Shown here piece after piece: positions 1 through 64,000 of a DNA stretch of 64,000 nucleotides. The first letter of the stretch is position 1. Each line of letters starts with the position of its first letter. Under the pieces are notes generated by a model. The model did not search any database, was not told the DNA's origin, and saw only the letters and a list, made by a program, of their open reading frames with translations. The translations under genes and the position numbers were made by a program. Location: contig NZ_JARJNS010000005.1 in NCBI RefSeq assembly GCF_030143245.1, positions 124,001 to 188,000 of the forward strand, given 5' to 3'. This DNA comes from Rhabdaerophilum sp. SD176 (GTDB lineage Bacteria > Pseudomonadota > Alphaproteobacteria > Rhizobiales > Beijerinckiaceae).

Positions 1-339
1 AATGACGCCGCTGTACGCGAACTGAACGCCCAGTATCGTGGCAAGGACCAGCCGACCAACGTGCTTTCTTTCCCGGCGCCGCAGATCCCCGGCCAGCCGG
101 CACCGGTCCTCGGAGATATCATCCTCGCCTACGAGACCTGTCGCTCGGAAGCTGAGGCCGAGGGCAAGTCGCTGGCTGACCATGTCTCCCATCTTGTCAT
201 TCACGGCACCCTCCACCTGCTTGGCCATGACCACCAGGAGGACGAGGAGGCCGAGGCCATGGAAGCGCGCGAGATCGCGCTCCTCGCCGGCCTCGGCATC
301 GCCAATCCCTATGCCGATCGTCCGGAGGCACAGGGATGA
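1..339 (+). CDS. ybeY: Endoribonuclease YbeY, C-terminal part (5' end outside window)
   Basis: The 112 residues present are the C-terminal part of YbeY, a single-strand endoribonuclease used in 16S rRNA 3'-end maturation and ribosome quality control. The zinc-binding histidine signature HGTLHLLGHDH lies at residues 68-78 of the fragment and is complete. The segment PTNVLSFP typical of the family is at the start. The first base of the window is already in frame, so about a quarter to a third of the protein is missing upstream. The stop overlaps the start of the next gene in an ATGA, which suggests translational coupling in the usual ybeY-corC-lnt order. Confidence 0.93.
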   Translation, partial: NDAAVRELNAQYRGKDQPTNVLSFPAPQIPGQPAPVLGDIILAYETCRSEAEAEGKSLADHVSHLVIHGTLHLLGHDHQEDEEAEAMEAREIALLAGLGIANPYADRPEAQG

Positions 340-1244
340 GCCAGGAGGATCTTGATCGCAATGTCCGCGAGGGCGCCAAGGGTGACAGCTGGTTCGACCG
401 TCTGAAGGTGGCGCTCGGCCTCAAGGCGCCCGGTTCGATCCGCGATGATCTCGAGGACGCCCTCGAGGAAGGGGAGGCCGGCGACGACGATGATTTTACC
501 GTCGAGGAAAAGCGAATCCTGCGCAACCTTCTCACCGCGCGGGATATCCGCATCCAGGATGTCATGGTGCCGCGCAGCGCCATCATCGCTGTGCCGGATG
601 ACGCAACCCTCGCCGAATTGCGGGCCCTTTTCGCCTCTGCCGCGCATTCGCGGCTGCCGGTCTATACCGAGACGCTCGATGACCCGCGCGGGATGATCCA
701 TATCCGCGATATGTTCGCACGGCTTGATTCGATCCCGCTCGATGCCCGGGTGCGGGAAATCGGGCTGATCCGCCCCGTCCTGTTTGCACCCGGCTCGAAG
801 CCGGCCCTCGACCTGCTGCTCGAGATGCAGTCGAAGCGGATCCACATGGCTCTGGTCATCGATGAATACGGGGCCACGGACGGTCTTGTCTCCATGGAGG
901 ACTTGATCGAGATCATCGTCGGAGAGATCGAGGACGAGCACGATATTGCCGAGGATTCCGGCATTGAGCCCCTCGAAGGCGGCGCCATCGCGATCAACGC
1001 CTATGCCACGCTGGAGGAAGTGACGGCCCTGCTCAAGGTGCCCTTCGAGCCGATCAGCGACGAGCACGAGATCGGCACCATCGGCGGCTACGTCACGGCA
1101 TTCCTCGGGCGTGTGCCCGTCGTGGGTGAAAGCATCGCCTCCGACAATGGCTTGATCTTCACCATCCTTGACGGGGATTCCCGGAGGATCCGACGCCTTA
1201 GCATCGCTCCGGCCCCGGAAGTCGCCGACGCTGCCGGGGAATGA
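336..1244 (+). CDS. corC: CBS-domain protein of the CorC/HlyC (YbeX) family
   Basis: This 302-residue protein has an acidic N-terminal region, two CBS domains (about residues 70-195, beginning near MVPRSAIIAVP) and a C-terminal CorC_HlyC transporter-associated domain (about 205-295). It lacks membrane segments, so it is the soluble CorC/YbeX type and not the CNNM-like membrane type. Family members are linked to magnesium/cobalt homeostasis and, through ybeY-ybeX-lnt linkage, to ribosome metabolism. The old name hemolysin C is not informative. The start overlaps the ybeY stop. Confidence 0.88.
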   Translation: MSQEDLDRNVREGAKGDSWFDRLKVALGLKAPGSIRDDLEDALEEGEAGDDDDFTVEEKRILRNLLTARDIRIQDVMVPRSAIIAVPDDATLAELRALFASAAHSRLPVYTETLDDPRGMIHIRDMFARLDSIPLDARVREIGLIRPVLFAPGSKPALDLLLEMQSKRIHMALVIDEYGATDGLVSMEDLIEIIVGEIEDEHDIAEDSGIEPLEGGAIAINAYATLEEVTALLKVPFEPISDEHEIGTIGGYVTAFLGRVPVVGESIASDNGLIFTILDGDSRRIRRLSIAPAPEVADAAGE

Positions 1245-1251
1245 GTGTGAA

Positions 1252-1288
1252 AGGACTTGCCAGCGGCGCTGACGCCGTGACAAGTCCT
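1252..1288 (+). other. Nested stem-loop between corC and lnt
   Basis: AGGACTTG (1252-1259) pairs perfectly with CAAGTCCT (1281-1288), and between them CGGCG (1264-1268) pairs with CGCCG (1273-1277) around a CTGA tetraloop. No T-run follows, so it does not look like an intrinsic terminator. It could be an mRNA processing or stabilising element between the two genes. The pairing is seen directly; any function is inferred. Confidence 0.4.
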
Positions 1289-1355
1289 GTAACCATCGAA
1301 TCACCGAGAAGATCGTCCGGAATTCCGTGACGGCCCGGGAGCAGGGGGGCACAGC

Positions 1356-2999
1356 ATGGTGGACCGGGTGCAGGGCCTCTACCACGGGATCGTGCTGGCC
1401 GGCCGGCGGACCCGTTTCCTCGTCGCGCTCCTTGCGGGGCTTGTCGCTGCCCTCGCCCTGCCGCCTCTGGACCTGCTACCGGCCCTCGCATTGGCCTTTC
1501 CCGCTCTGGTCTGGTCAGTCGATGCGGTCTTTCAGGGCGAACTCGGCATCCGCAACCGCCTGATCCAGGTCTGGCTCGTTGGATGGGGATTCGGGCTTGC
1601 CTACTTCGCGGCGGGGTTGTGGTGGCTGGGCGCTGCCTTTGTTACCGGTGGGCCGCAATTCATCTGGCTGCTGCCCCTCGGTGTGCTTGGCCTGCCAGCG
1701 TTCCTCGCCCTTTTCCCGGCCTTCGGCCTGTGCCTTGCCTTCCTGCTCTGGTCCCGCGGGGCCGGGCGCATCCTCGCGCTCGCTTTCGGTCTCGGCGTTG
1801 CGGAAAACCTCAGGGGCTGGGTTCTCACCGGCTTTCCCTGGAACAGTTTCGGCCAGGCCTTCGCCAATCATATCGTGCTGGCGCAATCCGCGTCATGGAT
1901 CGGGGCGAGCGGGCTCGGCCTGCTGGCGCTGGCGCTGTTTGCTGCGCCCGCAACGCTGGCAACCGGCCTCGGCCGCAGGGGCCGCTGGGGCCCGTCCGTC
2001 CTCGCGGTCCTCGTCCTGGCCGGGATGGCGGGTTTCGGGCTGCTCCGGCTCAAGCCTACGGGCGGGCAGGGCGTCGATTTCGCCCTGCTCCCGGTGATGC
2101 CCGAGATCCGGCTCCGGATCATGCAGCCCAATATCCCGCAGGATGCAAAGACCTTCGAGACGCTCGGCCCCGATCTGCTGCGGCGCTATCTGGAATTGAG
2201 CGATGCCGCCCGCGGCGCCCATGCCACCGGCATTGCGGATGTCACCCATCTCTTCTGGCCGGAATCGCCGTTCCCCTATGTTCTGGAACGCAATCAGGAG
2301 GCGCTGGCGGCCATCGGGCGGTTCCTGCCGGCGCGCACGCATCTGATCACCGGGGCGATCCGCGCCGAGGAAACCGGCCAGGCCCAGCCCCGCTTCCGCT
2401 ATTTCAATGCGATGCAGGTCCTCGACAAGACCGGTATCATCGCGGGGTATGACAAGGTCCATCTGGTCCCGTTCGGCGAATATCTCCCTTTCGAGGATTG
2501 GTTGCGTTCGATCGGGCTGCAGCAATTCGTCTCGGTCATCGGCGGGTTCACCGCCAGCCCCGAGCGACGCCCGCTGGCCATTCCGGGCCTCCCCGCCATC
2601 CTGCCGCTGATCTGTTTCGAGGCGATCTTCCCCGGCGAGATCACCCTTCCGCCAACCGGCGAGGCAGTGATGGTTGTTGTCACGAACGACGGCTGGTTCG
2701 GGCAGACCTCCGGGCCGTACCAGCATTTCGCCCAGGCGCGGCTCCGGAGCATCGAGTTCGGCCTTCCGCTTGTGCGCGCCGCGAACAGCGGCATCTCGGC
2801 TGTGGTCGATCCGCACGGGCGCATCCTGGCGAGGATCGGCCTGGGCATCGCCGATGTGCTTGATTCTCCGTTGCCGAAGGGGCTAGCAAGCACTGTGTAT
2901 CGCCGATATGGTGAGCGCGTTTCTATCGTAATCTTGTTTTGTTTATTGCTGCTGTCGGGTTTGTCGCGGTTCAGGGATCGCAGGGATCGTTTGTCCTGA
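1356..2999 (+). CDS. lnt: Apolipoprotein N-acyltransferase
   Basis: Lnt adds the third acyl chain to the N-terminal cysteine of lipoproteins at the periplasmic face of the inner membrane. The 547-residue protein has the expected layout: several hydrophobic helices in the first 220 residues, a periplasmic carbon-nitrogen-hydrolase domain, and a last helix near residues 520-540. The catalytic triad is recognisable as Glu about 303 (WPESPFPY), Lys about 367 (DKVHLVPFGEY) and Cys about 420 (LICFEAIFP). It follows corC by 111 bp. The length is at the upper end for the family. The ATG at 1356 gives a normal first membrane helix. Confidence 0.95.
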   Translation: MVDRVQGLYHGIVLAGRRTRFLVALLAGLVAALALPPLDLLPALALAFPALVWSVDAVFQGELGIRNRLIQVWLVGWGFGLAYFAAGLWWLGAAFVTGGPQFIWLLPLGVLGLPAFLALFPAFGLCLAFLLWSRGAGRILALAFGLGVAENLRGWVLTGFPWNSFGQAFANHIVLAQSASWIGASGLGLLALALFAAPATLATGLGRRGRWGPSVLAVLVLAGMAGFGLLRLKPTGGQGVDFALLPVMPEIRLRIMQPNIPQDAKTFETLGPDLLRRYLELSDAARGAHATGIADVTHLFWPESPFPYVLERNQEALAAIGRFLPARTHLITGAIRAEETGQAQPRFRYFNAMQVLDKTGIIAGYDKVHLVPFGEYLPFEDWLRSIGLQQFVSVIGGFTASPERRPLAIPGLPAILPLICFEAIFPGEITLPPTGEAVMVVVTNDGWFGQTSGPYQHFAQARLRSIEFGLPLVRAANSGISAVVDPHGRILARIGLGIADVLDSPLPKGLASTVYRRYGERVSIVILFCLLLLSGLSRFRDRRDRLS

Positions 3000-3050
3000 T
3001 ATCCGGGAATGCATCGGTCGATGGTGGAAGAATTCCTAGTTGAGGTCACA

Positions 3051-3485
3051 ATGATGAATGACGATATCGGGATGAAGAAAGCGCCCAGCCCCGTCGATCG
3101 CTATGTCGGTAGCCGGGTCCGGATGCGCCGCATCACCGTCGGGATGAGCCAGGAGAAACTGGGCGAGGCCCTCGGCGTTACGTTCCAGCAGGTCCAGAAA
3201 TACGAGAAGGGCGCCAATCGCATCAGCGCCAGCCGCATGCAGAGCATTGCGCAGGTCCTCGGCGTGCCGGTTGCCTATTTCTTCGAGGGCTCCCCCCGTG
3301 ACGAGTCCCTGGCGATGGCGGCAGGCTTCGCCGAACCGGCCCAGTCGGAATACCGCGTCGATATCCTCTCCACGCCGGAGGGAATCGCGCTGGCCAAGGC
3401 CTTCACCTCGATCGAGGATCCCAAGGTCCGGCGGCGCGTTGTCGATCTCGTGACGACGCTGGTCGAGGGCCAGCGCAAGGGCTGA
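3051..3485 (+). CDS. XRE-family HTH regulator (PraR/PhrR-like)
   Basis: This 144-residue DNA-binding protein has a Cro/CI-type helix-turn-helix at about residues 20-75 (MSQEKLGEALGVTFQQVQKYEKG), followed by a short helical C-terminal tail. Proteins of this type sit between lnt and metK in many rhizobia. There PraR/PhrR-like members control biofilm, stress or quorum-sensing genes, so the exact role here is inferred. I chose the ATG at 3051 because TGAGG precedes it at a good distance. An in-frame ATG at 3009 would add 14 residues without a clear ribosome binding site. A palindrome lies 48 bp after the stop. Confidence 0.85.
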   Translation: MMNDDIGMKKAPSPVDRYVGSRVRMRRITVGMSQEKLGEALGVTFQQVQKYEKGANRISASRMQSIAQVLGVPVAYFFEGSPRDESLAMAAGFAEPAQSEYRVDILSTPEGIALAKAFTSIEDPKVRRRVVDLVTTLVEGQRKG

Positions 3486-3532
3486 ACCCGGTTCCGGCGC
3501 GTTCTTGTTTGCTATGTCGGCTGCATTGTTCG

Positions 3533-3556
3533 TTTTGGCGAACTCGTTCGCCAAAA
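3533..3556. promoter_or_regulatory. 24-bp inverted repeat upstream of metK
   Basis: TTTTGGCGAAC and GTTCGCCAAAA form a perfect 11-bp inverted repeat around a TC centre. It sits between the XRE gene and metK, just before a TTGACC at 3561-3566 that could be a -35 box, although I see no good -10. The symmetry and AT-rich ends look like a repressor operator, possibly for the adjacent XRE protein. No T-run follows. It does not resemble any SAM riboswitch fold I could recognise. Confidence 0.45.
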
Positions 3557-3663
3557 TGACTTGACCGGACCGGCATTCTGCGACAAGGAACGCGCCCGTC
3601 GGCCTATCCGCCCGGCCAAGCCCGGGCCATTGCTGGCCGTAACCCATCAGCAGGGAGTCGCAC

Positions 3664-4875
<1,212 letters not shown>

Positions 4876-4886
4876 TCGACATCCCC

Positions 4887-5609
4887 GTGAACCCGGCGGA
4901 TCGAGACAACTCCGATGGCGAGGGGCCTGCAAGGTCTCCTCGCCGTCAGCTTTATGGCCGCTCGAAAGGCAAGGCCCTGCGCGCGGCCCAGGCGGCGCGG
5001 ATCGAAGGCCAGCTGCCCGCGCTGACCATCCCGCTCGACAGGTTGGCCGAAGGCCCCGGTCCGCTCTTTTCGCGCCCGATGACGGAGTTCCGGCTCGAGA
5101 TCGGCTTCGGCGGTGGCGAGCATCTCGCGGCGCAGGGCCGTCAGAACCCCGGTATCGGCTATCTCGGCGTCGAACCCTTCCTCAATGGTGTTGCCAAGCT
5201 TCTGGCCGCGATCGAGGCTGATTCGCTGGATAACATCCGCCTGCTGCGCGGAGATGGCCGCGATGTGCTGGCTTCCTTGCCTGAGGCCTGCCTGACGCGG
5301 ATCGACCTGCTTTATCCCGATCCCTGGCCGAAGCGGCGCCAGCGCAAGCGCCGGATTGTCGATCCTGCCTTTCTCGATGCGGTGGTCCGCGCCCTCGCGC
5401 CCGGCGGCGAGTTCCGCTTCGCGACCGATATTGACGATTATGCCGGCTGGACTCTGGCGCGGGTCCTGCCGCGGACGGATCTCGTCTGGCTGGCGGAGAC
5501 TGCGGCAGACTGGTCGGAGCCGTGGACCAGCTGGCATCGCACCCGCTACGAGGAAAAGGCGATCCGCGAAGGCCGCGTGCCTGGCTATTTCCGGTTTCGC
5601 AAGGCCTGA
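4887..5609 (+). CDS. trmB: tRNA (guanine-N7-)-methyltransferase
   Basis: TrmB makes m7G46 in the tRNA variable loop using SAM from the upstream MetK. The SAM-binding motif LEIGFGGGEHL and the family signature LYPDPWPKRRQRKRR are present. The C-terminal WHRTRYEEKAI helix is typical. I propose the GTG at 4887, giving 240 residues. Upstream in-frame starts would overlap metK heavily, and a conserved basic segment (RRQLYGRSKGKALR) still lies inside the chosen start. No strong ribosome binding site is seen, so the exact start is uncertain. Confidence 0.9.
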   Translation: MNPADRDNSDGEGPARSPRRQLYGRSKGKALRAAQAARIEGQLPALTIPLDRLAEGPGPLFSRPMTEFRLEIGFGGGEHLAAQGRQNPGIGYLGVEPFLNGVAKLLAAIEADSLDNIRLLRGDGRDVLASLPEACLTRIDLLYPDPWPKRRQRKRRIVDPAFLDAVVRALAPGGEFRFATDIDDYAGWTLARVLPRTDLVWLAETAADWSEPWTSWHRTRYEEKAIREGRVPGYFRFRKA

Positions 5610-5706
5610 GCGGCCGGGTCTGGCGGGCCGGGCTTGCCATCGGCCGGCGGCAGAGCTATAGAAGCACAATCAATCTCAGTTTACGCGGGGTTACACGCGA
5701 AAACAG

Positions 5707-5739
5707 AGTGGGCCGGCGACGGACCCGCTCTTTTTGTTT
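5707..5739 (+). terminator. rimP leader hairpin with U-tract (terminator/attenuator)
   Basis: GAGTGGG (5707-5713) pairs with CCCGCTC (5725-5731), with one G-T wobble, and is followed by TTTTTGTTT. The hairpin lies about 25 bp ahead of rimP and downstream of trmB. Its position just ahead of the rimP-nusA operon is where transcription attenuation has been described in other bacteria. It could terminate metK-trmB transcription or control read-through into rimP-nusA. Confidence 0.65.
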
Positions 5740-5763
5740 GAGCCCCGCCAGAGGCCCGCCTGA

Positions 5764-6453
5764 ATGGACGAACTGAACGAGCCCCGGCTCATCACCGAAA
5801 ACGGCATGGCCAGCCGCGTTGGCCGGATCGTCGAGCCGATCATCCGGAGCCTCGGCTACCGGCTGGTCCGGGTGAAGATCTCGGGCCTGAACGGGTGCAC
5901 GGTGCAGATCATGGCCGAGCGTCCGGACGGGACGATGGGCGTCAATGATTGCGAGATCGTCAGCCGCGCGGTAGCGCCTGTCCTCGATGTCGAGGATCCG
6001 ATCAGCACCGCCTATCACCTCGAGATTTCCTCGCCCGGCATTGACCGCCCGCTCGTGCGGATCAGCGATTTTGCGCGCTGGATCGGCTATGATGCCCGCA
6101 TCGAGATGGCCGTTCCTGTTGATGGCCGCAAACGCTTTCGCGGCTTCATCGATGGCGTGGAGGGTGAGAAGGTCGCCATCCTGCTGCCGGATGTCCCCGA
6201 GGGCGCGGAACCCCGCCACTCGCTCGAGATCCGCGACATCCAGGAGGCCCGCCTCGTCCTGACCGATGCCGTGATCGAGGAATCGCTCCGCCGCGGCAAG
6301 GAAGCCCTTCTGGCAGACGGGATCGAAGCAGGTGACGAGGATGCGGCGGCCGAGCCGGAAATGGCCGTGCTGCCGCCGCGCGCGCCGCGTCCGGCCAAGC
6401 CCCAGAAGAAGTTCCCGGCCTCCGGGCCGAAAAAGAAAGACAAGCGCCATTGA
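5764..6453 (+). CDS. rimP: Ribosome maturation factor RimP
   Basis: RimP assists 30S subunit maturation. The N-terminal alpha/beta domain (about residues 12-90) contains SSPGIDRPL, which is diagnostic, followed by the SH3-like C-terminal domain. At 229 residues it is longer than the roughly 150-residue enterobacterial form because of a tail (about 180-229) rich in Ala, Pro and Lys that ends KKKDKRH. Such tails are usual in rhizobial RimP. It heads the rimP-nusA-ylxR-infB-rbfA-truB operon. Confidence 0.94.
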
Positions 6454-6495
6454 GAACGGGCTTGCCCCGCTCTCCCATCCCCGACGGAGGACATG

Positions 6496-8076
6496 ATGTC
6501 AGTCAGCGCCAATCGCCTTGAGCTTCTGCAGATCGCGGATGCCGTGGCGCGCGAGAAATCGATCGACCGTGAGATTGTTCTCGGGGCGATGGAAGATGCC
6601 TACGCGAAGATCGCCCGGTCGCGCTATGGCTCGGAAACCGACATCCGCGCCGAGATCCACCCCAAGACCGGTGAGGTCCGCCTGACACGGATCATGCAGG
6701 TGGTCGACGCGGTCGAAAATGATGCCCGCGAGATCAATCTCGCCGATGCCCGCAAGAAGAGCCCGGCCGCACAGGTCGGCGATTCGCTGTCCGAGCCGCT
6801 GCCGCCGGTGGAATTCGGCCGCATGGCGGCCCAGAGCGCCAAGCAGGTCATCACGCAGAAGGTCCGTGAGGCCGAGCGCGACCGCCAGTATGACGAGTTC
6901 AAGGATCGGATCGGCGAGATCATCAACGGTGTCGTCAAGCGTGTCGAATACGGCAACGTCATTGTCGATCTCGGCAAGGGCGAGGCGGTGATCCGCCGCG
7001 ACGAGCTGATTCCGCGCGAGGTCTTCCGCCCGGGGGACCGCATCCGCTCCTACCTGTTCGATGTCCGGCGCGAGACGCGCGGCCCGCAGATCTTCCTGTC
7101 GCGCACGCATCCCATGTTCATGGCGAAGCTGTTCATGCAGGAAGTGCCGGAAATCTATGACGGCGTCATCGAGATCAAGGCTGTGGCCCGTGACCCGGGC
7201 TCGCGCGCCAAGATCGCCGTGATCAGCCGCGATTCCTCGATCGACCCCGTCGGCGCCTGCGTCGGCATGCGCGGCAGCCGCGTCCAGGCCGTCGTCCAGG
7301 AATTGCAGGGCGAGCGCGTGGATATCATCCCGTGGTCGGACAATGTCGCCACCTTCATCGTCAACGCGCTGCAGCCGGCCGAAGTGTCGAAGGTCGTCCT
7401 CGACGAGGAATCCGAGCGCATCGAGGTTGTCGTGCCGGATGACCAGCTCAGCCTTGCCATCGGGCGTCGCGGGCAGAATGTCCGTCTGGCCTCGCAGCTG
7501 ACCGGCTGGAACATCGATATCCTGACGGAAGCAGAGGAATCCGAGCGCCGCCAGAAGGAATTCGCCGAGCGTTCGAAGCTCTTCTGCGAGGCGCTCGATG
7601 TCGACGAGATGGTCGGCCAGCTCCTGGCCTCGGAAGGCTTCGCCACGATCGAGGAAATCGCCTATGTCGACCGCTCGGACGTGCTGGCCATCGAGGGTTT
7701 CGACGGCGAGACCGCCGACGAGTTGCAGAACCGCGCCCGTTCCTATCTCGAGCGGATCGAATCCGAGCGTCAGGCCCGCCGTCGTGAACTCGGCGTCGAG
7801 GATGCCTTGGGCGAGATTCCGGGCCTGACCTCGGCCATGCTGGTGGCCCTCGGCGAGAACGATGTGAAGACCGTCGAGGATCTTGCCGGTTGCGCAACCG
7901 ACGATCTTGTCGGCTGGACGGAAAAGAAGGGCGGCGAGACCACGCGCTTCACCGGTTTCCTCTCGGGCCTCGATGTCTCGCGCGACGAGGCAGAGGCCAT
8001 GATCATGGCCGCACGTGTCGCTGCCGGCTGGGTGACCGAGCAAGAGCCGGTCGAGGAGATGGCCGAAGAGGCCTGA
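6496..8076 (+). CDS. nusA: Transcription termination/antitermination factor NusA
   Basis: NusA binds RNA polymerase and modulates pausing, termination and antitermination. In order there are the polymerase-binding N-terminal domain (1-125), an S1 domain ([20 protein letters not shown]), two KH domains ([15 protein letters not shown] and [13 protein letters not shown]) and C-terminal helix-hairpin-helix acidic repeats. I preferred the second of two adjacent ATGs (6496) because GGAGG at 6486-6490 is then five bases away, and homologues begin M[10 protein letters not shown]. The length of 526 residues is normal for alphaproteobacteria. Confidence 0.95.
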
Positions 8077-8094
8077 TGCGAAGAGGCCCTGCAC

Positions 8095-8847
8095 ATGGAC
8101 GAGGCGCTGGATGACGGCCCCGACCGGAATACCCGCTCCCGCCTCTGCGCGGCGACGCGGGAAGTCCGGCCCGTAGACCAGCTCCTGCGCTTCGTTCGCG
8201 CGCCGGATGGCCTCGTGGTGCCGGATATCCGCAACCGGTTGCCCGGCCGCGGGGTCTGGATCACGGCCCGGCGGGAGACGCTGCGCCAGGCGATCGAGCG
8301 CAAGGTCTTTGCTCGGCATTTCCGCCAGCCGGTCATTGCGACGCCCGACCTGATCGACCGGACGGCAGACCTGCTCCGCGAGGATGCCCTGCAGATGCTC
8401 GCGCTCTGCAACAAGGCCGGAGCGGTGACGTCCGGCTTCGCCAAGATCGAAGGGATGCGGCCTCCCTTCCTTGCACTGGTGCAGGCGAAGGACGGTTCCG
8501 AAGCCGAGAAGCTGCGGCTCCAGGGGCTCTGCAGGGGCCGCGGACCCCGCAGGAGCGACCCAAAAGTGATTCATGCCTTTGCTTCCGACGAATTAGGTCT
8601 GTCCATAGGGCGTGAACATGTGATACATGCGGCGCTCTCGGTTCATGATGCAGCTTCCGTTTTTCTCGAAAGGGCGCTGAGGTTCGTTGAATTTCAGGCG
8701 CATGGCCCGGCGGTTCCGCAAGCGGTTCCGGATGCCGGCCGTCACGGCGTTCCGGCATCTCCCTTGCAGGATGAAGGCGGCGCCACGCCGGATCCCAGTT
8801 CGCTGGGTGCATCAAGCGGAACCGGGAACCCGCCGGCCCGGGGATGA
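8095..8847 (+). CDS. ylxR: YlxR-family RNA-binding protein with L7Ae-like extension
   Basis: The first 95 residues are a YlxR (DUF448) domain, with [15 protein letters not shown] and [13 protein letters not shown] segment resembling an L7Ae-type RNA-binding domain follows (about 100-190, including [17 protein letters not shown]). Alphaproteobacterial versions of this nusA-infB operon protein usually have this two-part structure. The final 60 residues are low-complexity, rich in Pro, Gly and Ala. It lies 18 bp after nusA, and its stop overlaps an ATG that could also start infB. Its role in ribosome or RNA metabolism is inferred from fold and context. Confidence 0.88.
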
Positions 8848-8894
8848 CCCGGGCAGGCAAAACCACAGATCGATCGTCGAGGATTGCGACACGA

Positions 8895-11800
8895 ATGAGT
8901 GAGAATAACGGCACGGGCGACAAGACGCTCTCGGTATCGAAGACGCTTTCGCTGAAGCGTCCCGTGGAGCAGGGCGTCGTCAAGCAAAGCTTCTCCCATG
9001 GTCGGACGAAATCCGTCGTGGTCGAGACCGTCAAGCGTCGTCCCGGCGGCGGTTTCGAGCCGCGGGAAACCAAGCCTCCGGTTGTCGAGACCAAGAGTGC
9101 GCCTCCGCCCCCGCAACGCCCGGCCGTTGAGGCCAAGGCGAATGCGGTCCGGCTCGGACTCGGCTCGTCGCAGCAGCGCACGCTCACCGATGACGAACGC
9201 GATGCCCGCGCGCAGGTCCTCCAGGAGGCCCGCCGTCGCGAGGAAGAGGATCGTCGTCGCCAGGAAGAAGAGCGCCGTGAGCGCGAGGAGCGTGAACGCG
9301 CAGCGGCTGAAGCCCGTCGCCGCGAGGAAGAAGAGCGCCGCCGCGCCGACGAGGCCGCGAGCCAGGCAGCCGCTCCGAAGGTTGAGCCGGTAGCCGCTCC
9401 GGCGCCGGTTGTTTCGGCGCCCGCCCCTGCGCCGGTTGCACCGCAGGCCGCTGCTCCGGCGCCCCAGCCGGCGGTTGCTGCTCCGGCCGCCGCCCCGGAA
9501 ACCCGCCGCTACGAACCCCGCCCGACCCCTGGCATGCGCCAGGATTCCGGCATGCGCCAGGATTCCGGTATGCGCCAGGACCAGCCGCGCTCGGCGGCTC
9601 CTGCCCGTGATTTCGGCACCCGGCCGCCGCGCCTTGATGGCCCGCGTTTCGGTCGCCCGGCTGATGGTGGCGAGCGTCGCCCGCAGGATGGCGCGCCGCG
9701 TGAAGGCGGATTCCGCCGTGAGGGCGGCCCCCCGCGTGACGGCATCCGCCGTGATGGTCCCCGGCCGGAAGGCCAGCGTTTCGAGGGGGCCCGCCCGCAA
9801 GGCCAGCGCCCGGCCGGAACGGTCCGTCTTGGTTTTGCGCCCCGGCCTGGCCAGGCGCCGGCTCCGGGCTCGCGTCCGCCGGGTGGCCGTCCGCCGATCG
9901 GTGGCGCAGCCCCGATCGAGGAACTGGAGAACATGCGTCCCAAGCGCGAGGTCGGCAATGTGCCGCCCCGCGCGCCTCGGCCCGATGAGGACGAGGAAGG
10001 CCGCGTGCGTCGCGGCAGCGGCGTCAAGGTGCCCGCCCCGGCCAAGCCGGAGCGCACCAAGGGTGCCGCCGAGAAGTCGCGCGGTCGCCTGACGGTCACC
10101 TCCGTGACATCGGACGAGGACGAACGTCAGCGTTCGGTGGCCGCCTTCAAGCGCCGCGTGCAGCGCATGAAGGGCATGGCCAATAACGAGCCCAAGGAAA
10201 AGATCATCCGCGAGGTGGTCATTCCCGAGACCATCACCATCCAGGAACTGGCGAACCGCATGTCGGAACGCGCGGTGGATGTCATCCGTTTCCTGATGAA
10301 GCAGGGCCAGATGCACAAGATCACCGACGTGATCGACGCGGATACGGCCCAGCTCGTTGCCGAGGATCTCGGCCATACCGTGAAGCGCGTTGCCGAGGCG
10401 GATGTCGAGGAAGGCCTTTTCGATATTCCCGATGATGATTCCACCATGGTCTACCGCGCCCCGGTCGTCACGATCATGGGCCATGTCGACCACGGCAAGA
10501 CCTCGCTGCTCGACTCGATCCGCCAGACCAATGTGGTCTCCGGCGAAGCGGGCGGCATCACCCAGCATATCGGGGCCTATCAGGTCACCAGCCCGCTGGG
10601 CGGCAAGATCACCTTCATCGACACGCCGGGCCATGCGGCCTTCACCGCCATGCGCGCCCGTGGTGCCAAGGTGACGGATATCGTTATTCTGGTTGTCGCC
10701 GCCGATGATGGTGTGATGCCGCAGACGATCGAGGCCATCAACCACGCCAAGGCCGCCAAGGTGCCGATGATCGTGGCGATCAACAAGATCGACAAGCCGG
10801 AGGCGAAACCCGAGCGCGTCCGCACGGAACTGCTCCAGCATGACGTGCAGGTCGAGAGCATGGGTGGCGACACGCTGGAAATCGAGGTTTCCGCCAAGCA
10901 GAAGCTCAATCTCGACAAGCTGCTCGAGATCATCCAGCTGCAGGCCGAAGTGCTCGAACTCCGGGCAAACCCGGAACGGGCCGCCGAAGGTTCGGTCATC
11001 GAAGCGAGGCTCGACCGCGGTCGTGGCCCCGTCGCCACCGTGCTCGTCCAGCGCGGCACGCTGCGCACCGGCGATATCGTCGTGGCCGGCGCCCAGTGGG
11101 GCCGTGTCCGCGCCTTGATCAACGACAAGGGCGATAACGTGGCCGAGGCTGGCCCGTCCCTGCCGGTCGAGATCCTCGGCTTCCAGGGCGCCCCGGAAGC
11201 GGGTGACCGGGTGGCCGTGGTCGAGAGCGAGGCCCGCGCCCGCGAGATCACGAATTACCGCGAGCGCCAGAAACGCGACCAGGCGGCGGCCCGCGGGGCC
11301 GGCCAGTCGCGCAGCCTTGTCGACATGATGAAGCAGGCCAAGGATGCGGCGGGCCGCAAGGAATTCCCGCTGGTCATCAAGGGCGACGTTCAGGGCTCGG
11401 TCGAAGCCATCGCGGCCTCGGTCGAGAAGCTTGGCAATGACGAGGTCCGCGCCCGCGTGCTGCATACGGGCGTCGGCGGCATCACCGAATCCGACATCAC
11501 GCTCGCCAATGCCACCGGCGCGGTTGTGCTGGCCTTCAATGTGCGCGCGCACAAGGAAGCCCGGGAATCGGCCGAGCGTGCAGGCGTGGAAATCCGCTAC
11601 TACAACATCATCTATGACCTCGTGGATGACGTGAAGGCGGCGATGTCCGGCCTTCTGGCCCCGACCCTGCGCGAGACCATGCTCGGCAATGCCGAGATCA
11701 AGCAGGTCTTCAACATCACCAAGGTCGGCAATATCGCGGGCTGCATCGTCACCGACGGCAAGGTCGAGCGCGGTGCCAAGGTGCGCCTGATCCGCGACAG

Positions 11801-11969
11801 CGTGGTGGTTCACGAGGGCACGCTGAAGACACTGAAGCGCTTCAAGGACGAGGTGAAGGAAGTCCAGTCCGGCCAGGAATGCGGCATGGCCTTCGCCAAT
11901 TACGAGGACATGCGCGCGGGCGACATCATCGAATGCTTCCGCGTCGAGGAAATCCAGCGCTCGCTGTGA
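8895..11969 (+). CDS. infB: Translation initiation factor IF-2
   Basis: IF-2 is the GTPase that brings fMet-tRNA to the 30S subunit. The 1024-residue protein starts with a conserved rhizobial N-terminus ([18 protein letters not shown]). A long charged helix rich in Arg and Glu and an Ala/Pro/Gly/Arg-rich disordered region to about residue 430 follow, then the IF2_N helix region ([10 protein letters not shown]). The G domain shows GHVDHGKTS near residue 530, DTPGHAAF and NKID, and domains II-IV complete the protein. I chose the ATG at 8895 by family similarity. An in-frame ATG at 8844, coupled to the ylxR stop, would add 17 residues. Confidence 0.95.
9531..9584 (+). repeat. Triplicated 18-bp coding repeat inside infB
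   Basis: Three consecutive 18-bp units encode [12 protein letters not shown] and GMRQDQ in the disordered linker of IF-2. The first two units are identical and the third differs at a few bases. The unit keeps the reading frame. It looks like slippage-driven expansion in a tolerant linker. Confidence 0.85.
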
Positions 11970-11996
11970 CCTTTCAGGCCTCTTGCATCTATGGGA

Positions 11997-12024
11997 GGCC
12001 GGGCTGACCCGGCCTTTCTCTTTT
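11997..12024 (+). terminator. Intrinsic terminator-like hairpin between infB and rbfA
   Basis: GGCCGGG (11997-12003), a CTGA tetraloop and CCCGGCC (12008-12014) are followed by TTTCTCTTTT. This is a textbook intrinsic terminator, yet it lies inside the operon with the rbfA start only 10 bp downstream. It probably reduces, and does not abolish, downstream expression, or it stabilises the infB 3' end. Confidence 0.7.
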
Positions 12025-12034
12025 GGAGCGGAAC

Positions 12035-12475
12035 ATGGTTCGTCCCAATCCCAATCCCGGCCAGCCCTCGCAGCGCCAGCTCCGTGTCGGCGAGCAGGTC
12101 CGCCATGCCCTGGCGGAGGTGCTGGCGCGCGGCGATATTCATGATCCGGAACTCTCGGGCATGCTGATCTCGGTGCTGGAAGTCCGCATGTCGCCCGATC
12201 TCCGCCATGGCACTGTGCTGGTGATGCCTTTGGGCGGCAAGGCCGTCCTCGGCGAGACCGGCGAGGCCGAGGCGGTCGCTGCCCTCAACCGCAACGCAAA
12301 AGAGCTCCGCCTCGAAGTGTCCCGCCGCCTGCGCGAGCTGAAATTTTCACCCGAACTGCGATTCCGCGTCGATGACCGCTATGACGAAGCGGCCCGGATC
12401 GAGAAGATCTTCCACGATGACCGCGTCCGCCGCGACCTTGCCGCTGACGATGACAAGAAAACCGAAACGGAATGA
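12035..12475 (+). CDS. rbfA: 30S ribosome-binding factor RbfA
   Basis: RbfA binds immature 30S subunits during cold adaptation and 16S rRNA 5' processing. The 146-residue protein contains the KH-like fold sequence [17 protein letters not shown] and the C-terminal [24 protein letters not shown] typical of alphaproteobacteria (quoted in two adjoining parts of the family motif). The ATG at 12035 follows GGAGCGG at a suitable distance. The stop overlaps the truB start in an ATGA. Confidence 0.94.
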
Positions 12476-13416
12476 CCGAAACCCTTTCCCCCCCGGGCCA
12501 GCGCCCGAAAAAACGCGATGTCCATGGCTGGCTGATCCTCGACAAGCCGGTCGGCATGACCTCGACCCATGCCGTCGCCATCGTGAAGCGCGTCTTCCGG
12601 GCCAAGAAAGCCGGCCATGCCGGCACGCTCGACCCGCTGGCCTCCGGCTGCCTGCCGATCGCCCTCGGCGAGGCGACGAAGACCGTCCCCTATGTGATGG
12701 ACGGCAAGAAAGCCTATCGCTTCACCGTGACCTGGGGCGTCGAGACGACGACCGATGATACGGAGGGCACGCCGGCGCGCACCTCAGACCTTCGCCCCTC
12801 TCAGGACGAAGTCGAGGCCATGCTGCCGCGCTTTACCGGTGCGATCCTTCAGGTGCCGCCGAAATTCTCGGCGATCAAGGTCGATGGCGAGCGCGCCTAT
12901 GACCTCGCCCGCGACGGCGAGGAGGTCGAACTCGAGGCGCGCGAGGTGTTGATCGACAGTCTCGCGATCGTCGCGCATGACGGCAACTCGACCACGCTCG
13001 AGGCCGAATGCGGCAAGGGCACCTATGTCCGGGCCATTGCCCGCGATCTTGGCCGCGCCCTCGGCTGTTTCGGCCATGTCACGGCGTTGCGCCGTACCCG
13101 CGTCGGCCCTTTCCTCGAGCAGGAATTCATCCCGGCCGAGGATCTGACCCGTACATTGCCCGACCCGGCCGAGCAGGAGGCCCATGTCGCGGCCCTGCTG
13201 TCACCGGTTGATCGCGGCCTTGCCGAACTGTCCGAGCTCCAGGTCTCCCGCCACGATGCCGCCCGCCTCAAGCGCGGCCAGAGCGTCATCCTGCGCGGGC
13301 GCGACGCCCCGACAGTCCTCGGCCATGTCGCCGTTGTGGCTGGCCATGAGCTGATCGCGATCGGTGAAATCGACAAGGGCGAGCTGCGTCCGCACCGCGT
13401 GTTCAACCTCGCCTGA
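12472..13416 (+). CDS. truB: tRNA pseudouridine-55 synthase TruB
   Basis: TruB makes pseudouridine 55 in the tRNA T-loop. The catalytic aspartate lies in [18 protein letters not shown] near residue 53. The family KxxGMTS motif (DKPVGMTST) and the [13 protein letters not shown] segment are present. A C-terminal PUA-like region of about 90 residues ends the 314-residue protein. It is translationally coupled to rbfA through ATGA. Confidence 0.95.
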
Positions 13417-13577
13417 CGATCTGGCCGGTCTTTTCGCTGGCTTTTCATGAATTTCCTGCTATGCACGCGGCCATGGCAGCGACAGCGTTCCTGCCACGAC
13501 GCTTTGTATGCGTCTGACCTGACCCTGCTGGACGACATCCCGGCCGGGCCGTTTCTCGAACCTCATGGAGGCATCCG

Positions 13578-13847
13578 ATGTCGATCACAGCCGAGCGCAA
13601 GTCTGCGCTGATTTCCGACTATGCGACCAAGGCGGGCGATACCGGCTCGCCGGAAGTGCAGGTGGCCATCCTGACGAGCCGTATCTCGACACTGACCGAG
13701 CACTTCAAGACGCACAAGAAGGACAACCATTCGCGCCGCGGGCTGCTCAAGCTCGTGTCGCAGCGTCGTTCGCTCCTTGATTATCTCAAGAAGAAGGACG
13801 AGGCCCGCTACAGGACGCTGATCGAGCGTCTCGGCATCCGCCGCTAA
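13578..13847 (+). CDS. rpsO: 30S ribosomal protein S15
   Basis: S15 is a primary 16S rRNA-binding protein of 89 residues, the universal length. The sequence [15 protein letters not shown] and the [16 protein letters not shown] helix are diagnostic. The 161-bp gap after truB may contain its own promoter, though I could not pick out convincing boxes. It is followed by pnp after a 264-bp leader. A stem of nine pairs at 13864-13886 lies just after the stop but lacks a T-run. Confidence 0.97.
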
Positions 13848-14007
13848 GCGGGCAACCGAACGGGCAGGGGCGCAAGCCGCCTCTGCTCGCGTCGGACCGG
13901 CAGGGGCCGGCCCGGCGCGGGGAACAGGCGAAGGCCATGGCAGGATCGCCGGACGCTTCAGGCCCGAAGGCCAGGGAAGCGTCCCGCCGTCTTGCTCATG
14001 GATTCGG

Positions 14008-14035
14008 GTGGTTTCCCAACCTCTCTCGAAACCAC
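14008..14035 (+). promoter_or_regulatory. Stem-loop in the rpsO-pnp intergenic leader
   Basis: GTGGTTTC (14008-14015) and GAAACCAC (14028-14035) form a perfect 8-bp stem with a 12-nt loop, about 75 bp before the pnp start. In E. coli the rpsO-pnp leader carries an RNase III-cleaved stem through which PNPase controls its own mRNA. This stem is in the equivalent place. The similarity is positional only, so the function is inferred. Confidence 0.4.
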
Positions 14036-14111
14036 GCGCGTCGTGGCCTCAAGGCCGGACCGACGTGCATGACCGGCGCCGCTCGTCGCGTGCGCCTGAA
14101 CAGGACAGATC

Positions 14112-16274
14112 ATGTTTGATATCCAACGCAAGACCATCCAGTGGGGCGGCCGCACCCTGACGCTTGAGACGGGCCGCATTGCTCGCCAGGCCGATGGCGC
14201 CGTTCTCGCTACCTATGGCGAGACCACCGTTCTCGCCACCGTTGTTTCGGCGAAGGAGCCGAAGCCGGGCATCGACTTCTTCCCGCTCACCGTGAACTAT
14301 CAGGAAAAGGCCTTCGCGGCCGGCCGGATTCCCGGCGGCTATTTCAAGCGCGAAGGGCGCCCCTCGGAAAAGGAAACGCTGGTTTCCCGCCTGATCGACC
14401 GCCCGATCCGCCCGCTCTTCGTCGAAGGCTACCGCAACGAGACGCAGGTTGTTGTCACGGTGCTCAGCCACGATCTCGAGAATGATCCGGATGTGGTGGC
14501 CATGGTGGCCGCCTCGGCCGCGCTGACCCTCTCGGGTGTCCCCTTCATGGGCCCGGTCGGCGGCGCCCGCGTCGGCTATATCAACGGCGAATACGTTCTG
14601 AACCCCACGCTCGACCAGATGAAGGACACCGTCCTCGATCTCGTCGTGGCCGGCACGGGCGACGCCGTCCTGATGGTGGAGTCGGAAGCCCAGCAACTTT
14701 CGGAAGAAGTGATGCTCGGCGCCGTGATGTTCGGCCATGCCGGCTTCCAGCCGGTGATCGACGCGATCATCAGCCTCGCCGAGAAGGCCGCCAAGGAACC
14801 GCGCGACTACACCCCGACCGACCTCTCGCATATCGAGAAGGCCGTGCTCGAGGTCGCCGAGGCGGATCTCCGGGAAGCCTACAAGATCATCGACAAGCAG
14901 GGCCGCTACAAGGCGGTCGATGCCGCCAAGGCGAAGGTCTTTGCCGTGCTCGCGCCGGAAGGTGGCGAAGCGAAATTCGACAAGGAACAGCTCAAGACCG
15001 TGTTCAAGGAAGTCCAGGCCAAGATCGTGCGCTGGAACATCCTCGACACCAAGAGCCGCATTGACGGCCGCGGCCTGACGGATGTCCGGCAGATCGTCTC
15101 GGAAGTCGGCATGCTGCCGCGCACCCATGGCTCGGCGCTTTTCACCCGTGGCGAGACGCAGGCCCTCGTGGTCGCGACCCTCGGCACCGGCGATGACGAG
15201 CAGTTCATCGACGAGCTGGAAGGTACCCGCAAGGAGCGCTTCCTGCTCCATTACAACTTCCCGCCCTATTCGGTCGGTGAAACCGGTCGCATGGGCTCGC
15301 CCGGCCGCCGGGAAATCGGCCATGGCAAGCTCGCCTGGCGCGCGCTGCACCCGATGCTGCCCGCCCAGCACGAATTCCCCTACACGATGCGTATTGTCTC
15401 GGAGATCACCGAGTCGAACGGCTCCTCATCGATGGCGACCGTCTGCGGTTCGAGCCTCGCAATGATGGATGCCGGCGTGCCGCTGAAGGCGCCGGTGGCC
15501 GGTATCGCCATGGGCCTCATCCTCGAGGGCGAGCGTTTTGCTGTGCTCTCGGACATCCTGGGCGACGAGGACCATCTCGGCGACATGGACTTCAAAGTGG
15601 CCGGCACCGAGAATGGCATCACCGCGCTGCAGATGGACATCAAGATCGCCGGGATCACCGAGGAGATCATGAAGGTCGCGCTGTCGCAGGCCAAGGGCGG
15701 GCGTATGCACATCCTGGGCAAGATGGCCGAAGCCCTCACCCAGCCGCGTGGTCAGCTCGGCCAGTATGCGCCGCGCATCGAGACCATCAAGATCAACCCG
15801 GACAAGATCCGCGAAGTGATCGGCTCCGGCGGCAAGGTGATCCGCGAGATCACCGAGAAAACCGGCACGAAGATCGACATCCAGGATGACGGCACGATCA
15901 AGGTCGCCTCGTCGGAAGGCGAGAAGATCAAGGCCGCGATCAACTGGATCAAGTCGATCGCCTCGGATCCGGAAGTCGGCCAGATCTATGACGGCACCGT
16001 TGTGAAGACGACCGATTTCGGCGCCTTCGTGAACTTCTTCGGCGCACGCGACGGGCTGGTCCATATCTCCCAGCTCGCCCCGCGCAAGGTCGCCAAGACC
16101 ACCGATGTCGTCAAGGAAGGCGACAAGGTGAAGGTGAAGTTCCTCGGCTTTGACGAGCGCGGCAAGACCAAGCTCTCGATGAAGATCGTCGATCAGGAAA
16201 CCGGCGAGGATCTCGAAGCCAAGCAGAAGGCCGAGCGCGATGCCGCCCGTGCCGCCGAAGGCTCCGCCGAGTAA
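14112..16274 (+). CDS. pnp: Polyribonucleotide nucleotidyltransferase (PNPase)
   Basis: PNPase is the 3'-5' phosphorolytic exonuclease of the RNA degradosome. The 720-residue protein has two RNase PH domains (about 10-145 and 320-460) separated by a helical domain, then a KH domain ([20 protein letters not shown], about 570-590) and an S1 domain (about 620-690) starting near [15 protein letters not shown]. The phosphate-binding [17 protein letters not shown] region of the second core is intact. A strong terminator follows. Confidence 0.97.
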
Positions 16275-16300
16275 GCGCTCTCCCGGAGAGCCATGAATCA

Positions 16301-16334
16301 GGGCCGCGCCGCAAGCGCGGCCCTCTTTTTGTTT
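16301..16334 (+). terminator. Intrinsic terminator of pnp
   Basis: GGGCCGCGC (16301-16309), loop CGCAA and GCGCGGCCC (16315-16323) are followed by TCTTTTTGTTT. The 9-bp GC stem plus T-run is a strong rho-independent terminator. Its T-run touches the stop codon of the convergent small gene. Confidence 0.88.
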
Positions 16335-16524
16335 AGCGAGACAAACGCCGCATCGCTTCTTCGCGTGCGGTTGGATGCAGCTTCCCGGTTTTCACTTCCG
16401 AAATCCGACCTTGATTGAAGCCGAATTTTGCAGCGATGTCGTGCTGGAACATCCCGAGGTGAAGCATCTGCCAGATCTGAATGGCGTCATGGAAATCAGG
16501 CGAACGGCGAGTCTGGTGTGCCAT
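16333..16524 (-). CDS. Small solitary helix-turn-helix protein
   Basis: A 63-residue protein begins MAHQTRRSPDFHDAIQIWQM and contains a predicted HTH (about residues 28-52: FQHDIAAKFGFNQGRISEVK). The ATG at 16524 follows an ideal AAGGAGG on the minus strand, which argues that the gene is real despite its size. Base composition is about 48% GC against roughly 65% around it, suggesting acquisition by transfer. Similar short proteins with an IAAxFGVNxGRIS-type motif occur in Rhizobiales and their phages, often unlinked to any known system. I do not know its target. A small inverted repeat upstream may be its operator. Confidence 0.7.
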   Translation of the reverse strand: MAHQTRRSPDFHDAIQIWQMLHLGMFQHDIAAKFGFNQGRISEVKTGKLHPTAREEAMRRLSR

Positions 16525-16616
16525 TGGGCACCTCCTTCGAGAGAGCTCACCTAGCCACTTGACGCCGAGTCTGCAGGAGCGTTTACTCCTGTTGTCGATA
16601 GACACGACTTCCCCAG

Positions 16617-16631
16617 CTAGGTGCAACCTAG
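16617..16631. promoter_or_regulatory. Inverted repeat upstream of the small HTH gene
   Basis: CTAGGT and ACCTAG flank GCA. The repeat is about 93 bp upstream of the HTH gene start, and on the minus strand it contains TTGCAC, a possible -35 element. A further ACCTAG occurs nearer the gene at about 16547-16552. It could be an autoregulatory operator; this is inferred from position only. Confidence 0.3.
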
Positions 16632-16644
16632 GGGTAAACGACCC

Positions 16645-16677
16645 GGGCCGTTCCAATGTTGGCGCATTGGGCGGCCC
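16645..16677. other. Long GC-rich hairpin in the islet
   Basis: GGGCCG (16645-16650) pairs with CGGCCC (16672-16677) and CCAATG (16653-16658) with CATTGG (16665-16670), leaving small internal mismatches. Flanking AAACG and CGTTT could extend the stem. CTTTCGTTT follows on the plus strand, so it may be a degenerate terminator left from a former transcript. Confidence 0.4.
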
Positions 16678-16898
16678 CTTTCGTTTCCAAGTTAACGGGA
16701 AGTTACCTGTGCCGTTTCAAGGCCGTCAATATCTAGTTGGGTATCCACATGATGGTCGCAACATCTGGTGACTAACTTGTGAATCGTGGGGACAATTCTG
16801 CGATTCTTCGGAAGCTATTGAGAAACAAGAAGAATCCGCCTGTCTCTGCCCTGTGGATACGCTAGATCCCTTGAGTCAATCGGAATCTTTGCGCAACT

Positions 16899-17486
16899 CT
16901 AGGCTCTGCTTGTTCTCGGTAGACTTTCCATTGCTGCAAGGATTGTCGTCGAATCAGCCACGGTCGCGAACTCGTTGCGCAGGGTGGCGAGATGGAAGCG
17001 ATGGATCTCCGCCGCCGGCAGGATGGTGCCGTCGAGATCCTTCTGTTCGAAAGCGGCGCAGGCATCGGCGGCCACGATCATCCGCCAGCCGAGATTGTTC
17101 CCTGTCCGCACCGTCGTCGAGACGCACATATCGGTGGAGATGCCGAAGGCGAGGACGGCATCCGCGCCAAGCCGCTTCAGGCGCAGGTCAAGATCGGTGT
17201 TCAGGAAGGCCGAATTGACCGATTTCGTTACCAGCGCCTCACCCTCGGCCGGCGAGAAGCCGGGCCGGAGCGTGTTGCCGGGATCCCCGGGCCGGAAACA
17301 CGAGCCCGGCTCGGCGGAATCATGCCGGACATGGAGGATCGGCCAGCCTTTCGCGCGCCAGGCGGCAATGAGAGCGAGTCCCTGCCGCTCGAACGCGCTG
17401 CCCCCGAGGGGTGGCATGCGCGGGCTGAAGAAGCCTTCCTGGAAATCAATGGGGAGAAGAACAGTCCGGGGAGAGAGCGCCAGCAA
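16899..17486 (-). CDS. Isochorismatase-family cysteine hydrolase
   Basis: This 195-residue protein is a cysteine hydrolase of the isochorismatase/nicotinamidase fold. The catalytic triad is visible as Asp about 14 (LLPIDFQ), Lys about 88 (VTKSVNSAF) and Cys about 121 (GISTDMCVSTTVR). The family hydrolyses amide or enol-ether bonds, as in N-carbamoylsarcosine, biuret, ureidoacrylate and nicotinamide; the substrate cannot be read from sequence. It lies 15 bp downstream of pgi at the end of a run beginning with ureide genes. A ureide-type amide substrate is therefore conceivable but unproven. Confidence 0.8.
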   Translation of the reverse strand: MLALSPRTVLLPIDFQEGFFSPRMPPLGGSAFERQGLALIAAWRAKGWPILHVRHDSAEPGSCFRPGDPGNTLRPGFSPAEGEALVTKSVNSAFLNTDLDLRLKRLGADAVLAFGISTDMCVSTTVRTGNNLGWRMIVAADACAAFEQKDLDGTILPAAEIHRFHLATLRNEFATVADSTTILAAMESLPRTSRA

Positions 17487-17501
17487 TACGGCCTCCTGCT
17501 T

Positions 17502-19088
17502 CTAGTGATCCCCTCTGATCCTCGCTATCAGCCCCGCCGTCGAGCCGTCAAGCGACCCGAGGTTGCGGCCGCTGGCCAGCGGTTCTGCCAGTTGCGTGGC
17601 CAGTTCCTTGCCCAGCTCCACGCCCCATTGGTCGAAGGCATTGATCCCGTAGATCGTCGCCTCGACAAAGACCCGGTGCTCGTAAAGTGCGATCAGCCTC
17701 CCCAATGTGTAGGGATCGAGCTTGCGGTAGAGCAGGGTGACGGAGGGGCGGTCCCCGGGGAAGACGCGATGCGGGTTGCCCTTCGCCTCTGCGAGGCTGC
17801 GCCCGACCATCAGGGCCTGCGACTGGGCGAGGCAATTGGCCACCAGTAACTGGTGGTGATGGGCATAGGCTGGCTCGTGCCCCTCGGCGGCAAGCAGGAA
17901 CTCGACCGGGATGACATCCGTGCCCTGATGCAGCAATTGGAAGAAGGCGTGCTGGCCATTCGTTCCGGGCTCGCCCCAGACGATCGGGCCCGTGACGCCA
18001 TCCACCGCATGGCCATCCTTGCGGACGGATTTCCCGTTCGACTCCATGTCAAGCTGCTGCAGATAGGCCGGGAACCGGTGCAGCCGCTGGTCATAGGGAA
18101 TGATGGCGCGGCTGGCATGGCCCCAGATGCGGCGATGCCACACCCCGATCAGCCCCAGCAGGGCCGGCAGGTTGTGGCGCAGCGGCGCCGTTTCGAAATG
18201 CCGGTCCATCGCCTCGGCGCCGGCGAGGAAGGCGCTGAACCGCACCGGACCGATCGCGATCATCAATGGCAGCCCGATCGAGGACCAGATCGAGTAGCGT
18301 CCGCCGACCCAGTCCCAGAAGCCGAAGGCCCGCTCGGGCGGGATGCCGAAGGCAGCAACCTTGTCGAGCGCGGTCGAAACGGCCGCGAAATGCTGGCCGA
18401 TCGCCGCTTCGCCGAGGGCGGAGGCCATCCATTCCCGCGCCGAGCGGGCATTGGTCATGGTTTCGATCGTGGTGAAGGTTTTCGAGGCCACGATGACGAG
18501 CGTGCCCGCCGGCTCGAGCCCGCGCAACGTGTCGGCGAGATGGGCGCCGTCGACATTCGAGACAAAATGCACCCGCGGCCCATCATGATAGGGGCGCAGG
18601 GCCTCGACAGCCATGGCCGGGCCGAGATCGGAACCGCCGATCCCGATATTGACGATGTCGGTGAAAGGCGCGCCGGTCACGGTGGCGATTGTGCCATTCC
18701 GAACACCCTCCGCGAAACGGAAGCAGGCCTGCCGTGTGGCCAGCACCTCGGGCATCACATCCGAGCCGCCCGTCAGCCGCGTTCCCTCATGTTGCCGAAG
18801 GGCGATATGCAGGACGGCCCGGCCTTCTGTCGCGTTGATCGGCTCGCCGGCGAACATGGCCTGACGCGCCTGGGCGAGCCCGGCATGATGGGCGAGCGCG
18901 ACAAGGCTCGTCATCGCCGCCTCGTCGACCCGGCATTTCGAAAGGTCGAGCAGCATGTCCTCGAACTCGGCAGCAAAACGGACGAACCGTTCTGAATCCC
19001 GGGTGAAGAGGTCGGTTGTCCGGTCCTGCGCGAGGCGGGCCTTGTGGGCGTCGAGATCAGCCCAGCAGGCAGCAAGGGAATCGGTCAT
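17502..19088 (-). CDS. pgi: Glucose-6-phosphate isomerase
   Basis: Pgi interconverts glucose 6-phosphate and fructose 6-phosphate. The 528-residue protein has the SIS-domain phosphate-binding segments [11 protein letters not shown] and [15 protein letters not shown]. It has the signature [13 protein letters not shown], the catalytic [16 protein letters not shown] with Glu/His region, and the Lys of [11 protein letters not shown]. It starts 2 bp after the stop of the allantoinase fusion gene. The unusual linkage suggests it is transcribed as part of that operon, perhaps with internal promoters. Confidence 0.96.
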
Positions 19089-19090
19089 GG

Positions 19091-20533
19091 TCAGCGGCTT
19101 TCCAGGATGTCGGACAGGCGGAAACGGGCGATTTTCCCGATCTCGTCGAGCGCGGTGGCAAATTCCGTGCCTGGATCATGCCCGATCCGCTTTTCGAATG
19201 CGCCGCGGATCGACGCCTTGTTCTGGCCCTTCACCGCCATGATGAAGGGGAAGCCGAACCGCTCGAGATAGGCCGAATTCAGCGCCGTGAAGGCGGAAAG
19301 TTCTTCCGGCGTGAGCCGGTCGAGCCCGGCCGAGGCCTGTTCCTGCGTCGATTCCGGGGTGAGTTCCCCAGCAAGCGCGAGCCGCCCGGCAAGATCCGGA
19401 TGCGCGCGGATCAGGGCGTCCTGCTGCGCGCGGGTGCCAGCCTGCATGGCCCGGACCATGGCGGCGTGCAGCCCGTCCAGCGTATCGCAGCGCGGATCAA
19501 GCCCGTTGGCAAAAGCCGCCTCGGCCACCCAGGGTGAATGCTCGAAGACACCGCCGAACCGCGCGACGAAAAGCGGCCGGGAGAGCGTGGAGGGCCGCCA
19601 GCCGCCGGCGGGCGGGTGGCTCATCACCCAGTGCCGTGCGATATCGAGCCGGGTCGCCACCCAGACGCGATCATGATCCAGGATGTAATCGAGAAACCGC
19701 GCCAGGGCCGCGGCCCGGCCCGGCCGGCCGACCAGCCGGCAATGCAGGCCGATCGACATCATTTTCGGCACAATCTCGCCCTCGGCATGGAGGAGGTCGA
19801 AACTGTCCTTCAGGTAGCTGAAGAACTGGTCGCCGCTGTTGAAGCCCTGCGGCGTGGCAAAGCGCATGTCGTTTGCATCGAGCGTATAGGGCACCATCAG
19901 GAACGGCCCTTCGCCGCCCCGGCCATTCGGCCCGCTGACCCAGTAGGGCAGCTCGTCGGCATAGCTGTCGGCCGAATAGAGGAACCCGCCCTCCGCCATG
20001 GTCAGCCGGAGCGTCTGTGCGGAGGTGCGCCCCTGATACATGCCGAGCGGACGTTCGCCTGTCATCTCCCGTTGGATCCGCACCGCCTCGGCGATGTGGT
20101 GGGCCTCCTCCTCGGGCGTGAAATCGCGGTAATCGATCCATTTGAGGCCGTGGGTGGCGATTTCCCACCCGGCTTCCGCCATCGCGCGTATCGCCTCCGG
20201 ATGTCGGGCCATGGCGCTGGCCACCCCGAAGACCGTCACCGGCAGGGCTCGCTCGGTGAACATCCGGTAGAGCCGCCAGAAGCCGGATCGAGATCCATAT
20301 TCGTAGATCGATTCCATGTTCATGTGCCGCTGGCCCGGCCAGGGCTGCGCGCCGACAATCTCGGAGAGGAAGGCTTCCGATGCGGCATCGCCATGAAGGA
20401 TGCAGTTCTCGCCGCCTTCCTCGTAATTGATCACGAACTGGACGGCGACCCGCGCGCCGCCCGGCCATCGGGCATGCGGCGGGCGCCTGCCATAGCCGAT
20501 CAGGTCTCGCGGATAGGGCGCTTCGCCGGCCAT
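19091..20533 (-). CDS. puuE: Fused allantoinase (PuuE) / OHCU decarboxylase (UraD)
   Basis: Residues 1 to about 310 form a polysaccharide-deacetylase-fold allantoinase (cofactor-independent PuuE type), with [21 protein letters not shown] and [13 protein letters not shown]. Residues about 320 to 480 form 2-oxo-4-hydroxy-4-carboxy-5-ureidoimidazoline decarboxylase, with the catalytic His in RAHPDLAG and [10 protein letters not shown]. The two activities are not adjacent steps: UraD makes S-allantoin and allantoinase opens its ring. The start at 20533 follows GGAG and lies 4 bp after the uraH stop. An in-frame start 33 bp upstream would overlap uraH. Confidence 0.93.
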
Positions 20534-20537
20534 GATC

Positions 20538-20894
20538 TCAGCTCCCGCGATAGGTGGAATAGGCATAGGGCGAGCAGAGCAGCGGCACGTGATAATGCCC
20601 GTCCGGCTCCGCCATGCCGAAATGCAGCGGCACGATGTCGAGGAAAGGCGGATCGGGCAGGGTTACGCCCCGCCCACGGAAGTAGGCGGCAACATGGAAG
20701 CGGAGCTGGAATGACCCCGTCCGGAAGGCGCCGCCGGCAAGAACAGGCGCGTCCGTGCGGCCATCGGCATTCGTGACGAGATCGGCGATTTTTTCCCAGC
20801 CGCCGCCGGGCCGCGCCTCCAGAACCTCGATGCGCATTCCCGCCGCCGGGCAACCATGCGCTGTATCAAGGACATGCGTCGAAAGGCGCCCCAT
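20538..20894 (-). CDS. uraH: 5-hydroxyisourate hydrolase
   Basis: UraH is a transthyretin-like enzyme that hydrolyses 5-hydroxyisourate to OHCU, the substrate of the UraD domain encoded next. The 118 residues begin with the family N-terminal motif [17 protein letters not shown] and end with the diagnostic C-terminal YRGS. It is the first gene of the minus-strand run. No uricase (puuD, uaZ or hpxO type) is present in the window, so the preceding step must be encoded elsewhere. Confidence 0.95.
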
Positions 20895-20989
20895 CGTGAA
20901 TCACTCCTGATGAACCGGCCAGAGGGTAAAGAGCGCCATCAGGCATCGCAAGCGAGGGCATCGATGATCCGCTATGCGAACTTCGTGCG

Positions 20990-21033
20990 GCAGGCAGAGC
21001 CTGCACCGGTTTTCCGGATTTACAAATCCGGAA
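20990..21033. promoter_or_regulatory. Double inverted repeat upstream of pcaC
   Basis: GCAGGC-AGA-GCCTGC (20990-21004) is followed by TTCCGGATTT-AC-AAATCCGGAA (21012-21033), a perfect 10-bp inverted repeat. The pair sits 37 bp before the pcaC start in the uraH/pcaC divergent gap. It may be an operator for a pca regulator or a REP-like mobile palindrome. No T-run follows the second stem. I saw no second copy in this window. Confidence 0.5.
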
Positions 21034-21069
21034 CGGGCCGATCATGATCCCGTCGATCGGAGACGTGCC

Positions 21070-21456
21070 ATGAGCCGAAAAGAAACCGGGACGAAAACCC
21101 GCCGGGGCGTGCTGGGTGATGCCCATGTCGACCGGGCGAATGCCAATACGACCCCGTTTGACGCCCCGTTCCAGGATTTCATCACCGAAGGCGCCTGGGG
21201 TACCGTCTGGGCCGGCGATCATCTGACGCGCCGCGAGCGCTCGATGATCACCATCGCCCTGCTGGCTGCCCTCGGCCATCACGATGAGGTGGCGATGCAT
21301 GTGCGGGCCACGGCGAATACCGGCGCGACGATGGAGGATATCCGCGAGGCGCTGATGCATGTCGCGGTTTATGCCGGTGTGCCCGCCGCCAACACGGCCT
21401 TCAAGATCGCCAAGCAGACCTATGCCGCCATGGCGGCGGAAGCCAGGCCGGCCTGA
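21070..21456 (+). CDS. pcaC: 4-carboxymuconolactone decarboxylase
   Basis: PcaC converts gamma-carboxymuconolactone to beta-ketoadipate enol-lactone. The 128-residue protein has the AhpD-like CMD fold, with FITEGAWGTVWAGDHLTRRERS and the conserved HHDEVAMHVRATANTGAT helix containing the active-site His/Glu. The ATG at 21070 follows GGAGACG. It is the first gene of the plus-strand pcaCHGB run and stands 34 bp before pcaH. Confidence 0.93.
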   Translation: MSRKETGTKTRRGVLGDAHVDRANANTTPFDAPFQDFITEGAWGTVWAGDHLTRRERSMITIALLAALGHHDEVAMHVRATANTGATMEDIREALMHVAVYAGVPAANTAFKIAKQTYAAMAAEARPA

Positions 21457-21489
21457 GACCGGCCGGAGAGACACGACAGGAAACGCGAC

Positions 21490-22218
21490 ATGACGGATTA
21501 CATGCGCCGTGACAGGAGCTGGCACCCGCCGGCCTACACGCCCGGGTACAAGACCTCGGTGCTCCGCTCGCCGAAATGCGCCCTGCTCTCGCTGGACCAG
21601 GGGCCCGCCGAAAAATCCGGCCCGGTCTTCAAGGCCGATATGCTGCACGAGCTCGACAATGACCTGATCCGCAACTACGCCGCCGCCACCGGTTCGCCGG
21701 GCGAGGCGATCGGTGAGCGGATCATCGTGCATGGCCGCGTGATGGACGAGACAGGCCGGCCGGTGCCGCGCACCTTGCTCGAGGTCTGGCAGGCCAATGC
21801 CGGCGGCCGCTACCGCCACCGGAATGACCGCTATCTCGCCCCGCTCGATCCGAATTTCGGCGGCTGCGGCCGCTGCATGAGCGATGACGAGGGCCGCTAT
21901 TTCTTCCGCACCATCAAGCCTGGTCCCTATCCCTGGCCGAATCACGGCTCGGACTGGCGCCCGGCCCATATCCATGTCTCGATTTTCGGCGAGGCCTTCG
22001 CGCAGAGGCTGATCACCCAGCTCTATTTCGAGGGTGATCCGCTGATTCCGCTTTGTCCCATTGTCCGGACAATCCGCGATGACCGTGCCATCGAGCAACT
22101 GGTCGCAAAGCTCGACATGGGCGAGATGCGCTCCTTCGACTGCCTCGTCTACCGTTTCGACATCGTCCTGCGCGGGCGCCAGCAGACCTTCTTCGAGAAC
22201 CGTCCGGAGGGCATGTGA
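21490..22218 (+). CDS. pcaH: Protocatechuate 3,4-dioxygenase, beta subunit
   Basis: PcaH carries the non-haem Fe(III) of the intradiol dioxygenase that opens protocatechuate to 3-carboxy-cis,cis-muconate. The 242-residue sequence shows the iron-ligand regions: Tyr in [18 protein letters not shown] and [12 protein letters not shown], then [12 protein letters not shown] with the two histidines. [14 protein letters not shown] is also typical of the beta subunit. The stop overlaps the pcaG start (TGATG), consistent with equimolar synthesis of the subunits. Confidence 0.96.
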
Positions 22219-22784
22219 TGCCGGTCAACTATCTCAAGGAAACCCCGTCCCAGACCGCCGGCCCCTATGTCCATATCGGCCTGCTGCCGGCTCAGGCCGG
22301 GCTGGCCATGCGGCATAATGAGGCGCTGAATGTCATCGCCGCCGAGGGTGAGCGGATCGTCATCGACGGCATTGTCCATGACGGGCTCGGCAATCCGGTC
22401 AAGGATGCCTTGATCGAATTGTGGCAGCCGAATGCCCGTGGCGAGCTTGGAGCCAAGGGGCTCTGGGGCCGCGCCGGCGCCGATCACGAGACCGGCCTCT
22501 ACCGGTTCGAGACCATCCGCCCGCCGGCCCTGCCCTGGCGCAACGGCCAGAACCAGGCGCCGCATTGCAGCCTGCTGATCTTCGCCCGCGGGATCAATAT
22601 CCACCTCCATACCCGCATGTATTTCCCAGAGGATGCGGCGCTCCACGCCAGCGATCCGGCGCTCCAGCGCGTCGATTCGGCCGCCCGCCGCGCCACTTTG
22701 GTGGCTGCGAATCAAGGGCCCGGCCACTATCGCTTTGACATCCGCCTTCAGGGAGAGAATGAAACCGTCTTCTTCGACATGTAG
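22218..22784 (+). CDS. pcaG: Protocatechuate 3,4-dioxygenase, alpha subunit
   Basis: PcaG is the partner subunit that shapes the active site but does not bind iron. The 188-residue sequence begins with the alpha-type N-terminus (ETPSQTAGPYVHIGLLP) and contains LIELWQPNARG and ARGINIHLHTRMYFPED, which replaces the metal-binding HIH of the beta chain. The ATG at 22218 has GGAGG seven bases upstream. A GTG three bases earlier is also possible. Confidence 0.95.
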   Translation: MPVNYLKETPSQTAGPYVHIGLLPAQAGLAMRHNEALNVIAAEGERIVIDGIVHDGLGNPVKDALIELWQPNARGELGAKGLWGRAGADHETGLYRFETIRPPALPWRNGQNQAPHCSLLIFARGINIHLHTRMYFPEDAALHASDPALQRVDSAARRATLVAANQGPGHYRFDIRLQGENETVFFDM

Positions 22785-22822
22785 CCGGTTCGATCGAGCA
22801 GACCGGCGGAGGACGGATCCGG

Positions 22823-24145
22823 ATGGCCATCCACACCCTTGAATCGGCTTTGTATGGCGATCTCTTCGACGATCCCGAGCTGCAGCCACTGCTGAGCGAT
22901 GCCGCCGAGATCGGCGCGATGATCACGGCCGAAAAGGCGCTCGCCCGCGTGCAGGGCAAGGCGGGGATGATTCCCGCCGAAGCGGCTCTCGCGCTGGAGA
23001 CCGCGCTCGACCGGGTGATGATCGATCCGGGCGATCTCCGCGCCGCCACTGCGCGCGATGGTGTGGTGGCGCCCGGCCTTGTTGCGGCGCTGCGCAAGCA
23101 GATCGACCCGGATCTCGCGCCCTGGCTCCACTGGGGCGCGACCTCGCAGGACATTGCCGATCTTGCCCTGGTGCTGCGGCTGCGCGCTGTGATCGACCTC
23201 TTCGATTCGCGCCTTGAGGCTCTTGTCGCAGCGTTGGCCGAACTGGCCCGCGCCCATCGCGATACGCCCTGCCTCGCCCGGACGCGCACCCAGATCGCGG
23301 CGCCGACCCTGTTCGGCCTCCGTGTGGCGAACTGGCTGCAGCCGCTCCAGCGCCACCGCCAGCGCCTGCACGAGATCCGGCCCCGGTTGCAGGTGGTCCA
23401 GCTCGGCGGTGCCGCGGGTAATCTCTCCGCTTTCGGGCCGCGCGGGCTGGAGATCATGGATGCCCTTGCCGATGATCTCGGCCTCGGCCGGGCGGAGCCC
23501 TGGCATGGCGGCCGCGACCGGCTCGTAGAATTCGGCCTGCTGCTGGTGCTGATCGCCACCTCGATCGGCCGGATCGGCGCCGATCTCGTCAGCCTCGCGC
23601 AATCGGAAACCGGCGAGCTCGGGTTTGAAGGCGCAGGCGGCTCCTCCACCCTGCCGCAGAAGCAGAATCCGGTGATCGCCGAAGTGCTTGTGGCGTTGGG
23701 CCGGTCAGCGGCGGGGCAAGGGTCGGGCCTGCCCCAGGCGGCCCTTCACGCCACCGAGCGCGATGGCGCTGCCTGGACGCTTGAATGGCTGACCCTGCCA
23801 CCCCTGATGGCGACGACCGGTGCTGCCCTTCGCCTCGCGCGGGAGGCCGTGTCACGGCTTCGCGTCGATACCGGTCGCATGGTGGCCAATCTGGCGGCCA
23901 CGCGCGAACTTGTGATGGCGGAAGCCGCGACCTTCGCGCTGGCGGCAGCCTCCGACAGGAACCAGGCGGCTGCAATCGTGCGGGAGGGGATCCAGGCGAT
24001 GGCCCAGGACACCCGCCCGTTGCTGGCGGTCCTGGAAGAACGCTCGCCGGTCGCTGTCGACTGGGAGGCCCTGCGGGATCCGTTGAACCAGCTCGAGCCG
24101 GCGAGGATGCTGATCGACAGGATCCTCGCCGGCCTTGATACCTGA
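22823..24145 (+). CDS. pcaB: 3-carboxy-cis,cis-muconate cycloisomerase
   Basis: PcaB lactonises 3-carboxy-cis,cis-muconate to gamma-carboxymuconolactone, the PcaC substrate. The 440-residue protein belongs to the fumarase/aspartase superfamily and carries the signature GSSTLPQKQNP near residue 275 with its flexible catalytic serine loop. It also has HWGATSQDIADLALVLRLR around residue 100. It follows pcaG by 38 bp. Its stop is 3 bp from that of the convergent dioxygenase gene. pcaD is not next to it. Confidence 0.93.
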   Translation: MAIHTLESALYGDLFDDPELQPLLSDAAEIGAMITAEKALARVQGKAGMIPAEAALALETALDRVMIDPGDLRAATARDGVVAPGLVAALRKQIDPDLAPWLHWGATSQDIADLALVLRLRAVIDLFDSRLEALVAALAELARAHRDTPCLARTRTQIAAPTLFGLRVANWLQPLQRHRQRLHEIRPRLQVVQLGGAAGNLSAFGPRGLEIMDALADDLGLGRAEPWHGGRDRLVEFGLLLVLIATSIGRIGADLVSLAQSETGELGFEGAGGSSTLPQKQNPVIAEVLVALGRSAAGQGSGLPQAALHATERDGAAWTLEWLTLPPLMATTGAALRLAREAVSRLRVDTGRMVANLAATRELVMAEAATFALAAASDRNQAAAIVREGIQAMAQDTRPLLAVLEERSPVAVDWEALRDPLNQLEPARMLIDRILAGLDT

Positions 24146-24148
24146 ACC

Positions 24149-25096
24149 TCAGGCGCTGATCGGCTTGAGGTTGCGCTCGATTTCCGCGCGCCTTTTCTCG
24201 AGGAAGGGCGGCAGCGAGAGCGATTCACCCATGCTCTCCTTCGGCTCATCCGTGGCGAAGCCCGGCCCGTCCGTCGCGATCTCGATCAGGATGCCGTTGG
24301 GCTCCCGCACATAGAGCGAGCGGAAATAGAACCGGTCCACCGGCCCGGACGAAGGCAGGCCGAGCTGCTTGTAGCGATCGACCCAATAGGCATATTCCTG
24401 CTCGTCGCGCGCCCGGAAGGCCACGTGATGCACGCCGCCGGCGCCCTGCCGGGCGGTCGGCGCGCCCGGTTCGATCGCGACATGGAATTCCGCACCCGGC
24501 CCGCCTTCGCCCATCGCGAAGACCACGACCTCGACCCCGTCCGGCCGCGTGTAGCTGCGCTCACGCCGCATCTCGTAGAGCAGCGTCAGGAAGCGCTCGG
24601 TCGGCGTGATATCCGGCACGCTGATCTCGATCGGACCGAGACCGCGGATCTGGTGCTCGGCCGGGACCGGGCTCCTCGACCACGGGAAAGCCTCGCCGGC
24701 CCCGCCATCCGCCACGAGACGGAAGCGTTGGCCCTCGTGATCCTCGAAATCGAGCGAGGCGCGCCCGTCCAGCATATGGACCGCGCCATGCCGGATCTGG
24801 TGCGCCTCGAACCGGGCCTGCCAATAGGCGAGGCTCGCCTCTCCCGAAACACGGAAACCGGTCCGCGTGATCGAATGCGTGCCACGCCGTTCGGGCGGGA
24901 CCGGCCATTCGAAGAAGGTCAGGTCGGTGCCTGGCGTCGCCTCGCCATCGGCATAGAACAGGTGATAGGCCGAGACATCGTCCTGGTTGACGGTCTTCTT
25001 CACCAGCCGCAGCCCGAGGATCTCGGTATAGAAGCGGTAATTGGCCCGGGCATCGGCCGTGATGGCTGTGAGGTGATGGATGCCATGCAGTTGCAT
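24149..25096 (-). CDS. VOC-family ring-cleaving dioxygenase (MhqO/LinE-like)
   Basis: The 315-residue protein contains two vicinal-oxygen-chelate modules (about 1-140 and 150-285). The metal-binding residues are recognisable as His in LHGIHHLTAIT, His in GVHHVAFRAR and Glu in GILIEIATD. Relatives such as MhqO and LinE cleave hydroquinone-type rings. The substrate here is inferred as a hydroquinone or related aromatic. The start at 25096 follows AGGAG on the minus strand; nine further residues upstream are possible. Two palindromes upstream suggest regulation by a MarR- or TetR-type repressor, and no such gene is adjacent. Confidence 0.82.
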   Translation of the reverse strand: MQLHGIHHLTAITADARANYRFYTEILGLRLVKKTVNQDDVSAYHLFYADGEATPGTDLTFFEWPVPPERRGTHSITRTGFRVSGEASLAYWQARFEAHQIRHGAVHMLDGRASLDFEDHEGQRFRLVADGGAGEAFPWSRSPVPAEHQIRGLGPIEISVPDITPTERFLTLLYEMRRERSYTRPDGVEVVVFAMGEGGPGAEFHVAIEPGAPTARQGAGGVHHVAFRARDEQEYAYWVDRYKQLGLPSSGPVDRFYFRSLYVREPNGILIEIATDGPGFATDEPKESMGESLSLPPFLEKRRAEIERNLKPISA

Positions 25097-25127
25097 CGGG
25101 AACTCCTGGGTGTGACCCCGCATTCAT

Positions 25128-25139
25128 TGCGTTAACGCA
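25128..25139. promoter_or_regulatory. Palindrome TGCGTTAACGCA upstream of the ring-cleaving dioxygenase
   Basis: A perfect 12-bp palindrome lies about 30 bp upstream of the minus-strand dioxygenase start. It abuts TATATA (25141-25146 region), which could serve as a -10 box for that gene. It may be a repressor operator. Confidence 0.4.
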
Positions 25140-25166
25140 TATATAGTCCGATCGCTTGGATAAGCC

Positions 25167-25182
25167 ATTGCATCAATGCAAT
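25167..25182. promoter_or_regulatory. Palindrome ATTGCAT-CA-ATGCAAT between dioxygenase and rnd
   Basis: This is a perfect 7-2-7 inverted repeat 28 bp beyond the first palindrome. It is in the region where a -35 element or upstream operator of the minus-strand dioxygenase gene would be. Two different palindromes in one divergent gap are consistent with two sites or two regulators. Confidence 0.4.
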
Positions 25183-25284
25183 TTCACTTTGGGGATCGGG
25201 TCAGAGGCCCTGCAATTTGGCAAGGAAGGGATTTTCAACTAAGGACAGTTATCTCCCTTCCTGCATCCCCCTGGAATATCAAAG

Positions 25285-25899
25285 ATGACCATTCGCGTGC
25301 ATCGCGGCGACCTTGCCAAGCCTATCCCCTCCGGCGCCGTCGTGGCGATCGATACCGAGACCCTCGGTCTCGTGCCCCATCGTGACCGGCTCTGCGTTGT
25401 CCAGCTATCGACCGGTGACGGCACCGCCGACGTGATCCAGATCGCGCCGGGGCAGAAATCCGCGCCTAACCTCGTCGCGATGCTGTCGGACCCGCGGACG
25501 CTAAAACTGTTCCATTTCGCGCGCTTCGATCTGGCGGTGCTCCGCCTGACCTTCGGCGTGATGCCCTCGCCGGTCTATTGCACCAAGATTGCCTCGCGCC
25601 TGACGCGCACCTATACCGACCGGCATGGCCTGAAGGACATCACCCGCGAATTGCTCGGCGTCGAATTGTCCAAGCAGCAGCAATCGTCCGACTGGGCCGC
25701 CGAGACGCTGACCGATGCCCAGCTGGCCTATGCCGCTTCGGATGTGCTTTATCTCCATGGTCTCAAAGCGAAATTCGACATGATGCTCGCGCGCGAGAAC
25801 CGCACGGCTTTGGCGCAATCCTGCTTCGATTTTCTCCCGACCCGGTCCCAGCTGGATCTGGATGGCTGGCCGGAAACGGATATTTTCGCGCATAGCTGA
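25285..25899 (+). CDS. rnd: Ribonuclease D-type 3'-5' exonuclease
   Basis: This is a DEDDy exonuclease of 204 residues. The motifs are AIDTETLG (Exo I, about 22-29), FHFARFDLAVL (Exo II, about 76-86) and YAASDVLYL (Exo III, about 152-160). It lacks the HRDC domains of enterobacterial RNase D. The short form is usual in alphaproteobacteria at this position before lptC. Its likely role is 3' trimming of stable RNAs. Confidence 0.88.
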   Translation: MTIRVHRGDLAKPIPSGAVVAIDTETLGLVPHRDRLCVVQLSTGDGTADVIQIAPGQKSAPNLVAMLSDPRTLKLFHFARFDLAVLRLTFGVMPSPVYCTKIASRLTRTYTDRHGLKDITRELLGVELSKQQQSSDWAAETLTDAQLAYAASDVLYLHGLKAKFDMMLARENRTALAQSCFDFLPTRSQLDLDGWPETDIFAHS

Positions 25900-25977
25900 G
25901 GCCGATCGACAAGAAATTGGCGTGTTTGTTCCCCATATCCTCAGACCACGGCACCATGTGAAGGACGGAAGCAGGTC

Positions 25978-26733
25978 ATGGCCATCACAGGCGGCATGAC
26001 GACGGGACGGGAGCAGGGCCGGTTCGGGCGCGGGCTCGCGCCGGCTGTCGATGCTGATCTGCCGCCACATCTGCAGGATCACCCCGCCTTCCGCGCCGCA
26101 GCCCGCCATTCCCGGCATGTCCGGTTCTGGCGCCGGATGATCCCCGTTTTGGCCTTCGTGACGATCGCTTTCCTGGTGGTCCGGACGGTGGCCGGCATTC
26201 TGGCCGTCCCCGATGTGTCGACCGACACGGTTGGCATCCAGGGCCGCAAGATCGTGATGGAAAAGCCGCGCCTCTCCGGCTTCAAGCGCGATGGCAGTTC
26301 CTATGAGCTCAATGCCACCACCGCCACGCAGGATATCAAGACCCCGAACATGGTCGAGCTCGACGGCCTCAAGGCCCGGATGCAGACCGGCAAGGAGGGC
26401 TGGGCTGATCTCGCCGGCGCGCGCGGGACCTATGACAGCAAGGGCGAGAAGCTCGATGTCGATGGCGGCGTCTCGGTCCGCACCGAGACGGGCATGGATG
26501 CGCGCCTCAAGGATGCGCAGATCGATTTCCGCTCGGGGCTGATCGTCACCGACAAGCCGGTCGAGGTGAAAACCAATCAGGGTGATGTCGCGGCCGACCG
26601 CATGCAGGTGCACGAGAACGGGCGCAAGCTTGTCTTCGAGGGCCGCGTCCGCAGCATCTTCGTCAATCCCGGTTCCTCGTCCGGGCCGGACAAGCAGGAG
26701 ACCGGCGCCCCCGCGCCCGGCAAGGACCCATGA
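25978..26733 (+). CDS. lptC: LPS export protein LptC
   Basis: LptC is the bitopic inner-membrane part of the Lpt bridge that accepts LPS from LptB2FG. The 251-residue protein has one membrane helix (about residues 57-75, VLAFVTIAFLVVRTVAGI) and a periplasmic beta-jelly-roll domain. It has a Pro/Gly-rich C-terminal tail. The sequence is divergent, and identification rests largely on architecture and on lptA and lptB downstream. Its stop overlaps the lptA start in an ATGA. Confidence 0.88.
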   Translation: MAITGGMTTGREQGRFGRGLAPAVDADLPPHLQDHPAFRAAARHSRHVRFWRRMIPVLAFVTIAFLVVRTVAGILAVPDVSTDTVGIQGRKIVMEKPRLSGFKRDGSSYELNATTATQDIKTPNMVELDGLKARMQTGKEGWADLAGARGTYDSKGEKLDVDGGVSVRTETGMDARLKDAQIDFRSGLIVTDKPVEVKTNQGDVAADRMQVHENGRKLVFEGRVRSIFVNPGSSSGPDKQETGAPAPGKDP

Positions 26734-27338
26734 TGACCGACATGTTTCGCAAGGCGGCCCTCGGCGCAGCCGTGATCTTCATCGCTGCCGCCAACCCTGC
26801 CCTCGCGCAGAAGGCGAAGAGCGGCACCGGCGCACCCTTTGCCGGGTTCGGCTCAAGCTCGAAGGAGCCGATCAAGATCGATTCCAATCGCCTTGAAGTC
26901 TTCGACAAGGAGAACCGCGCGGTCTATTCCGGCGATGTCGTGGTCGTGCAGGGGCAGACCACAGTCCGCTCGTCGCAGATGATTGTCCATTACATCACCA
27001 ACAAAAGTGCGGGCGGCAACAGCCAGTCGGCGCCGGCGGGCCAGAATTCGATCCGCAAGATCGATTTCGAAGGCCCGGTCAGCGTCAGTTCGGGCACGCA
27101 GGCCGCCACCGGCAAGTTCATGACCTATGACGCCCAGGCCGAAACCGTGACCCTGACCGGCAATGTCATCATTTCCGACTGCGACAATGTCCAGCGCGGC
27201 GAGCGCGCGGTCTATGACGTCAAGTCCGGGCGGGCAACGGTCGATGCCGGGGCAAAGGGACGCGTTCAGGGCGTCTTCACGCCCGGCAGCGACGACAAGA
27301 AGAAGGCCGCTGGCGAATGCGGCCCGCGGACGAACTGA
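26730..27338 (+). CDS. lptA: LPS transport periplasmic protein LptA
   Basis: LptA forms the periplasmic jelly-roll filament carrying LPS. The 202 residues begin with a signal peptide (AALGAAVIFIAAANPALA, cleavage before QKAKSG). The OstA/LptA domain follows, with IDSNRLEVFDKENRAVYSGDV and VTLTGNVIISDCDNVQRGERAVYD. Two consecutive ATGs (26730, 26733) are possible starts. It is coupled to lptC, and lptB follows after about 76 bp. Confidence 0.92.
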   Translation: MMTDMFRKAALGAAVIFIAAANPALAQKAKSGTGAPFAGFGSSSKEPIKIDSNRLEVFDKENRAVYSGDVVVVQGQTTVRSSQMIVHYITNKSAGGNSQSAPAGQNSIRKIDFEGPVSVSSGTQAATGKFMTYDAQAETVTLTGNVIISDCDNVQRGERAVYDVKSGRATVDAGAKGRVQGVFTPGSDDKKKAAGECGPRTN

Positions 27339-27414
27339 GACAGGGGCATTGCCACGGCCCCTCGAAGACCGGCATAAGCAGGCATTCGGGCGGCAGGGGC
27401 AACAGGGGCAGGGC

Positions 27415-28266
27415 GTGCTGGACAGGTGGCTGAAGCGAAAGCGGGGCTCGGCTGAGGACGCGGCGCCCGCCATTCCGGCGGCCCCGACTATCCGTGGCGC
27501 GCGGCTGCCTCGGAGGGTCGACGAAACCGGCCGCGACCCCGGCGAGGCCATGCTCGCGGCCTATTCGCTCGGGAAGAGCTATGGCAAGCGGCAGGTCGTC
27601 CGGGATGTCAGCCTCAATGTCCGCCGGGGCGAGGCGGTGGGCCTTCTGGGCCCCAACGGCGCCGGCAAGACCACCGTCTTCTACATGATCACCGGCCTTG
27701 TCCCGGCCGATCAGGGGCAGATCCAGCTGGATGGGTTCGACATCACCCGCCTGCCGATGTATCGCCGCGCGCGGCTCGGTATCGGCTATCTGCCGCAGGA
27801 AGCCTCGATCTTCCGGGGCCTGACCGTCGAGGACAATATCCGCGCCGTGCTCGAAATGGTTGAGCCCAACCGCCGTAGGCGCGAGGAGCAGCTTGATGCG
27901 CTGCTGGACGAATTCTCGATCACCCGCTTGCGGAAATCGCCCTCCATCGCACTGTCGGGCGGCGAGAGGCGGCGCTGCGAGATTGCCCGCGCGCTGGCCG
28001 GCCGGCCGAATTTCATGCTGCTGGACGAGCCCTTTGCCGGCATTGACCCCATCGCCGTCGGCGATATCCAGGACCTCGTGCTCCACCTCAAGGCGCGGGG
28101 CATCGGCGTGCTCATCACGGACCACAATGTCCGCGAGACGCTGAGCCTGATCGACCGCGCCTACATCATCCATTCCGGCCAGGTGCTGATGGAAGGCACG
28201 CCGGACGAGATCATTGCCTCTCCCGAAGTCCGCCGCCTCTATCTCGGCGAGGATTTCCGCCTCTAG
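27415..28266 (+). CDS. lptB: LPS export ABC transporter ATP-binding protein LptB
   Basis: LptB is the ATPase of the LptB2FGC extractor. It carries the Walker A motif GPNGAGKTT, the signature LSGGERRRCEIARAL, the Walker B motif FMLLDEP and the switch histidine in LITDHNVRE. I propose GTG 27415 behind AGGGGCAGGG, which gives 283 residues with a basic extension of about 45 residues before the ABC domain. Extended N-termini are common in rhizobial LptB. An internal ATG at 27550 would give the minimal ABC protein, so the start is uncertain while the function is not. Confidence 0.92.
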   Translation: MLDRWLKRKRGSAEDAAPAIPAAPTIRGARLPRRVDETGRDPGEAMLAAYSLGKSYGKRQVVRDVSLNVRRGEAVGLLGPNGAGKTTVFYMITGLVPADQGQIQLDGFDITRLPMYRRARLGIGYLPQEASIFRGLTVEDNIRAVLEMVEPNRRRREEQLDALLDEFSITRLRKSPSIALSGGERRRCEIARALAGRPNFMLLDEPFAGIDPIAVGDIQDLVLHLKARGIGVLITDHNVRETLSLIDRAYIIHSGQVLMEGTPDEIIASPEVRRLYLGEDFRL

Positions 28267-28428
28267 CCGGAATCCTCTGGCAGCGATGCGTTGACGCAGT
28301 GCAACATTAACCCAACTTCGCGCTTGCACTTCACGAAGGCACAAGCGAGTGTGCAATATCTGTGCCGATCACGAAGGCGGGCCGATTCGACGCGCCGCAC
28401 GACAGGGACAGGCAGGCGGTAGAGCGGG

Positions 28429-29967
28429 ATGTCGATCAGTCAAAAACTGATGATGCGCCAGAGCCAGTCTCTGGTCATGACGCCGCAGCTGCTGCAGGCG
28501 ATCAAGCTCCTGCAATTCTCTACCGTCGAGCTGCAGGATTATGTCGAGGCTGAACTCGAGAAGAACCCGCTGCTCGAACGGGATGCCCGGGCCGACGAGG
28601 CGCCGATCAGCCAGGAGGAGCGGCCGGATTCGACCGCCACCACGGCCGAGCCCGGAGACTGGGCCCGCGAGGACCTGCCCGCCGACCGCGCCACGCTGGA
28701 GCGCGAGACCGGAACCGATTTCGAGAACGCCTTCCCGGACGAGGCGGTGCCCGACCAGGCCTTGCCCCAGCCGGATTCCCCCTTCTGGAATCTCTCCGGT
28801 GGCAGCGGGAAGGGGGCATCGCTGGATGATGATGATCACAATCTCGAGGCGTATTGCGCCAGCGCAACGACCTTGCACCAGCATCTCGAAAACCAGCTCG
28901 GCTGCACCGACACCGATGATCTGACCCGCGTGATCGCGGCGCAGATGATCGACCAGATCGACCAGACCGGCTATCTGCTCGAATCGCTCGGTGATATCAG
29001 CCAGCGCCTCGGCGTGCCCGAATCGCGCTGCCAGCTGGCGCTGGAAATCGTGCAGGGTTTCGATCCGGTCGGGGTCGGGGCCCGAAATCTGGCCGAATGC
29101 CTCCGGATCCAGCTGCGCGAGAAGGACCGGCTGGACCCCGCCATGGCGGCCTTGGTCGACCATCTCGACCTCCTGGCCAAGCGTGAATTCGGCCAGCTCC
29201 GGCGCGTCTGTGGCGTCGACGAGGAAGATCTGGCGGACATGATCGCCGAGATCCGCCGTCTTGATCCCAAGCCGGGCCTGATCTTCGGCGCCAACCCGGT
29301 GGATCCCGTCACGCCGGATGTGTTTGTCCGCGCGACCCCGGATGGCGGCTGGCAGGTCGATCTGAATTCCGATGCGCTGCCCCGCGTCGTCGCCAACAAG
29401 ACCTTCTATGCCCGCGTGGCCGGCAAGGGTGCCGAGAAGGAAGTGCGGGCCTTTATCGACGAGGCCTGGACCAATGCCAACTGGATCGTCCGCAGCCTCG
29501 AGCAGCGGGCCCGCACCATTCTCAAGGTGGCGAGCGAGATCGTCCGTCAGCAGGATGCGTTCTTCACCTATGGTGTCGCCCATCTCCGGCCGCTCAACCT
29601 GAAGATGATCGCCGATGCCGTGTCCCTGCACGAATCGACCATCAGCCGCGTAACGGCCAACAAGTTCATGTCGACGCCACGTGGCCTGTTCGAGATGAAG
29701 TATTTCTTTACCACGGCGATCGCTTCTTCCGATGGCGGCGCCTCGGTTTCCTCCGAGGCCGTGCGATATCGGATCAAGCAGCTGATCGATCAGGAAGAGG
29801 CGCAGGCCGTGCTCTCCGATGACGCGATCGTCGACAGGCTGCGCGAGATGGGCATCGATATCGCCCGGCGCACCGTGGCCAAGTACCGGGAAGGCCTCGG
29901 CATAGCGTCGTCCTCCGTACGTCGCCGCGAGAAGATGGCCGCCCTGCCGCGCAGCCGCGCCGGCTGA
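28429..29967 (+). CDS. rpoN: RNA polymerase sigma-54 factor
   Basis: Sigma-54 directs transcription of nitrogen-regulated and other -24/-12 promoters. The 512-residue protein has the Gln/Leu-rich region I (residues 1-50), an acidic region II, the core-binding domain (about 125-310), a DNA-binding HTH region and the RpoN box ARRTVAKYRE near residue 482. It is followed by hpf and ptsN, the conserved rpoN neighbourhood. The 162-bp gap after lptB may hold its promoter, but I could not identify convincing boxes. Confidence 0.97.
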   Translation: MSISQKLMMRQSQSLVMTPQLLQAIKLLQFSTVELQDYVEAELEKNPLLERDARADEAPISQEERPDSTATTAEPGDWAREDLPADRATLERETGTDFENAFPDEAVPDQALPQPDSPFWNLSGGSGKGASLDDDDHNLEAYCASATTLHQHLENQLGCTDTDDLTRVIAAQMIDQIDQTGYLLESLGDISQRLGVPESRCQLALEIVQGFDPVGVGARNLAECLRIQLREKDRLDPAMAALVDHLDLLAKREFGQLRRVCGVDEEDLADMIAEIRRLDPKPGLIFGANPVDPVTPDVFVRATPDGGWQVDLNSDALPRVVANKTFYARVAGKGAEKEVRAFIDEAWTNANWIVRSLEQRARTILKVASEIVRQQDAFFTYGVAHLRPLNLKMIADAVSLHESTISRVTANKFMSTPRGLFEMKYFFTTAIASSDGGASVSSEAVRYRIKQLIDQEEAQAVLSDDAIVDRLREMGIDIARRTVAKYREGLGIASSSVRRREKMAALPRSRAG

Positions 29968-30120
29968 ATCCTGCCGAATTTTGCTGCATCCCGCCCGGCT
30001 TGCGGGCAGTGCCCTGTTGCAGGGCAGCACGGGCTGTCGTTGACTTTGCGCGAAGCCCGGACGTAGCCTCTCCTTTCAGAACCAGAGGAGGAATCAGGCG
30101 CAGCATCCCTCACGGAACCC

Positions 30121-30139
30121 TGTGGCCGGCTTGGCCACA
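30121..30139 (+). other. Perfect hairpin in the hpf leader
   Basis: TGTGGCC (30121-30127) pairs with GGCCACA (30133-30139) around GGCTT, about 60 bp before hpf. Upstream, a second small stem GCCCTG-TTG-CAGGGC (30011-30025) lies near the rpoN stop. A TTGACT at 30040-30045 is a possible -35 box for hpf. No T-runs follow, so these are not clear terminators. They may be mRNA-stability or leader elements. Confidence 0.35.
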
Positions 30140-30198
30140 TCGCACCCGAATCGGCCTCCCTCTCCCGGGTGGCCAGGCTCTTATTTGAGGTCTAATCC

Positions 30199-30771
30199 AT
30201 GGCGATACGTGTTTCCGGCAAGAATATCGATCTCGGTGATGTGCTCAGGGCACAGGCAGAGACTCGGCTCAACGATGCGGTGCGCAAATATGTCGATGCC
30301 GGCTATTCGGGTCATGTCACCGTCGCGAAGGACGGGATCGGCTTCAAGACCGAATGTGCAGTCCATTTCGATCACGGCCCGGTCATGCATGTCACGGGCG
30401 AGGCCACGGATGCCTATCAGAGCGTCGGAATCGCGGTGGAGCGGATTGCCAAGCAGCTTCGCCGCTTCAAGCGCAAGCGCGACCGGCACGGCACCGACCG
30501 CCTCAACGCGGCGGATTTTGCCGGGATGCCGGCTCCGATGGTCAATGGCCATGATGATGCCGAGGATGACGTGATCGAAGTCACCGGTGGCGGCGCGGCC
30601 ATCATCGCCGAGCCTCTGGCCGGCGCGATGCGGCTCTCGATCACCGGTGCCGTTGCCGCCTTCGAAAAGGGAACGGCGCCAGTCCTCGTCTTCCGCAATG
30701 CCGGCACCGAGCGGATCAACGTGCTGTACCGGCGCGAGGACGGGCATTACGGCTGGGTTGATATCGGTTGA
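30199..30771 (+). CDS. hpf: Ribosome hibernation promoting factor, long form
   Basis: The 190-residue protein combines the S30AE/YfiA domain (about 1-105) with the C-terminal dimerisation domain of long HPF (about 135-190, ending NVLYRREDGHYGWVDIG). The long form drives direct 100S ribosome dimer formation in stationary phase. It is encoded between rpoN and ptsN, as in most alphaproteobacteria. The ATG at 30199 follows TTGAGGTC. Confidence 0.94.
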   Translation: MAIRVSGKNIDLGDVLRAQAETRLNDAVRKYVDAGYSGHVTVAKDGIGFKTECAVHFDHGPVMHVTGEATDAYQSVGIAVERIAKQLRRFKRKRDRHGTDRLNAADFAGMPAPMVNGHDDAEDDVIEVTGGGAAIIAEPLAGAMRLSITGAVAAFEKGTAPVLVFRNAGTERINVLYRREDGHYGWVDIG

Positions 30772-30841
30772 ACTTGCCCCGCCGGGGCCAGGGTCGAGTT
30801 GGCTCTGGCCTTCCGGCACGCATTCTGCTTAGAGGGTGCCC

Positions 30842-31306
30842 ATGACGATCACCTCTCTGATCACGCCCGAATCGGTGCTGGCCGGCCTCAAGGGGAACGG
30901 CAAGAAGCAGATCCTCCAGGATCTTGCCGGCCATATCGCGCGCGTGGCCGGCCTGAACGAGCGCCTCGTCTTCGAGACGCTGCTCCAGCGTGAGCGGCTG
31001 GGCACGACGGCGATCGGACAGGGCATTGCCATTCCGCATGGCCGCATGGCCGGCCTCGGCCGGCTGGTCGGGTTCTTCGCCCAGCTCGCACGGCCGGTCG
31101 ATTTCGAGGCTTTGGACGGTGAGCCGGTGGATCTCGTCTTCGTGCTTCTTGCACCCGAAGATGCCGGCGCGGACCATCTCCAGGCGCTGGCGCGGATTGC
31201 CCGGCTGTTCCGGGCGCCCGGCGTGCCGCAGAAACTGCGACAGACCGATGATGCTGCGGCGATCTATGCGATCCTGACCTCCGAGACGACGTCCCGCGCC
31301 GCCTGA
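30842..31306 (+). CDS. ptsN: PTS IIA-like nitrogen-regulatory protein (EIIA-Ntr)
   Basis: PtsN is the terminal phospho-acceptor of the PTS-Ntr chain that links nitrogen status to potassium uptake, PHB metabolism and sensor kinases. The 154-residue sequence has the phosphorylated histidine in GIAIPHGRM near residue 66. It has the PTS_EIIA_2 fold signature RERLGTTAIGQGIA. The ATG at 30842 has AGAGGG six bases upstream; a GTG two codons earlier is less likely. It ends the rpoN-hpf-ptsN run. Confidence 0.93.
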   Translation: MTITSLITPESVLAGLKGNGKKQILQDLAGHIARVAGLNERLVFETLLQRERLGTTAIGQGIAIPHGRMAGLGRLVGFFAQLARPVDFEALDGEPVDLVFVLLAPEDAGADHLQALARIARLFRAPGVPQKLRQTDDAAAIYAILTSETTSRAA

Positions 31307-31380
31307 GCGTGGCCTCGATAGGGCATCGGCCCCGGAGCACGCGCCGAAGCCGGCCTCGCCGGTGGTTCAGGTCTCCACCG

Positions 31381-31399
31381 GCCCCTGATCGTCAGGGGC
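31381..31399. terminator. Hairpin between convergent ptsN and UPF0114 gene
   Basis: GCCCCTGA-TCG-TCAGGGGC is a perfect 8-bp stem that overlaps the stop codon of the minus-strand gene. It lies in the convergent gap together with a GC-rich GCCGGCCTCGCCGG stem. The following CTCTTGGCTT is only weakly T-rich, so termination efficiency is doubtful. Confidence 0.4.
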
Positions 31400-31895
31400 T
31401 CTTGGCTTCGCCGGAGATCTTGTCGGTCAGCGCCATCAGCAGGCCCGAACCCACGAAGACCATGTGGATGACCACGAGCCAGATCAGGTCGCGGTCGCTG
31501 ATGTTCTTCACATTCATGAAGGCCTTGAGCACCTGGATCCCGGAAATCGCCACGATCGACGACAGGAGCTTGAGTTTCAGTCCCGAGAAATCGATCTTGC
31601 CCATCCATTCCGGCCAGTCCTTCGCATCATCAACCTCGATCTTGGACACGAAATTCTCGTAGCCCGAGAAAATGACGATGATGATCAGCGATCCGGTCAG
31701 CGTCAGGTCGACCAGCGCAAGAACGCCCAGAATGACATCGGATTCGGTTGCGCTCAGGGCGTGAACGACGAAATGCACCGTCTCCTGGCCGGCCTTGAGC
31801 AGCAGCACGCAGAGCGAGACGACAAGCATCACGTAGAAAGGCGCCAGCAGCCAGCGGCTCCGGAAAAGGAATTGTTCGAGCACACGTTCGATCAT
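31392..31895 (-). CDS. UPF0114/YqhA-family membrane protein (TIGR00645)
   Basis: The 167-residue inner-membrane protein has four predicted helices (about residues 13-35, 53-77, 108-127 and 135-158). Its start, MIERVLEQFLFRSRWLLAPFY, is characteristic of the YqhA/UPF0114 family. Members have been linked to ion channel-like or transport functions, without firm assignment. It is convergent with ptsN and lies 82 bp from the msrA stop, transcribed in the same direction. Confidence 0.8.
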   Translation of the reverse strand: MIERVLEQFLFRSRWLLAPFYVMLVVSLCVLLLKAGQETVHFVVHALSATESDVILGVLALVDLTLTGSLIIIVIFSGYENFVSKIEVDDAKDWPEWMGKIDFSGLKLKLLSSIVAISGIQVLKAFMNVKNISDRDLIWLVVIHMVFVGSGLLMALTDKISGEAKSP

Positions 31896-31977
31896 GGGGG
31901 CACCTGGCCGGGAAAAGACAGGCAGCCCTTAGCATCCGGCGCGGCCGATGAGAAGCGGCATGCCTGTTCCGGCAGGC

Positions 31978-32634
31978 TCACCCTGCAGCTTGAGCCAGTC
32001 CGATTGGGCAGGACACGCCGGTGCCGCCGAGGCCGCAATAGCCGGCCGGGTTCTTGGCCAGGTATTGCTGGTGATATTCTTCGGCGAAATAGAACGGCCC
32101 CGCCTCGCGGATCTCGGTCGTGATCCGGCCGTAGCCGCGGGCATCCAGCGCCGTCTGGAATGCGGCCATCGAGGCTTCCGCTGCCTGTCTTTGGGCCGGA
32201 CTGGCCACATAGATCCCGGAACGGTATTGCGTGCCGATATCATTGCCCTGCCGCATGCCCTGGGTGGGGTCATGATTCTCCCAGAACGTCTTCAGGAGCA
32301 TGTCGTAGCTGATCTGAGCCGGATCATGGACCACGAGAACCACCTCGTTATGGCCGGTCAGGCCGGAACAGACCTCTTCATAGGTCGGGTTCGGCGTGTA
32401 GCCGGCGGCATAGCCGACCGCGGTTGTCCAGATGCCGGCACCGAGCTGCCAGAACTTGCGTTCCGCGCCCCAGAAGCAGCCCAGCCCGAAAATGGCCGTT
32501 TCCAGACCCTCGGGATAGGGTCCCTTGAGCGGGTGGCCCAGCACATGGTGCCGGCTGGCGGTGGCGATCGGAGCCTCCCGACCCGGCAGGGCGGTGGCGG
32601 CGCTCGGCATTTCGGATTTCTTGCGGAAAAACAT
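31978..32634 (-). CDS. msrA: Peptide-methionine (S)-S-oxide reductase MsrA
   Basis: MsrA reduces methionine-S-sulfoxide in proteins and free amino acid. The catalytic cysteine is in [14 protein letters not shown] near residue 54. The recycling cysteines are in the C-terminal [12 protein letters not shown]. The family motif [17 protein letters not shown] is present. The 218-residue length includes an N-terminal extension of about 45 residues usual for this MsrA type. The start at 32634 follows AAGGGA. The frame stays open upstream through the tRNA-Ser repeat region, but that extension is not MsrA. Confidence 0.93.
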
Positions 32635-32739
32635 CGGATTTCCCTTTCGCTGGCTTGTTGCAAGCTGGGGCCTCGCATGCAGCCGTGCAACCCCTGTCAA
32701 CCAAACGTGAAACCATCGCGAGCATGCGCTTCGCAAGCC

Positions 32740-32768
32740 TTGCATTTTCCGCCGCACCCCGCCATAAG
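32740..32768 (+). promoter_or_regulatory. Candidate sigma-70 promoter for the tRNA-Ser locus
   Basis: TTGCAT (32740-32745), a 17-bp spacer and CATAAG (32763-32768) form a reasonable promoter on the plus strand. Initiation would be near 32775. That is about 48 bp before the first tRNA-like half repeat and 240 bp before the intact tRNA. If this is the promoter, the repeats are part of the tRNA precursor. Confidence 0.35.
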
Positions 32769-32822
32769 GCCGGGCTTGCGTCGCCCAGCGGCGTGATACC
32801 CGCGCCTTCCCGGCGCGCGTAC

Positions 32823-32852
32823 GGACAGGTGGCCGAGTGGTTGAAGGCGCAC
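32823..32852 (+). pseudogene. tRNA-Ser 5' part, first extra copy
   Basis: These 30 nt are identical to positions 1-30 of the downstream tRNA-Ser(GGA): acceptor 5' strand GGACAGG, the D-arm and the first bases of the anticodon stem. No anticodon loop, T-arm or acceptor 3' strand follows. Four bases GTCC at 32875-32878, directly after the palindrome, could pair with GGAC to give a short closing stem. Confidence 0.85.
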
Positions 32853-32854
32853 CA

Positions 32855-32874
32855 GCGATGCCCGAGGGCATCGC
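32855..32874. repeat. Palindrome in the first repeat unit
   Basis: GCGATGCCC and GGGCATCGC form a perfect 9-bp inverted repeat around GA, at the place where the anticodon arm would begin. The equivalent sequence in unit 2 differs only at the two centre bases. Confidence 0.85.
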
Positions 32875-32918
32875 GTCCGAAGCAAAGGAAATTGCGTGCG
32901 CCTTTCCGGCGCGCGTAC

Positions 32919-32948
32919 GGACAGGTGGCCGAGTGGTTGAAGGCGCAC
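32919..32948 (+). pseudogene. tRNA-Ser 5' part, second extra copy
   Basis: This is a second exact copy of tRNA-Ser positions 1-30, exactly 96 bp after the first and 96 bp before the intact gene. It is followed by the second palindrome and by GTCC at 32971-32974. It cannot encode a functional tRNA by itself. Confidence 0.85.
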
Positions 32949-32950
32949 CA

Positions 32951-32970
32951 GCGATGCCCCGGGGCATCGC
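32951..32970. repeat. Palindrome in the second repeat unit
   Basis: GCGATGCCCC and GGGGCATCGC form a perfect 20-bp palindrome. Relative to unit 1, GA at the centre has become CG, which keeps or lengthens the stem. Confidence 0.85.
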
Positions 32971-33014
32971 GTCCGAAGCAAAGGAAATTGCGTGCGCCTT
33001 CCCGGCGCGCGTAC

Positions 33015-33104
33015 GGACAGGTGGCCGAGTGGTTGAAGGCGCACGCCTGGAACGCGTGTATAGGGGCAACTCTATCGAGGGTTCGAATCCCTCCCTGTCC
33101 GCCA
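33015..33104 (+). tRNA. tRNA-Ser (anticodon GGA)
   Basis: A full 90-nt class II tRNA is present. The acceptor stem is GGACAGG/CCTGTCC with discriminator G and encoded CCA (33102-33104). The anticodon stem CACGC/GCGTG encloses loop CTGGAAC with anticodon GGA, which reads UCC and UCU. A long variable arm and the T-arm GAGGG-TTCGAAT-CCCTC complete it. It lies between msrA (divergent) and a convergent CPBP-protease gene. Its 5' 30 nt are the source of the upstream repeats. Confidence 0.96.
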
Positions 33105-33134
33105 TCATTCATAAAATTGGGAAATTGCGCGCAG

Positions 33135-34007
33135 CTAAGAAGCGCTGCGTTTCCAGCTCGGCGGCACGATCCGCCCGCGCTTGATCGCCATGAACAGCAG
33201 CACAAGGCCCGTTATGGTGCAGAACGCGAAGGCAAGGACCGACGATTCCAGCCCGAAACTGCCTCCGGTCAAGACTTCCGGCCCGCGGATGTTGGAGCGG
33301 ATCAATCCCGGCTCGGAAATCGAACCGGAAACGATGCCGGAGAAAATGGCTGACTGCGTGTAGTTCCAGGCCATGTGGAAGCCGATGCTGAGCCAAAGTC
33401 GGCGGGTCAGCATAAAGGCGGCGGCAAGCAGGATGCCCGCTTCAATGCTGATGTAGATTGCGCCGGTTATCGTGCCAGCCGGGTTTGCCAGGTGCACAAA
33501 TCCGAACACGAGCGCAGAAACAGCGAGCGAGATCCAGCTGCCAGCCATGTCTTCGACCGAGCGGAAGAGAATACCACGAAAGAAAAGTTCCTCGAAAAAT
33601 CCGGAACTCAGCGCCATCGCGATTGCAGGAATCACGAAGGTCCAGGGGTTCAGACCGTCGATGCGGTACATCCCGAGCGCCATCAAGACGAGAATACAAG
33701 CGGTGTAGAGCCCGGCGCCGATCAACATTCCCGTTCCCCATTCCCGGCCTGCGCCTGAAAGGGAAAGCTCGCTCAGCGGGCGCCGCTCGATGAAACGGGT
33801 CCAGCCGGCATAGAAGGCGATCGCCGCGCTCGCCATACCCATCACAGCCGCAATCGCTTTCAGCGGGTCTCCCTTGAAATAGGCCATGAAGCCACTGCTG
33901 AGGCCCATCATGACAAAGATCGGGCCGCCGAGCAGCAAGAGACGGGCGAGCGGGGATTGCAGGATACGCAACCAGAGAGGCCGGTCGATGTTTTCTGCTC
34001 CGGACAT
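33135..34007 (-). CDS. CPBP-family intramembrane glutamic endopeptidase
   Basis: The 290-residue membrane protein has about eight hydrophobic segments. It carries the CPBP (Abi/CAAX-like) motifs: FFEELFFRG (EExxxR, about residues 142-150), FGFVHLANP and GFHMAWNYTQ with the conserved histidines. Family members are membrane proteases or bacteriocin self-immunity proteins; the substrate is unknown. GC content is roughly 58%, lower than nearby genes, and it sits next to the tRNA-Ser gene, which fits acquisition by transfer. It ends 30 bp from the tRNA, in convergent orientation. Confidence 0.8.
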   Translation of the reverse strand: MSGAENIDRPLWLRILQSPLARLLLLGGPIFVMMGLSSGFMAYFKGDPLKAIAAVMGMASAAIAFYAGWTRFIERRPLSELSLSGAGREWGTGMLIGAGLYTACILVLMALGMYRIDGLNPWTFVIPAIAMALSSGFFEELFFRGILFRSVEDMAGSWISLAVSALVFGFVHLANPAGTITGAIYISIEAGILLAAAFMLTRRLWLSIGFHMAWNYTQSAIFSGIVSGSISEPGLIRSNIRGPEVLTGGSFGLESSVLAFAFCTITGLVLLFMAIKRGRIVPPSWKRSAS

Positions 34008-34198
34008 GGAGAATTTCCTCGGCGGCGATCTTCAGCGGGTGGCCCTATACTTCATGAAGTGTGTCCGCCAACGCAACCGGAAAGTCCTCGCCGGGCTTCC
34101 GATTCTCCGCCAAAGTCCCGAGCGGGAATGAGGCTGGCAAGCAAGCGGGCGCTTTCCGGGCTTGTTGTTCATCGGGGATCGATGCTTGCCCCAGGCAG

Positions 34199-34226
34199 TT
34201 GAAATTTAACGATTGCACGCTAGAAC
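34199..34226 (+). promoter_or_regulatory. Candidate promoter of nhaA
   Basis: TTGAAA (34199-34204), a 16-bp spacer and TAGAAC (34221-34226) lie 80 bp upstream of the nhaA start. The divergent gap 34008-34305 holds no gene. It also contains a perfect palindrome ACTTCATGAAGT at 34049-34060, nearer the CPBP gene, which could be an operator for that gene. Confidence 0.4.
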
Positions 34227-34305
34227 CCGTCCCGGGTGCATTGTCCGGGCGTCGGGCAGGCAGGGTTTACGGAGGTCGGGCCGCCTTCGCAGGGAACCCG
34301 TATCC

Positions 34306-35469
34306 ATGCGCCAGCCTTTCGCCATCCGTCATTTCCTGAAGAGTGAAGCCGCAGGCGGCATCATCCTGATGGGTGTTGCCTTCCTTGCCATCGTCATCGC
34401 GAATTCTCCCCTTGCGCCGGTCTATTTCTCGACCCTCGGCCGCTACATTGGCGGGCTGTCGGTCCTGCACTGGATCAACGACGCGCTGATGGCGGTGTTT
34501 TTCCTGCTGGTCGGGCTGGAAATCAAACGCGAGTTTCTTGTCGGCCAGCTCTCGACCTGGCCAAGCCGCGCCTTGCCCGGTCTCGCGGCCTTGGGCGGCA
34601 TGGTGGTCCCCGGGCTGATCTACGTGGCGTTCAATGTCCAATCGCCGGAAACATTGCGCGGCTGGGCCATCCCGGCGGCGACCGACATTGCCTTCGCCCT
34701 CGGCGTGCTTTCGCTGCTGGGATCGCGCGTTCCGATTTCACTCAAGGTATTCCTGACCGCGCTGGCCATTCTCGATGACCTCGGCGCCGTCATCATCATC
34801 GCCCTGTTCTATACGGCCAAACTGAACCTGCTCGCCCTGCTGGGCGCGCTGGGCGTGCTTGTGGCGCTCGTGGCCCTCAACCGCTTCGGGCATCGGAAAC
34901 TGCCTGCCTATCTCCTGCTTGGCGGGCTGCTCTGGGCGTTCGTCCTCAAATCGGGCGTCCACGCGACGCTGGCGGGTGTCATGCTCGCCCTGACGATCCC
35001 GCTGACGCCGCCACCGGGTGGGGTTGACGAGGAGGAGCCACCGCTGAACCGGCTTGAACATGCGCTTCATCCCTGGGTCGCATTCCTGATCATTCCGGTC
35101 TTCGGATTTGCCAATGCCGGCGTCTCGCTGGCGGGGGTCGGTCCGTCGGCCCTGCTCGCCTCCGTCCCGCTGGGCATCATGCTTGGGCTGTTTGTCGGCA
35201 AGCAGATCGGCGTGTTCGGCTTCGCCTGGATCGCCATCCGGACCGGTCTTGCCGACCTGCCGGCCAGGGCGACCTGGCTGCAGCTCTACGGCATCTCGCT
35301 CCTCTGCGGGATCGGCTTCACGATGAGCCTTTTCATCGGCCTGCTGGCCTTCCCCGGCTCGCCGGGCTTTCAGGATCAGACCAAGATCGGCGTTCTCGCG
35401 GGTTCGCTCTTGGCGGGAACGATCGGCTGGCTGGTCCTGCGGCTGGCTCCCGCCGACAGGCGAGACTGA
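34306..35469 (+). CDS. nhaA: Na+/H+ antiporter NhaA
   Basis: NhaA exchanges protons for sodium ions across the inner membrane in alkaline or saline conditions. The 387-residue protein has about twelve hydrophobic segments. The ion-binding aspartate pair is in [18 protein letters not shown] near residue 155. [24 protein letters not shown] and [12 protein letters not shown] are further family signatures. I chose ATG 34306 ([18 protein letters not shown]) behind AGGGA. An in-frame start 93 bp upstream adds an Arg-rich segment not expected in NhaA. Confidence 0.95.
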
Positions 35470-35502
35470 GCCGGGCCGGAGCGGTCCGGGAAGGATCCCT
35501 GC

Positions 35503-35530
35503 TTGATCAACTTGCCAATTGTGGCATAAA
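35503..35530 (+). promoter_or_regulatory. Candidate promoter of the L,D-transpeptidase-like gene
   Basis: TTGATC (35503-35508), a 16-bp spacer and CATAAA (35525-35530) lie 87 bp before the start. A small inverted repeat TGCCA-ATTG-TGGCA overlaps the spacer and -10 region. Confidence 0.35.
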
Positions 35531-35616
35531 GCGCCAATCTCAGGCAGAAATGTCGGGTTCAGGCGTGTGTACCGGAGTTTTCTCTGGTCGGAAGGCAGGA
35601 CAGGGGAAATTCCGCG

Positions 35617-36306
35617 ATGATTATCACGGGCAAGGACAGCAAGGATGCGGGCCTGCAGCCCGCCGGCAACCTCCACCGCCGCTCGTTCCTCCTTGGCGCG
35701 ACGGCCGGTCTGGGCGCGCTGGCTCTGGGCGGTTGCGTCACGAATGACGGCATGAGCCTCGCCGAGGCGGAAAAACTTTACGGCGCGGTGCCGGACAAGA
35801 AATTTCCGATCCCGGCGGTCGATATCAGCCAGGTTGATCCGAAATACTTCCGCCGCACCGTGCGTATGGAGACCGACGAGGCGCCGGGCACGATCATCGT
35901 CGATCCCAAGAACTTCTACGTCTATCGGATCGAGGGCGAGGGCAATGCCACGCGCTATGGCGCCAATGTCGGACGCGAAGGCTTCCTCTGGAGTGGTGAA
36001 GCCTATGTCGGGCGGAAGGCCGAATGGCCGACCTGGACGCCGCCGAGGGAAATGATCAAGCGCCAGCCGGAAGTCGCGAAATATGCCCGCGGCATGCCGG
36101 GCGGCCCCGAAAACCCGCTCGGTGCGCGCACGCTGTATCTGTATCAGAATGGCGTCTACACGCTGTACACGCTCTACAGCACCAGCGATCCGGAATCGAT
36201 CGGCAGCGGCGTGACCAGCGGTTGCACAGGCCTGCTGACGCAGGACATGATCGACCTTTATGACCGGACGCCGGTCAAGACGAAGGTGATTGTCCTGCCG
36301 GCCTGA
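35617..36306 (+). CDS. YkuD-fold L,D-transpeptidase-like lipoprotein with altered active site
   Basis: The 229-residue protein has a twin-arginine-like signal (RRSFLLGATAGLGALALGGC) with a lipobox ending in Cys about 41, so it is probably a lipoprotein. The YkuD domain spans about 85-228. The nucleophile region reads GSGVTSGCTGLL, keeping the cysteine. The usual catalytic-histidine motif HGT upstream reads YST (in TLYSTSDPESIG), and the Arg of SxGCxR is Gly. Canonical enzymes cross-link peptidoglycan or attach proteins to it. This one may be inactive, use other residues, or belong to a distinct rhizobial subfamily. Confidence 0.8.
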   Translation: MIITGKDSKDAGLQPAGNLHRRSFLLGATAGLGALALGGCVTNDGMSLAEAEKLYGAVPDKKFPIPAVDISQVDPKYFRRTVRMETDEAPGTIIVDPKNFYVYRIEGEGNATRYGANVGREGFLWSGEAYVGRKAEWPTWTPPREMIKRQPEVAKYARGMPGGPENPLGARTLYLYQNGVYTLYTLYSTSDPESIGSGVTSGCTGLLTQDMIDLYDRTPVKTKVIVLPA

Positions 36307-36319
36307 GTGAGGCCAGCCA

Positions 36320-37111
36320 TCATTTGAGGCTGTTGGCCAGGAAGCTCTGCAGCCTTTCGCTGCGCGGGTTCGACAGGATCTCGGCAGGTGGCCCTTCTTC
36401 CTCGATCACCCCGCGATGGAGGAAGATCACCCGGCTCGCCACCTCGCGCGCAAAGCCCATCTCGTGCGTGACCACCAGCATGGTCCGGCCTTCTTCCGCG
36501 AGCGAGCGCATCACGCGGAGAACCTCGCCCACCAGTTCGGGATCGAGCGCGGAGGTCGGCTCGTCGAACAGCATGACCTCCGGCTCCATCGCGAGGGCCC
36601 GGGCGATCGCCACGCGCTGCTGCTCGCCACCCGACATATGCGAGGGATAGGCATCCTTGCGATGGCTGACGCCGACCCGCGCCAGATAATGCTCTGCGCG
36701 GGCGACAGCCTCCGCCCGCGAAAGGCCGAGCACCCGGATCGGCGCTTCGATGACATTCTCGAGGGCCGTCATATGCCCCCAGAGGTTGAATTGCTGGAAC
36801 ACCATGGCGAGGCGCGCCCGCATGCGCTGGAGTTGCAGCGGATCCTCGGCATCAAGCTCGCCCCGGCGATCAGGGACAAGGCGTAACTCCTCGCCGCTGA
36901 CGATGATCCGCCCGGCATTCGGCTTCTCGAGCAGGTTCAGGCAGCGCAGAACCGTGCTCTTGCCCGAACCGGATGAGCCGATCATCGCGATGACATCGCC
37001 CGATTTGGCGGCAAGGGACACGCCTTTCAGCACCTCGACCGTGCCGAAGCTCTTCCGGAGCTCCTCCGCGCGCAGCTTCTCGACCGGCCCGGCGGCCATC
37101 TCCTTGGACAT
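36320..37111 (-). CDS. Polar amino acid ABC transporter, ATP-binding protein
   Basis: This ATPase (263 residues from ATG 37111) energises uptake by the permeases encoded upstream. It has Walker [11 protein letters not shown]-loop FQQFNLW, signature [15 protein letters not shown], Walker B VMLFDEP and the switch His in VVTHEMG. It is closest in type to HisP/OccP/GlnQ (PAAT family). AAGGAG precedes 37111; an ATG 15 bp upstream overlaps the stop of the deacylase gene (ATGA) and is also possible. It is the last gene of a five-gene minus-strand operon. Confidence 0.9.
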
Positions 37112-37122
37112 GGGGAACTCCT

Positions 37123-38238
37123 TCATGGGCTCAGGAGGCGGCCGCTGCGCCGGAGGCTGTCTCCGGCAACCTTGCCGAGACGTTTTCCCGGCGTCACGAA
37201 AGTCTCGGCGGAGCGTGCGTAGAACATGCCGGCCGAAAGCGTCGTGACCGGAGTCAGGGCACCGGTGATCGGATCGATGATATCCGCCAGGATCTCTCCG
37301 GCCTTCACTGTTTCACCGGCCTTCCGGCGATAGGTGAGGATGCCGCCAGCCGGCGCGATGATCGGCTCCGAGGCCTCAAGCCGCGTCGGCCGGCACAGCA
37401 GGGGCGGCAGATCGGGCTTTTCGCCGTCGAGCACGCCCGCATGGCAGAGGAAACCCAGGATTGCGTGGGCATCGGCCTCGGCCAGATCCTGGGCGACATC
37501 CGACTGGCCGCGCAACTCCACCGTCACGGCATGGCAGCCGTCCGGCAATGGCCGGTCCGGCCTGGCCTTGGCCAGTTCCGCCCAGGGGCGGCTCAGCGCT
37601 TCGTCGAACGGATCACCGCCGGAAACATCCGCCAGCAGGATCGCCTTGGCGCCCAGAAGCGCGGCGAGCGGGGTGAAAGCGAGCAGTGAACGCGGTTGTG
37701 TGTAGAGATGGAGGGCGGCATCGGCATCGCAATGCAGGTCAAGGACAAGATCGGCATCCAGCGCAAGCCGGAGCAAGGCCGCCTTCAGATGCTGCGGAGC
37801 GCTGCTCCGCGGCTGCTGCCACAGGGCTTCGGCAAAGGCCTCGCGCACCGTGCGTCCGTTCAGGGTCTCGTCCATGGTCAGCCGGTCGCCCACGCGAGCG
37901 ACAAGCAGTGCCGCAAGATCCGGAAAGTCGCGGTTGAAATTGCCGCCATCGGACAGCGAGAAGCGGCCGACCGGCAGGCCGAGAACCTGCTGGGCGAGAC
38001 CGATCGGGTTGGCGACCGGCACGAGCGTCACCTGCCCGACCAGCGCGCCGGCCGCATCGAGCGCGGCCAGTTCGCGCCGCAGCACCTGCGCGCAGATCAT
38101 GCCGGGGATTTCGTCCGCATGCAGCGCCGCCTGGATGTAGACATGCGGCCGGGCATTGCGGCGGCCGAACCGGTGCACGGTGAGGCTGTATTCGGTGCCC
38201 GGGCTCCCCGAGGGGATGGCGATTGTTTCGGTGGGCAT
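37123..38238 (-). CDS. Succinylglutamate desuccinylase/aspartoacylase-family deacylase
   Basis: The 371-residue M14-like zinc hydrolase shows the metal motif HADEIPG (HxxE, about residues 40-46) and the third ligand in LDLHCD (about 165-170). The C-terminal 90 residues form a lipoyl/biotin-like beta-barrel region ([27 protein letters not shown]). Relatives deacylate N-acyl amino acids, such as AstE, aspartoacylase and the DoeB/EutE ectoine enzymes. Its place between permease and ATPase genes suggests that the imported compound is an N-acylated amino acid or that import feeds this step. The substrate is unknown. Confidence 0.82.
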
Positions 38239-38240
38239 GG

Positions 38241-38951
38241 TCAGGCTGCTTTCGACGGAATGGACATTGGCCGGAGATGCCGGAGGAAGCGTCCCTCGAG
38301 CAGCTTGACCAGCCCGACAAGGGCGAAGGTGATGACGAAATAGAACACGGCGACGAGCCCGAAGGCCTCGAACGGTGCGAGATGGTTGTAGTAGACGTCA
38401 CGCGCGGTACGGGTGAGCTCGACAATCGTCACCGCGCTGGCGATCGAGGTGGCATGCATGACCATGACCAGCTCGTTGCCATATTGCGGCAGCGCCCGGC
38501 GGATCGCGCTCGGCAGCAGGATCCGGGTATAGATCGTCGCGGTCGACATGCCGAGGCTCCGGGCGGCTTCCAGCTCGCCGCTGGGCGTCTGGCGCAGGGC
38601 GCCGGCAAGGATTTCGGTTGTGTAGGCCGTGCTGTTGAGCGCAAAGGCGAGCCAGGCGCAAAACCACGCATTCCGGAAAAGCGGCCAGGCCATGCTCTCG
38701 CGCAGCCACTCGAACTGCGCGAGGCCGAAATAGATCATGTAGAGCTGCACCAGCAGCGGCGTTCCCCGGATCACATAGGTGTAGAGGAAGACCGGCTTCG
38801 ACAGCCAGGGATTGCGCGACACGCGGGCAATGGCCAAAGGCACCGAGAGCAGGAACGAGGCCGAGACAGAGATCGCCATCAGGATCAGGCTGATTTTCAG
38901 CCCGTTGAGATAGAGCGGCCAGGATTCGGCGATGAGGGCCCAGTCGATCAT
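38241..38951 (-). CDS. Polar amino acid ABC transporter permease (HisM type)
   Basis: The 236-residue permease has five to six hydrophobic segments and the EAA loop (ELEAARSLGMSTATIYTRILLP, coupling helix to the ATPase). The C-terminus LEGRFLRHLRPM is typical of HisM/OccM. It overlaps the upstream permease gene by one base and precedes the deacylase gene by 2 bp. Confidence 0.9.
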   Translation of the reverse strand: MIDWALIAESWPLYLNGLKISLILMAISVSASFLLSVPLAIARVSRNPWLSKPVFLYTYVIRGTPLLVQLYMIYFGLAQFEWLRESMAWPLFRNAWFCAWLAFALNSTAYTTEILAGALRQTPSGELEAARSLGMSTATIYTRILLPSAIRRALPQYGNELVMVMHATSIASAVTIVELTRTARDVYYNHLAPFEAFGLVAVFYFVITFALVGLVKLLEGRFLRHLRPMSIPSKAA

Positions 38952-39640
38952 CAGAATTCGACCTTTCTCACGCCGAGCGAGAAGCGCCGTTCCAGCCAGC
39001 CGAGCAGCAGGATGGAGATCGTGGTCACGGCCAGATAGAGCCCGGCAATCGTCGCATAGAAGGTGAAGGGCGCCCGCGTCGTGGCGGAGGCGAGATTGGC
39101 GCGGTGGACCATGTCATCGAGCCCGATGATCGAGAGCAAGGCCGTCGCCTTGATCATGACGAGCCAGTTATTCGTGAAGCCGGGAATGGCGTGGCGGACC
39201 ATCTGTGGCAGGATGATCCGGCGCAGGATCTGGCCCTGGGTCATGCCATAGGCCTTGCCGGCCTCCATCTGCCCCCGGGGGATGGCAAGGATCGCGCCGC
39301 GGAACGTCTCGGTCAGGTAGGCGCCGAAGATGAAGCCGAGCGTCAGGGTGCCGGCCAGGAAGGGATTGATGTCGAAATAGCCGAGGCCCGCCCGGTCGGC
39401 CAGCGCATTCACCATGATCTGCCCGCCATAGAAGATCAGCAGCAGGAGCACGAGTTCGGGCAGGCCGCGGATCAGCGTCGTGTAGACATCCGCTGCCAGC
39501 CCGGCCATGCGCGAGCCGGAGAGCTTCGCCCCCGCGCCGATCAGCCCGAACAGGCAGGCGATCGACAGCGACGTGGCCGAGATCAGCAGGGTCGAGCGGA
39601 GACCCTCGAGGATGGCGGGAAAATAGCCATGGAGGAACAT
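38951..39640 (-). CDS. Polar amino acid ABC transporter permease (HisQ type)
   Basis: This is the second permease of the heterodimer, 229 residues. The EAA-loop sequence is GQMEAGKAYGMTQGQILRRI and the C-terminus is LGWLERRFSLGVRKVEF, as in HisQ/OccQ. It is encoded 42 bp after the binding-protein gene. The family transports basic amino acids, opines or glutamine; the ligand is not determined here. Confidence 0.9.
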   Translation of the reverse strand: MFLHGYFPAILEGLRSTLLISATSLSIACLFGLIGAGAKLSGSRMAGLAADVYTTLIRGLPELVLLLLIFYGGQIMVNALADRAGLGYFDINPFLAGTLTLGFIFGAYLTETFRGAILAIPRGQMEAGKAYGMTQGQILRRIILPQMVRHAIPGFTNNWLVMIKATALLSIIGLDDMVHRANLASATTRAPFTFYATIAGLYLAVTTISILLLGWLERRFSLGVRKVEF

Positions 39641-39682
39641 GAGAACGTCCCGCCTTCGCGCGAGGGTCGCCGGAATTCGGGA

Positions 39683-40459
39683 TCAGGAGCCCGAGATGTC
39701 GAAATCGAAATACTTGTCGGCCAGCGCCTTGTAGCGCCCGCTCGATTTCAGGGCCGCGAGGGCCGCATTGATGCGGGTGCGCAAGGCCTCGTCATCCTTG
39801 CGGACGGCGATCCCGACGCCCGAGCCGGCGCCGATCCGGATCGCCGGGCCGAGCTGCGCGAAGCCCTTGCCTTCCGGCTTCTTCAGGAAGGCCTCTGCCG
39901 AGACCACCGACGAACCGAAGGCCACGTCGGCGCGGCCGACAGCGAGCTCCATATAGACTTCGGTTTCCTTGCCGGCGAGAACGATCTCGCTGCCCTTGTA
40001 GTTCTCGGCCAGATAGGCGGCGCGCGGCGAATTGCGCAGCACGACGATCTTCTTGCCCTTGAGCGAGGCCGGGGAATGGTCGGCAAAGGCGCCGGTCTTG
40101 GCCACGAAGCGCGAGGGCACGTCATAATAGGGGTCCGAGAAATTGACCGACTTCTTGCGTGCTTCGGTGATTGTCATCGAAGCGACGATCATGTCGAACT
40201 TCTTCGCGTTGAGCGCCGGGATCATCCCGTCGAACTCCTGCTGGACAAACACGCATTCCGCCTTCATCTCGGCGCAGATCGCGTTGGCAATATCGATGTC
40301 GAAGCCGCCGAGCTTGCCGTCCGGCGCGATCATCGAGAAGGGCGGGTAATTGCCTTCGACGCCGATGCGCAGCTTCGGGGCCTGGGCGATGGCCGACGGG
40401 GCCAGAATGAGGGCGAGGGCGGCCGCGCCGGCGGCCGACAGGAAGGTACGCTTCAGCAT
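39683..40459 (-). CDS. Polar amino acid ABC transporter, periplasmic binding protein
   Basis: The 258-residue binding protein of the SBP_bac_3 type has a Sec signal (RTFLSAAGAAALALILAPSAIA, cleavage before QAPKLRIG). The opening LRIGVEGNYPPFSMIAPDG, DIDIANAICAEM and IVASMTITEARKKSVNFSDPY match the lysine/arginine/ornithine/opine group. The start at 40459 follows GGGAGAT. It heads the transporter operon and is divergent from the RpiR gene. Confidence 0.92.
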   Translation of the reverse strand: MLKRTFLSAAGAAALALILAPSAIAQAPKLRIGVEGNYPPFSMIAPDGKLGGFDIDIANAICAEMKAECVFVQQEFDGMIPALNAKKFDMIVASMTITEARKKSVNFSDPYYDVPSRFVAKTGAFADHSPASLKGKKIVVLRNSPRAAYLAENYKGSEIVLAGKETEVYMELAVGRADVAFGSSVVSAEAFLKKPEGKGFAQLGPAIRIGAGSGVGIAVRKDDEALRTRINAALAALKSSGRYKALADKYFDFDISGS

Positions 40460-40521
40460 GCAGGATCTCCCGTTGGAATGCAGTGGATTGCTTGTCCGAT
40501 CCGGCTTCACTGTGGCGAATA

Positions 40522-40548
40522 ATTTTCATACAGTCAACACATGAAAAA
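40522..40548. promoter_or_regulatory. Inverted repeat overlapping the first possible RpiR start codon
   Basis: ATTTTCAT (40522-40529) and ATGAAAAA (40541-40548) form an imperfect inverted repeat with an 11-bp spacer in the 81-bp divergent gap. It could be the operator through which the RpiR regulator controls both itself and the transporter operon. It overlaps the upstream candidate start codon, which favours the downstream start at 40589. Confidence 0.4.
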
Positions 40549-41464
40549 ATCTCTTCATTCACAAAATGACGCCCAGGGTGTCAGCGACATGGCCTTCGCC
40601 GCCTCCCCGCTTGGCCAGCAATTGCTGGAGCAGCAGGCTTCCGGCTCGGTCTCGAACCGGGCCATTGCCGAACACCTGCTCCGCAATCCAGTCCGGGGCG
40701 CATCCCTGTCGATCGAGGATCTGGCGGCGGCGAGCGGCGTCTCGACGGCGACCCTGTCACGCTTTGCCCGCCATCTCGGCTATGGCGGTTTCCCTGACCT
40801 GCGGGCGGCGCTTGCCGATACGCTGCAATCCGTCCTCCGCCCGGTGGAGAAGCTGCGCGGCGCGCTTGATCGCGCCGAGGGCGCCGCGCCCATGCGCGAG
40901 GGCCTCGAGGATACGCTGGCCAACCTGCGCGGCACGGCCGAGGGCCTTGTGCCAGGCACGATCGCGCGGATCGTCGAAAGGCTGACAACAGCACGCTGCG
41001 TCTATGTGATGGGTTTCGGGCTCTCGGCGCATCTCGCCGGCTTTCTTGCGCTCGGCCTTCAGCCCTTCTGCCACCATATCGTCAATGTGGTCGAATATGG
41101 CGGCACGGAAAATGCGGCCGGACGTCTGATGAATCTCGGTCCGGAGGACGCGCTCGTCGCGATCTCGTTTCCGCGCTACGCAACGGATGTCGTCCATCTC
41201 ACCCGGTATGCTGCGGATCAGGGCGTGACAATCTTCGCGATCACGGATTCGGCAGCCTCGCCGCTCGTGCCCCTGGCGAGCGAGACGCTGATCGCCCAGG
41301 CGACGCATCCCGTCCTGTCCTCTAGCAATGTGGCCGCCCTGCTGGTGATCGAGGCTTTGGTCGCGGCGTTGATGGTCTCGAACGCTGACAATCTCGCCAA
41401 GGCCGCACGGCTGACCGACGCCATCTCGGCCTACCTCGTTTCGCAGCCGCCGAAGGCGCGTTAG
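40541..41464 (+). CDS. MurR/RpiR-family transcriptional regulator
   Basis: The protein has an N-terminal HTH_6 domain (LSIEDLAAASGVSTATLSRFARHLGYGGF) and a C-terminal SIS sugar-phosphate-binding domain (about 140-275, starting near ARCVYVMGFG). It is divergent from the amino acid transporter operon, so it is probably its local regulator. The ATG at 40541 (307 residues) has no visible ribosome binding site. The ATG at 40589 (291 residues) has CAGGG upstream and still includes the full HTH, so it may be the true start. Confidence 0.87.
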   Translation: MKKSLHSQNDAQGVSDMAFAASPLGQQLLEQQASGSVSNRAIAEHLLRNPVRGASLSIEDLAAASGVSTATLSRFARHLGYGGFPDLRAALADTLQSVLRPVEKLRGALDRAEGAAPMREGLEDTLANLRGTAEGLVPGTIARIVERLTTARCVYVMGFGLSAHLAGFLALGLQPFCHHIVNVVEYGGTENAAGRLMNLGPEDALVAISFPRYATDVVHLTRYAADQGVTIFAITDSAASPLVPLASETLIAQATHPVLSSSNVAALLVIEALVAALMVSNADNLAKAARLTDAISAYLVSQPPKAR

Positions 41465-41465
41465 T

Positions 41466-42509
41466 TCAGGCTGCCTCCGCCCGGAGCAGCATGCCGAAGA
41501 GGTCGCGCGGTTCGTCCGGGTCGGCGAGCAGGTCGAGTTCGTCATACTCCCCGCTCTCGTCCGCCGCCCGGGCCAGCCAACGCAGGGCAGAGAAATCCTC
41601 GATCGCGAAGCCGACCGAGTCGAACAGCGTGATCTCGCGTGCCTCGCGCCGGCCCGGTTCCAGCCCGGCCACGACGCGCCATAATTCCGTGACCGGATGA
41701 TCCTCTGGCAATTGCTGGATCTCGCCCTCGATCCGCGTCTGCGGCGGATATTCCACGAAGATCGAGGAACGCCGCAGGATATCGGCATGCAACTCGGTCT
41801 TGCCAGGGCAATCCCCGCCCACAGCGTTGATATGGACCCCGGCTCCGACCATGTTATCGGTCAGGATCGTCGCGTTGGCCTTGTCGGCCGTGGCGGTGGT
41901 GATGATATCGGCGCCGAGTACCGCGCTCTCGGGCGTGTCGCAGATCTCGATCACGAAGCCATAGCGGGCGAGGTTGGCGGCACAACGCCGGCTGGCGGTC
42001 GGGTCGATATCATGCAGGCGTAGCCGGTCGATGCCGAGCACGGCCTTGAAGGCCAGCGCCTGGAACTCGGATTGCGCACCGTTGCCGATCAGCGCCATGA
42101 CGCGCGCCCCCGCCGGGGCGAGGTGGCGGGCAGCCATGGCTGATGTCGCTGCGGTGCGCAGGGCCGTCAGGATGGTCATCTCGCTCAGCAGGACCGGATA
42201 GCCGGTCGCCACATCGGCGAGCATTCCGAAGGCCGTCACGGTCTGCAGCCCGTCGCGGGTGTTTCGCGGGTGGCCATTGACATATTTGAACGCATATTGC
42301 CCGCCATCGCTGGTCGGCATCAGTTCTATCACGCCCTCCCGGCTGTGCGACGCGACGCGGGCGGTCTTGTCGAAATGCTCCCAGCGCCGGAAATCCTCCT
42401 CGATTGAGGCTGCAAGCGCGCGCAGGACCGACTCGACACCGCGTGCGAGGATGATGCGCATCATCCGCTCGACGCTGACGAAACGGACGAGATTGAGCTT
42501 GCGATCCAT
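41466..42509 (-). CDS. Ornithine cyclodeaminase-family protein
   Basis: The 347-residue protein is of the OCD/mu-crystallin NAD-binding family. The Rossmann segment ALIGNGAQSEFQALAFKAVLG lies at about 135-155. ITTATADK and INAVGGDCPGKTEL are typical. Family members convert ornithine to proline, reduce cyclic imines, or act in ectoine breakdown (EutC). ATG 42509 (MDRKLNLVRFVSVERMM) has GGGGAG upstream. It is convergent with the RpiR gene (1 bp apart) and divergent from an Lrp-type regulator, which probably controls it. Confidence 0.88.
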   Translation of the reverse strand: MDRKLNLVRFVSVERMMRIILARGVESVLRALAASIEEDFRRWEHFDKTARVASHSREGVIELMPTSDGGQYAFKYVNGHPRNTRDGLQTVTAFGMLADVATGYPVLLSEMTILTALRTAATSAMAARHLAPAGARVMALIGNGAQSEFQALAFKAVLGIDRLRLHDIDPTASRRCAANLARYGFVIEICDTPESAVLGADIITTATADKANATILTDNMVGAGVHINAVGGDCPGKTELHADILRRSSIFVEYPPQTRIEGEIQQLPEDHPVTELWRVVAGLEPGRREAREITLFDSVGFAIEDFSALRWLARAADESGEYDELDLLADPDEPRDLFGMLLRAEAA

Positions 42510-42597
42510 GGCCGGCACTCCCCTTGTTTCCCCCGAGCCTAGCCGCAGGTTCCGGCGGAATGAACAGGCCAGATTGGCAGTCGCGTCAAAATAAGCT

Positions 42598-42630
42598 ATC
42601 ATAATGGCATATACTGTTTGCCATTATGAT
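42598..42630. promoter_or_regulatory. 33-bp inverted repeat in the ocd/lrp divergent gap
   Basis: ATCATAATGGCA (42598-42609) and TGCCATTATGAT (42619-42630) form a perfect 12-bp inverted repeat around a 9-bp AT-rich spacer. It ends 14 bp before the Lrp-family gene start and is 89 bp from the ocd start. The size and symmetry fit an Lrp/AsnC dimer site used for autoregulation and control of the divergent gene. Confidence 0.6.
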
Positions 42631-42644
42631 CATGCAGGCCTGCC

Positions 42645-43091
42645 ATGGATGTGCTGGACCGCCGCCTCATCACCCTGCTGCGCCAGAATGGTCGCCGGGG
42701 CATTTCCGATCTCGCTCTTGAGCTCGATGTCTCGCGGGCAACGGTCCGGGCCCGGATCGAGCGGCTGGAGCAGCAGGGCGATATCGTCGGCTACACGGTG
42801 ATCCTCCGGGCCGATGTCCATTCCGCCCCGGTCCGCGGCATCACGCTGATCGAGGTCGAAGGCCGCGCGAAGGATCGTGTCGTCGCGGCGCTGACCGGTC
42901 TCGCTGAGGTGACGGCCATCCATACGACCAGCGGCAAATGGGACCTGATCGCCGAGATCAGCACGGAAAGCCTGACCGCGCTCGACGACGTGCTCAACCG
43001 AATGCGGATGACGCCCGGCATCGCAGCCTCGGAAACCCATCTGCTGCTGGCGACGCCGCGCAGCAGCCAGGCGGGACTTGCTTCCGCCTGA
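42645..43091 (+). CDS. Lrp/AsnC-family transcriptional regulator
   Basis: The 148-residue protein has the N-terminal AsnC-type HTH (MDVLDRRLITLLRQNGRRG, then ISDLALELDVSRATVRARI) and a C-terminal RAM ligand-binding domain (about 65-140). Such regulators often control a divergent amino acid catabolic gene, here the ornithine cyclodeaminase gene. The ligand is probably an amino acid but is not known. A long perfect inverted repeat lies just upstream. Confidence 0.9.
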   Translation: MDVLDRRLITLLRQNGRRGISDLALELDVSRATVRARIERLEQQGDIVGYTVILRADVHSAPVRGITLIEVEGRAKDRVVAALTGLAEVTAIHTTSGKWDLIAEISTESLTALDDVLNRMRMTPGIAASETHLLLATPRSSQAGLASA

Positions 43092-43097
43092 ACGCGA

Positions 43098-43823
43098 TCA
43101 GGCCAGGGTGAGCCGCACGGCGCCGAGCCCTTCGATCTCCGCGACTGCCACGCCTGGCCCCGGCACCGGAATGATGCCGCAGACGGAGCCGGTGGTCACG
43201 AATTGCCCGGCCTTCAGCCCGCCCAGCGTATCATTCCCGCGCGAAAGCCAGGCAGCCGTCGCGCCCAGCGGGTCCAAAGCCGGCGGCGCGGCAGGCGCGT
43301 CATGGACCAGCTTTCCGTCGATCCGGAACCGGCAGGCACGGCCCGGCACAGCCAGTTCCTGCCAGGGCTTGAATTCGGCGCCCATGACATAGCCGCGATT
43401 GGCCATGAGGTCGCCGAGAAAGGCGTAGAGGTTGCGGTCCGGCTCTGCGAGCCGCGCCCCCACCAGTTCGACGCCGATGGAATAACCCTCGATCGCCTCC
43501 GCGATCATCGCACGGCTGTAATCGCCCGGCGCCAGATCCCGGTTCAGCCGGAGCGCGATCTCGATCTCGACACCGAGGCCCGGCCCGAAGGGCCACGACG
43601 CCCCTTCGGCCTTCGACATTCCGGCGAAGATCGGCGCGGCAATCGGCCCGAGCCGCGGATGGTCAGCAACCTTCCAGCCCGCCACGCTTTCGCCGAGGGC
43701 CTCGCAGGTCAGCCTCTGGACGGTATAGGCCTCCTCCAGCGAGGCCGGTTCGGGGCTTGGCCCGAGCAGGATGCCCTTCTGCCGCGCTTCGACCAGCCAA
43801 CGGGTGAATTCGGTAGCGTTCAC
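43098..43823 (-). CDS. 2-keto-4-pentenoate hydratase / FAH-family protein
   Basis: The 241-residue protein resembles 2-oxopent-4-enoate hydratases of meta-cleavage pathways. The metal-binding acidic residues are visible in GVEIEIALRL. GWKVADHPRLGPIAAPIFAGM and SIGVELVGARL are family-like. It acts on 2-hydroxy-2,4-dienoate-type compounds, or may be a decarboxylase relative; the exact substrate is uncertain. It is convergent with the Lrp-family gene and 83 bp downstream of the Nudix gene. Confidence 0.8.
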   Translation of the reverse strand: MNATEFTRWLVEARQKGILLGPSPEPASLEEAYTVQRLTCEALGESVAGWKVADHPRLGPIAAPIFAGMSKAEGASWPFGPGLGVEIEIALRLNRDLAPGDYSRAMIAEAIEGYSIGVELVGARLAEPDRNLYAFLGDLMANRGYVMGAEFKPWQELAVPGRACRFRIDGKLVHDAPAAPPALDPLGATAAWLSRGNDTLGGLKAGQFVTTGSVCGIIPVPGPGVAVAEIEGLGAVRLTLA

Positions 43824-43906
43824 GTCGCATTTCCTTCCGGTATTTGGCTTCGACCATCCGCCCCTTCAGGCTTCGCGTCAGCGTAGGACCCGGCGGGGCC
43901 CGGCGT

Positions 43907-44428
43907 CTAGCTCCCGGCGGCGCCTGGCACCGGTGCGAAGTTGCGCAGGATCGGCGCCAGTTCGGCATCGCCGACAAGGCTCGCCGCTTCTTCCGGCACG
44001 AGCCATCTCCGGTCCCGGCGCTTCCGTTCGGGCCAGGCCGATTTCTGCTTGCAGACCTCGAGGGCGAAGATATCGACCCTGCAGGGCACGAACGCGCCAT
44101 TCGAGAGCATCTTCTCGTAAGTGTAATGGCCGATCGAGTTCTTGCCGATCCGGCCTTCGACGCCGGCCTCCTCGGCGGCTTCCTGCGCCGCCACCTTGTG
44201 CGGTGGCCGCTTGCCCATCGGCCATCCCTTCGGAATGATCCAGCGCCGCGTGCTGATGGAGGTGACGAGCAAGATCTCGATCTGTCCGTCCTTGCGGAAC
44301 CGGTAGGGCAGGGCCGCATATTGCAACCGCAGCCGGAGCGAAGCCGTCTCGATATCGGGCATGGCCAGTTCGGGCATGGAGCCGGGCGAGGGCGGTTCCT
44401 GGGAATGCGGATCGCGTTTCGGCTCCAT
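43907..44428 (-). CDS. Nudix hydrolase with non-standard Nudix box
   Basis: The 173-residue Nudix-fold protein contains RWIIPKGWPMGKRPPHKVAA followed by QEAAEEAGVEG. The EExxGx core is present, but the first Glu of GX5E and the Arg of REU are replaced. Many rhizobial paralogues show this pattern and may act on diphosphoinositol- or dinucleoside-polyphosphate-like substrates. The activity is therefore unclear. It is divergent from tag, across a gap with repeated TGTCA motifs. Confidence 0.78.
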   Translation of the reverse strand: MEPKRDPHSQEPPSPGSMPELAMPDIETASLRLRLQYAALPYRFRKDGQIEILLVTSISTRRWIIPKGWPMGKRPPHKVAAQEAAEEAGVEGRIGKNSIGHYTYEKMLSNGAFVPCRVDIFALEVCKQKSAWPERKRRDRRWLVPEEAASLVGDAELAPILRNFAPVPGAAGS

Positions 44429-44475
44429 CAGCCCTTTTCCGGTCAGCGGCGAAAGCCGGCCTTTCCCGGCGCGAC

Positions 44476-44500
44476 TGTCATGTCAATGTCACATTTGTCA
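44476..44500. promoter_or_regulatory. Four TGTCA direct repeats in the Nudix/tag divergent gap
   Basis: TGTCA occurs at 44476, 44481, 44487 and 44496, in the same orientation within 25 bp. The cluster is about 100 bp before tag and 50 bp before the Nudix start. Regularly placed direct repeats suggest a regulator site for one or both divergent genes. Which protein would bind is not known. Confidence 0.4.
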
Positions 44501-44602
44501 CAACAGGCAGGTATCCCGTTGGCGGCGCTGTTTCAAGCCTTGCTCTTTCGCGATCCACGACGCGATAAGAAGAAGACAAGGTCATGGCCAAGCGAGGTTC
44601 CG

Positions 44603-45223
44603 ATGCCTGACTCTCCCGCCAGGACCATCTCCGGCCCCGATGGCCGGCCGCGCTGTCGTTGGTGTGGCGCCGCGCCGGAATTCTTTGCTTATCATGATTC
44701 GGAATGGGGCTTTCCTGTAGGAGACGATATCCGCCTCTTCGAAAAGCTCTGTCTCGAATCCTTTCAGTCCGGGCTGAGCTGGCGCACGATTCTCGCCAAG
44801 CGGGAAAATTTCCGTGCCGCCTTCGACGGGTTCGATTTCCACCTTGTCGCCCGTTATGGCGAGGCTGATCTCGCCCGGCTTCTCGCCGATCCGGGCATCG
44901 TCCGCCATCGCGGCAAGATCGAGGCCGTCATCAACAATGCCCGCCGTGCGGTCGATCTGGCCGCCGAATGCGGCTCGCTCGCAGCCTATTTCTGGCAGTT
45001 CGAGCCTCGACCGGACGAAACGACCCCGCCGCAGACCGTTTCCGTTTCGCCCGCCTCCATCGCGCTGTCGAAGGATCTGAAGCGGCGTGGCTGGGCCTTT
45101 GTCGGGCCAACCACGGTTTTCGCCTTCATGCAGGCTATGGGGCTGATCAATGATCACGCTGCGGAATGTGTGATCCGGGCGGAAGCGGAGCGTGCCCGCG
45201 GCGCCTTTATCCGTCCGGGCTGA
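44603..45223 (+). CDS. tag: DNA-3-methyladenine glycosylase I
   Basis: Tag excises 3-methyladenine from alkylated DNA. The 206-residue protein has the zinc and substrate signature RCRWCG, YHDSEWGFP and LESFQSGLSW near the N-terminus. GWAFVGPTTVFAFMQAMGLINDH is spread over the C-terminal helices. I chose ATG 44603 because GAGG lies just upstream. The frame stays open far upstream, antisense to the Nudix gene, but that part is not coding. Confidence 0.93.
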   Translation: MPDSPARTISGPDGRPRCRWCGAAPEFFAYHDSEWGFPVGDDIRLFEKLCLESFQSGLSWRTILAKRENFRAAFDGFDFHLVARYGEADLARLLADPGIVRHRGKIEAVINNARRAVDLAAECGSLAAYFWQFEPRPDETTPPQTVSVSPASIALSKDLKRRGWAFVGPTTVFAFMQAMGLINDHAAECVIRAEAERARGAFIRPG

Positions 45224-45262
45224 ACCTTCGACCCCGGAGCTCCCGCATTTTCGCAGGGCGGG

Positions 45263-45373
45263 GTCGCATTGAAGCGGGTTGCCGTGACGGATTGTTCACA
45301 ATAGAACGAAAGAAACGCCCGGAGAGGCGAACCTTCCCAAAGTCGCATTGGAACCTTTACCGGAGAATGCGAC
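45263..45373. promoter_or_regulatory. Three GTCGCATT motifs upstream of phaZ
   Basis: GTCGCATT occurs at 45263-45270 and 45342-45349, and inverted as AATGCGAC at 45366-45373. The last two form a perfect 8-bp inverted repeat with a 16-bp spacer. One copy lies upstream of the candidate promoter and two downstream of it, a layout that fits a repressor acting by looping or an RNA stem. The sequence does not match any PhaR site I recall. Confidence 0.4.
45279..45307 (+). promoter_or_regulatory. Candidate promoter of the PHB depolymerase gene
   Basis: TTGCCG (45279-45284), a 17-bp spacer and TAGAAC (45302-45307) are suitably placed about 120 bp before the phaZ start. GTTC-N6-GAAC overlaps the -10 region. 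Confidence 0.4.
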
Positions 45374-45425
45374 ATTTCTCTCCTGGTCATGCAGGTCATG
45401 GCCACCACCTGAGGGGTGCAGGCCC

Positions 45426-46703
45426 ATGAAAAAGAGCGGATATTTCTTCTACGAGGCCGCACATGCGATCCTCGGTCCGGCGCGCGCGGCCAGCGATGCA
45501 ATGCGGCTTTTTTACCGCAATCCGATCAACCCGCTGACCCATACGCCTTATGGTCGCTCGATGGCAGCCGCCTGCGAATTGTTTGAGCGGACGACGCGCC
45601 GCTACGGCAAGCCGGCCTTCGACCTGCCCACGACCCAGTTCGAGGGCCAGACCATCGAGGTGATCGAACGGGCTGTCTGGCGGAATACGTTCTGCAACTT
45701 GATCCATTTCGATCGTGCCCTGCCCGCCAACGCCGGCCGGCAGCCCAAGCTCCTGATCGTCGCCCCGATGTCGGGCCATTTCGCCACGCTGCTCCGCGGC
45801 ACGGTGGAAGCGTTCCTGCCGCATTTCGAGGTCTATATCACCGACTGGGTCGACGCACGCCTTGTGCCGCTGGCCGCCGGGACCTTCGATCTCAACGATT
45901 ACATCGACTATGTGAAGGCGATGATCCGGTTCCTTGGGCCGGATGTGCATGTTCTCGCTGTCTGCCAGCCTTCGGTGCCGGTCGTGGCGGCGATCGCCCG
46001 GCTCGAGGCCGAGCAGGACCCTCATTCGCCCCGCTCGATGATTCTCATGGGCGGACCGATCGATACCCGCGAGAGTCCGACCGAGGTCAACAAGCTGGCC
46101 CAGCGCCGGGGCATGCAATGGTTCCGCGACAACTGCATTTCCCGCGTGCCGTTCCCGCATCCCGGCGTGATGCGCGAGGTCTATCCCGGCTATCTGCAGC
46201 TTTCGGGTTTCATGGCGATGAATTTCGACCGCCATCTCACCGCCCATTGGGACATGTTCAACCATCTGGTCGATGGCGACGGTGATTCCGCAGAGAAGCA
46301 CCGCGAATTCTACGACGAATACATGGCGGTGATGGACCTTACTGCCGAATTCTATCTCCAGACGGTCGATACAGTCTTCGTCCGGCATGCGCTGCCGAAG
46401 GGCGAGATGTTCCACCGCGAGGAGCGGATCGATCTCGGCGCCATCCGCAACTGCGCGCTGATGACGGTCGAGGGCGAGAAGGACGACATTTCCGGTGTCG
46501 GACAGACGCGGGCCACGCATGATCTCTGCGTGAACCTCCCGAAGGAGAAACATCTCTACCATCTCCAGAAGGATGTCGGCCATTACGGCGTCTTCAACGG
46601 CTCGCGCTTCCGCAAGTTCATCGCGCCGCGCATCGTGGAGTTTACCCGCGAGCATGGCTCCGCCCAGATCCAGCCGCTCAAGCGCGTGGTCAACGCCCGC
46701 TGA
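45426..46703 (+). CDS. phaZ: Intracellular polyhydroxyalkanoate (PHB) depolymerase
   Basis: The 425-residue protein belongs to the PhaZ1-type intracellular depolymerases that mobilise storage PHB. The lipase-box-like sequence AVCQPSVPVVAA (about residue 180) carries Cys where Ser is usual, the hallmark of this class. The C-terminal catalytic region includes EGEKDDISG and the His in QKDVGHYGVFNG. There is no signal peptide, consistent with a cytoplasmic granule-bound enzyme. ATG 45426 (MKKSGYFFYEAAHAILGPAR) matches the family N-terminus better than an in-frame start 78 bp upstream. Confidence 0.92.
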   Translation: MKKSGYFFYEAAHAILGPARAASDAMRLFYRNPINPLTHTPYGRSMAAACELFERTTRRYGKPAFDLPTTQFEGQTIEVIERAVWRNTFCNLIHFDRALPANAGRQPKLLIVAPMSGHFATLLRGTVEAFLPHFEVYITDWVDARLVPLAAGTFDLNDYIDYVKAMIRFLGPDVHVLAVCQPSVPVVAAIARLEAEQDPHSPRSMILMGGPIDTRESPTEVNKLAQRRGMQWFRDNCISRVPFPHPGVMREVYPGYLQLSGFMAMNFDRHLTAHWDMFNHLVDGDGDSAEKHREFYDEYMAVMDLTAEFYLQTVDTVFVRHALPKGEMFHREERIDLGAIRNCALMTVEGEKDDISGVGQTRATHDLCVNLPKEKHLYHLQKDVGHYGVFNGSRFRKFIAPRIVEFTREHGSAQIQPLKRVVNAR

Positions 46704-46762
46704 GCCGGCAGGCATTGATGCCAGCGTCCGAATCGGCCAGCTTCGGCCGGTTCGGAGTGCTC

Positions 46763-47527
46763 ATGGCCCCCTCGCTCAAGGATTTTTTCGGCTTGCGCCC
46801 AGCCCGGCGCACCAGGACGCTGCCGGACCTGCAGGTGCGGATCGGCGGTGAAATCGTCACGGTTCCGGTGCGCTACCGGCCGGATGCCCGTCGGATGATC
46901 CTGAAGATTGACCGGAGGACCGGCACGCCGGCGCTCACCCTGCCCTATTCGGTCGGCAAGGGCCGCGCCGAGCAGTTTCTTCAGGATCATCGCGGCTGGC
47001 TTGAGGCCCGCCTGCGGAGCCAGCCCGCCCGCATCCCTTTTGAGTCCGGCGCGCTTCTGCCCGTGCGCGGTGTGCCGCACCGGATCGAACACTGCCTGCC
47101 CTTCCGCGGCGAGACCCGGCTGGACGGGTCCGGCGCGGAGCCTCGCCTGCTGGTCCATGGCGATCCGGCCCATCTCGCCACCCGCACCGAGCGTTTCCTC
47201 AGAGGCCTTGCCGAGGCTGACCTCCGTGCCGCCGTCCACCGCCATGCCACACGGCTGGAGGTCTCTGTGGGACGGATTACCATCAAGGATACACGGTCTC
47301 GCTGGGGTTCCTGTTCATCACGGGGCGACCTTGCGTTTTCCTGGCGCCTGATCTTCGCGCCGTCGGACATTCTCGATTATCTCGCCGCGCATGAGGTTGC
47401 GCATCGGATGGAAATGAACCATTCCATCCGCTACTGGCGGCATGTCGCCTTCCTCTATCCCGACTTCCGACGCGCCGAGACCTGGCTCAACCGGCATGGC
47501 GCCCAGCTTCATCTCTACGGCGCCTGA
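46763..47527 (+). CDS. YgjP/DUF45-family M48-like metallopeptidase
   Basis: The 254-residue protein has the zinc-metallopeptidase motif HEVAHRMEMNHS with a downstream ligand segment YWRHVAFLYPDF. The conserved DTRSRWGSCSSRGDLAFSWR precedes it. This is the YgjP-like (SprT-related) family, thought to be cytosolic proteases of unknown targets. ATG 46763 has GGAG five bases upstream. ATG 46718 would add 15 residues and is an alternative. It is followed by an MFS exporter gene after 20 bp. Confidence 0.82.
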   Translation: MAPSLKDFFGLRPARRTRTLPDLQVRIGGEIVTVPVRYRPDARRMILKIDRRTGTPALTLPYSVGKGRAEQFLQDHRGWLEARLRSQPARIPFESGALLPVRGVPHRIEHCLPFRGETRLDGSGAEPRLLVHGDPAHLATRTERFLRGLAEADLRAAVHRHATRLEVSVGRITIKDTRSRWGSCSSRGDLAFSWRLIFAPSDILDYLAAHEVAHRMEMNHSIRYWRHVAFLYPDFRRAETWLNRHGAQLHLYGA

Positions 47528-47547
47528 GCGCCCCATCCGGATCTGCC

Positions 47548-48729
47548 TTGGCCACCCTTTCCACCGACCGCTTCGCGCTGACCATCCTGCTCGGCTTCCT
47601 GACCGCGCTCGGCCCCCTGTCGACCGATCTCTATCTCCCCTCGCTGCCCTCGATTGCCCGGCATTTCGATGTGGCCAGCGGCCAGGCGCAGCTGACGCTC
47701 TCGGCCTATCTGATCGGCTTCGCGACAGGCCTCCCGCTTTACGGCCCGGTTTCCGACCGGATCGGCCGCAAGAAGGTCGTGCTCTTCGGCCTCGCTCTCT
47801 ACGGCTGTGCCAATCTGATTTCGGCCATGGCGCCCTCGCTCGAAGTTCTGATCGCCTCGCGCGGGTTGCAGGGCCTCGGCGCCGCCGCGCCACTGGTCGT
47901 GGCGCGCGCCATGGTGCGCGACCTGCATGAAGGCCGGCGGGCGGCGCAGGAACTCGCCCGGATGGGCACGATCATGGGCGTTGTCCCTGCCATTGCCCCG
48001 ATCCTCGGTGTCGGGCTCGAACTCGGCTTCGGCTGGCGGTCCAATTTCGTGGCCACTGCGCTGCTCGCTGCGGGCCTCGCCGCTGTGGTTGTATCCGCCC
48101 TGCCGGAAACCCTGCGCCAGCGCGCCACCACGCCGCTGACCATCTTCACCGTGGTCGGCGGGTTCGGCGCTTTGCTGCGTGACCGGCGGTTCCTGCCCTT
48201 CGCGCTGCTAGCCGCTGCCTGCTATTCCGGGCTCTTCGCCTTCATTTCAGGCTCAAGCTTCGTCTATCAGCAGCATTTCCGGCTGACGCCCTTCCTCTTC
48301 GCCGTTTCCTTCGTGGTCATGGTGCTGGGCTACATGGCCGGGGCTTTCCTCGCGCAGCGGCTGGCCCTCCGCTATGACCAGCGCCGCATGCTGCTGACCG
48401 GCGCCCTGCTGCAATCCGGCGGGGGCCTCGCCATGGTGGCCGGCCTGCTGCTCGGTTTCGGCCCCGCCGCAATCACCCTGCCGATGGTGGCCTATGCGGC
48501 CGGCGTCGGCTTCACGCTGCCGCAAAGCCATGCCGGCGCCATGATGCATTTTCCGGAAAGGGCGGGCGCGGCCTCGTCGCTGCTCGGTGTCATCCAGATG
48601 GGCTTTGCAGCCGTGGTCGGGGCGCAGGTGGGCGCCTGGATCGACAAGGGGCCGATGGTGCTGGCTGGTGCGGTTGCCGTTCTCGGCCTCGCCTCCGTCG
48701 CCCTGCTGCCGCTGGTGCGGCGGAGCTGA
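47548..48729 (+). CDS. MFS multidrug effflux transporter, Bcr/CflA family
   Basis: The 393-residue protein has about twelve hydrophobic segments and motif A between helices 2 and 3 (GPVSDRIGRKKVV). The N-terminus (LGPLSTDLYLPSLPSIARHFD) is characteristic of DHA1 Bcr/CflA drug exporters. The start codon is TTG at 47548, and no upstream ATG is available without overlap. Its stop abuts the stop of the convergent PBP gene with no gap. The substrate is unknown. Confidence 0.88.
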   Translation: MATLSTDRFALTILLGFLTALGPLSTDLYLPSLPSIARHFDVASGQAQLTLSAYLIGFATGLPLYGPVSDRIGRKKVVLFGLALYGCANLISAMAPSLEVLIASRGLQGLGAAAPLVVARAMVRDLHEGRRAAQELARMGTIMGVVPAIAPILGVGLELGFGWRSNFVATALLAAGLAAVVVSALPETLRQRATTPLTIFTVVGGFGALLRDRRFLPFALLAAACYSGLFAFISGSSFVYQQHFRLTPFLFAVSFVVMVLGYMAGAFLAQRLALRYDQRRMLLTGALLQSGGGLAMVAGLLLGFGPAAITLPMVAYAAGVGFTLPQSHAGAMMHFPERAGAASSLLGVIQMGFAAVVGAQVGAWIDKGPMVLAGAVAVLGLASVALLPLVRRS

Positions 48730-50817
48730 TTACGGCCCGAAAAGCCGGCTGAGCAGGCTCCGCTCCTTGGCCGTCGGGCCCTGGTTCTGCCAGGCGCCGG
48801 GGTTCTCCCGCACAGGAGCTGGCGGTGCGGCGGGTGTGGCATTCGCCTGAAGCAGGCTGCCCAGCGGGTCGGAATCGCGGGCGCCCGGCAGGGGCTGTGA
48901 AGGCAACCCGCGATGGGCCTGCCGCATGAATTCTGCCCAGATCTCGGCCGGAAGCCCCGAGCCGGTGACCTTTTTCATCGGCTGGCTGTCATCATTGCCT
49001 ACCCAGACGGAGGCAACCAGCTGGCCAGTATAGCCAACAAACCAGGCATCGCGGTGATCCTGCGTTGTTCCGGTCTTGCCGGCGGCGGGATGGCCGGGAA
49101 TGTCGGATTTGCGGGCGGTGCCGCTGACGAGCGTTTCCCGCATCATCCGGTTCATCATGCTGATATGGGCCGGATCGACGACCTGCCCGAGCGCCGGTGG
49201 CGGCCGGCGATAGATGATCTGCCCGGCGGTTGATTTCACCTCGAGGATGACATGGGGCACGACGCCAGTGCCGCCATTGGCCAGGACGGCATAGGCGCCG
49301 GTGATTTCCAGCGGCGTGACCTCGGATGTGCCGAGCGCGAGCGATTCATTGGCCTTGAGCGCCGAATTGATGCCAAGCCTTTGTGCCGTCCGCACCACTT
49401 GCCGCGGCCCGACCTCGACATTGAGCTTCACGGCGATGGTGTTGAGCGACATGGCCAGAGCCTGCGTCAGGCTGACCTGCCCGAAATATTCCTGCGTGTA
49501 GTTCTCGGGCCGCCATCCGCGGATATTGATCGGCGCATCCTCGCGCACGGTCTCCGGCGTCATCCCCTTTTCAAGAGCCGCGAGATAGACAAACGGCTTG
49601 AAGGACGAGCCCGGCTGGCGCTTGGCGGCGATGGCCCTGTTGAACTGGCTCTCGGCATAATCCCGGCCGCCCAGCATGGCGCGGACGGCGCCATCCGGAG
49701 CCATCGCCACCAGGGCCGCCTGCTCGACATTGAGCTTGCCGCGCTTTGGCTCGAAGGCCGTGGCGAAGGCGCGCTCGCCCATGGCCTGCAGTTTCGGGTC
49801 GATCGTTGTGCGGACAATGATATCGGTCTCGACCGCACCGATATGGTCGTCGAGGATATCCATGATCCAGTCCGCCGCATAATTGCCCTGGCCGGGTTTG
49901 GCACGCTTGCGGGCATCGGCCGTGTTGAATTTCGAGCTCTTCGCCTGTTCCGGCGTCGCAAAGCCGGCTTCGACCATCTTGGCCATGACGAGCGCGGCAC
50001 GGTCTGCCGCGCCTTCGGGGTTCTTGTTTGGCGCAAGCCGCGAGGGGGATTGCACCAGACCCGCCAGCACGGCGGCCTCGCCGAGGGTGACGGCCCGCGC
50101 GCTCTTGCCGAAGAATTTCTGGCTGGCCGCCTCGATGCCATAGGCTCCGGCGCCGAAATACACCCGGTTCATATAGAGTTCGAGGATCTGGTCCTTCGTG
50201 TAGTTCCGCTCCAGCCACAAGGCGAGCAAGGCTTCCTGAGCCTTGCGGGACAAGGTCCGCTCCTGCGTGAGGAAGATGTTCTTGGCGAGCTGCTGTGTCA
50301 GGGTTGATCCGCCTTGCTCGGCGCGCCGGGCCGCGACATTCTTGACCACGGCCCGCGCGAGACCGGCGAGGTCGATCCCGAAATGCTGGTAGAAGCGGCG
50401 ATCCTCGATCGCAACAAAAGCCTTGCCGACATAGGGCGGTAATTCGGCGATCGGCACGGTCGAGCCACCGGTCTCGCCGCGATTGGCGATCAGCGTGCCG
50501 TCGCTGGCAAGGATGGCGATGTTCGGTGGCCGTTTCGGCACGCTGAGCTGGTCGATCGGCGGCAATTTCATCGCGAAATAGGCCACGACACCGCCCAAAG
50601 CGAGCAGGGCCCAGAGGCCCATCACGAAACTCCAGTAGAACAGCGTGCCGAAGAAACCGCGACCGCGGCGCCGGCTACGCTTCGGGGCCGGGCCCTTGCC
50701 GCGCGCGCGCTTCACGGGCCGATCCTCGGCAGACAGGCGCAACCCGCCTTCGCTGCCGAACCCGCCATCATCGAAGCGCGGCTCACGCCGCTCCCTGGGG
50801 CCGCCTGCCCGTCCCAT
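48730..50817 (-). CDS. Bifunctional class A penicillin-binding protein (PBP1a type)
   Basis: The 695-residue peptidoglycan glycosyltransferase/transpeptidase has a basic cytoplasmic tail (1-48) and one membrane helix (about 55-80). The GT51 domain shows EDRRFYQHFGID and GGSTLTQQLAKN, around 138-172. The transpeptidase domain carries SxxK in GSSFKPF, SLN in AMSLNTIA and KTGTTQ. A Pro-rich C-terminal tail follows. It is smaller than the mrcA-type PBP1A of about 800 residues, so the paralogue class (1A, 1B or 1C) is uncertain. Confidence 0.93.
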   Translation of the reverse strand: MGRAGGPRERREPRFDDGGFGSEGGLRLSAEDRPVKRARGKGPAPKRSRRRGRGFFGTLFYWSFVMGLWALLALGGVVAYFAMKLPPIDQLSVPKRPPNIAILASDGTLIANRGETGGSTVPIAELPPYVGKAFVAIEDRRFYQHFGIDLAGLARAVVKNVAARRAEQGGSTLTQQLAKNIFLTQERTLSRKAQEALLALWLERNYTKDQILELYMNRVYFGAGAYGIEAASQKFFGKSARAVTLGEAAVLAGLVQSPSRLAPNKNPEGAADRAALVMAKMVEAGFATPEQAKSSKFNTADARKRAKPGQGNYAADWIMDILDDHIGAVETDIIVRTTIDPKLQAMGERAFATAFEPKRGKLNVEQAALVAMAPDGAVRAMLGGRDYAESQFNRAIAAKRQPGSSFKPFVYLAALEKGMTPETVREDAPINIRGWRPENYTQEYFGQVSLTQALAMSLNTIAVKLNVEVGPRQVVRTAQRLGINSALKANESLALGTSEVTPLEITGAYAVLANGGTGVVPHVILEVKSTAGQIIYRRPPPALGQVVDPAHISMMNRMMRETLVSGTARKSDIPGHPAAGKTGTTQDHRDAWFVGYTGQLVASVWVGNDDSQPMKKVTGSGLPAEIWAEFMRQAHRGLPSQPLPGARDSDPLGSLLQANATPAAPPAPVRENPGAWQNQGPTAKERSLLSRLFGP

Positions 50818-50978
50818 ACCGTCCCGGATCTCCCTTGCCGGCCCGAAAGCCAGCCTTCCCGCGCGCCATCGTGCCCGCGCGCCCTTAAGGCGAGGTTAGT
50901 ATCCTCGCCTTTCCGGGGGATGCGCGGAGATTCCGGCAGAAGCAGGGCGGAACGGCAGGTCAGGCGATGGGCTCAGGA

Positions 50979-52643
50979 TCAGGCCTTGGCCGCTTCCCGC
51001 AAAGCGGTGATTGTCGTGGTCGGGGTGATCGCTTCCGGATCGATCAGGCAATGCAGGATGGCAGGCTTGCCAGAAGCGCGCGCTCGCTCGAAGGCCGGAG
51101 CGAATTCCGCTGTCGTCTCCACGCGCTCGCCATGGCCGCCGAAAGCCCGCGCATAGGCAGCGAAATCCGGGTTTTTCAGCGCCGTTGCCGAGACACGACC
51201 CGGATATTCGCGCTCCTGGTGCATCCGGATCGTCCCGTACATGCCATTGTCGATGACCAGCACGATAATCGGCAGGCCATATTGCACGGCAGTGGCGAAA
51301 TCCTGTCCGTTCATCAGGAAGCAGCCATCGCCGGCAAAAGCCACGACGGTACGCTCCGGGAAGAGGCGCTTCGCGCCGACCGCCGCCGGCACGCCATAGC
51401 CCATCGAGCCCGAGGTCGGGGCGGATTGGGTCTGGTACCGGTTGAACCGGTAATAGCGATGCAGCCATGTGGCGTAGTTGCCGGCGCCATTGCAGAGGAT
51501 CGTGTCCTGCGGCAGGGCCTCCCGTAGATGGAGCATGACATCGCCCATCTGCAACCGGCCGGGAATCGGCTTCGGCGTGGTCCAGCCCAGGAAGCTGGCA
51601 TGGGCCTCCTCCGCCTGCCCCTTCCACGGGATCACCCGCGGCGGATGCACGCCCTCGAGGGCCGCCGCGAAACTCGCCGGGTCGGCATGGATGGCCTGGG
51701 CCGGCGCATAGACGCGGCCGAGTTCCTCCGCCCCGGGATGGACATGGACGAGCCGGCTTCCATCGCCGGGAATGCCGAACAGCGTGTAGCCCTGGCTCGG
51801 CATTTCCCCGATCCGCGCCCCCACGGCGAGCACGAGGTCCGACTCGCGGATCCGCTTCAGCAAAGCCGGATTGGGCCCGATCCCGAGATCCCCGGCGAAA
51901 TTCGCGTGATCCGCCGGAAACAGCATCTGCCGCCGGAAGCTGACCGCCACGGGCAGCTCGAATCGTTCGGCGAAGCGGGTCACGGTCCGGACGGCGGCCT
52001 CCGTCCAGCGCGTGCCACCCAGCAGCATCACCGGCGACTTCGAGGCCCAGAGCCGCTTCTGGAGTTCGGCCATGGCCGAAAGCGACGGGGCAGTCTCCGC
52101 CGGCTTCACGAATGGCGCATCCGCGACCTCGGCGGGCTCGACCAGCATATCCTCCGGCAGCGCGATCACCACCGGCCCCGGCCGGCCGGACATCGCCACA
52201 TGAAAGGCGCGCGAGAGGATTTCCGGGATACGCGCGGCATCGTCGATCTCGGTCGTCCACTTGGTCATGCTGCCGAAGACAGCGCGGTAATCCAACTCCT
52301 GGAACGCGCCGCGCTCGCGGGCGCCGCGCTCGATCTGGCCGACAAAGAGGATCATCGGCACCGAATCCTGATGCGCGATATGCACGCCCGGGCTCGCATT
52401 GGTCGCACCCGGCCCCCGCGTAACGAAGCAGATGCCCGGCCGCCCGGTCAGCCGGCCGACGGTGTCGGCCATCATCGCCGCCGAACCTTCCTGCCGGCAG
52501 ACAGTCACGCGGATCGCGGCGTCATGCAGCGAATCGAGCACGGCGAGATAGCTCTCGCCGGGCACGCAGAAAATGTCGGTGACCTGCTGCCTGGCCAGTT
52601 GATCGACGAGGATTTGGGCTCCGGTGCGCGGCATGGTCATCAT
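50979..52643 (-). CDS. Thiamine diphosphate-dependent enzyme, acetolactate synthase-like
   Basis: The 554-residue protein has three domains of the POX/AHAS fold. The N-terminal Pyr domain shows CVPGESYLAVLD and the catalytic Glu in VCRQEGSAAMMAD. A central domain follows, and the C-terminal PP domain has GDGCFLMNGQDFATAVQYGLP and DNGMYGTI. It is not the biosynthetic IlvB, and oxalyl-CoA decarboxylase signatures are absent, so the substrate is unknown. Its start overlaps the stop of the CoA-transferase gene in an ATGA, suggesting a shared pathway. Confidence 0.85.
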   Translation of the reverse strand: MMTMPRTGAQILVDQLARQQVTDIFCVPGESYLAVLDSLHDAAIRVTVCRQEGSAAMMADTVGRLTGRPGICFVTRGPGATNASPGVHIAHQDSVPMILFVGQIERGARERGAFQELDYRAVFGSMTKWTTEIDDAARIPEILSRAFHVAMSGRPGPVVIALPEDMLVEPAEVADAPFVKPAETAPSLSAMAELQKRLWASKSPVMLLGGTRWTEAAVRTVTRFAERFELPVAVSFRRQMLFPADHANFAGDLGIGPNPALLKRIRESDLVLAVGARIGEMPSQGYTLFGIPGDGSRLVHVHPGAEELGRVYAPAQAIHADPASFAAALEGVHPPRVIPWKGQAEEAHASFLGWTTPKPIPGRLQMGDVMLHLREALPQDTILCNGAGNYATWLHRYYRFNRYQTQSAPTSGSMGYGVPAAVGAKRLFPERTVVAFAGDGCFLMNGQDFATAVQYGLPIIVLVIDNGMYGTIRMHQEREYPGRVSATALKNPDFAAYARAFGGHGERVETTAEFAPAFERARASGKPAILHCLIDPEAITPTTTITALREAAKA

Positions 52644-53827
52644 GTCCAGTTCGGGTCTTCGAGAACTTCCCGGGTATGTTCGCCCAGGATCGGGGAGGGA
52701 CGGCGTGAAACCTGCGGCACGCCATCGATCAGGATCGGCGTGCGCACGGTCGGCACATGGCCGGCCTCGGCTTCCGTGCGGGGCAGGTCGATCTTCATGC
52801 CGCGGGCCAGCACCTGCGGATCGGCGAAGACCTCGTCGAGCCGGTTGATCGGTCCGGCAGGCACGCCGGCACGCTCCAGCGCCGCCAGCAATTCCGCCTT
52901 GCCGAACCGGGCGGTATGCGCGGAAAGCATCGGCACCAGCACGGCCCGATTGGCCACCCGGCCGCGATTGGTCGCATAATCGGGGTGGCTGGCAAGATCA
53001 TGCGCGCCGAGCGCCTCGCAAAGCTTGCGATATTGCCCGTCATTGCCACTGGCGATGATGATGTAGCCATCAGCCACCGGGAAGACCTCGTAGGGCACGA
53101 TGTTGGGATGCGCATTGCCGAGCCGCGTGGGCGCCCTGCCTCCGACGAGATAATTCATGGCCTGGTTGCCCAGAACCGCGATCTGGCTGTCGAGCAATGC
53201 GCAGTCGATATGCGCGCCGCCGCCGCCGGCATCGCGCCGCCGCAGGGCCGAGAGAATCGCCACCGTCGCATACATGCCGGTGAAGATATCCGCCGTTGCA
53301 TAGCCGGCCTTGGTCGGTTGCCCGTCCGGCTGGCCGGTAATGTCCATCGCCCCGGCCATGCCCTGAATCAGAAAATCGTAGCCGGCGCGCGGCGCATAGG
53401 GCCCGTCCTGCCCGAACCCCGTGATCGAGCAATAGATCAATGACGGCTTCATCGCCCGGAGTGAATCCGCATCGAGGCCGTATTTCTTCAGCCCGCCAAC
53501 CTTGAAATTCTCGACCACGACATCCGCCGCACCCGCCAGCTGGCGGATCATGGCGATATCGTCCGGGTTCTCGAAATCGGCCTCGATCGAGCGCTTGCCG
53601 CGGTTGCAAGAGTGGAAATAAGCCGCGCCGAGATCACCGCCATCCTTCGCCGCCACGAAGGGCGGCCCCCAGCTACGGGTATCGTCGCCGGCGCCCTTGC
53701 GCTCGACCTTGACGACATCGGCGCCGAGATCGGCCAGAAGCTGGCCGATCCACGGGCCGGCCAGGATCCGCGCCAGTTCGAGGACGCGAAGCCCCTCGAG
53801 GGGGCGGGAAGCAGCAATCTGTGTCAT
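52640..53827 (-). CDS. CaiB/BaiF-family (class III) CoA transferase
   Basis: The 395-residue protein starts RPLEGLRVLELARILAGPW, the class III CoA-transferase opening, with LGADVVKVERKGAGDD. The catalytic aspartate region is YATADIFTGMYA. These enzymes move CoA between carboxylic acids. The closest named functions (formyl-, carnitinyl-, mesaconyl-CoA) cannot be told apart here. ATG 53827 is chosen by family similarity; it lacks a good ribosome binding site, and a TTG 36 bp upstream is possible. It is coupled to the downstream ThDP-enzyme gene. Confidence 0.87.
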   Translation of the reverse strand: MTQIAASRPLEGLRVLELARILAGPWIGQLLADLGADVVKVERKGAGDDTRSWGPPFVAAKDGGDLGAAYFHSCNRGKRSIEADFENPDDIAMIRQLAGAADVVVENFKVGGLKKYGLDADSLRAMKPSLIYCSITGFGQDGPYAPRAGYDFLIQGMAGAMDITGQPDGQPTKAGYATADIFTGMYATVAILSALRRRDAGGGGAHIDCALLDSQIAVLGNQAMNYLVGGRAPTRLGNAHPNIVPYEVFPVADGYIIIASGNDGQYRKLCEALGAHDLASHPDYATNRGRVANRAVLVPMLSAHTARFGKAELLAALERAGVPAGPINRLDEVFADPQVLARGMKIDLPRTEAEAGHVPTVRTPILIDGVPQVSRRPSPILGEHTREVLEDPNWT

Positions 53828-54011
53828 GACTGAAGGAGGATCACACTCCGCTCGCGCCCGCAAGCCTCGAACCGCTTGTCCACTCGGAGGGCATGGCTGT
53901 CACGCCATTCTCGCCAAGGCGTGAACAACTGTGTTTTCCCTTTTTGCGCCGGCACATGCATAGGAGCATTACGGACTGCAAGGGCCATGGGGGCCCGGAA
54001 CGGGGGAACTT

Positions 54012-54650
54012 ATGAACGCTTCGACCATGCCAGCCAACACGCGGACCATCACCATCCCGGGGACCCGCACCATCGTGAACCTGGCCCTCGGGGGCCTTGT
54101 CGGCCTTTTGATCTGGGAAGTCTGGGCGCGTGTCCTGACCAAGGCTGTCCTCGGCTATCCGCTCGAGCCGGCGGGTCTGATCGATGCGATCTTCCAGCAC
54201 AATTTCGGTCTCTCGGTGAATTACTATGTGCGCGAGGTCCTGCATTACGCCGTCGGCATCCTTGGATACCCGATCCTCTATTTCGTGATCTCGCGCCACT
54301 TGAAGAACTGGAGCCTTGTTCTGGATGCCGTTGTCTTCCTGACCTTCAGCCTCGGTGTGGCCTATTACTTTGCGAAGGGTGCGGGAACAGCTTGGCACCT
54401 TGTGTTCTGGGTCATTGTAAGCCTCTTCATCGCAACGCGCTTCATCAACCGCAACGAGCGGCTGCGCGACTCGATCGCCTGGGGCACCTTCACCTGGCTT
54501 AACGCGCTCGGCCTGATGGCACCTTTGGGCGGGTTGTCCTTCTACCTGCTCGGCGAGGGCGGCGAATTGTCCTTCATGAGCTTCGCAGGCCATGTGATCT
54601 ACGGCGCCGTAGCGGCGTGGATCTTCGAGGTCCGCGAATCCCGGGCCTGA
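54012..54650 (+). CDS. Polytopic membrane protein of unknown function
   Basis: The 212-residue protein has about six hydrophobic segments (roughly residues 20-45, 75-100, 105-125, 132-150, 162-182 and 188-207). Short charged loops separate them (RHLKNW, FINRNERLRDS). The C-terminus is cytoplasmic-looking and ends FEVRESRA. I do not recognise the family. It stands alone between the CoA-transferase gene (divergent) and the ALDH gene (convergent, 12 bp apart). Base composition matches neighbours, so recent transfer is not indicated. Confidence 0.75.
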   Translation: MNASTMPANTRTITIPGTRTIVNLALGGLVGLLIWEVWARVLTKAVLGYPLEPAGLIDAIFQHNFGLSVNYYVREVLHYAVGILGYPILYFVISRHLKNWSLVLDAVVFLTFSLGVAYYFAKGAGTAWHLVFWVIVSLFIATRFINRNERLRDSIAWGTFTWLNALGLMAPLGGLSFYLLGEGGELSFMSFAGHVIYGAVAAWIFEVRESRA

Positions 54651-54662
54651 CCCCCGGCGGGG

Positions 54663-56228
54663 TCAGCCATCCACGTCGAACTTGACGCCCTGCGCCAAAG
54701 GCAGGGCGTTGCCGTAATTGATCGTGTTCGTGGCCCGCCGCATATAGGCTTTCCATGAATCGGAGCCGGCCTCGCGCCCGCCCCCGGTTTCCTTCTCGCC
54801 GCCGAAGGCCCCGCCAATCTCGGCGCCGGAAGGCCCGATATTGACGTTGGCAATCCCGCAATCCGAGCCGGCAGCCGAGACAAAGAGTTCCGCTTCGCGC
54901 ATGTCGCGGGTGAAGATCGACGAGGACAGGCCCGCCCCCACGGCATTGTTGAGTGCGATGGCTTCCTCGATCGTGTCATAGCGTGTCACATAAAGGATCG
55001 GCGCGAAGGTCTCGTGCAGCATCGGCCCGGCCTGACCGGCCATCTCCACCAGCGCGGGTTTCACATAGACGCCGCCGGCCACGCCCTCGGCCCTGCCACC
55101 GCCATGCACGGTGGCCCCGAGGGCCCGCGCCTCGGCCAGCGCCCTTTCCATGCCCTGGAAGGCCGCCTCGTCGATCAGCGGGCCGATCAGCGTGCCGGCA
55201 ACCCGCGGATCCCCGATTTTCGCCGAAGCCCAGACCTTGATCAGCCGCGGCAGCAGCGCATCGGCGACGGAGCGATGCAGGAACAGGCGCCGCAAGGTGG
55301 TGCAGCGCTGGCCGGCCGTGCCCATCGCCGCGAAGGCAATGCCGCGCAACGCGAGATCGAGTTCGGCGCTCGGCGTGACAATGGCGGCATTGTTGCCGCC
55401 GAGTTCCAGCAGGGCCCGCGCGAAGCGCTCGGCCAGTTTCGGGCCGACCTTGCGGCCCATCGCCGTCGAGCCGGTCGCCGAGACCAGCGGCACCCGCGCA
55501 TCCGAAACCAGGGCCTCGCCCACCGGGGCGGCGCCGATCACGATTTCCGACAGGCCGGCCGGAATCGTGCCGTTGCCCTCATCTTCGAACCGCTGTGCAG
55601 CCCGTTTGACGATTTCGCCGACAGCCAGTGCCGTGAGCGGGGTCTTTTCCGAGGGTTTCCAGATCACCGGATCGCCACAGACAAAGGCGAGCGCCGCGTT
55701 CCAGGCCCAGACCGCGACGGGGAAATTGAACGCGGTGATCACCCCGACCGGGCCCAGCGGGTGCCAGGTCTCCATCATCCGGTGGTTGGGCCGCTCGGTG
55801 GCAATGGTCAGACCGTAGAGCTGGCGCGACAGCCCGACGGCGAAATCGCAGATATCGATCATTTCCTGCACCTCGCCGAGGCCTTCGGAGGTGATCTTCC
55901 CCGCCTCGAGCGTGACGAGCAGGCCGAGCTGCGTCTTGGCCTTCCGCAATTCCTCGCCAATCAGCCGCACAAATTCACCGCGCTTCGGTGCCGGCACCTG
56001 CCGCCACGCGAGGAAGGCCTGGCTCGCCCGCCCGATCGCGGCGCGGACATCCTCGGCCGAATTCTCCGCGATCTCCGCGAGGGTGTCGCCATTGATCGGC
56101 GAACGGACCTTCAGGGTCCCGCCATGCAGCCGGGCTGCGGGAATGCCGAAACCCTCAAGCAGGATCTCCGCTTCCTGTTTCGGGGCGGAGACCATGGAAG
56201 CGAATTCCTGGGCCAGAAAATTGGACAT
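54663..56228 (-). CDS. ALDH7-family aldehyde dehydrogenase (AmaB-like)
   Basis: The 521-residue protein is of the antiquitin/ALDH7 type, which includes L-aminoadipate-semialdehyde (piperideine-6-carboxylate) dehydrogenase of lysine breakdown. The nucleophilic Cys is in GTAGQRCTTLRR (about 310). The general base is in LLELGGNN, and NAD-binding residues are in TAFNFPVAVWAWN. The GGEKETGGGREAGSDSWKAY C-terminal region is diagnostic of the family. ATG 56228 has AGGGAAAA upstream. It is divergent from an FAD oxidoreductase gene, which could supply its aldehyde/imine substrate. Confidence 0.85.
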   Translation of the reverse strand: MSNFLAQEFASMVSAPKQEAEILLEGFGIPAARLHGGTLKVRSPINGDTLAEIAENSAEDVRAAIGRASQAFLAWRQVPAPKRGEFVRLIGEELRKAKTQLGLLVTLEAGKITSEGLGEVQEMIDICDFAVGLSRQLYGLTIATERPNHRMMETWHPLGPVGVITAFNFPVAVWAWNAALAFVCGDPVIWKPSEKTPLTALAVGEIVKRAAQRFEDEGNGTIPAGLSEIVIGAAPVGEALVSDARVPLVSATGSTAMGRKVGPKLAERFARALLELGGNNAAIVTPSAELDLALRGIAFAAMGTAGQRCTTLRRLFLHRSVADALLPRLIKVWASAKIGDPRVAGTLIGPLIDEAAFQGMERALAEARALGATVHGGGRAEGVAGGVYVKPALVEMAGQAGPMLHETFAPILYVTRYDTIEEAIALNNAVGAGLSSSIFTRDMREAELFVSAAGSDCGIANVNIGPSGAEIGGAFGGEKETGGGREAGSDSWKAYMRRATNTINYGNALPLAQGVKFDVDG

Positions 56229-56459
56229 GCGGGTTTTCCCTGAATGGCCGGTGCGGTTCGGCGCTTCCGGCAGATCGTGATTTGGCCCGACGCTAAACCA
56301 AGCCCTCCGGCAGGGGAATGCCTTCTTTCGCGGATTTTCGCACCGCAACGGGAGAATTCACTTTGAAACCCCGGCGAAACACGCGAAGAAACGGGGAATC
56401 ATCCCTCCATCCCGATTGGCCCGGCCCAGCCGGGCGAAATGTCCCGGGCAGAAATTCCC

Positions 56460-57644
56460 ATGACGGATACAGCCGATATCGTGATTGCCGGGGGTGCCGT
56501 GATCGGCTCCTCCATTGCCTGGCACCTCGCCACCCATCCCGGTTTCCGGGGCCGGATCCTCGTGGTCGAGCCCGACCCGACCTACCAGTTCTCGGCCTCG
56601 GCGCTTTCGGCCGGGTCTATCCGGCAGCAATTCTCGCAACCTGTGAACATTGCGATCTCGCTCTATGGCATCGATTTCCTGCGCGGGATCGGCGAGCGGC
56701 TCGCCGTGGAAGGCGAACGCCCCGAGATCGGCCTGCACGAGGGCGGTTATCTCTATCTCGGCACCGAGGAAACACGCCCGGTCTTCGAGGCCAACAATGT
56801 CGACCAGACCCGCCTTGGCGCCCGGATCGCCCTGCTCGACCCGGCGGCTTTGGCGGCGCGTTTTCCCTATCTCTCGACCGAAGATATCACCATTGGCTCG
56901 TTGGGCCTTGCTGGCGAGGGCTGGTTCGATGGCTACGGCCTGATGCAGGCCTTCCGCAAGGCGGCCCGCGCCGCCGGTGTTGAATACCGCAAGGCCCGCG
57001 TGGTCAGCCTTTTGCGTAAGGGCGAACGGATCGAAGGGGTGACACTCGATTCCGGTGAGGCCATCACCTGCGGCGCCTTTGTCAACGCGGCCGGCGCTTC
57101 CGGCGCGCGCTTCCTGTGCGAGCAGGCCGGATGTCCAGTACCGGTCTATGCCAAGAAGCGCTCGGTCTTCTCCTTCGCCGCAAAAGGCGAGTTTCCGGCC
57201 CATCCACTGGTCATCGATACGAGCGGTGTCTGGTGGCGGCCGGAAGGCACCGGATTCATCACCGGCTATTCGCCCGATGAGCCGGAGCCCATTGATTTCG
57301 CCCATGATTTCGAGGTGGATTGGCCGCTCTTCGAGGACGTGATCTGGCCGGCCTTGGCAACGCGCATCCCGGCTTTCGAGGCGATCCGGCCCGGCCGGGC
57401 CTGGGCTGGGCATTACGATATGAACCTGCTGGATCACAATGCCGTGGTTGGCCGGCTGGGTGACCTCGCCAATGCCTATCTCGCCTGCGGCTTTTCCGGC
57501 CACGGGCTCCAGCAATCGCCGGCGGTCGGGCGTGGTCTGGCGGAGCTGATCGTCGAGGGCGCCTATCGCAGCCTCGATCTCGGCGATCTCGGTTTTGCCC
57601 GTCTCACGGCGAATCGCCCGCTGCTCGAGCGCAACGTGATCTGA
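56460..57644 (+). CDS. DAO-family FAD-dependent oxidoreductase (FOXRED1-like)
   Basis: The 394-residue flavoprotein starts with the dinucleotide-binding motif DIVIAGGAVIGSSIAWHLA and has the DAO-family SALSAGSIRQQFSQ. The C-terminal segment ACGFSGHGLQQSPAVGRGLAEL closes the FAD site. DAO members oxidise amino acids such as sarcosine, pipecolate or D-amino acids. The divergent AmaB-like gene makes an L-pipecolate or related imino acid oxidase plausible, not proven. An alternative ATG at 56439 adds seven residues. Confidence 0.82.
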   Translation: MTDTADIVIAGGAVIGSSIAWHLATHPGFRGRILVVEPDPTYQFSASALSAGSIRQQFSQPVNIAISLYGIDFLRGIGERLAVEGERPEIGLHEGGYLYLGTEETRPVFEANNVDQTRLGARIALLDPAALAARFPYLSTEDITIGSLGLAGEGWFDGYGLMQAFRKAARAAGVEYRKARVVSLLRKGERIEGVTLDSGEAITCGAFVNAAGASGARFLCEQAGCPVPVYAKKRSVFSFAAKGEFPAHPLVIDTSGVWWRPEGTGFITGYSPDEPEPIDFAHDFEVDWPLFEDVIWPALATRIPAFEAIRPGRAWAGHYDMNLLDHNAVVGRLGDLANAYLACGFSGHGLQQSPAVGRGLAELIVEGAYRSLDLGDLGFARLTANRPLLERNVI

Positions 57645-57674
57645 TCCGGTTTTGTCCGAAGCCATCGGGTTTTT

Positions 57675-57689
57675 GCATGCATTGCATGC
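57675..57689. promoter_or_regulatory. Palindrome GCATGCA-T-TGCATGC upstream of pyc
   Basis: This is a perfect 7-1-7 inverted repeat in the 152-bp gap before pyruvate carboxylase, 108 bp before its start. It could be an operator; I recognise no specific regulator for it. Confidence 0.35.
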
Positions 57690-57796
57690 CGAAACTGCAA
57701 GGCTGACCGGGTCGACTTCGCCCCTTTCCTTCGCGAAGAGGCATGACGCGCTGCAAAAAACGCGCAATCATGCTGCGCGTCCCGGGGGAGTTGCTC

Positions 57797-60700
57797 ATGC
57801 CGATCCGTCGTCTTCTCGTCGCCAATCGCAGCGAAATTGCGATCCGCGTGTTCCGGGCCGCCACCGAACTCGGCATCCGGACCATCGCCATCTATGCCGA
57901 GGAAGACAAACTCGCCCTGCACCGCTTCAAGGCGGACGAGGCCTATCTTGTCGGCCGTGGCCCGCATCTCGCGAAGCCTCTCGGCCCGCTGGAGGCCTAT
58001 CTCTCCATCACCGAGGTGATCCGCGTGGCACGGGAATCCGGCGCCGACGCGATCCATCCCGGCTACGGGTTCCTGTCGGAAAGCCCCGAATTCGCCGAGG
58101 CCTGCGCCGAGGCGGGCATCATTTTCATCGGGCCATCGCCCGAGACCTTGCGCCAGCTCGGCAACAAGGTCGATGCGCGCAATCTCGCGCAATCGGTCGA
58201 GGTGCCGGTCATGCCGGCGACGCCGCCCCTGCCGGATGATCCGGCCGAGATCAAGCGGCTGGCGGCCGAGATCGGCTATCCCGTCATGCTCAAGGCCAGC
58301 TGGGGTGGCGGTGGCCGGGGCATGCGCCCGATCGAGAGCGAGGACGGTCTGCTCGATGCCGTCTTCACCGCCAAGCGCGAGGCGCGCGCAGCCTTCGGCA
58401 AGGACGAGGTCTATCTCGAGAAGCTCGTGCGCCGCGCCCGGCATGTCGAGGTCCAGATCCTCGGAGACCGGCACGGCAACCTCGTCCATCTCTTCGAGCG
58501 GGATTGCTCGATCCAGCGCCGGAATCAGAAGGTGATCGAACGCGCACCGGCGCCCTATCTCGACGAGGCCACGCGGCAGGCTCTCTGCGCGGCCGCCCTC
58601 CGGATTGGCCGGGCCACCGAATATGTCGCGGCAGGAACTGTCGAGTTCCTGCTCGATGCCGAGACGGGCAAATTCTACTTCATCGAGGTCAATCCGCGTA
58701 TTCAGGTCGAGCATACCGTCACCGAGGTCGTGACCGGGCTCGACATCGTGAAGGCGCAGATCCGCATCCTCGAGGGTCATGCCATCGGCGCCCGTGATGC
58801 CGAAGGCACGCTCAAGACCGGCGTGCCCGATCAGGCCGGTATCCGGCTCGATGGCCATGCCCTGCAATGCCGGATCACCACCGAGAACCCGGAGAACAAC
58901 TTCATTCCGGATTACGGTCGCATCACCGCCTATCGCGGGGCGATGGGCTTCGGCATCCGCATCGATGGCGGCACCGCCTATTCGGGCGCCATCGTCACCC
59001 GGTACTATGATCCGATGCTGGAAAAGGTCACCGCCTGGGCGCCGACACCGCGCGAGGCCGTGATGCGCATGGACAGAGCCCTCCGCGAATACCGGATCCG
59101 CGGCGTGGCGACCAATCTCACCTTCCTCGAAGCCGTGCTGGCGCATCCGAAGTTCCTTGCCAACGAATACACGACCCGTTTCATCGACGAGACGCCGGAA
59201 CTCTTCCGCCAGGAGCGCCGCAAGGACCGGGCGACCAAGCTGCTGACCTATATCGCCGATGTCTCGGTCAACGGGCATCCCGAAACCCGCGATCGCCCGC
59301 GCCCGCCCGCCGATGCCCGCGTGCCGGTGCCGCCGACCTTCGCCGGCGAAGTCGTGTTCGGCACCCGCCAGAAGCTCGACCAGCTCGGCCCGCGCGGTTT
59401 CGCCGAATGGATCCGCGGCGAACGGCGCGTCCTGATCACCGACACGACGATGCGCGACGGTCACCAGTCGCTGCTGGCCACGCGGATGCGCACCTTCGAC
59501 ATTGCGGCCATCGCGCCCGCCTATGCAGGAGGCCTGCCGCAGCTTTTCAGTCTGGAATGCTGGGGCGGCGCCACTTTCGATGTGGCGATGCGCTTCCTGC
59601 AGGAAGATCCGTGGGAGCGGCTGCGAATGGTCCGCGAGCGCGTGCCGAACATCCTGACGCAGATGCTGCTGCGCGGCGCCAACGGTGTCGGCTACACGAA
59701 CTACCCCGACAACGTGGTCCGTGATTTTGTCGACCGCGCCGCCGAGGCCGGCATGGACCTGTTCCGCATCTTCGACTGCCTCAACTGGGTCGAGAACATG
59801 CGTGTCTCGATCGATGCGGTGCTTAGGTCCGGCAAGCTGGCGGAGGGCGCGATCTGCTATACCGGCGATATCCTCGATCCGGCCCGGGCCAAATATCCGA
59901 TCAAGTACTATGTCGATCTTGCCAAGCAGCTCGAGAAAGCGGGCTGCCACATTCTCGGGCTCAAGGACATGGCGGGCCTGCTCAAGCCCGCTGCGGCGCG
60001 CATCCTGATCAAGGCGCTCAAGGAAGAGGTCGGCCTGCCGATCCATTTCCACACGCATGACACATCCGGCATCGCTGCGGCGTCGATCCTCGCGGCGGTG
60101 GATGCCGGTGTCGATATCGTCGATTGTGCGATGGATGCGATGAGCGGCACGACGTCGCAGCCGTGCCTCGGCTCGATCGTCGAGGCGCTCGCCATGACAA
60201 CGCGGGGCACCGGGCTCGACCCGGAGGCGATCCGCCAGATCAGCTTCTACTGGGAGGCCGTGCGCACCCAATATGCCGCCTTCGAGAGCGACCTGAAATG
60301 TGGCGCCTCGGAGGTCTACCTGCACGAGATGCCCGGCGGCCAGTTCACCAACCTGAAGGAACAGGCGCGCTCGCTGGGCCTCGAAACGCGCTGGCACGAG
60401 GTGGCCAAGGCCTATCGCGCGGCGAATGATCTTTTCGGCGATATCGTCAAGGTCACGCCCTCGTCGAAAGTCGTCGGTGATCTCGCGCTGATGATGGTCA
60501 GCCAGGGCCTGACCCCGGCCGATATCCTCGATCCGGCCCGGGAGGTCGCTTTCCCCGCCTCCGTGATCGAGATGCTGCGCGGTGATCTCGGCCAGCCGCC
60601 CGGAGGCTGGCCGCCCGCGCTCCAGAAGAAGGCGCTCAAGGCCGAAAAGCCGATCACTGTCCGGCCAGGCTCGCTGCTCGAACCCAAGGACCTTGATGCC

Positions 60701-61270
60701 GCCAAGGCCGAGGTCGAGGCGAAGATCGGCCGACCCGTCAATGATGACGAGCTGGCCTCCTACCTGATGTATCCCAAGGTCTTCGTGGATTTTGCCAATC
60801 TGCAGGAGCGCTATGGGCCGGTTTCGGTGCTGCCGACCGGGACCTATTTCTACGGCATGAAGCCGAATGACGATGCGACGATCGAGATCGAGCGGGGCAA
60901 GACCCTCGTGGTCAGGCTCCAGACGATCGGCGCCACGGATGACGAGGGGCAGGTCAAGGTCTTCTTCGAACTCAACGGCCAGCCGCGCATCATCAAGGTG
61001 CCGGACCGCTCCGCCGCCGCGAAGGTCACCGCCCGCCGCAAGGCTGAGGATGGCAACGTGAAGCATGTCTCCGCGCCGATGCCGGGTTCGGTCTCCTCGG
61101 TGGCAGTCGAGCCGGGGCAGAGCGTCAAGGCAGGTGATATCCTGCTCACGCTCGAGGCGATGAAAATGGAGACAGCGATCCATGCCGCCGCTGATGGAAC
61201 GATCGCCGAGGTGCTGATCAAGCCACACGGCCAGGTGGATGCCAAGGACCTCCTGATTGTGATGGCCTGA
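57797..61270 (+). CDS. pyc: Pyruvate carboxylase
   Basis: Pyc carboxylates pyruvate to oxaloacetate with ATP and bicarbonate, the main anaplerotic reaction on sugars. All parts are in one 1157-residue chain. The biotin carboxylase domain (1-460) includes KASWGGGGRGMR and IEVNPRIQVEHTVTE. The carboxyltransferase domain (about 540-820) includes DTTMRDGHQSLLATRMR and the metal-site HTHDTSG. The allosteric linker comes next, and the biotinyl domain ends with EAMKMET. ATG 57797 follows GGGGGAG; an in-frame start 54 bp upstream is less likely. Confidence 0.97.
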   Translation: MPIRRLLVANRSEIAIRVFRAATELGIRTIAIYAEEDKLALHRFKADEAYLVGRGPHLAKPLGPLEAYLSITEVIRVARESGADAIHPGYGFLSESPEFAEACAEAGIIFIGPSPETLRQLGNKVDARNLAQSVEVPVMPATPPLPDDPAEIKRLAAEIGYPVMLKASWGGGGRGMRPIESEDGLLDAVFTAKREARAAFGKDEVYLEKLVRRARHVEVQILGDRHGNLVHLFERDCSIQRRNQKVIERAPAPYLDEATRQALCAAALRIGRATEYVAAGTVEFLLDAETGKFYFIEVNPRIQVEHTVTEVVTGLDIVKAQIRILEGHAIGARDAEGTLKTGVPDQAGIRLDGHALQCRITTENPENNFIPDYGRITAYRGAMGFGIRIDGGTAYSGAIVTRYYDPMLEKVTAWAPTPREAVMRMDRALREYRIRGVATNLTFLEAVLAHPKFLANEYTTRFIDETPELFRQERRKDRATKLLTYIADVSVNGHPETRDRPRPPADARVPVPPTFAGEVVFGTRQKLDQLGPRGFAEWIRGERRVLITDTTMRDGHQSLLATRMRTFDIAAIAPAYAGGLPQLFSLECWGGATFDVAMRFLQEDPWERLRMVRERVPNILTQMLLRGANGVGYTNYPDNVVRDFVDRAAEAGMDLFRIFDCLNWVENMRVSIDAVLRSGKLAEGAICYTGDILDPARAKYPIKYYVDLAKQLEKAGCHILGLKDMAGLLKPAAARILIKALKEEVGLPIHFHTHDTSGIAAASILAAVDAGVDIVDCAMDAMSGTTSQPCLGSIVEALAMTTRGTGLDPEAIRQISFYWEAVRTQYAAFESDLKCGASEVYLHEMPGGQFTNLKEQARSLGLETRWHEVAKAYRAANDLFGDIVKVTPSSKVVGDLALMMVSQGLTPADILDPAREVAFPASVIEMLRGDLGQPPGGWPPALQKKALKAEKPITVRPGSLLEPKDLDAAKAEVEAKIGRPVNDDELASYLMYPKVFVDFANLQERYGPVSVLPTGTYFYGMKPNDDATIEIERGKTLVVRLQTIGATDDEGQVKVFFELNGQPRIIKVPDRSAAAKVTARRKAEDGNVKHVSAPMPGSVSSVAVEPGQSVKAGDILLTLEAMKMETAIHAAADGTIAEVLIKPHGQVDAKDLLIVMA

Positions 61271-61273
61271 ACC

Positions 61274-61301
61274 TTTTTGCGATTGACAGCGCTGGCAAAA
61301 A
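61274..61301. other. Inverted repeat after pyc
   Basis: TTTTTGC (61274-61280) and GCAAAAA (61295-61301) flank 14 bp. It sits 4 bp after the pyc stop and 56 bp before the next gene. The stem is AT-rich at its base, so it is a weak terminator candidate; it may instead be an operator for the downstream gene. Confidence 0.3.
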
Positions 61302-61356
61302 ACCGTCCCTCGGCAGGAAAGGGCGAAGACAACGCCCGGGGACGCTTGGGGATATC

Positions 61357-62694
61357 ATGACGATGCGACAGGCGCCGGCAATCGCGGCGCGCGGGCTGGC
61401 GGCGGATCTCGCGGCCCGGGAGCAATCCGGCCAGCCGATCCGCGTCGGGGTGATCGGCTGTGGCGAGATGGGGACGGATCTCGTCACCCAGATCGCCCGG
61501 ATGCAGGGCATGCGGATCGGAGCGATCGTCGATCGGTCTGGCCGGAACGCGCAGGAGGCGATCCGCATCGCCCGGCTTCCGGAAACCCTGGGCATTCCCG
61601 TCGATGGCCTGCCGGCGCTTGACCGTGCCATCGAGGCCGGGGGCATCGCGATTATCGACGATGCCCATACGATGCTGCGCAGCGGCCTGATCGATGTCGT
61701 CATCGATGCAACCGGCCGCCCGGCCGCCGGGGCGGAGCTGGGCCGGGCCACGATCCGCCAGGGCAAGCATCTGGTGATGATGAATGTCGAGGCCGATGTC
61801 ACGATCGGCCCCCTTCTCAAGCGCGAGGCCGATCAGGCCGGCATCGTCTACACAATCGGCGCGGGGGATGAACCTACCGCGACGATGGAACTGATCAATT
61901 TCGCTACCGCCCTCGGCTATCCGGTCATTGCCGCCGGCAAGGGCAAGAACAACCCGTTCAACCCGGATGCGGTGCCGGATGATTACCGGGCCGAGGCCGA
62001 GCGGCGGAACATGAATCCCCGCATGCTGGTGGAGTTCATCGACGGCTCCAAGACGATGGTGGAAATGGCGGCCATCGCCAACGCTACCGGACTCACCGTC
62101 GACGTGCCGGGCATGCATGGGCCGGAAGCCACGCTCGCCATGCTCGAGAAGGTGCTGGTGCCCAAGGCCGATGGCGGCATCCTGACGCGCAAGGGCGTGG
62201 TGGACTACACGGTGGGCAAGGGTGTTGCACCCGGCGTCTTCATCGTCGTCGAGATGGACCATCCGCGCCTTTGCGAACGGATGCATGACCTCCGGATGGG
62301 CGGCGAGGGCCCCTACTACACCTTCTACCGGCCGCACCACCTGACCAGCCTCGAAGTGCCGCTCTCGGCCGCGCGGGCTGTGCTCTATGGCGAGGCGGAG
62401 ATGTTTCCCCTGCCCACGCCCAGCGCCGAAGTCTGTGCCCGGGCCAAGCGGGCTTTGGCGCCGGGCGAGCAGCTCGATGCGATTGGCGAGACCTGCTACC
62501 GCTCCTTCACGCTGACCGTTGCCGATGCCCGTGCCGCCAGGGCCTGGCCGGTCGGCATGCTCCATGGCGGCACGGTGCTGGCGCCGATCGCCAAGGGCGA
62601 GCTGATCACGCGGGATAAGGTCAGCCTGCCCGCGGATTCCGTGCTTGTGCAGATGCGTTCCGAGATGGACGCCCTGATCTGGGGGGACGCATGA
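61357..62694 (+). CDS. NAD(P)-dependent dehydrogenase with C-terminal SAF domain
   Basis: The 445-residue protein has an N-terminal Rossmann fold (RVGVIGCGEMGTDLVTQI) of homoserine-dehydrogenase-like type and a central catalytic region. A C-terminal SAF domain (about 375-440, LPADSVLVQM near the end) is the fold seen in sialic acid synthase/antifreeze-like proteins and altronate dehydratases. The family is widespread in sugar-acid or hydroxy-acid catabolism, but I cannot name a substrate. Its stop overlaps the start of a TauE/SafE-type permease gene (ATGA), suggesting linked transport and metabolism. Confidence 0.8.
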   Translation: MTMRQAPAIAARGLAADLAAREQSGQPIRVGVIGCGEMGTDLVTQIARMQGMRIGAIVDRSGRNAQEAIRIARLPETLGIPVDGLPALDRAIEAGGIAIIDDAHTMLRSGLIDVVIDATGRPAAGAELGRATIRQGKHLVMMNVEADVTIGPLLKREADQAGIVYTIGAGDEPTATMELINFATALGYPVIAAGKGKNNPFNPDAVPDDYRAEAERRNMNPRMLVEFIDGSKTMVEMAAIANATGLTVDVPGMHGPEATLAMLEKVLVPKADGGILTRKGVVDYTVGKGVAPGVFIVVEMDHPRLCERMHDLRMGGEGPYYTFYRPHHLTSLEVPLSAARAVLYGEAEMFPLPTPSAEVCARAKRALAPGEQLDAIGETCYRSFTLTVADARAARAWPVGMLHGGTVLAPIAKGELITRDKVSLPADSVLVQMRSEMDALIWGDA

Positions 62695-63452
62695 TCTTCC
62701 TGCCGCCGGGGATCGATCTGGCGACGGCCCTGCTGCTGATCGGCGTCTCGTTCTTCACCTCCGCGCTCACGGCGGCGTTCGGCATTGGCGGCGGGGTGGC
62801 GATGCTGGGTGCGTTGGCCGGCACGGTCGCGCCGAATGTCGTGATTGCTGTCCATGGCGTGGTGCAGGTCGGCTCGAATCTCGGCCGGGCCATTCTCCAG
62901 CGCAAGCATGCCCATTGGCCGGCCATTGCCCGGTTCCTTGTCGGCGCCCTGATCGGCGTGGCGCTCGGCGCGTGGCTCTTCGTCAGCCTGCCCGAGCGCT
63001 TCCTGCTGGGCACGCTCGGGGTTTTCATTCTGGTGATGGTCTGGGTGCCGAAGCCGCAGATTCCGGGCCTTTCCTCGGCGGGTCTGGTGGTCGGCGGTGC
63101 CTTCGCCTCGATCCTGACGATGTTCGTCGGGGCGACGGGCTCCTTCGCGCAGGCGCTGCTGCTGCCGCTCAAGCTCGACCGCAAGGGCCTGATCGCCACC
63201 CATGCGGTGATGATGACGGCGCAGCACCTGCTCAAGGTGATCGCCTTCAGCCTGATCGGCGTGGCGCTCATGCCGTGGCTGCCCCTGATCGCGGCGATGA
63301 TCGTCAGCGGCTTCATCGGCACGGTGATGGGCACGCGGCTGCTGGAAAAAATGCCGGAGCGCCTGTTTCAGACCATCCTGAAGGTCGTACTGACGCTGAT
63401 CGCGCTGGATCTGCTCCGCCGGGCCGCCGGTTTGCGCATCCCCGGTTTCTGA
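62691..63452 (+). CDS. TauE/SafE-family membrane permease
   Basis: The 253-residue protein has seven to eight hydrophobic helices. The duplicated TauE/SafE motifs are visible as FGIGGGVAMLGALAG near the N-terminus and FVGATGSFAQALLLPLKLDR in the second half. Members export sulfite or sulfoacetate or carry other organic anions. Substrate identity is not readable. It is translationally coupled to the SAF-domain dehydrogenase gene, which may indicate shared organic-acid or sulfonate metabolism. Its stop is adjacent to that of the DsbA-like gene. Confidence 0.85.
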   Translation: MIFLPPGIDLATALLLIGVSFFTSALTAAFGIGGGVAMLGALAGTVAPNVVIAVHGVVQVGSNLGRAILQRKHAHWPAIARFLVGALIGVALGAWLFVSLPERFLLGTLGVFILVMVWVPKPQIPGLSSAGLVVGGAFASILTMFVGATGSFAQALLLPLKLDRKGLIATHAVMMTAQHLLKVIAFSLIGVALMPWLPLIAAMIVSGFIGTVMGTRLLEKMPERLFQTILKVVLTLIALDLLRRAAGLRIPGF

Positions 63453-64000
63453 TCAGGCGCAGCGCGTCTTCTCGCAACGCCGCCAGGCTTCGACGGCCTT
63501 CTGCTTGGCCGCACGATCGAGGAAGCCCGTGAACCCTTCCGTTCCGACGAGATAAGACGGCGTCGCCTGGAAGCCGAGCGTCGAGCCAAGCTGCGACGCC
63601 GCGCGCATGGCGGCGGTCACGGCATCGGAATCGGCATCGTCGAGCAAGCGCTTCCGGTCGATTCCGAACGTGCCGGCGACATCCATTGCAATCTGGCCGT
63701 CGATCGTGCCACGGCGCCTGAACAGCGCCTCGTGGAAATCGAGATAGCGGTCCGCCTTCTGGCGCGAGAAGGCGAGGGCGACCCGCGTCGCGCTGATCGA
63801 GGGAATGCCGAGTACGGCATAATTGACCAGCACGACCGCAAGGTCCTTGTTCGCCTTGATCAGGGCGCGGGAATCGACCGATGTCCGGCGGCACCAGCCG
63901 CAATTATAGTCGAAGAATTCATACAGCCGGATTTCGGCATTGCGCGGGCCCAGCGTGACGGCCCCCTGCAGGCGCTCGAGATTCGCGATCAACTCGACCG
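63453..64000 (-). CDS. DsbA-family thiol oxidoreductase, N-terminus outside window
   Basis: The 182 residues visible contain a thioredoxin-fold active site CGWC in FFDYNCGWCRRTS and the cis-Pro loop ATPSYLVG. The architecture is that of Com1/BdbD-like DsbA family proteins. The frame continues to the last base of the window, so the start and any signal peptide lie outside. An internal TTG would be an artificial start. The usual role is periplasmic disulfide formation or isomerisation. The C-terminus ends EAWRRCEKTRCA with two extra cysteines. Confidence 0.87.
   Translation of the reverse strand, partial: VELIANLERLQGAVTLGPRNAEIRLYEFFDYNCGWCRRTSVDSRALIKANKDLAVVLVNYAVLGIPSISATRVALAFSRQKADRYLDFHEALFRRRGTIDGQIAMDVAGTFGIDRKRLLDDADSDAVTAAMRAASQLGSTLGFQATPSYLVGTEGFTGFLDRAAKQKAVEAWRRCEKTRCA

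Follow-up and report, generated by a model that had tools for sequence, protein, structure and literature searches.

A recurrent array of truncated tRNA-Ser(GGA) copies upstream of the intact gene as a candidate structured RNA

In Escherichia coli, the 178-bp tyrT repeats with their rtT RNA lie downstream of the tRNA and duplicate its 3' end, and 3'ETS-leuZ, a pre-tRNA spacer, acts as a sponge or decoy. We know of no bacterium in which a tRNA gene controls its own maturation through decoy copies of itself. The nearest published idea that we found is, going by the excerpt of the article, tRNA-Other of Bacillus cereus, a pseudo-tRNA proposed there to lie inside a longer regulatory RNA (PMC3399842). 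Excerpted text on tRNA recognition further states that RNase P measures the stack of T arm and acceptor stem (PMC4919913). Among the open-licence PMC matches listed, none describes copies of a tRNA 5' end arrayed before a bacterial tRNA gene. The locus reported here has exactly this arrangement, and the statement in the first-pass annotation that no described class fits it held for Rfam as well as for those articles: the only Rfam families in the window (the whole stretch of 64,000 nucleotides that was analysed) are the tRNA gene itself and nhaA-I, and over the units no family reached its cut-off in a search with E up to 10.

The sole tRNA gene in the window is tRNA-Ser(GGA) at 33015-33104, called by ARAGORN with Rfam in agreement. 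Sequence comparison confirmed the earlier observation that GGACAGG starts at 32823, 32919 and 33015, spaced exactly 96 bp apart, and that all three copies agree over their first 30 nt. As also proposed, the last copy alone extends into a full tRNA, both programs calling 33015-33104 only and no functional tRNA in the units. The 21-nt leader does precede each of the three copies, with one change in the middle one (C to T at 32905), and the claim that the repetition is confined to the 5' end stood for nt 1-30 and required amendment, since many units also hold a strand able to pair with the acceptor 5' strand. Each unit runs in the order tRNA nt 1-30, CA, a perfect hairpin GCGATGCC-NNNN-GGCATCGC, GTCC, an A-rich linker, GCGTGCGCC and a short leader. 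This 8-bp hairpin abuts GTCC, a possible pairing partner for the GGAC that opens the copy. In addition, the leader strand GCGTGCGCCTTC is a perfect complement to 12 nt of the real tRNA-Ser(GGA). The features are as follows.

32740..32768, + strand: promoter-like site TTGCAT-17-CATAAG, putatively for the tRNA-Ser transcript (hexamer scan, 11/12 match)
32802..32822, + strand: 21-nt leader, first copy, with hairpin GCGCC/GGCGC (sequence repeat and predicted fold)
32823..32918, + strand: unit 1, 96 bp start to start with unit 2 (repeat comparison; covariance model match)
32823..32852, + strand: unit 1, copy of tRNA-Ser(GGA) nt 1-30 (sequence identity)
32855..32874, + strand: unit 1 hairpin GCGATGCC(CGAG)GGCATCGC (predicted fold, comparison between units)
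32875..32878, + strand: unit 1 GTCC, predicted to pair with GGAC at 32823-32826 in an acceptor-like helix
32879..32893, + strand: unit 1 A-rich linker (comparison between units)
32894..32902, + strand: unit 1 strand GCGTGCGCC, with the predicted partners GGCGCAC of the unit, the leader 3' arm at 32908-32916, or the downstream copy
32919..33014, + strand: unit 2, 96 bp, 97% identical to unit 1 (repeat comparison; covariance model match)
32951..32970, + strand: unit 2 hairpin GCGATGCC(CCGG)GGCATCGC (predicted fold)
32990..33012, + strand: unit 2 GCGTGCGCC and leader hairpin, with 32990-33001 complementary to tRNA 33035-33046 (predicted pairing)
33015..33104, + strand: intact tRNA-Ser(GGA), CCA encoded (ARAGORN, Rfam)

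Tandem Repeats Finder scored the array at 465 and the three remaining arrays in the window at 62 to 93, and the folding energies of three 96-nt stretches lay 2.9 to 4.3 standard deviations below those of shuffles. When the 41 tRNA genes of the same genome were scanned, the 300 nt upstream of tRNA-Ser(GGA) matched its own 5' end at 30/30 positions and those of the 40 other genes at no more than 19/30; likewise, the longest antisense match to the own tRNA within a 45-nt leader was 12 nt at tRNA-Ser(GGA) and at most 9 nt elsewhere. An integrase attachment site was rejected for the array, as copies 96 bp apart start to start are too close to flank a gene, and an rtT-type repeat was rejected because the units lie upstream and copy nt 1-30.

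With an exact pattern, which requires the 5' part of a downstream tRNA-Ser and to which units elsewhere are invisible, units were found in 18 of 397 genomes of the window's family, belonging to 8 of its 43 genera; the spread is patchy (379/397 genomes had no exact match), and the reversed pattern had no match among the family-scan rows listed. At the level of the order the exact pattern matched 4/397 genomes, one of them from a different family, and a loosened pattern matched 2/385 genomes of the class, both from the window's family. A scan of 84,980 named species yielded 29 stretches, of which 26 proved on reading to be units; L066 was rejected as a unit array, the stretch being two adjacent full tRNAs, and the remaining two stretches, L073 and L076, hold an analogous arrangement. 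Three of the unit-bearing genomes are named isolates, Xanthobacter tagetidis ATCC 700314 and Chelatococcus reniformis CGMCC 1.12919 with two units each and Blastochloris sulfoviridis DSM 729 with one, and many of the relatives are MAGs. A chance repeat is excluded because the units recur in other genera. The private neutral version of a tandem amplification kept by chance, one of the possibilities first suggested, is for that reason unsupported, and a widespread neutral one is possible.

We further built a covariance model from 12 units, for which no downstream tRNA part is required. In the window's genus it matched 5 of 17 genomes and missed the unit-bearing genomes G015 and G006, so that pattern and reading together gave a unit in 7/17. 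In the family it matched 23/169 genomes and added five beyond the pattern (G043, G121, G183, G190 and G205), and in the order 3/297, all from the window's family, with filters that lose weak matches. On whether the unit always precedes tRNA-Ser(GGA), which had been raised as a check, 18 of the 23 family matches do lie beside this gene; in G059 the contig ends before reaching it, and the four matches L153-L156 were dropped as false, there being no tRNA within the 3 kb examined. Outside the unit family proper, two MAGs (L073 and L076, one named Robiginitomaculum) carry an analogue of different sequence upstream of tRNA-Ser(GGA), in which copies of GGTGAGGTG and GGTTTAAGGCGCAC are separated by hairpins and a strand is able to close an acceptor-like helix. 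Phage records contained no match to the unit; five plasmid records matched the tRNA 5' part alone, one with ten additional leader bases. An IMG/VR viral contig (L160, 774-2108 and 3051-3216) holds a host msrA-like ORF, one unit, tRNA-Ser(GGA) and then, on the 3' side of the tRNA, an ORF that reads like a large serine recombinase; the contig is host DNA bordering an integrated element, and this tRNA may serve as an integration site on its 3' side.

Comparison of the units showed that pairing is kept at fixed places while the letters change. In the hairpin, 18 arm pairs across 29 units (29 of 34 rows, with four second copies and L006 left out) gave 218 Watson-Crick pairs, 1 GU and 3 mismatches out of 222; the arms were picked as the best hairpin, which inflates this percentage, and the point is the fixed place of the hairpin with changing letters. 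RNAalifold on alignment A1 missed the hairpin, because arms differing in length (7, 8 and 9 bp) had not been aligned correctly. In alignment A3, which was fitted to the structure (40 rows, one of them a reverse-strand match in L065), 98.7% of cells were paired and two-sided changes numbered 32, compared with 5.9 in shuffles. The motif GCGTGCG was present in 33/33 pattern-found units from many genera although it is absent from the pattern, and in 37/40 units of the enlarged set, the exceptions being L148 and L149, with GCATGCG, and L017, from which the motif is lost. The stem GGCGCAC/GTGCGCC comprised 262 Watson-Crick pairs, 9 GU and 2 mismatches in 273 cells (39 of 40 units), counted on strands that were located through partly fixed motifs, which limits the possible variation. 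In L148 and L149, which belong to one genus, a C-G pair of this closing stem is changed to T-A (U-A in RNA) while their tRNAs keep the C; all two-sided changes of the closing stem come from that genus. The mean folding z of 33 units was -2.5.

Between two clades of the window's genus the 16 hairpin arm bases are identical, and alignment between the clades scored 0.39 to 0.57 for the flanks (without a random control) and 0.58 to 0.71 for the unit-specific segment. Within the window's clade (L001, L005, L006 and L007) the unit-specific segment, at 0.88-0.95, is not better conserved than the upstream flank, at 0.91-0.96. The linker and loops are, by eye, the least conserved parts of the unit. The units thus fit the description of a conserved structured RNA, pairs being kept through two-sided changes across species in the aligned and folded units, and we conclude that they probably are a selected structured RNA.

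The strand that follows the hairpin can in many units reconstitute an acceptor-like helix. Its pairing with the unit's own acceptor 5' strand amounted to 137, compared with 116.4 when acceptor strands were permuted among units, and none of 5000 permutations reached this value (29 distinct rows from related species; the hairpin finder misread L034, L075 and L077, 3/34 rows). Seven acceptor pairs, GU counted, occur in L008, L009, L017, L038, L039, L048, L050, L061 and L065; L063, L078, L049 and L035 have a weak helix or none. The L150 unit has T at position 7, perhaps from a one-base deletion, and A on the opposite strand. At least four pairs of nt 1-7 were present in the minimum-energy folds of 26/39 units, compared with 8 to 19 in 20 linker shuffles; in L049, L075 and L078 this count takes in hairpin bases as pairing partners, and a recount confined to the sequence past the hairpin gave 23/39, compared with 5 to 16 in 20 linker shuffles. 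The predicted fold of the unit consists of the acceptor helix, part of the D arm and one hairpin, whose 3' arm continues straight into the acceptor-like strand, like a T arm. On these predictions, a unit has the look of a tRNA in which one hairpin stands in for the anticodon, variable and T arms, with the acceptor-pairing strand kept in many units.

The minimum-energy folds are predicted to fall into two groups, in that the leader hairpin mostly forms alongside the acceptor helix and is excluded by the closing stem. One or the other fold was the minimum in 37/39 units, compared with 20 to 32 in shuffles. The closing-stem fold was the minimum in 11/39 units and is no commoner than in linker shuffles that keep the stem strands (11 to 15). 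The acceptor helix and the closing stem cross each other and would, if formed together, give a pseudoknot. A third partner is the tRNA itself: wherever this was scored, GCGTGCGCC together with the next two bases could pair at 8 to 11 of 11 positions in the real tRNA.

The promoter-like site at 32740-32768 was the best-scoring one, and none of 40 shuffles equalled its score. Sites of at least 10/12 occurred upstream of the array in 16/34 loci and within the units in 0/34, with variants that include TTGCAT-17-CATAAG and TTGCAC-16-TATAAG. The hexamers were derived partly from the window, so that its own genus is no independent test; 9 of the 16 loci belong to other genera. A generic sigma-70 scan found no site, and the region 32600-33250 contained no terminator-like site. 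From this arrangement we infer that the units are transcribed together with tRNA-Ser(GGA). The suggestion of a structured RNA array that may be co-transcribed with the tRNA gains support from conservation, from pair-preserving changes and from the upstream promoter-like site.

In 27 of 34 non-redundant unit loci, as in some loci free of units, a divergently read msrA is found upstream, and by this gene order the unit locus is orthologous between genomes. Downstream in the window, an Rfam nhaA-I RNA motif (34234-34289, +, 45.9 bits, cut-off 37) lies within the start of an ORF (34213-35469) that reads like NhaA. Long ORFs also run across the array and the tRNA (31978-33108 and 32378-33205 on the minus strand, 32655-33353 on the plus strand) and encode repeated peptides. 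The repeated portions look spurious, with a risk that reading frames through arrays of this kind enter annotations as repeat proteins.

Copy number varied in the related genomes, as the first-pass annotation had asked, from zero to two within one genus. The close relatives G003 and G007 (L012 and L008) have near-identical leaders that differ by one unit, which implies that units are dispensable. The 5' part of the unit also tracks the host's own tRNA, with GGGCAGG in L009, GGTTTAAGG in L035 and GGCTGAAGG in L145 found in unit and gene alike. Both the tracking and the one-unit difference can be explained by recombination between the repeated leader and tRNA part; zero, one and two copies point to exchange between direct repeats of about 51 bp that would alter the copy number and keep the 5' part like the gene. 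The array itself probably arose from a tandem tRNA copy in which the anticodon, variable and T arms were then replaced by one hairpin. Apparent decayed units were seen by eye upstream of tRNA-Ser(GGA) in L013, L015 and L024.

Cloverleaf pair probabilities of the tRNA were predicted for 33 loci. They averaged 0.83 for the bare tRNA, and the mean fell to 0.71 when 25 nt of leader were added and to 0.48 when one unit was included; once the units were removed, it was 0.57. The units had no predicted effect of their own on downstream tRNA folding, as shuffled and real bodies gave 0.450 and 0.474 (p = 0.6), and a model in which the leader insulates or sequesters the tRNA is unsupported, real and shuffled unit bodies predicting the same cloverleaf probability. 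A regulator of tRNA-Ser maturation, as first suggested, is possible; this folding test gave no effect relative to shuffled units.

Taken together, our reading of the locus is tentative and falls somewhat short of an even chance: the units would be structured RNA modules that derive from the tRNA, sit in the 5' leader of its transcript and act in cis in the precursor. In one predicted shape, a unit would adopt the truncated tRNA-like fold (acceptor helix, D-arm segment and hairpin) with the leader hairpin after it; in the other, GGCGCAC would pair with GUGCGCC and enclose the same hairpin. The GUGCGCC strand, being complementary also to the real tRNA, would have a further partner. The units might then engage tRNA end-processing enzymes such as RNase P, either as substrates or as decoys, and the pairing switch might set the timing of release of the real tRNA. 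We regard such a role in cis processing, taken by itself, as doubtful. Rather unlikely, going by the same evidence, is the bolder idea of a new class of cis RNA, in which a tRNA gene carries truncated copies of itself as bistable leader modules, one strand choosing between leader hairpin, closing stem and real tRNA and so setting the release of one isoacceptor; the analogue in L073 and L076 would then represent a second, independent origin. The best-supported claim is structure and recurrence rather than mechanism, and most likely the units are kept by selection and homogenised by recombination.

The main competing explanation is a non-functional partial duplication of the tRNA, in which recombination keeps the 5' part and template switching at DNA palindromes perfects the hairpin. 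Copy numbers of 0 to 2 in one genus with a one-unit gap between close relatives, a 5' part that follows changes of the own tRNA (L145, L009 and L035) and decayed remnants seen by eye in L013 and L024 are what such a duplication would leave behind, the single GU among 222 hairpin pairs could point to palindrome repair at the DNA level, and within the clade the unit is conserved no better than its upstream flank. It does not account for GCGTGCG, a motif outside the pattern, in every pattern-found unit of many genera, for identical hairpin arms across clades whose flanks have diverged, for pair-preserving changes, or for the absence of comparable copies from the genome's 40 other scanned tRNA genes, and we consider this duplication possible but the less probable course. 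An artefact of assembly can practically be dismissed: the window's genome is in 25 contigs and many relatives are MAGs, and against this the units occur in three named isolates and tandem copies differ from one another.

Two further explanations keep a function and move it elsewhere. The units could be cut from the precursor to yield a trans-acting sRNA, a sponge or decoy like 3'ETS-leuZ of E. coli, for which their modular build, stable hairpins and a promoter-like site upstream in 16/34 loci would be suitable; the linker and loops are by eye the least conserved parts, the opposite of what a base-pairing seed needs, and we consider this role unlikely. Very unlikely is an element acting at the DNA level on the 5' part of the tRNA, be it an attachment site, a recombination site or a protein-binding palindrome. 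Near-perfect palindromes with few GU would suit it, as would the integrated element of L160 beside a unit-bearing tRNA-Ser(GGA), with an ORF reading like a serine recombinase. In L160, however, the tRNA separates the two, with this ORF 3' of the tRNA and the unit towards msrA; no recombinase was read among ORFs of at least 150 aa at 29500-37500 in the window, the searches of phage and plasmid records gave no phage match and five plasmid matches to the tRNA part only (one of them with the ten leader bases), and acceptor pairing is left unexplained.

Regardless of role, the preferred reading of tRNA-derived structured modules describes a recurrent structured motif that is tied to one isoacceptor gene and lies below every Rfam cut-off, and the array is an example of how copies of a tRNA can be put to use as RNA structures. 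Should the units act in cis, the gene would be steering the maturation of its own tRNA with decoy copies of itself. The natural variants with 0, 1 and 2 copies in close relatives make this question directly testable.

Among known systems, the array shares with tyrT/rtT of E. coli tandem repeats that contain part of the tRNA, and unlike them its units precede the tRNA and copy the 5' end together with a pairing acceptor strand. Like the 3'ETS-leuZ spacers, the units would lie outside the tRNA in a tRNA transcript and may have a role of their own, whereas those spacers have neither a tRNA copy nor a tandem array and the units have no known sRNA partner. T-box and tRNA-related leaders, as described in the excerpt of PMC4919913, are similar in that a leader RNA involves tRNA recognition or tRNA-like parts; in contrast to T-box leaders, the units have no T-box match in Rfam and the downstream gene is a tRNA rather than an mRNA. 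Closest is tRNA-Other, in the excerpt of PMC3399842 likewise a tRNA-like element outside translation and a proposed part of a larger transcript. That element is a pseudo-tRNA beside a genomic island, whereas here one or two truncated tandem units stand, in another phylum, before the functional gene that they resemble.
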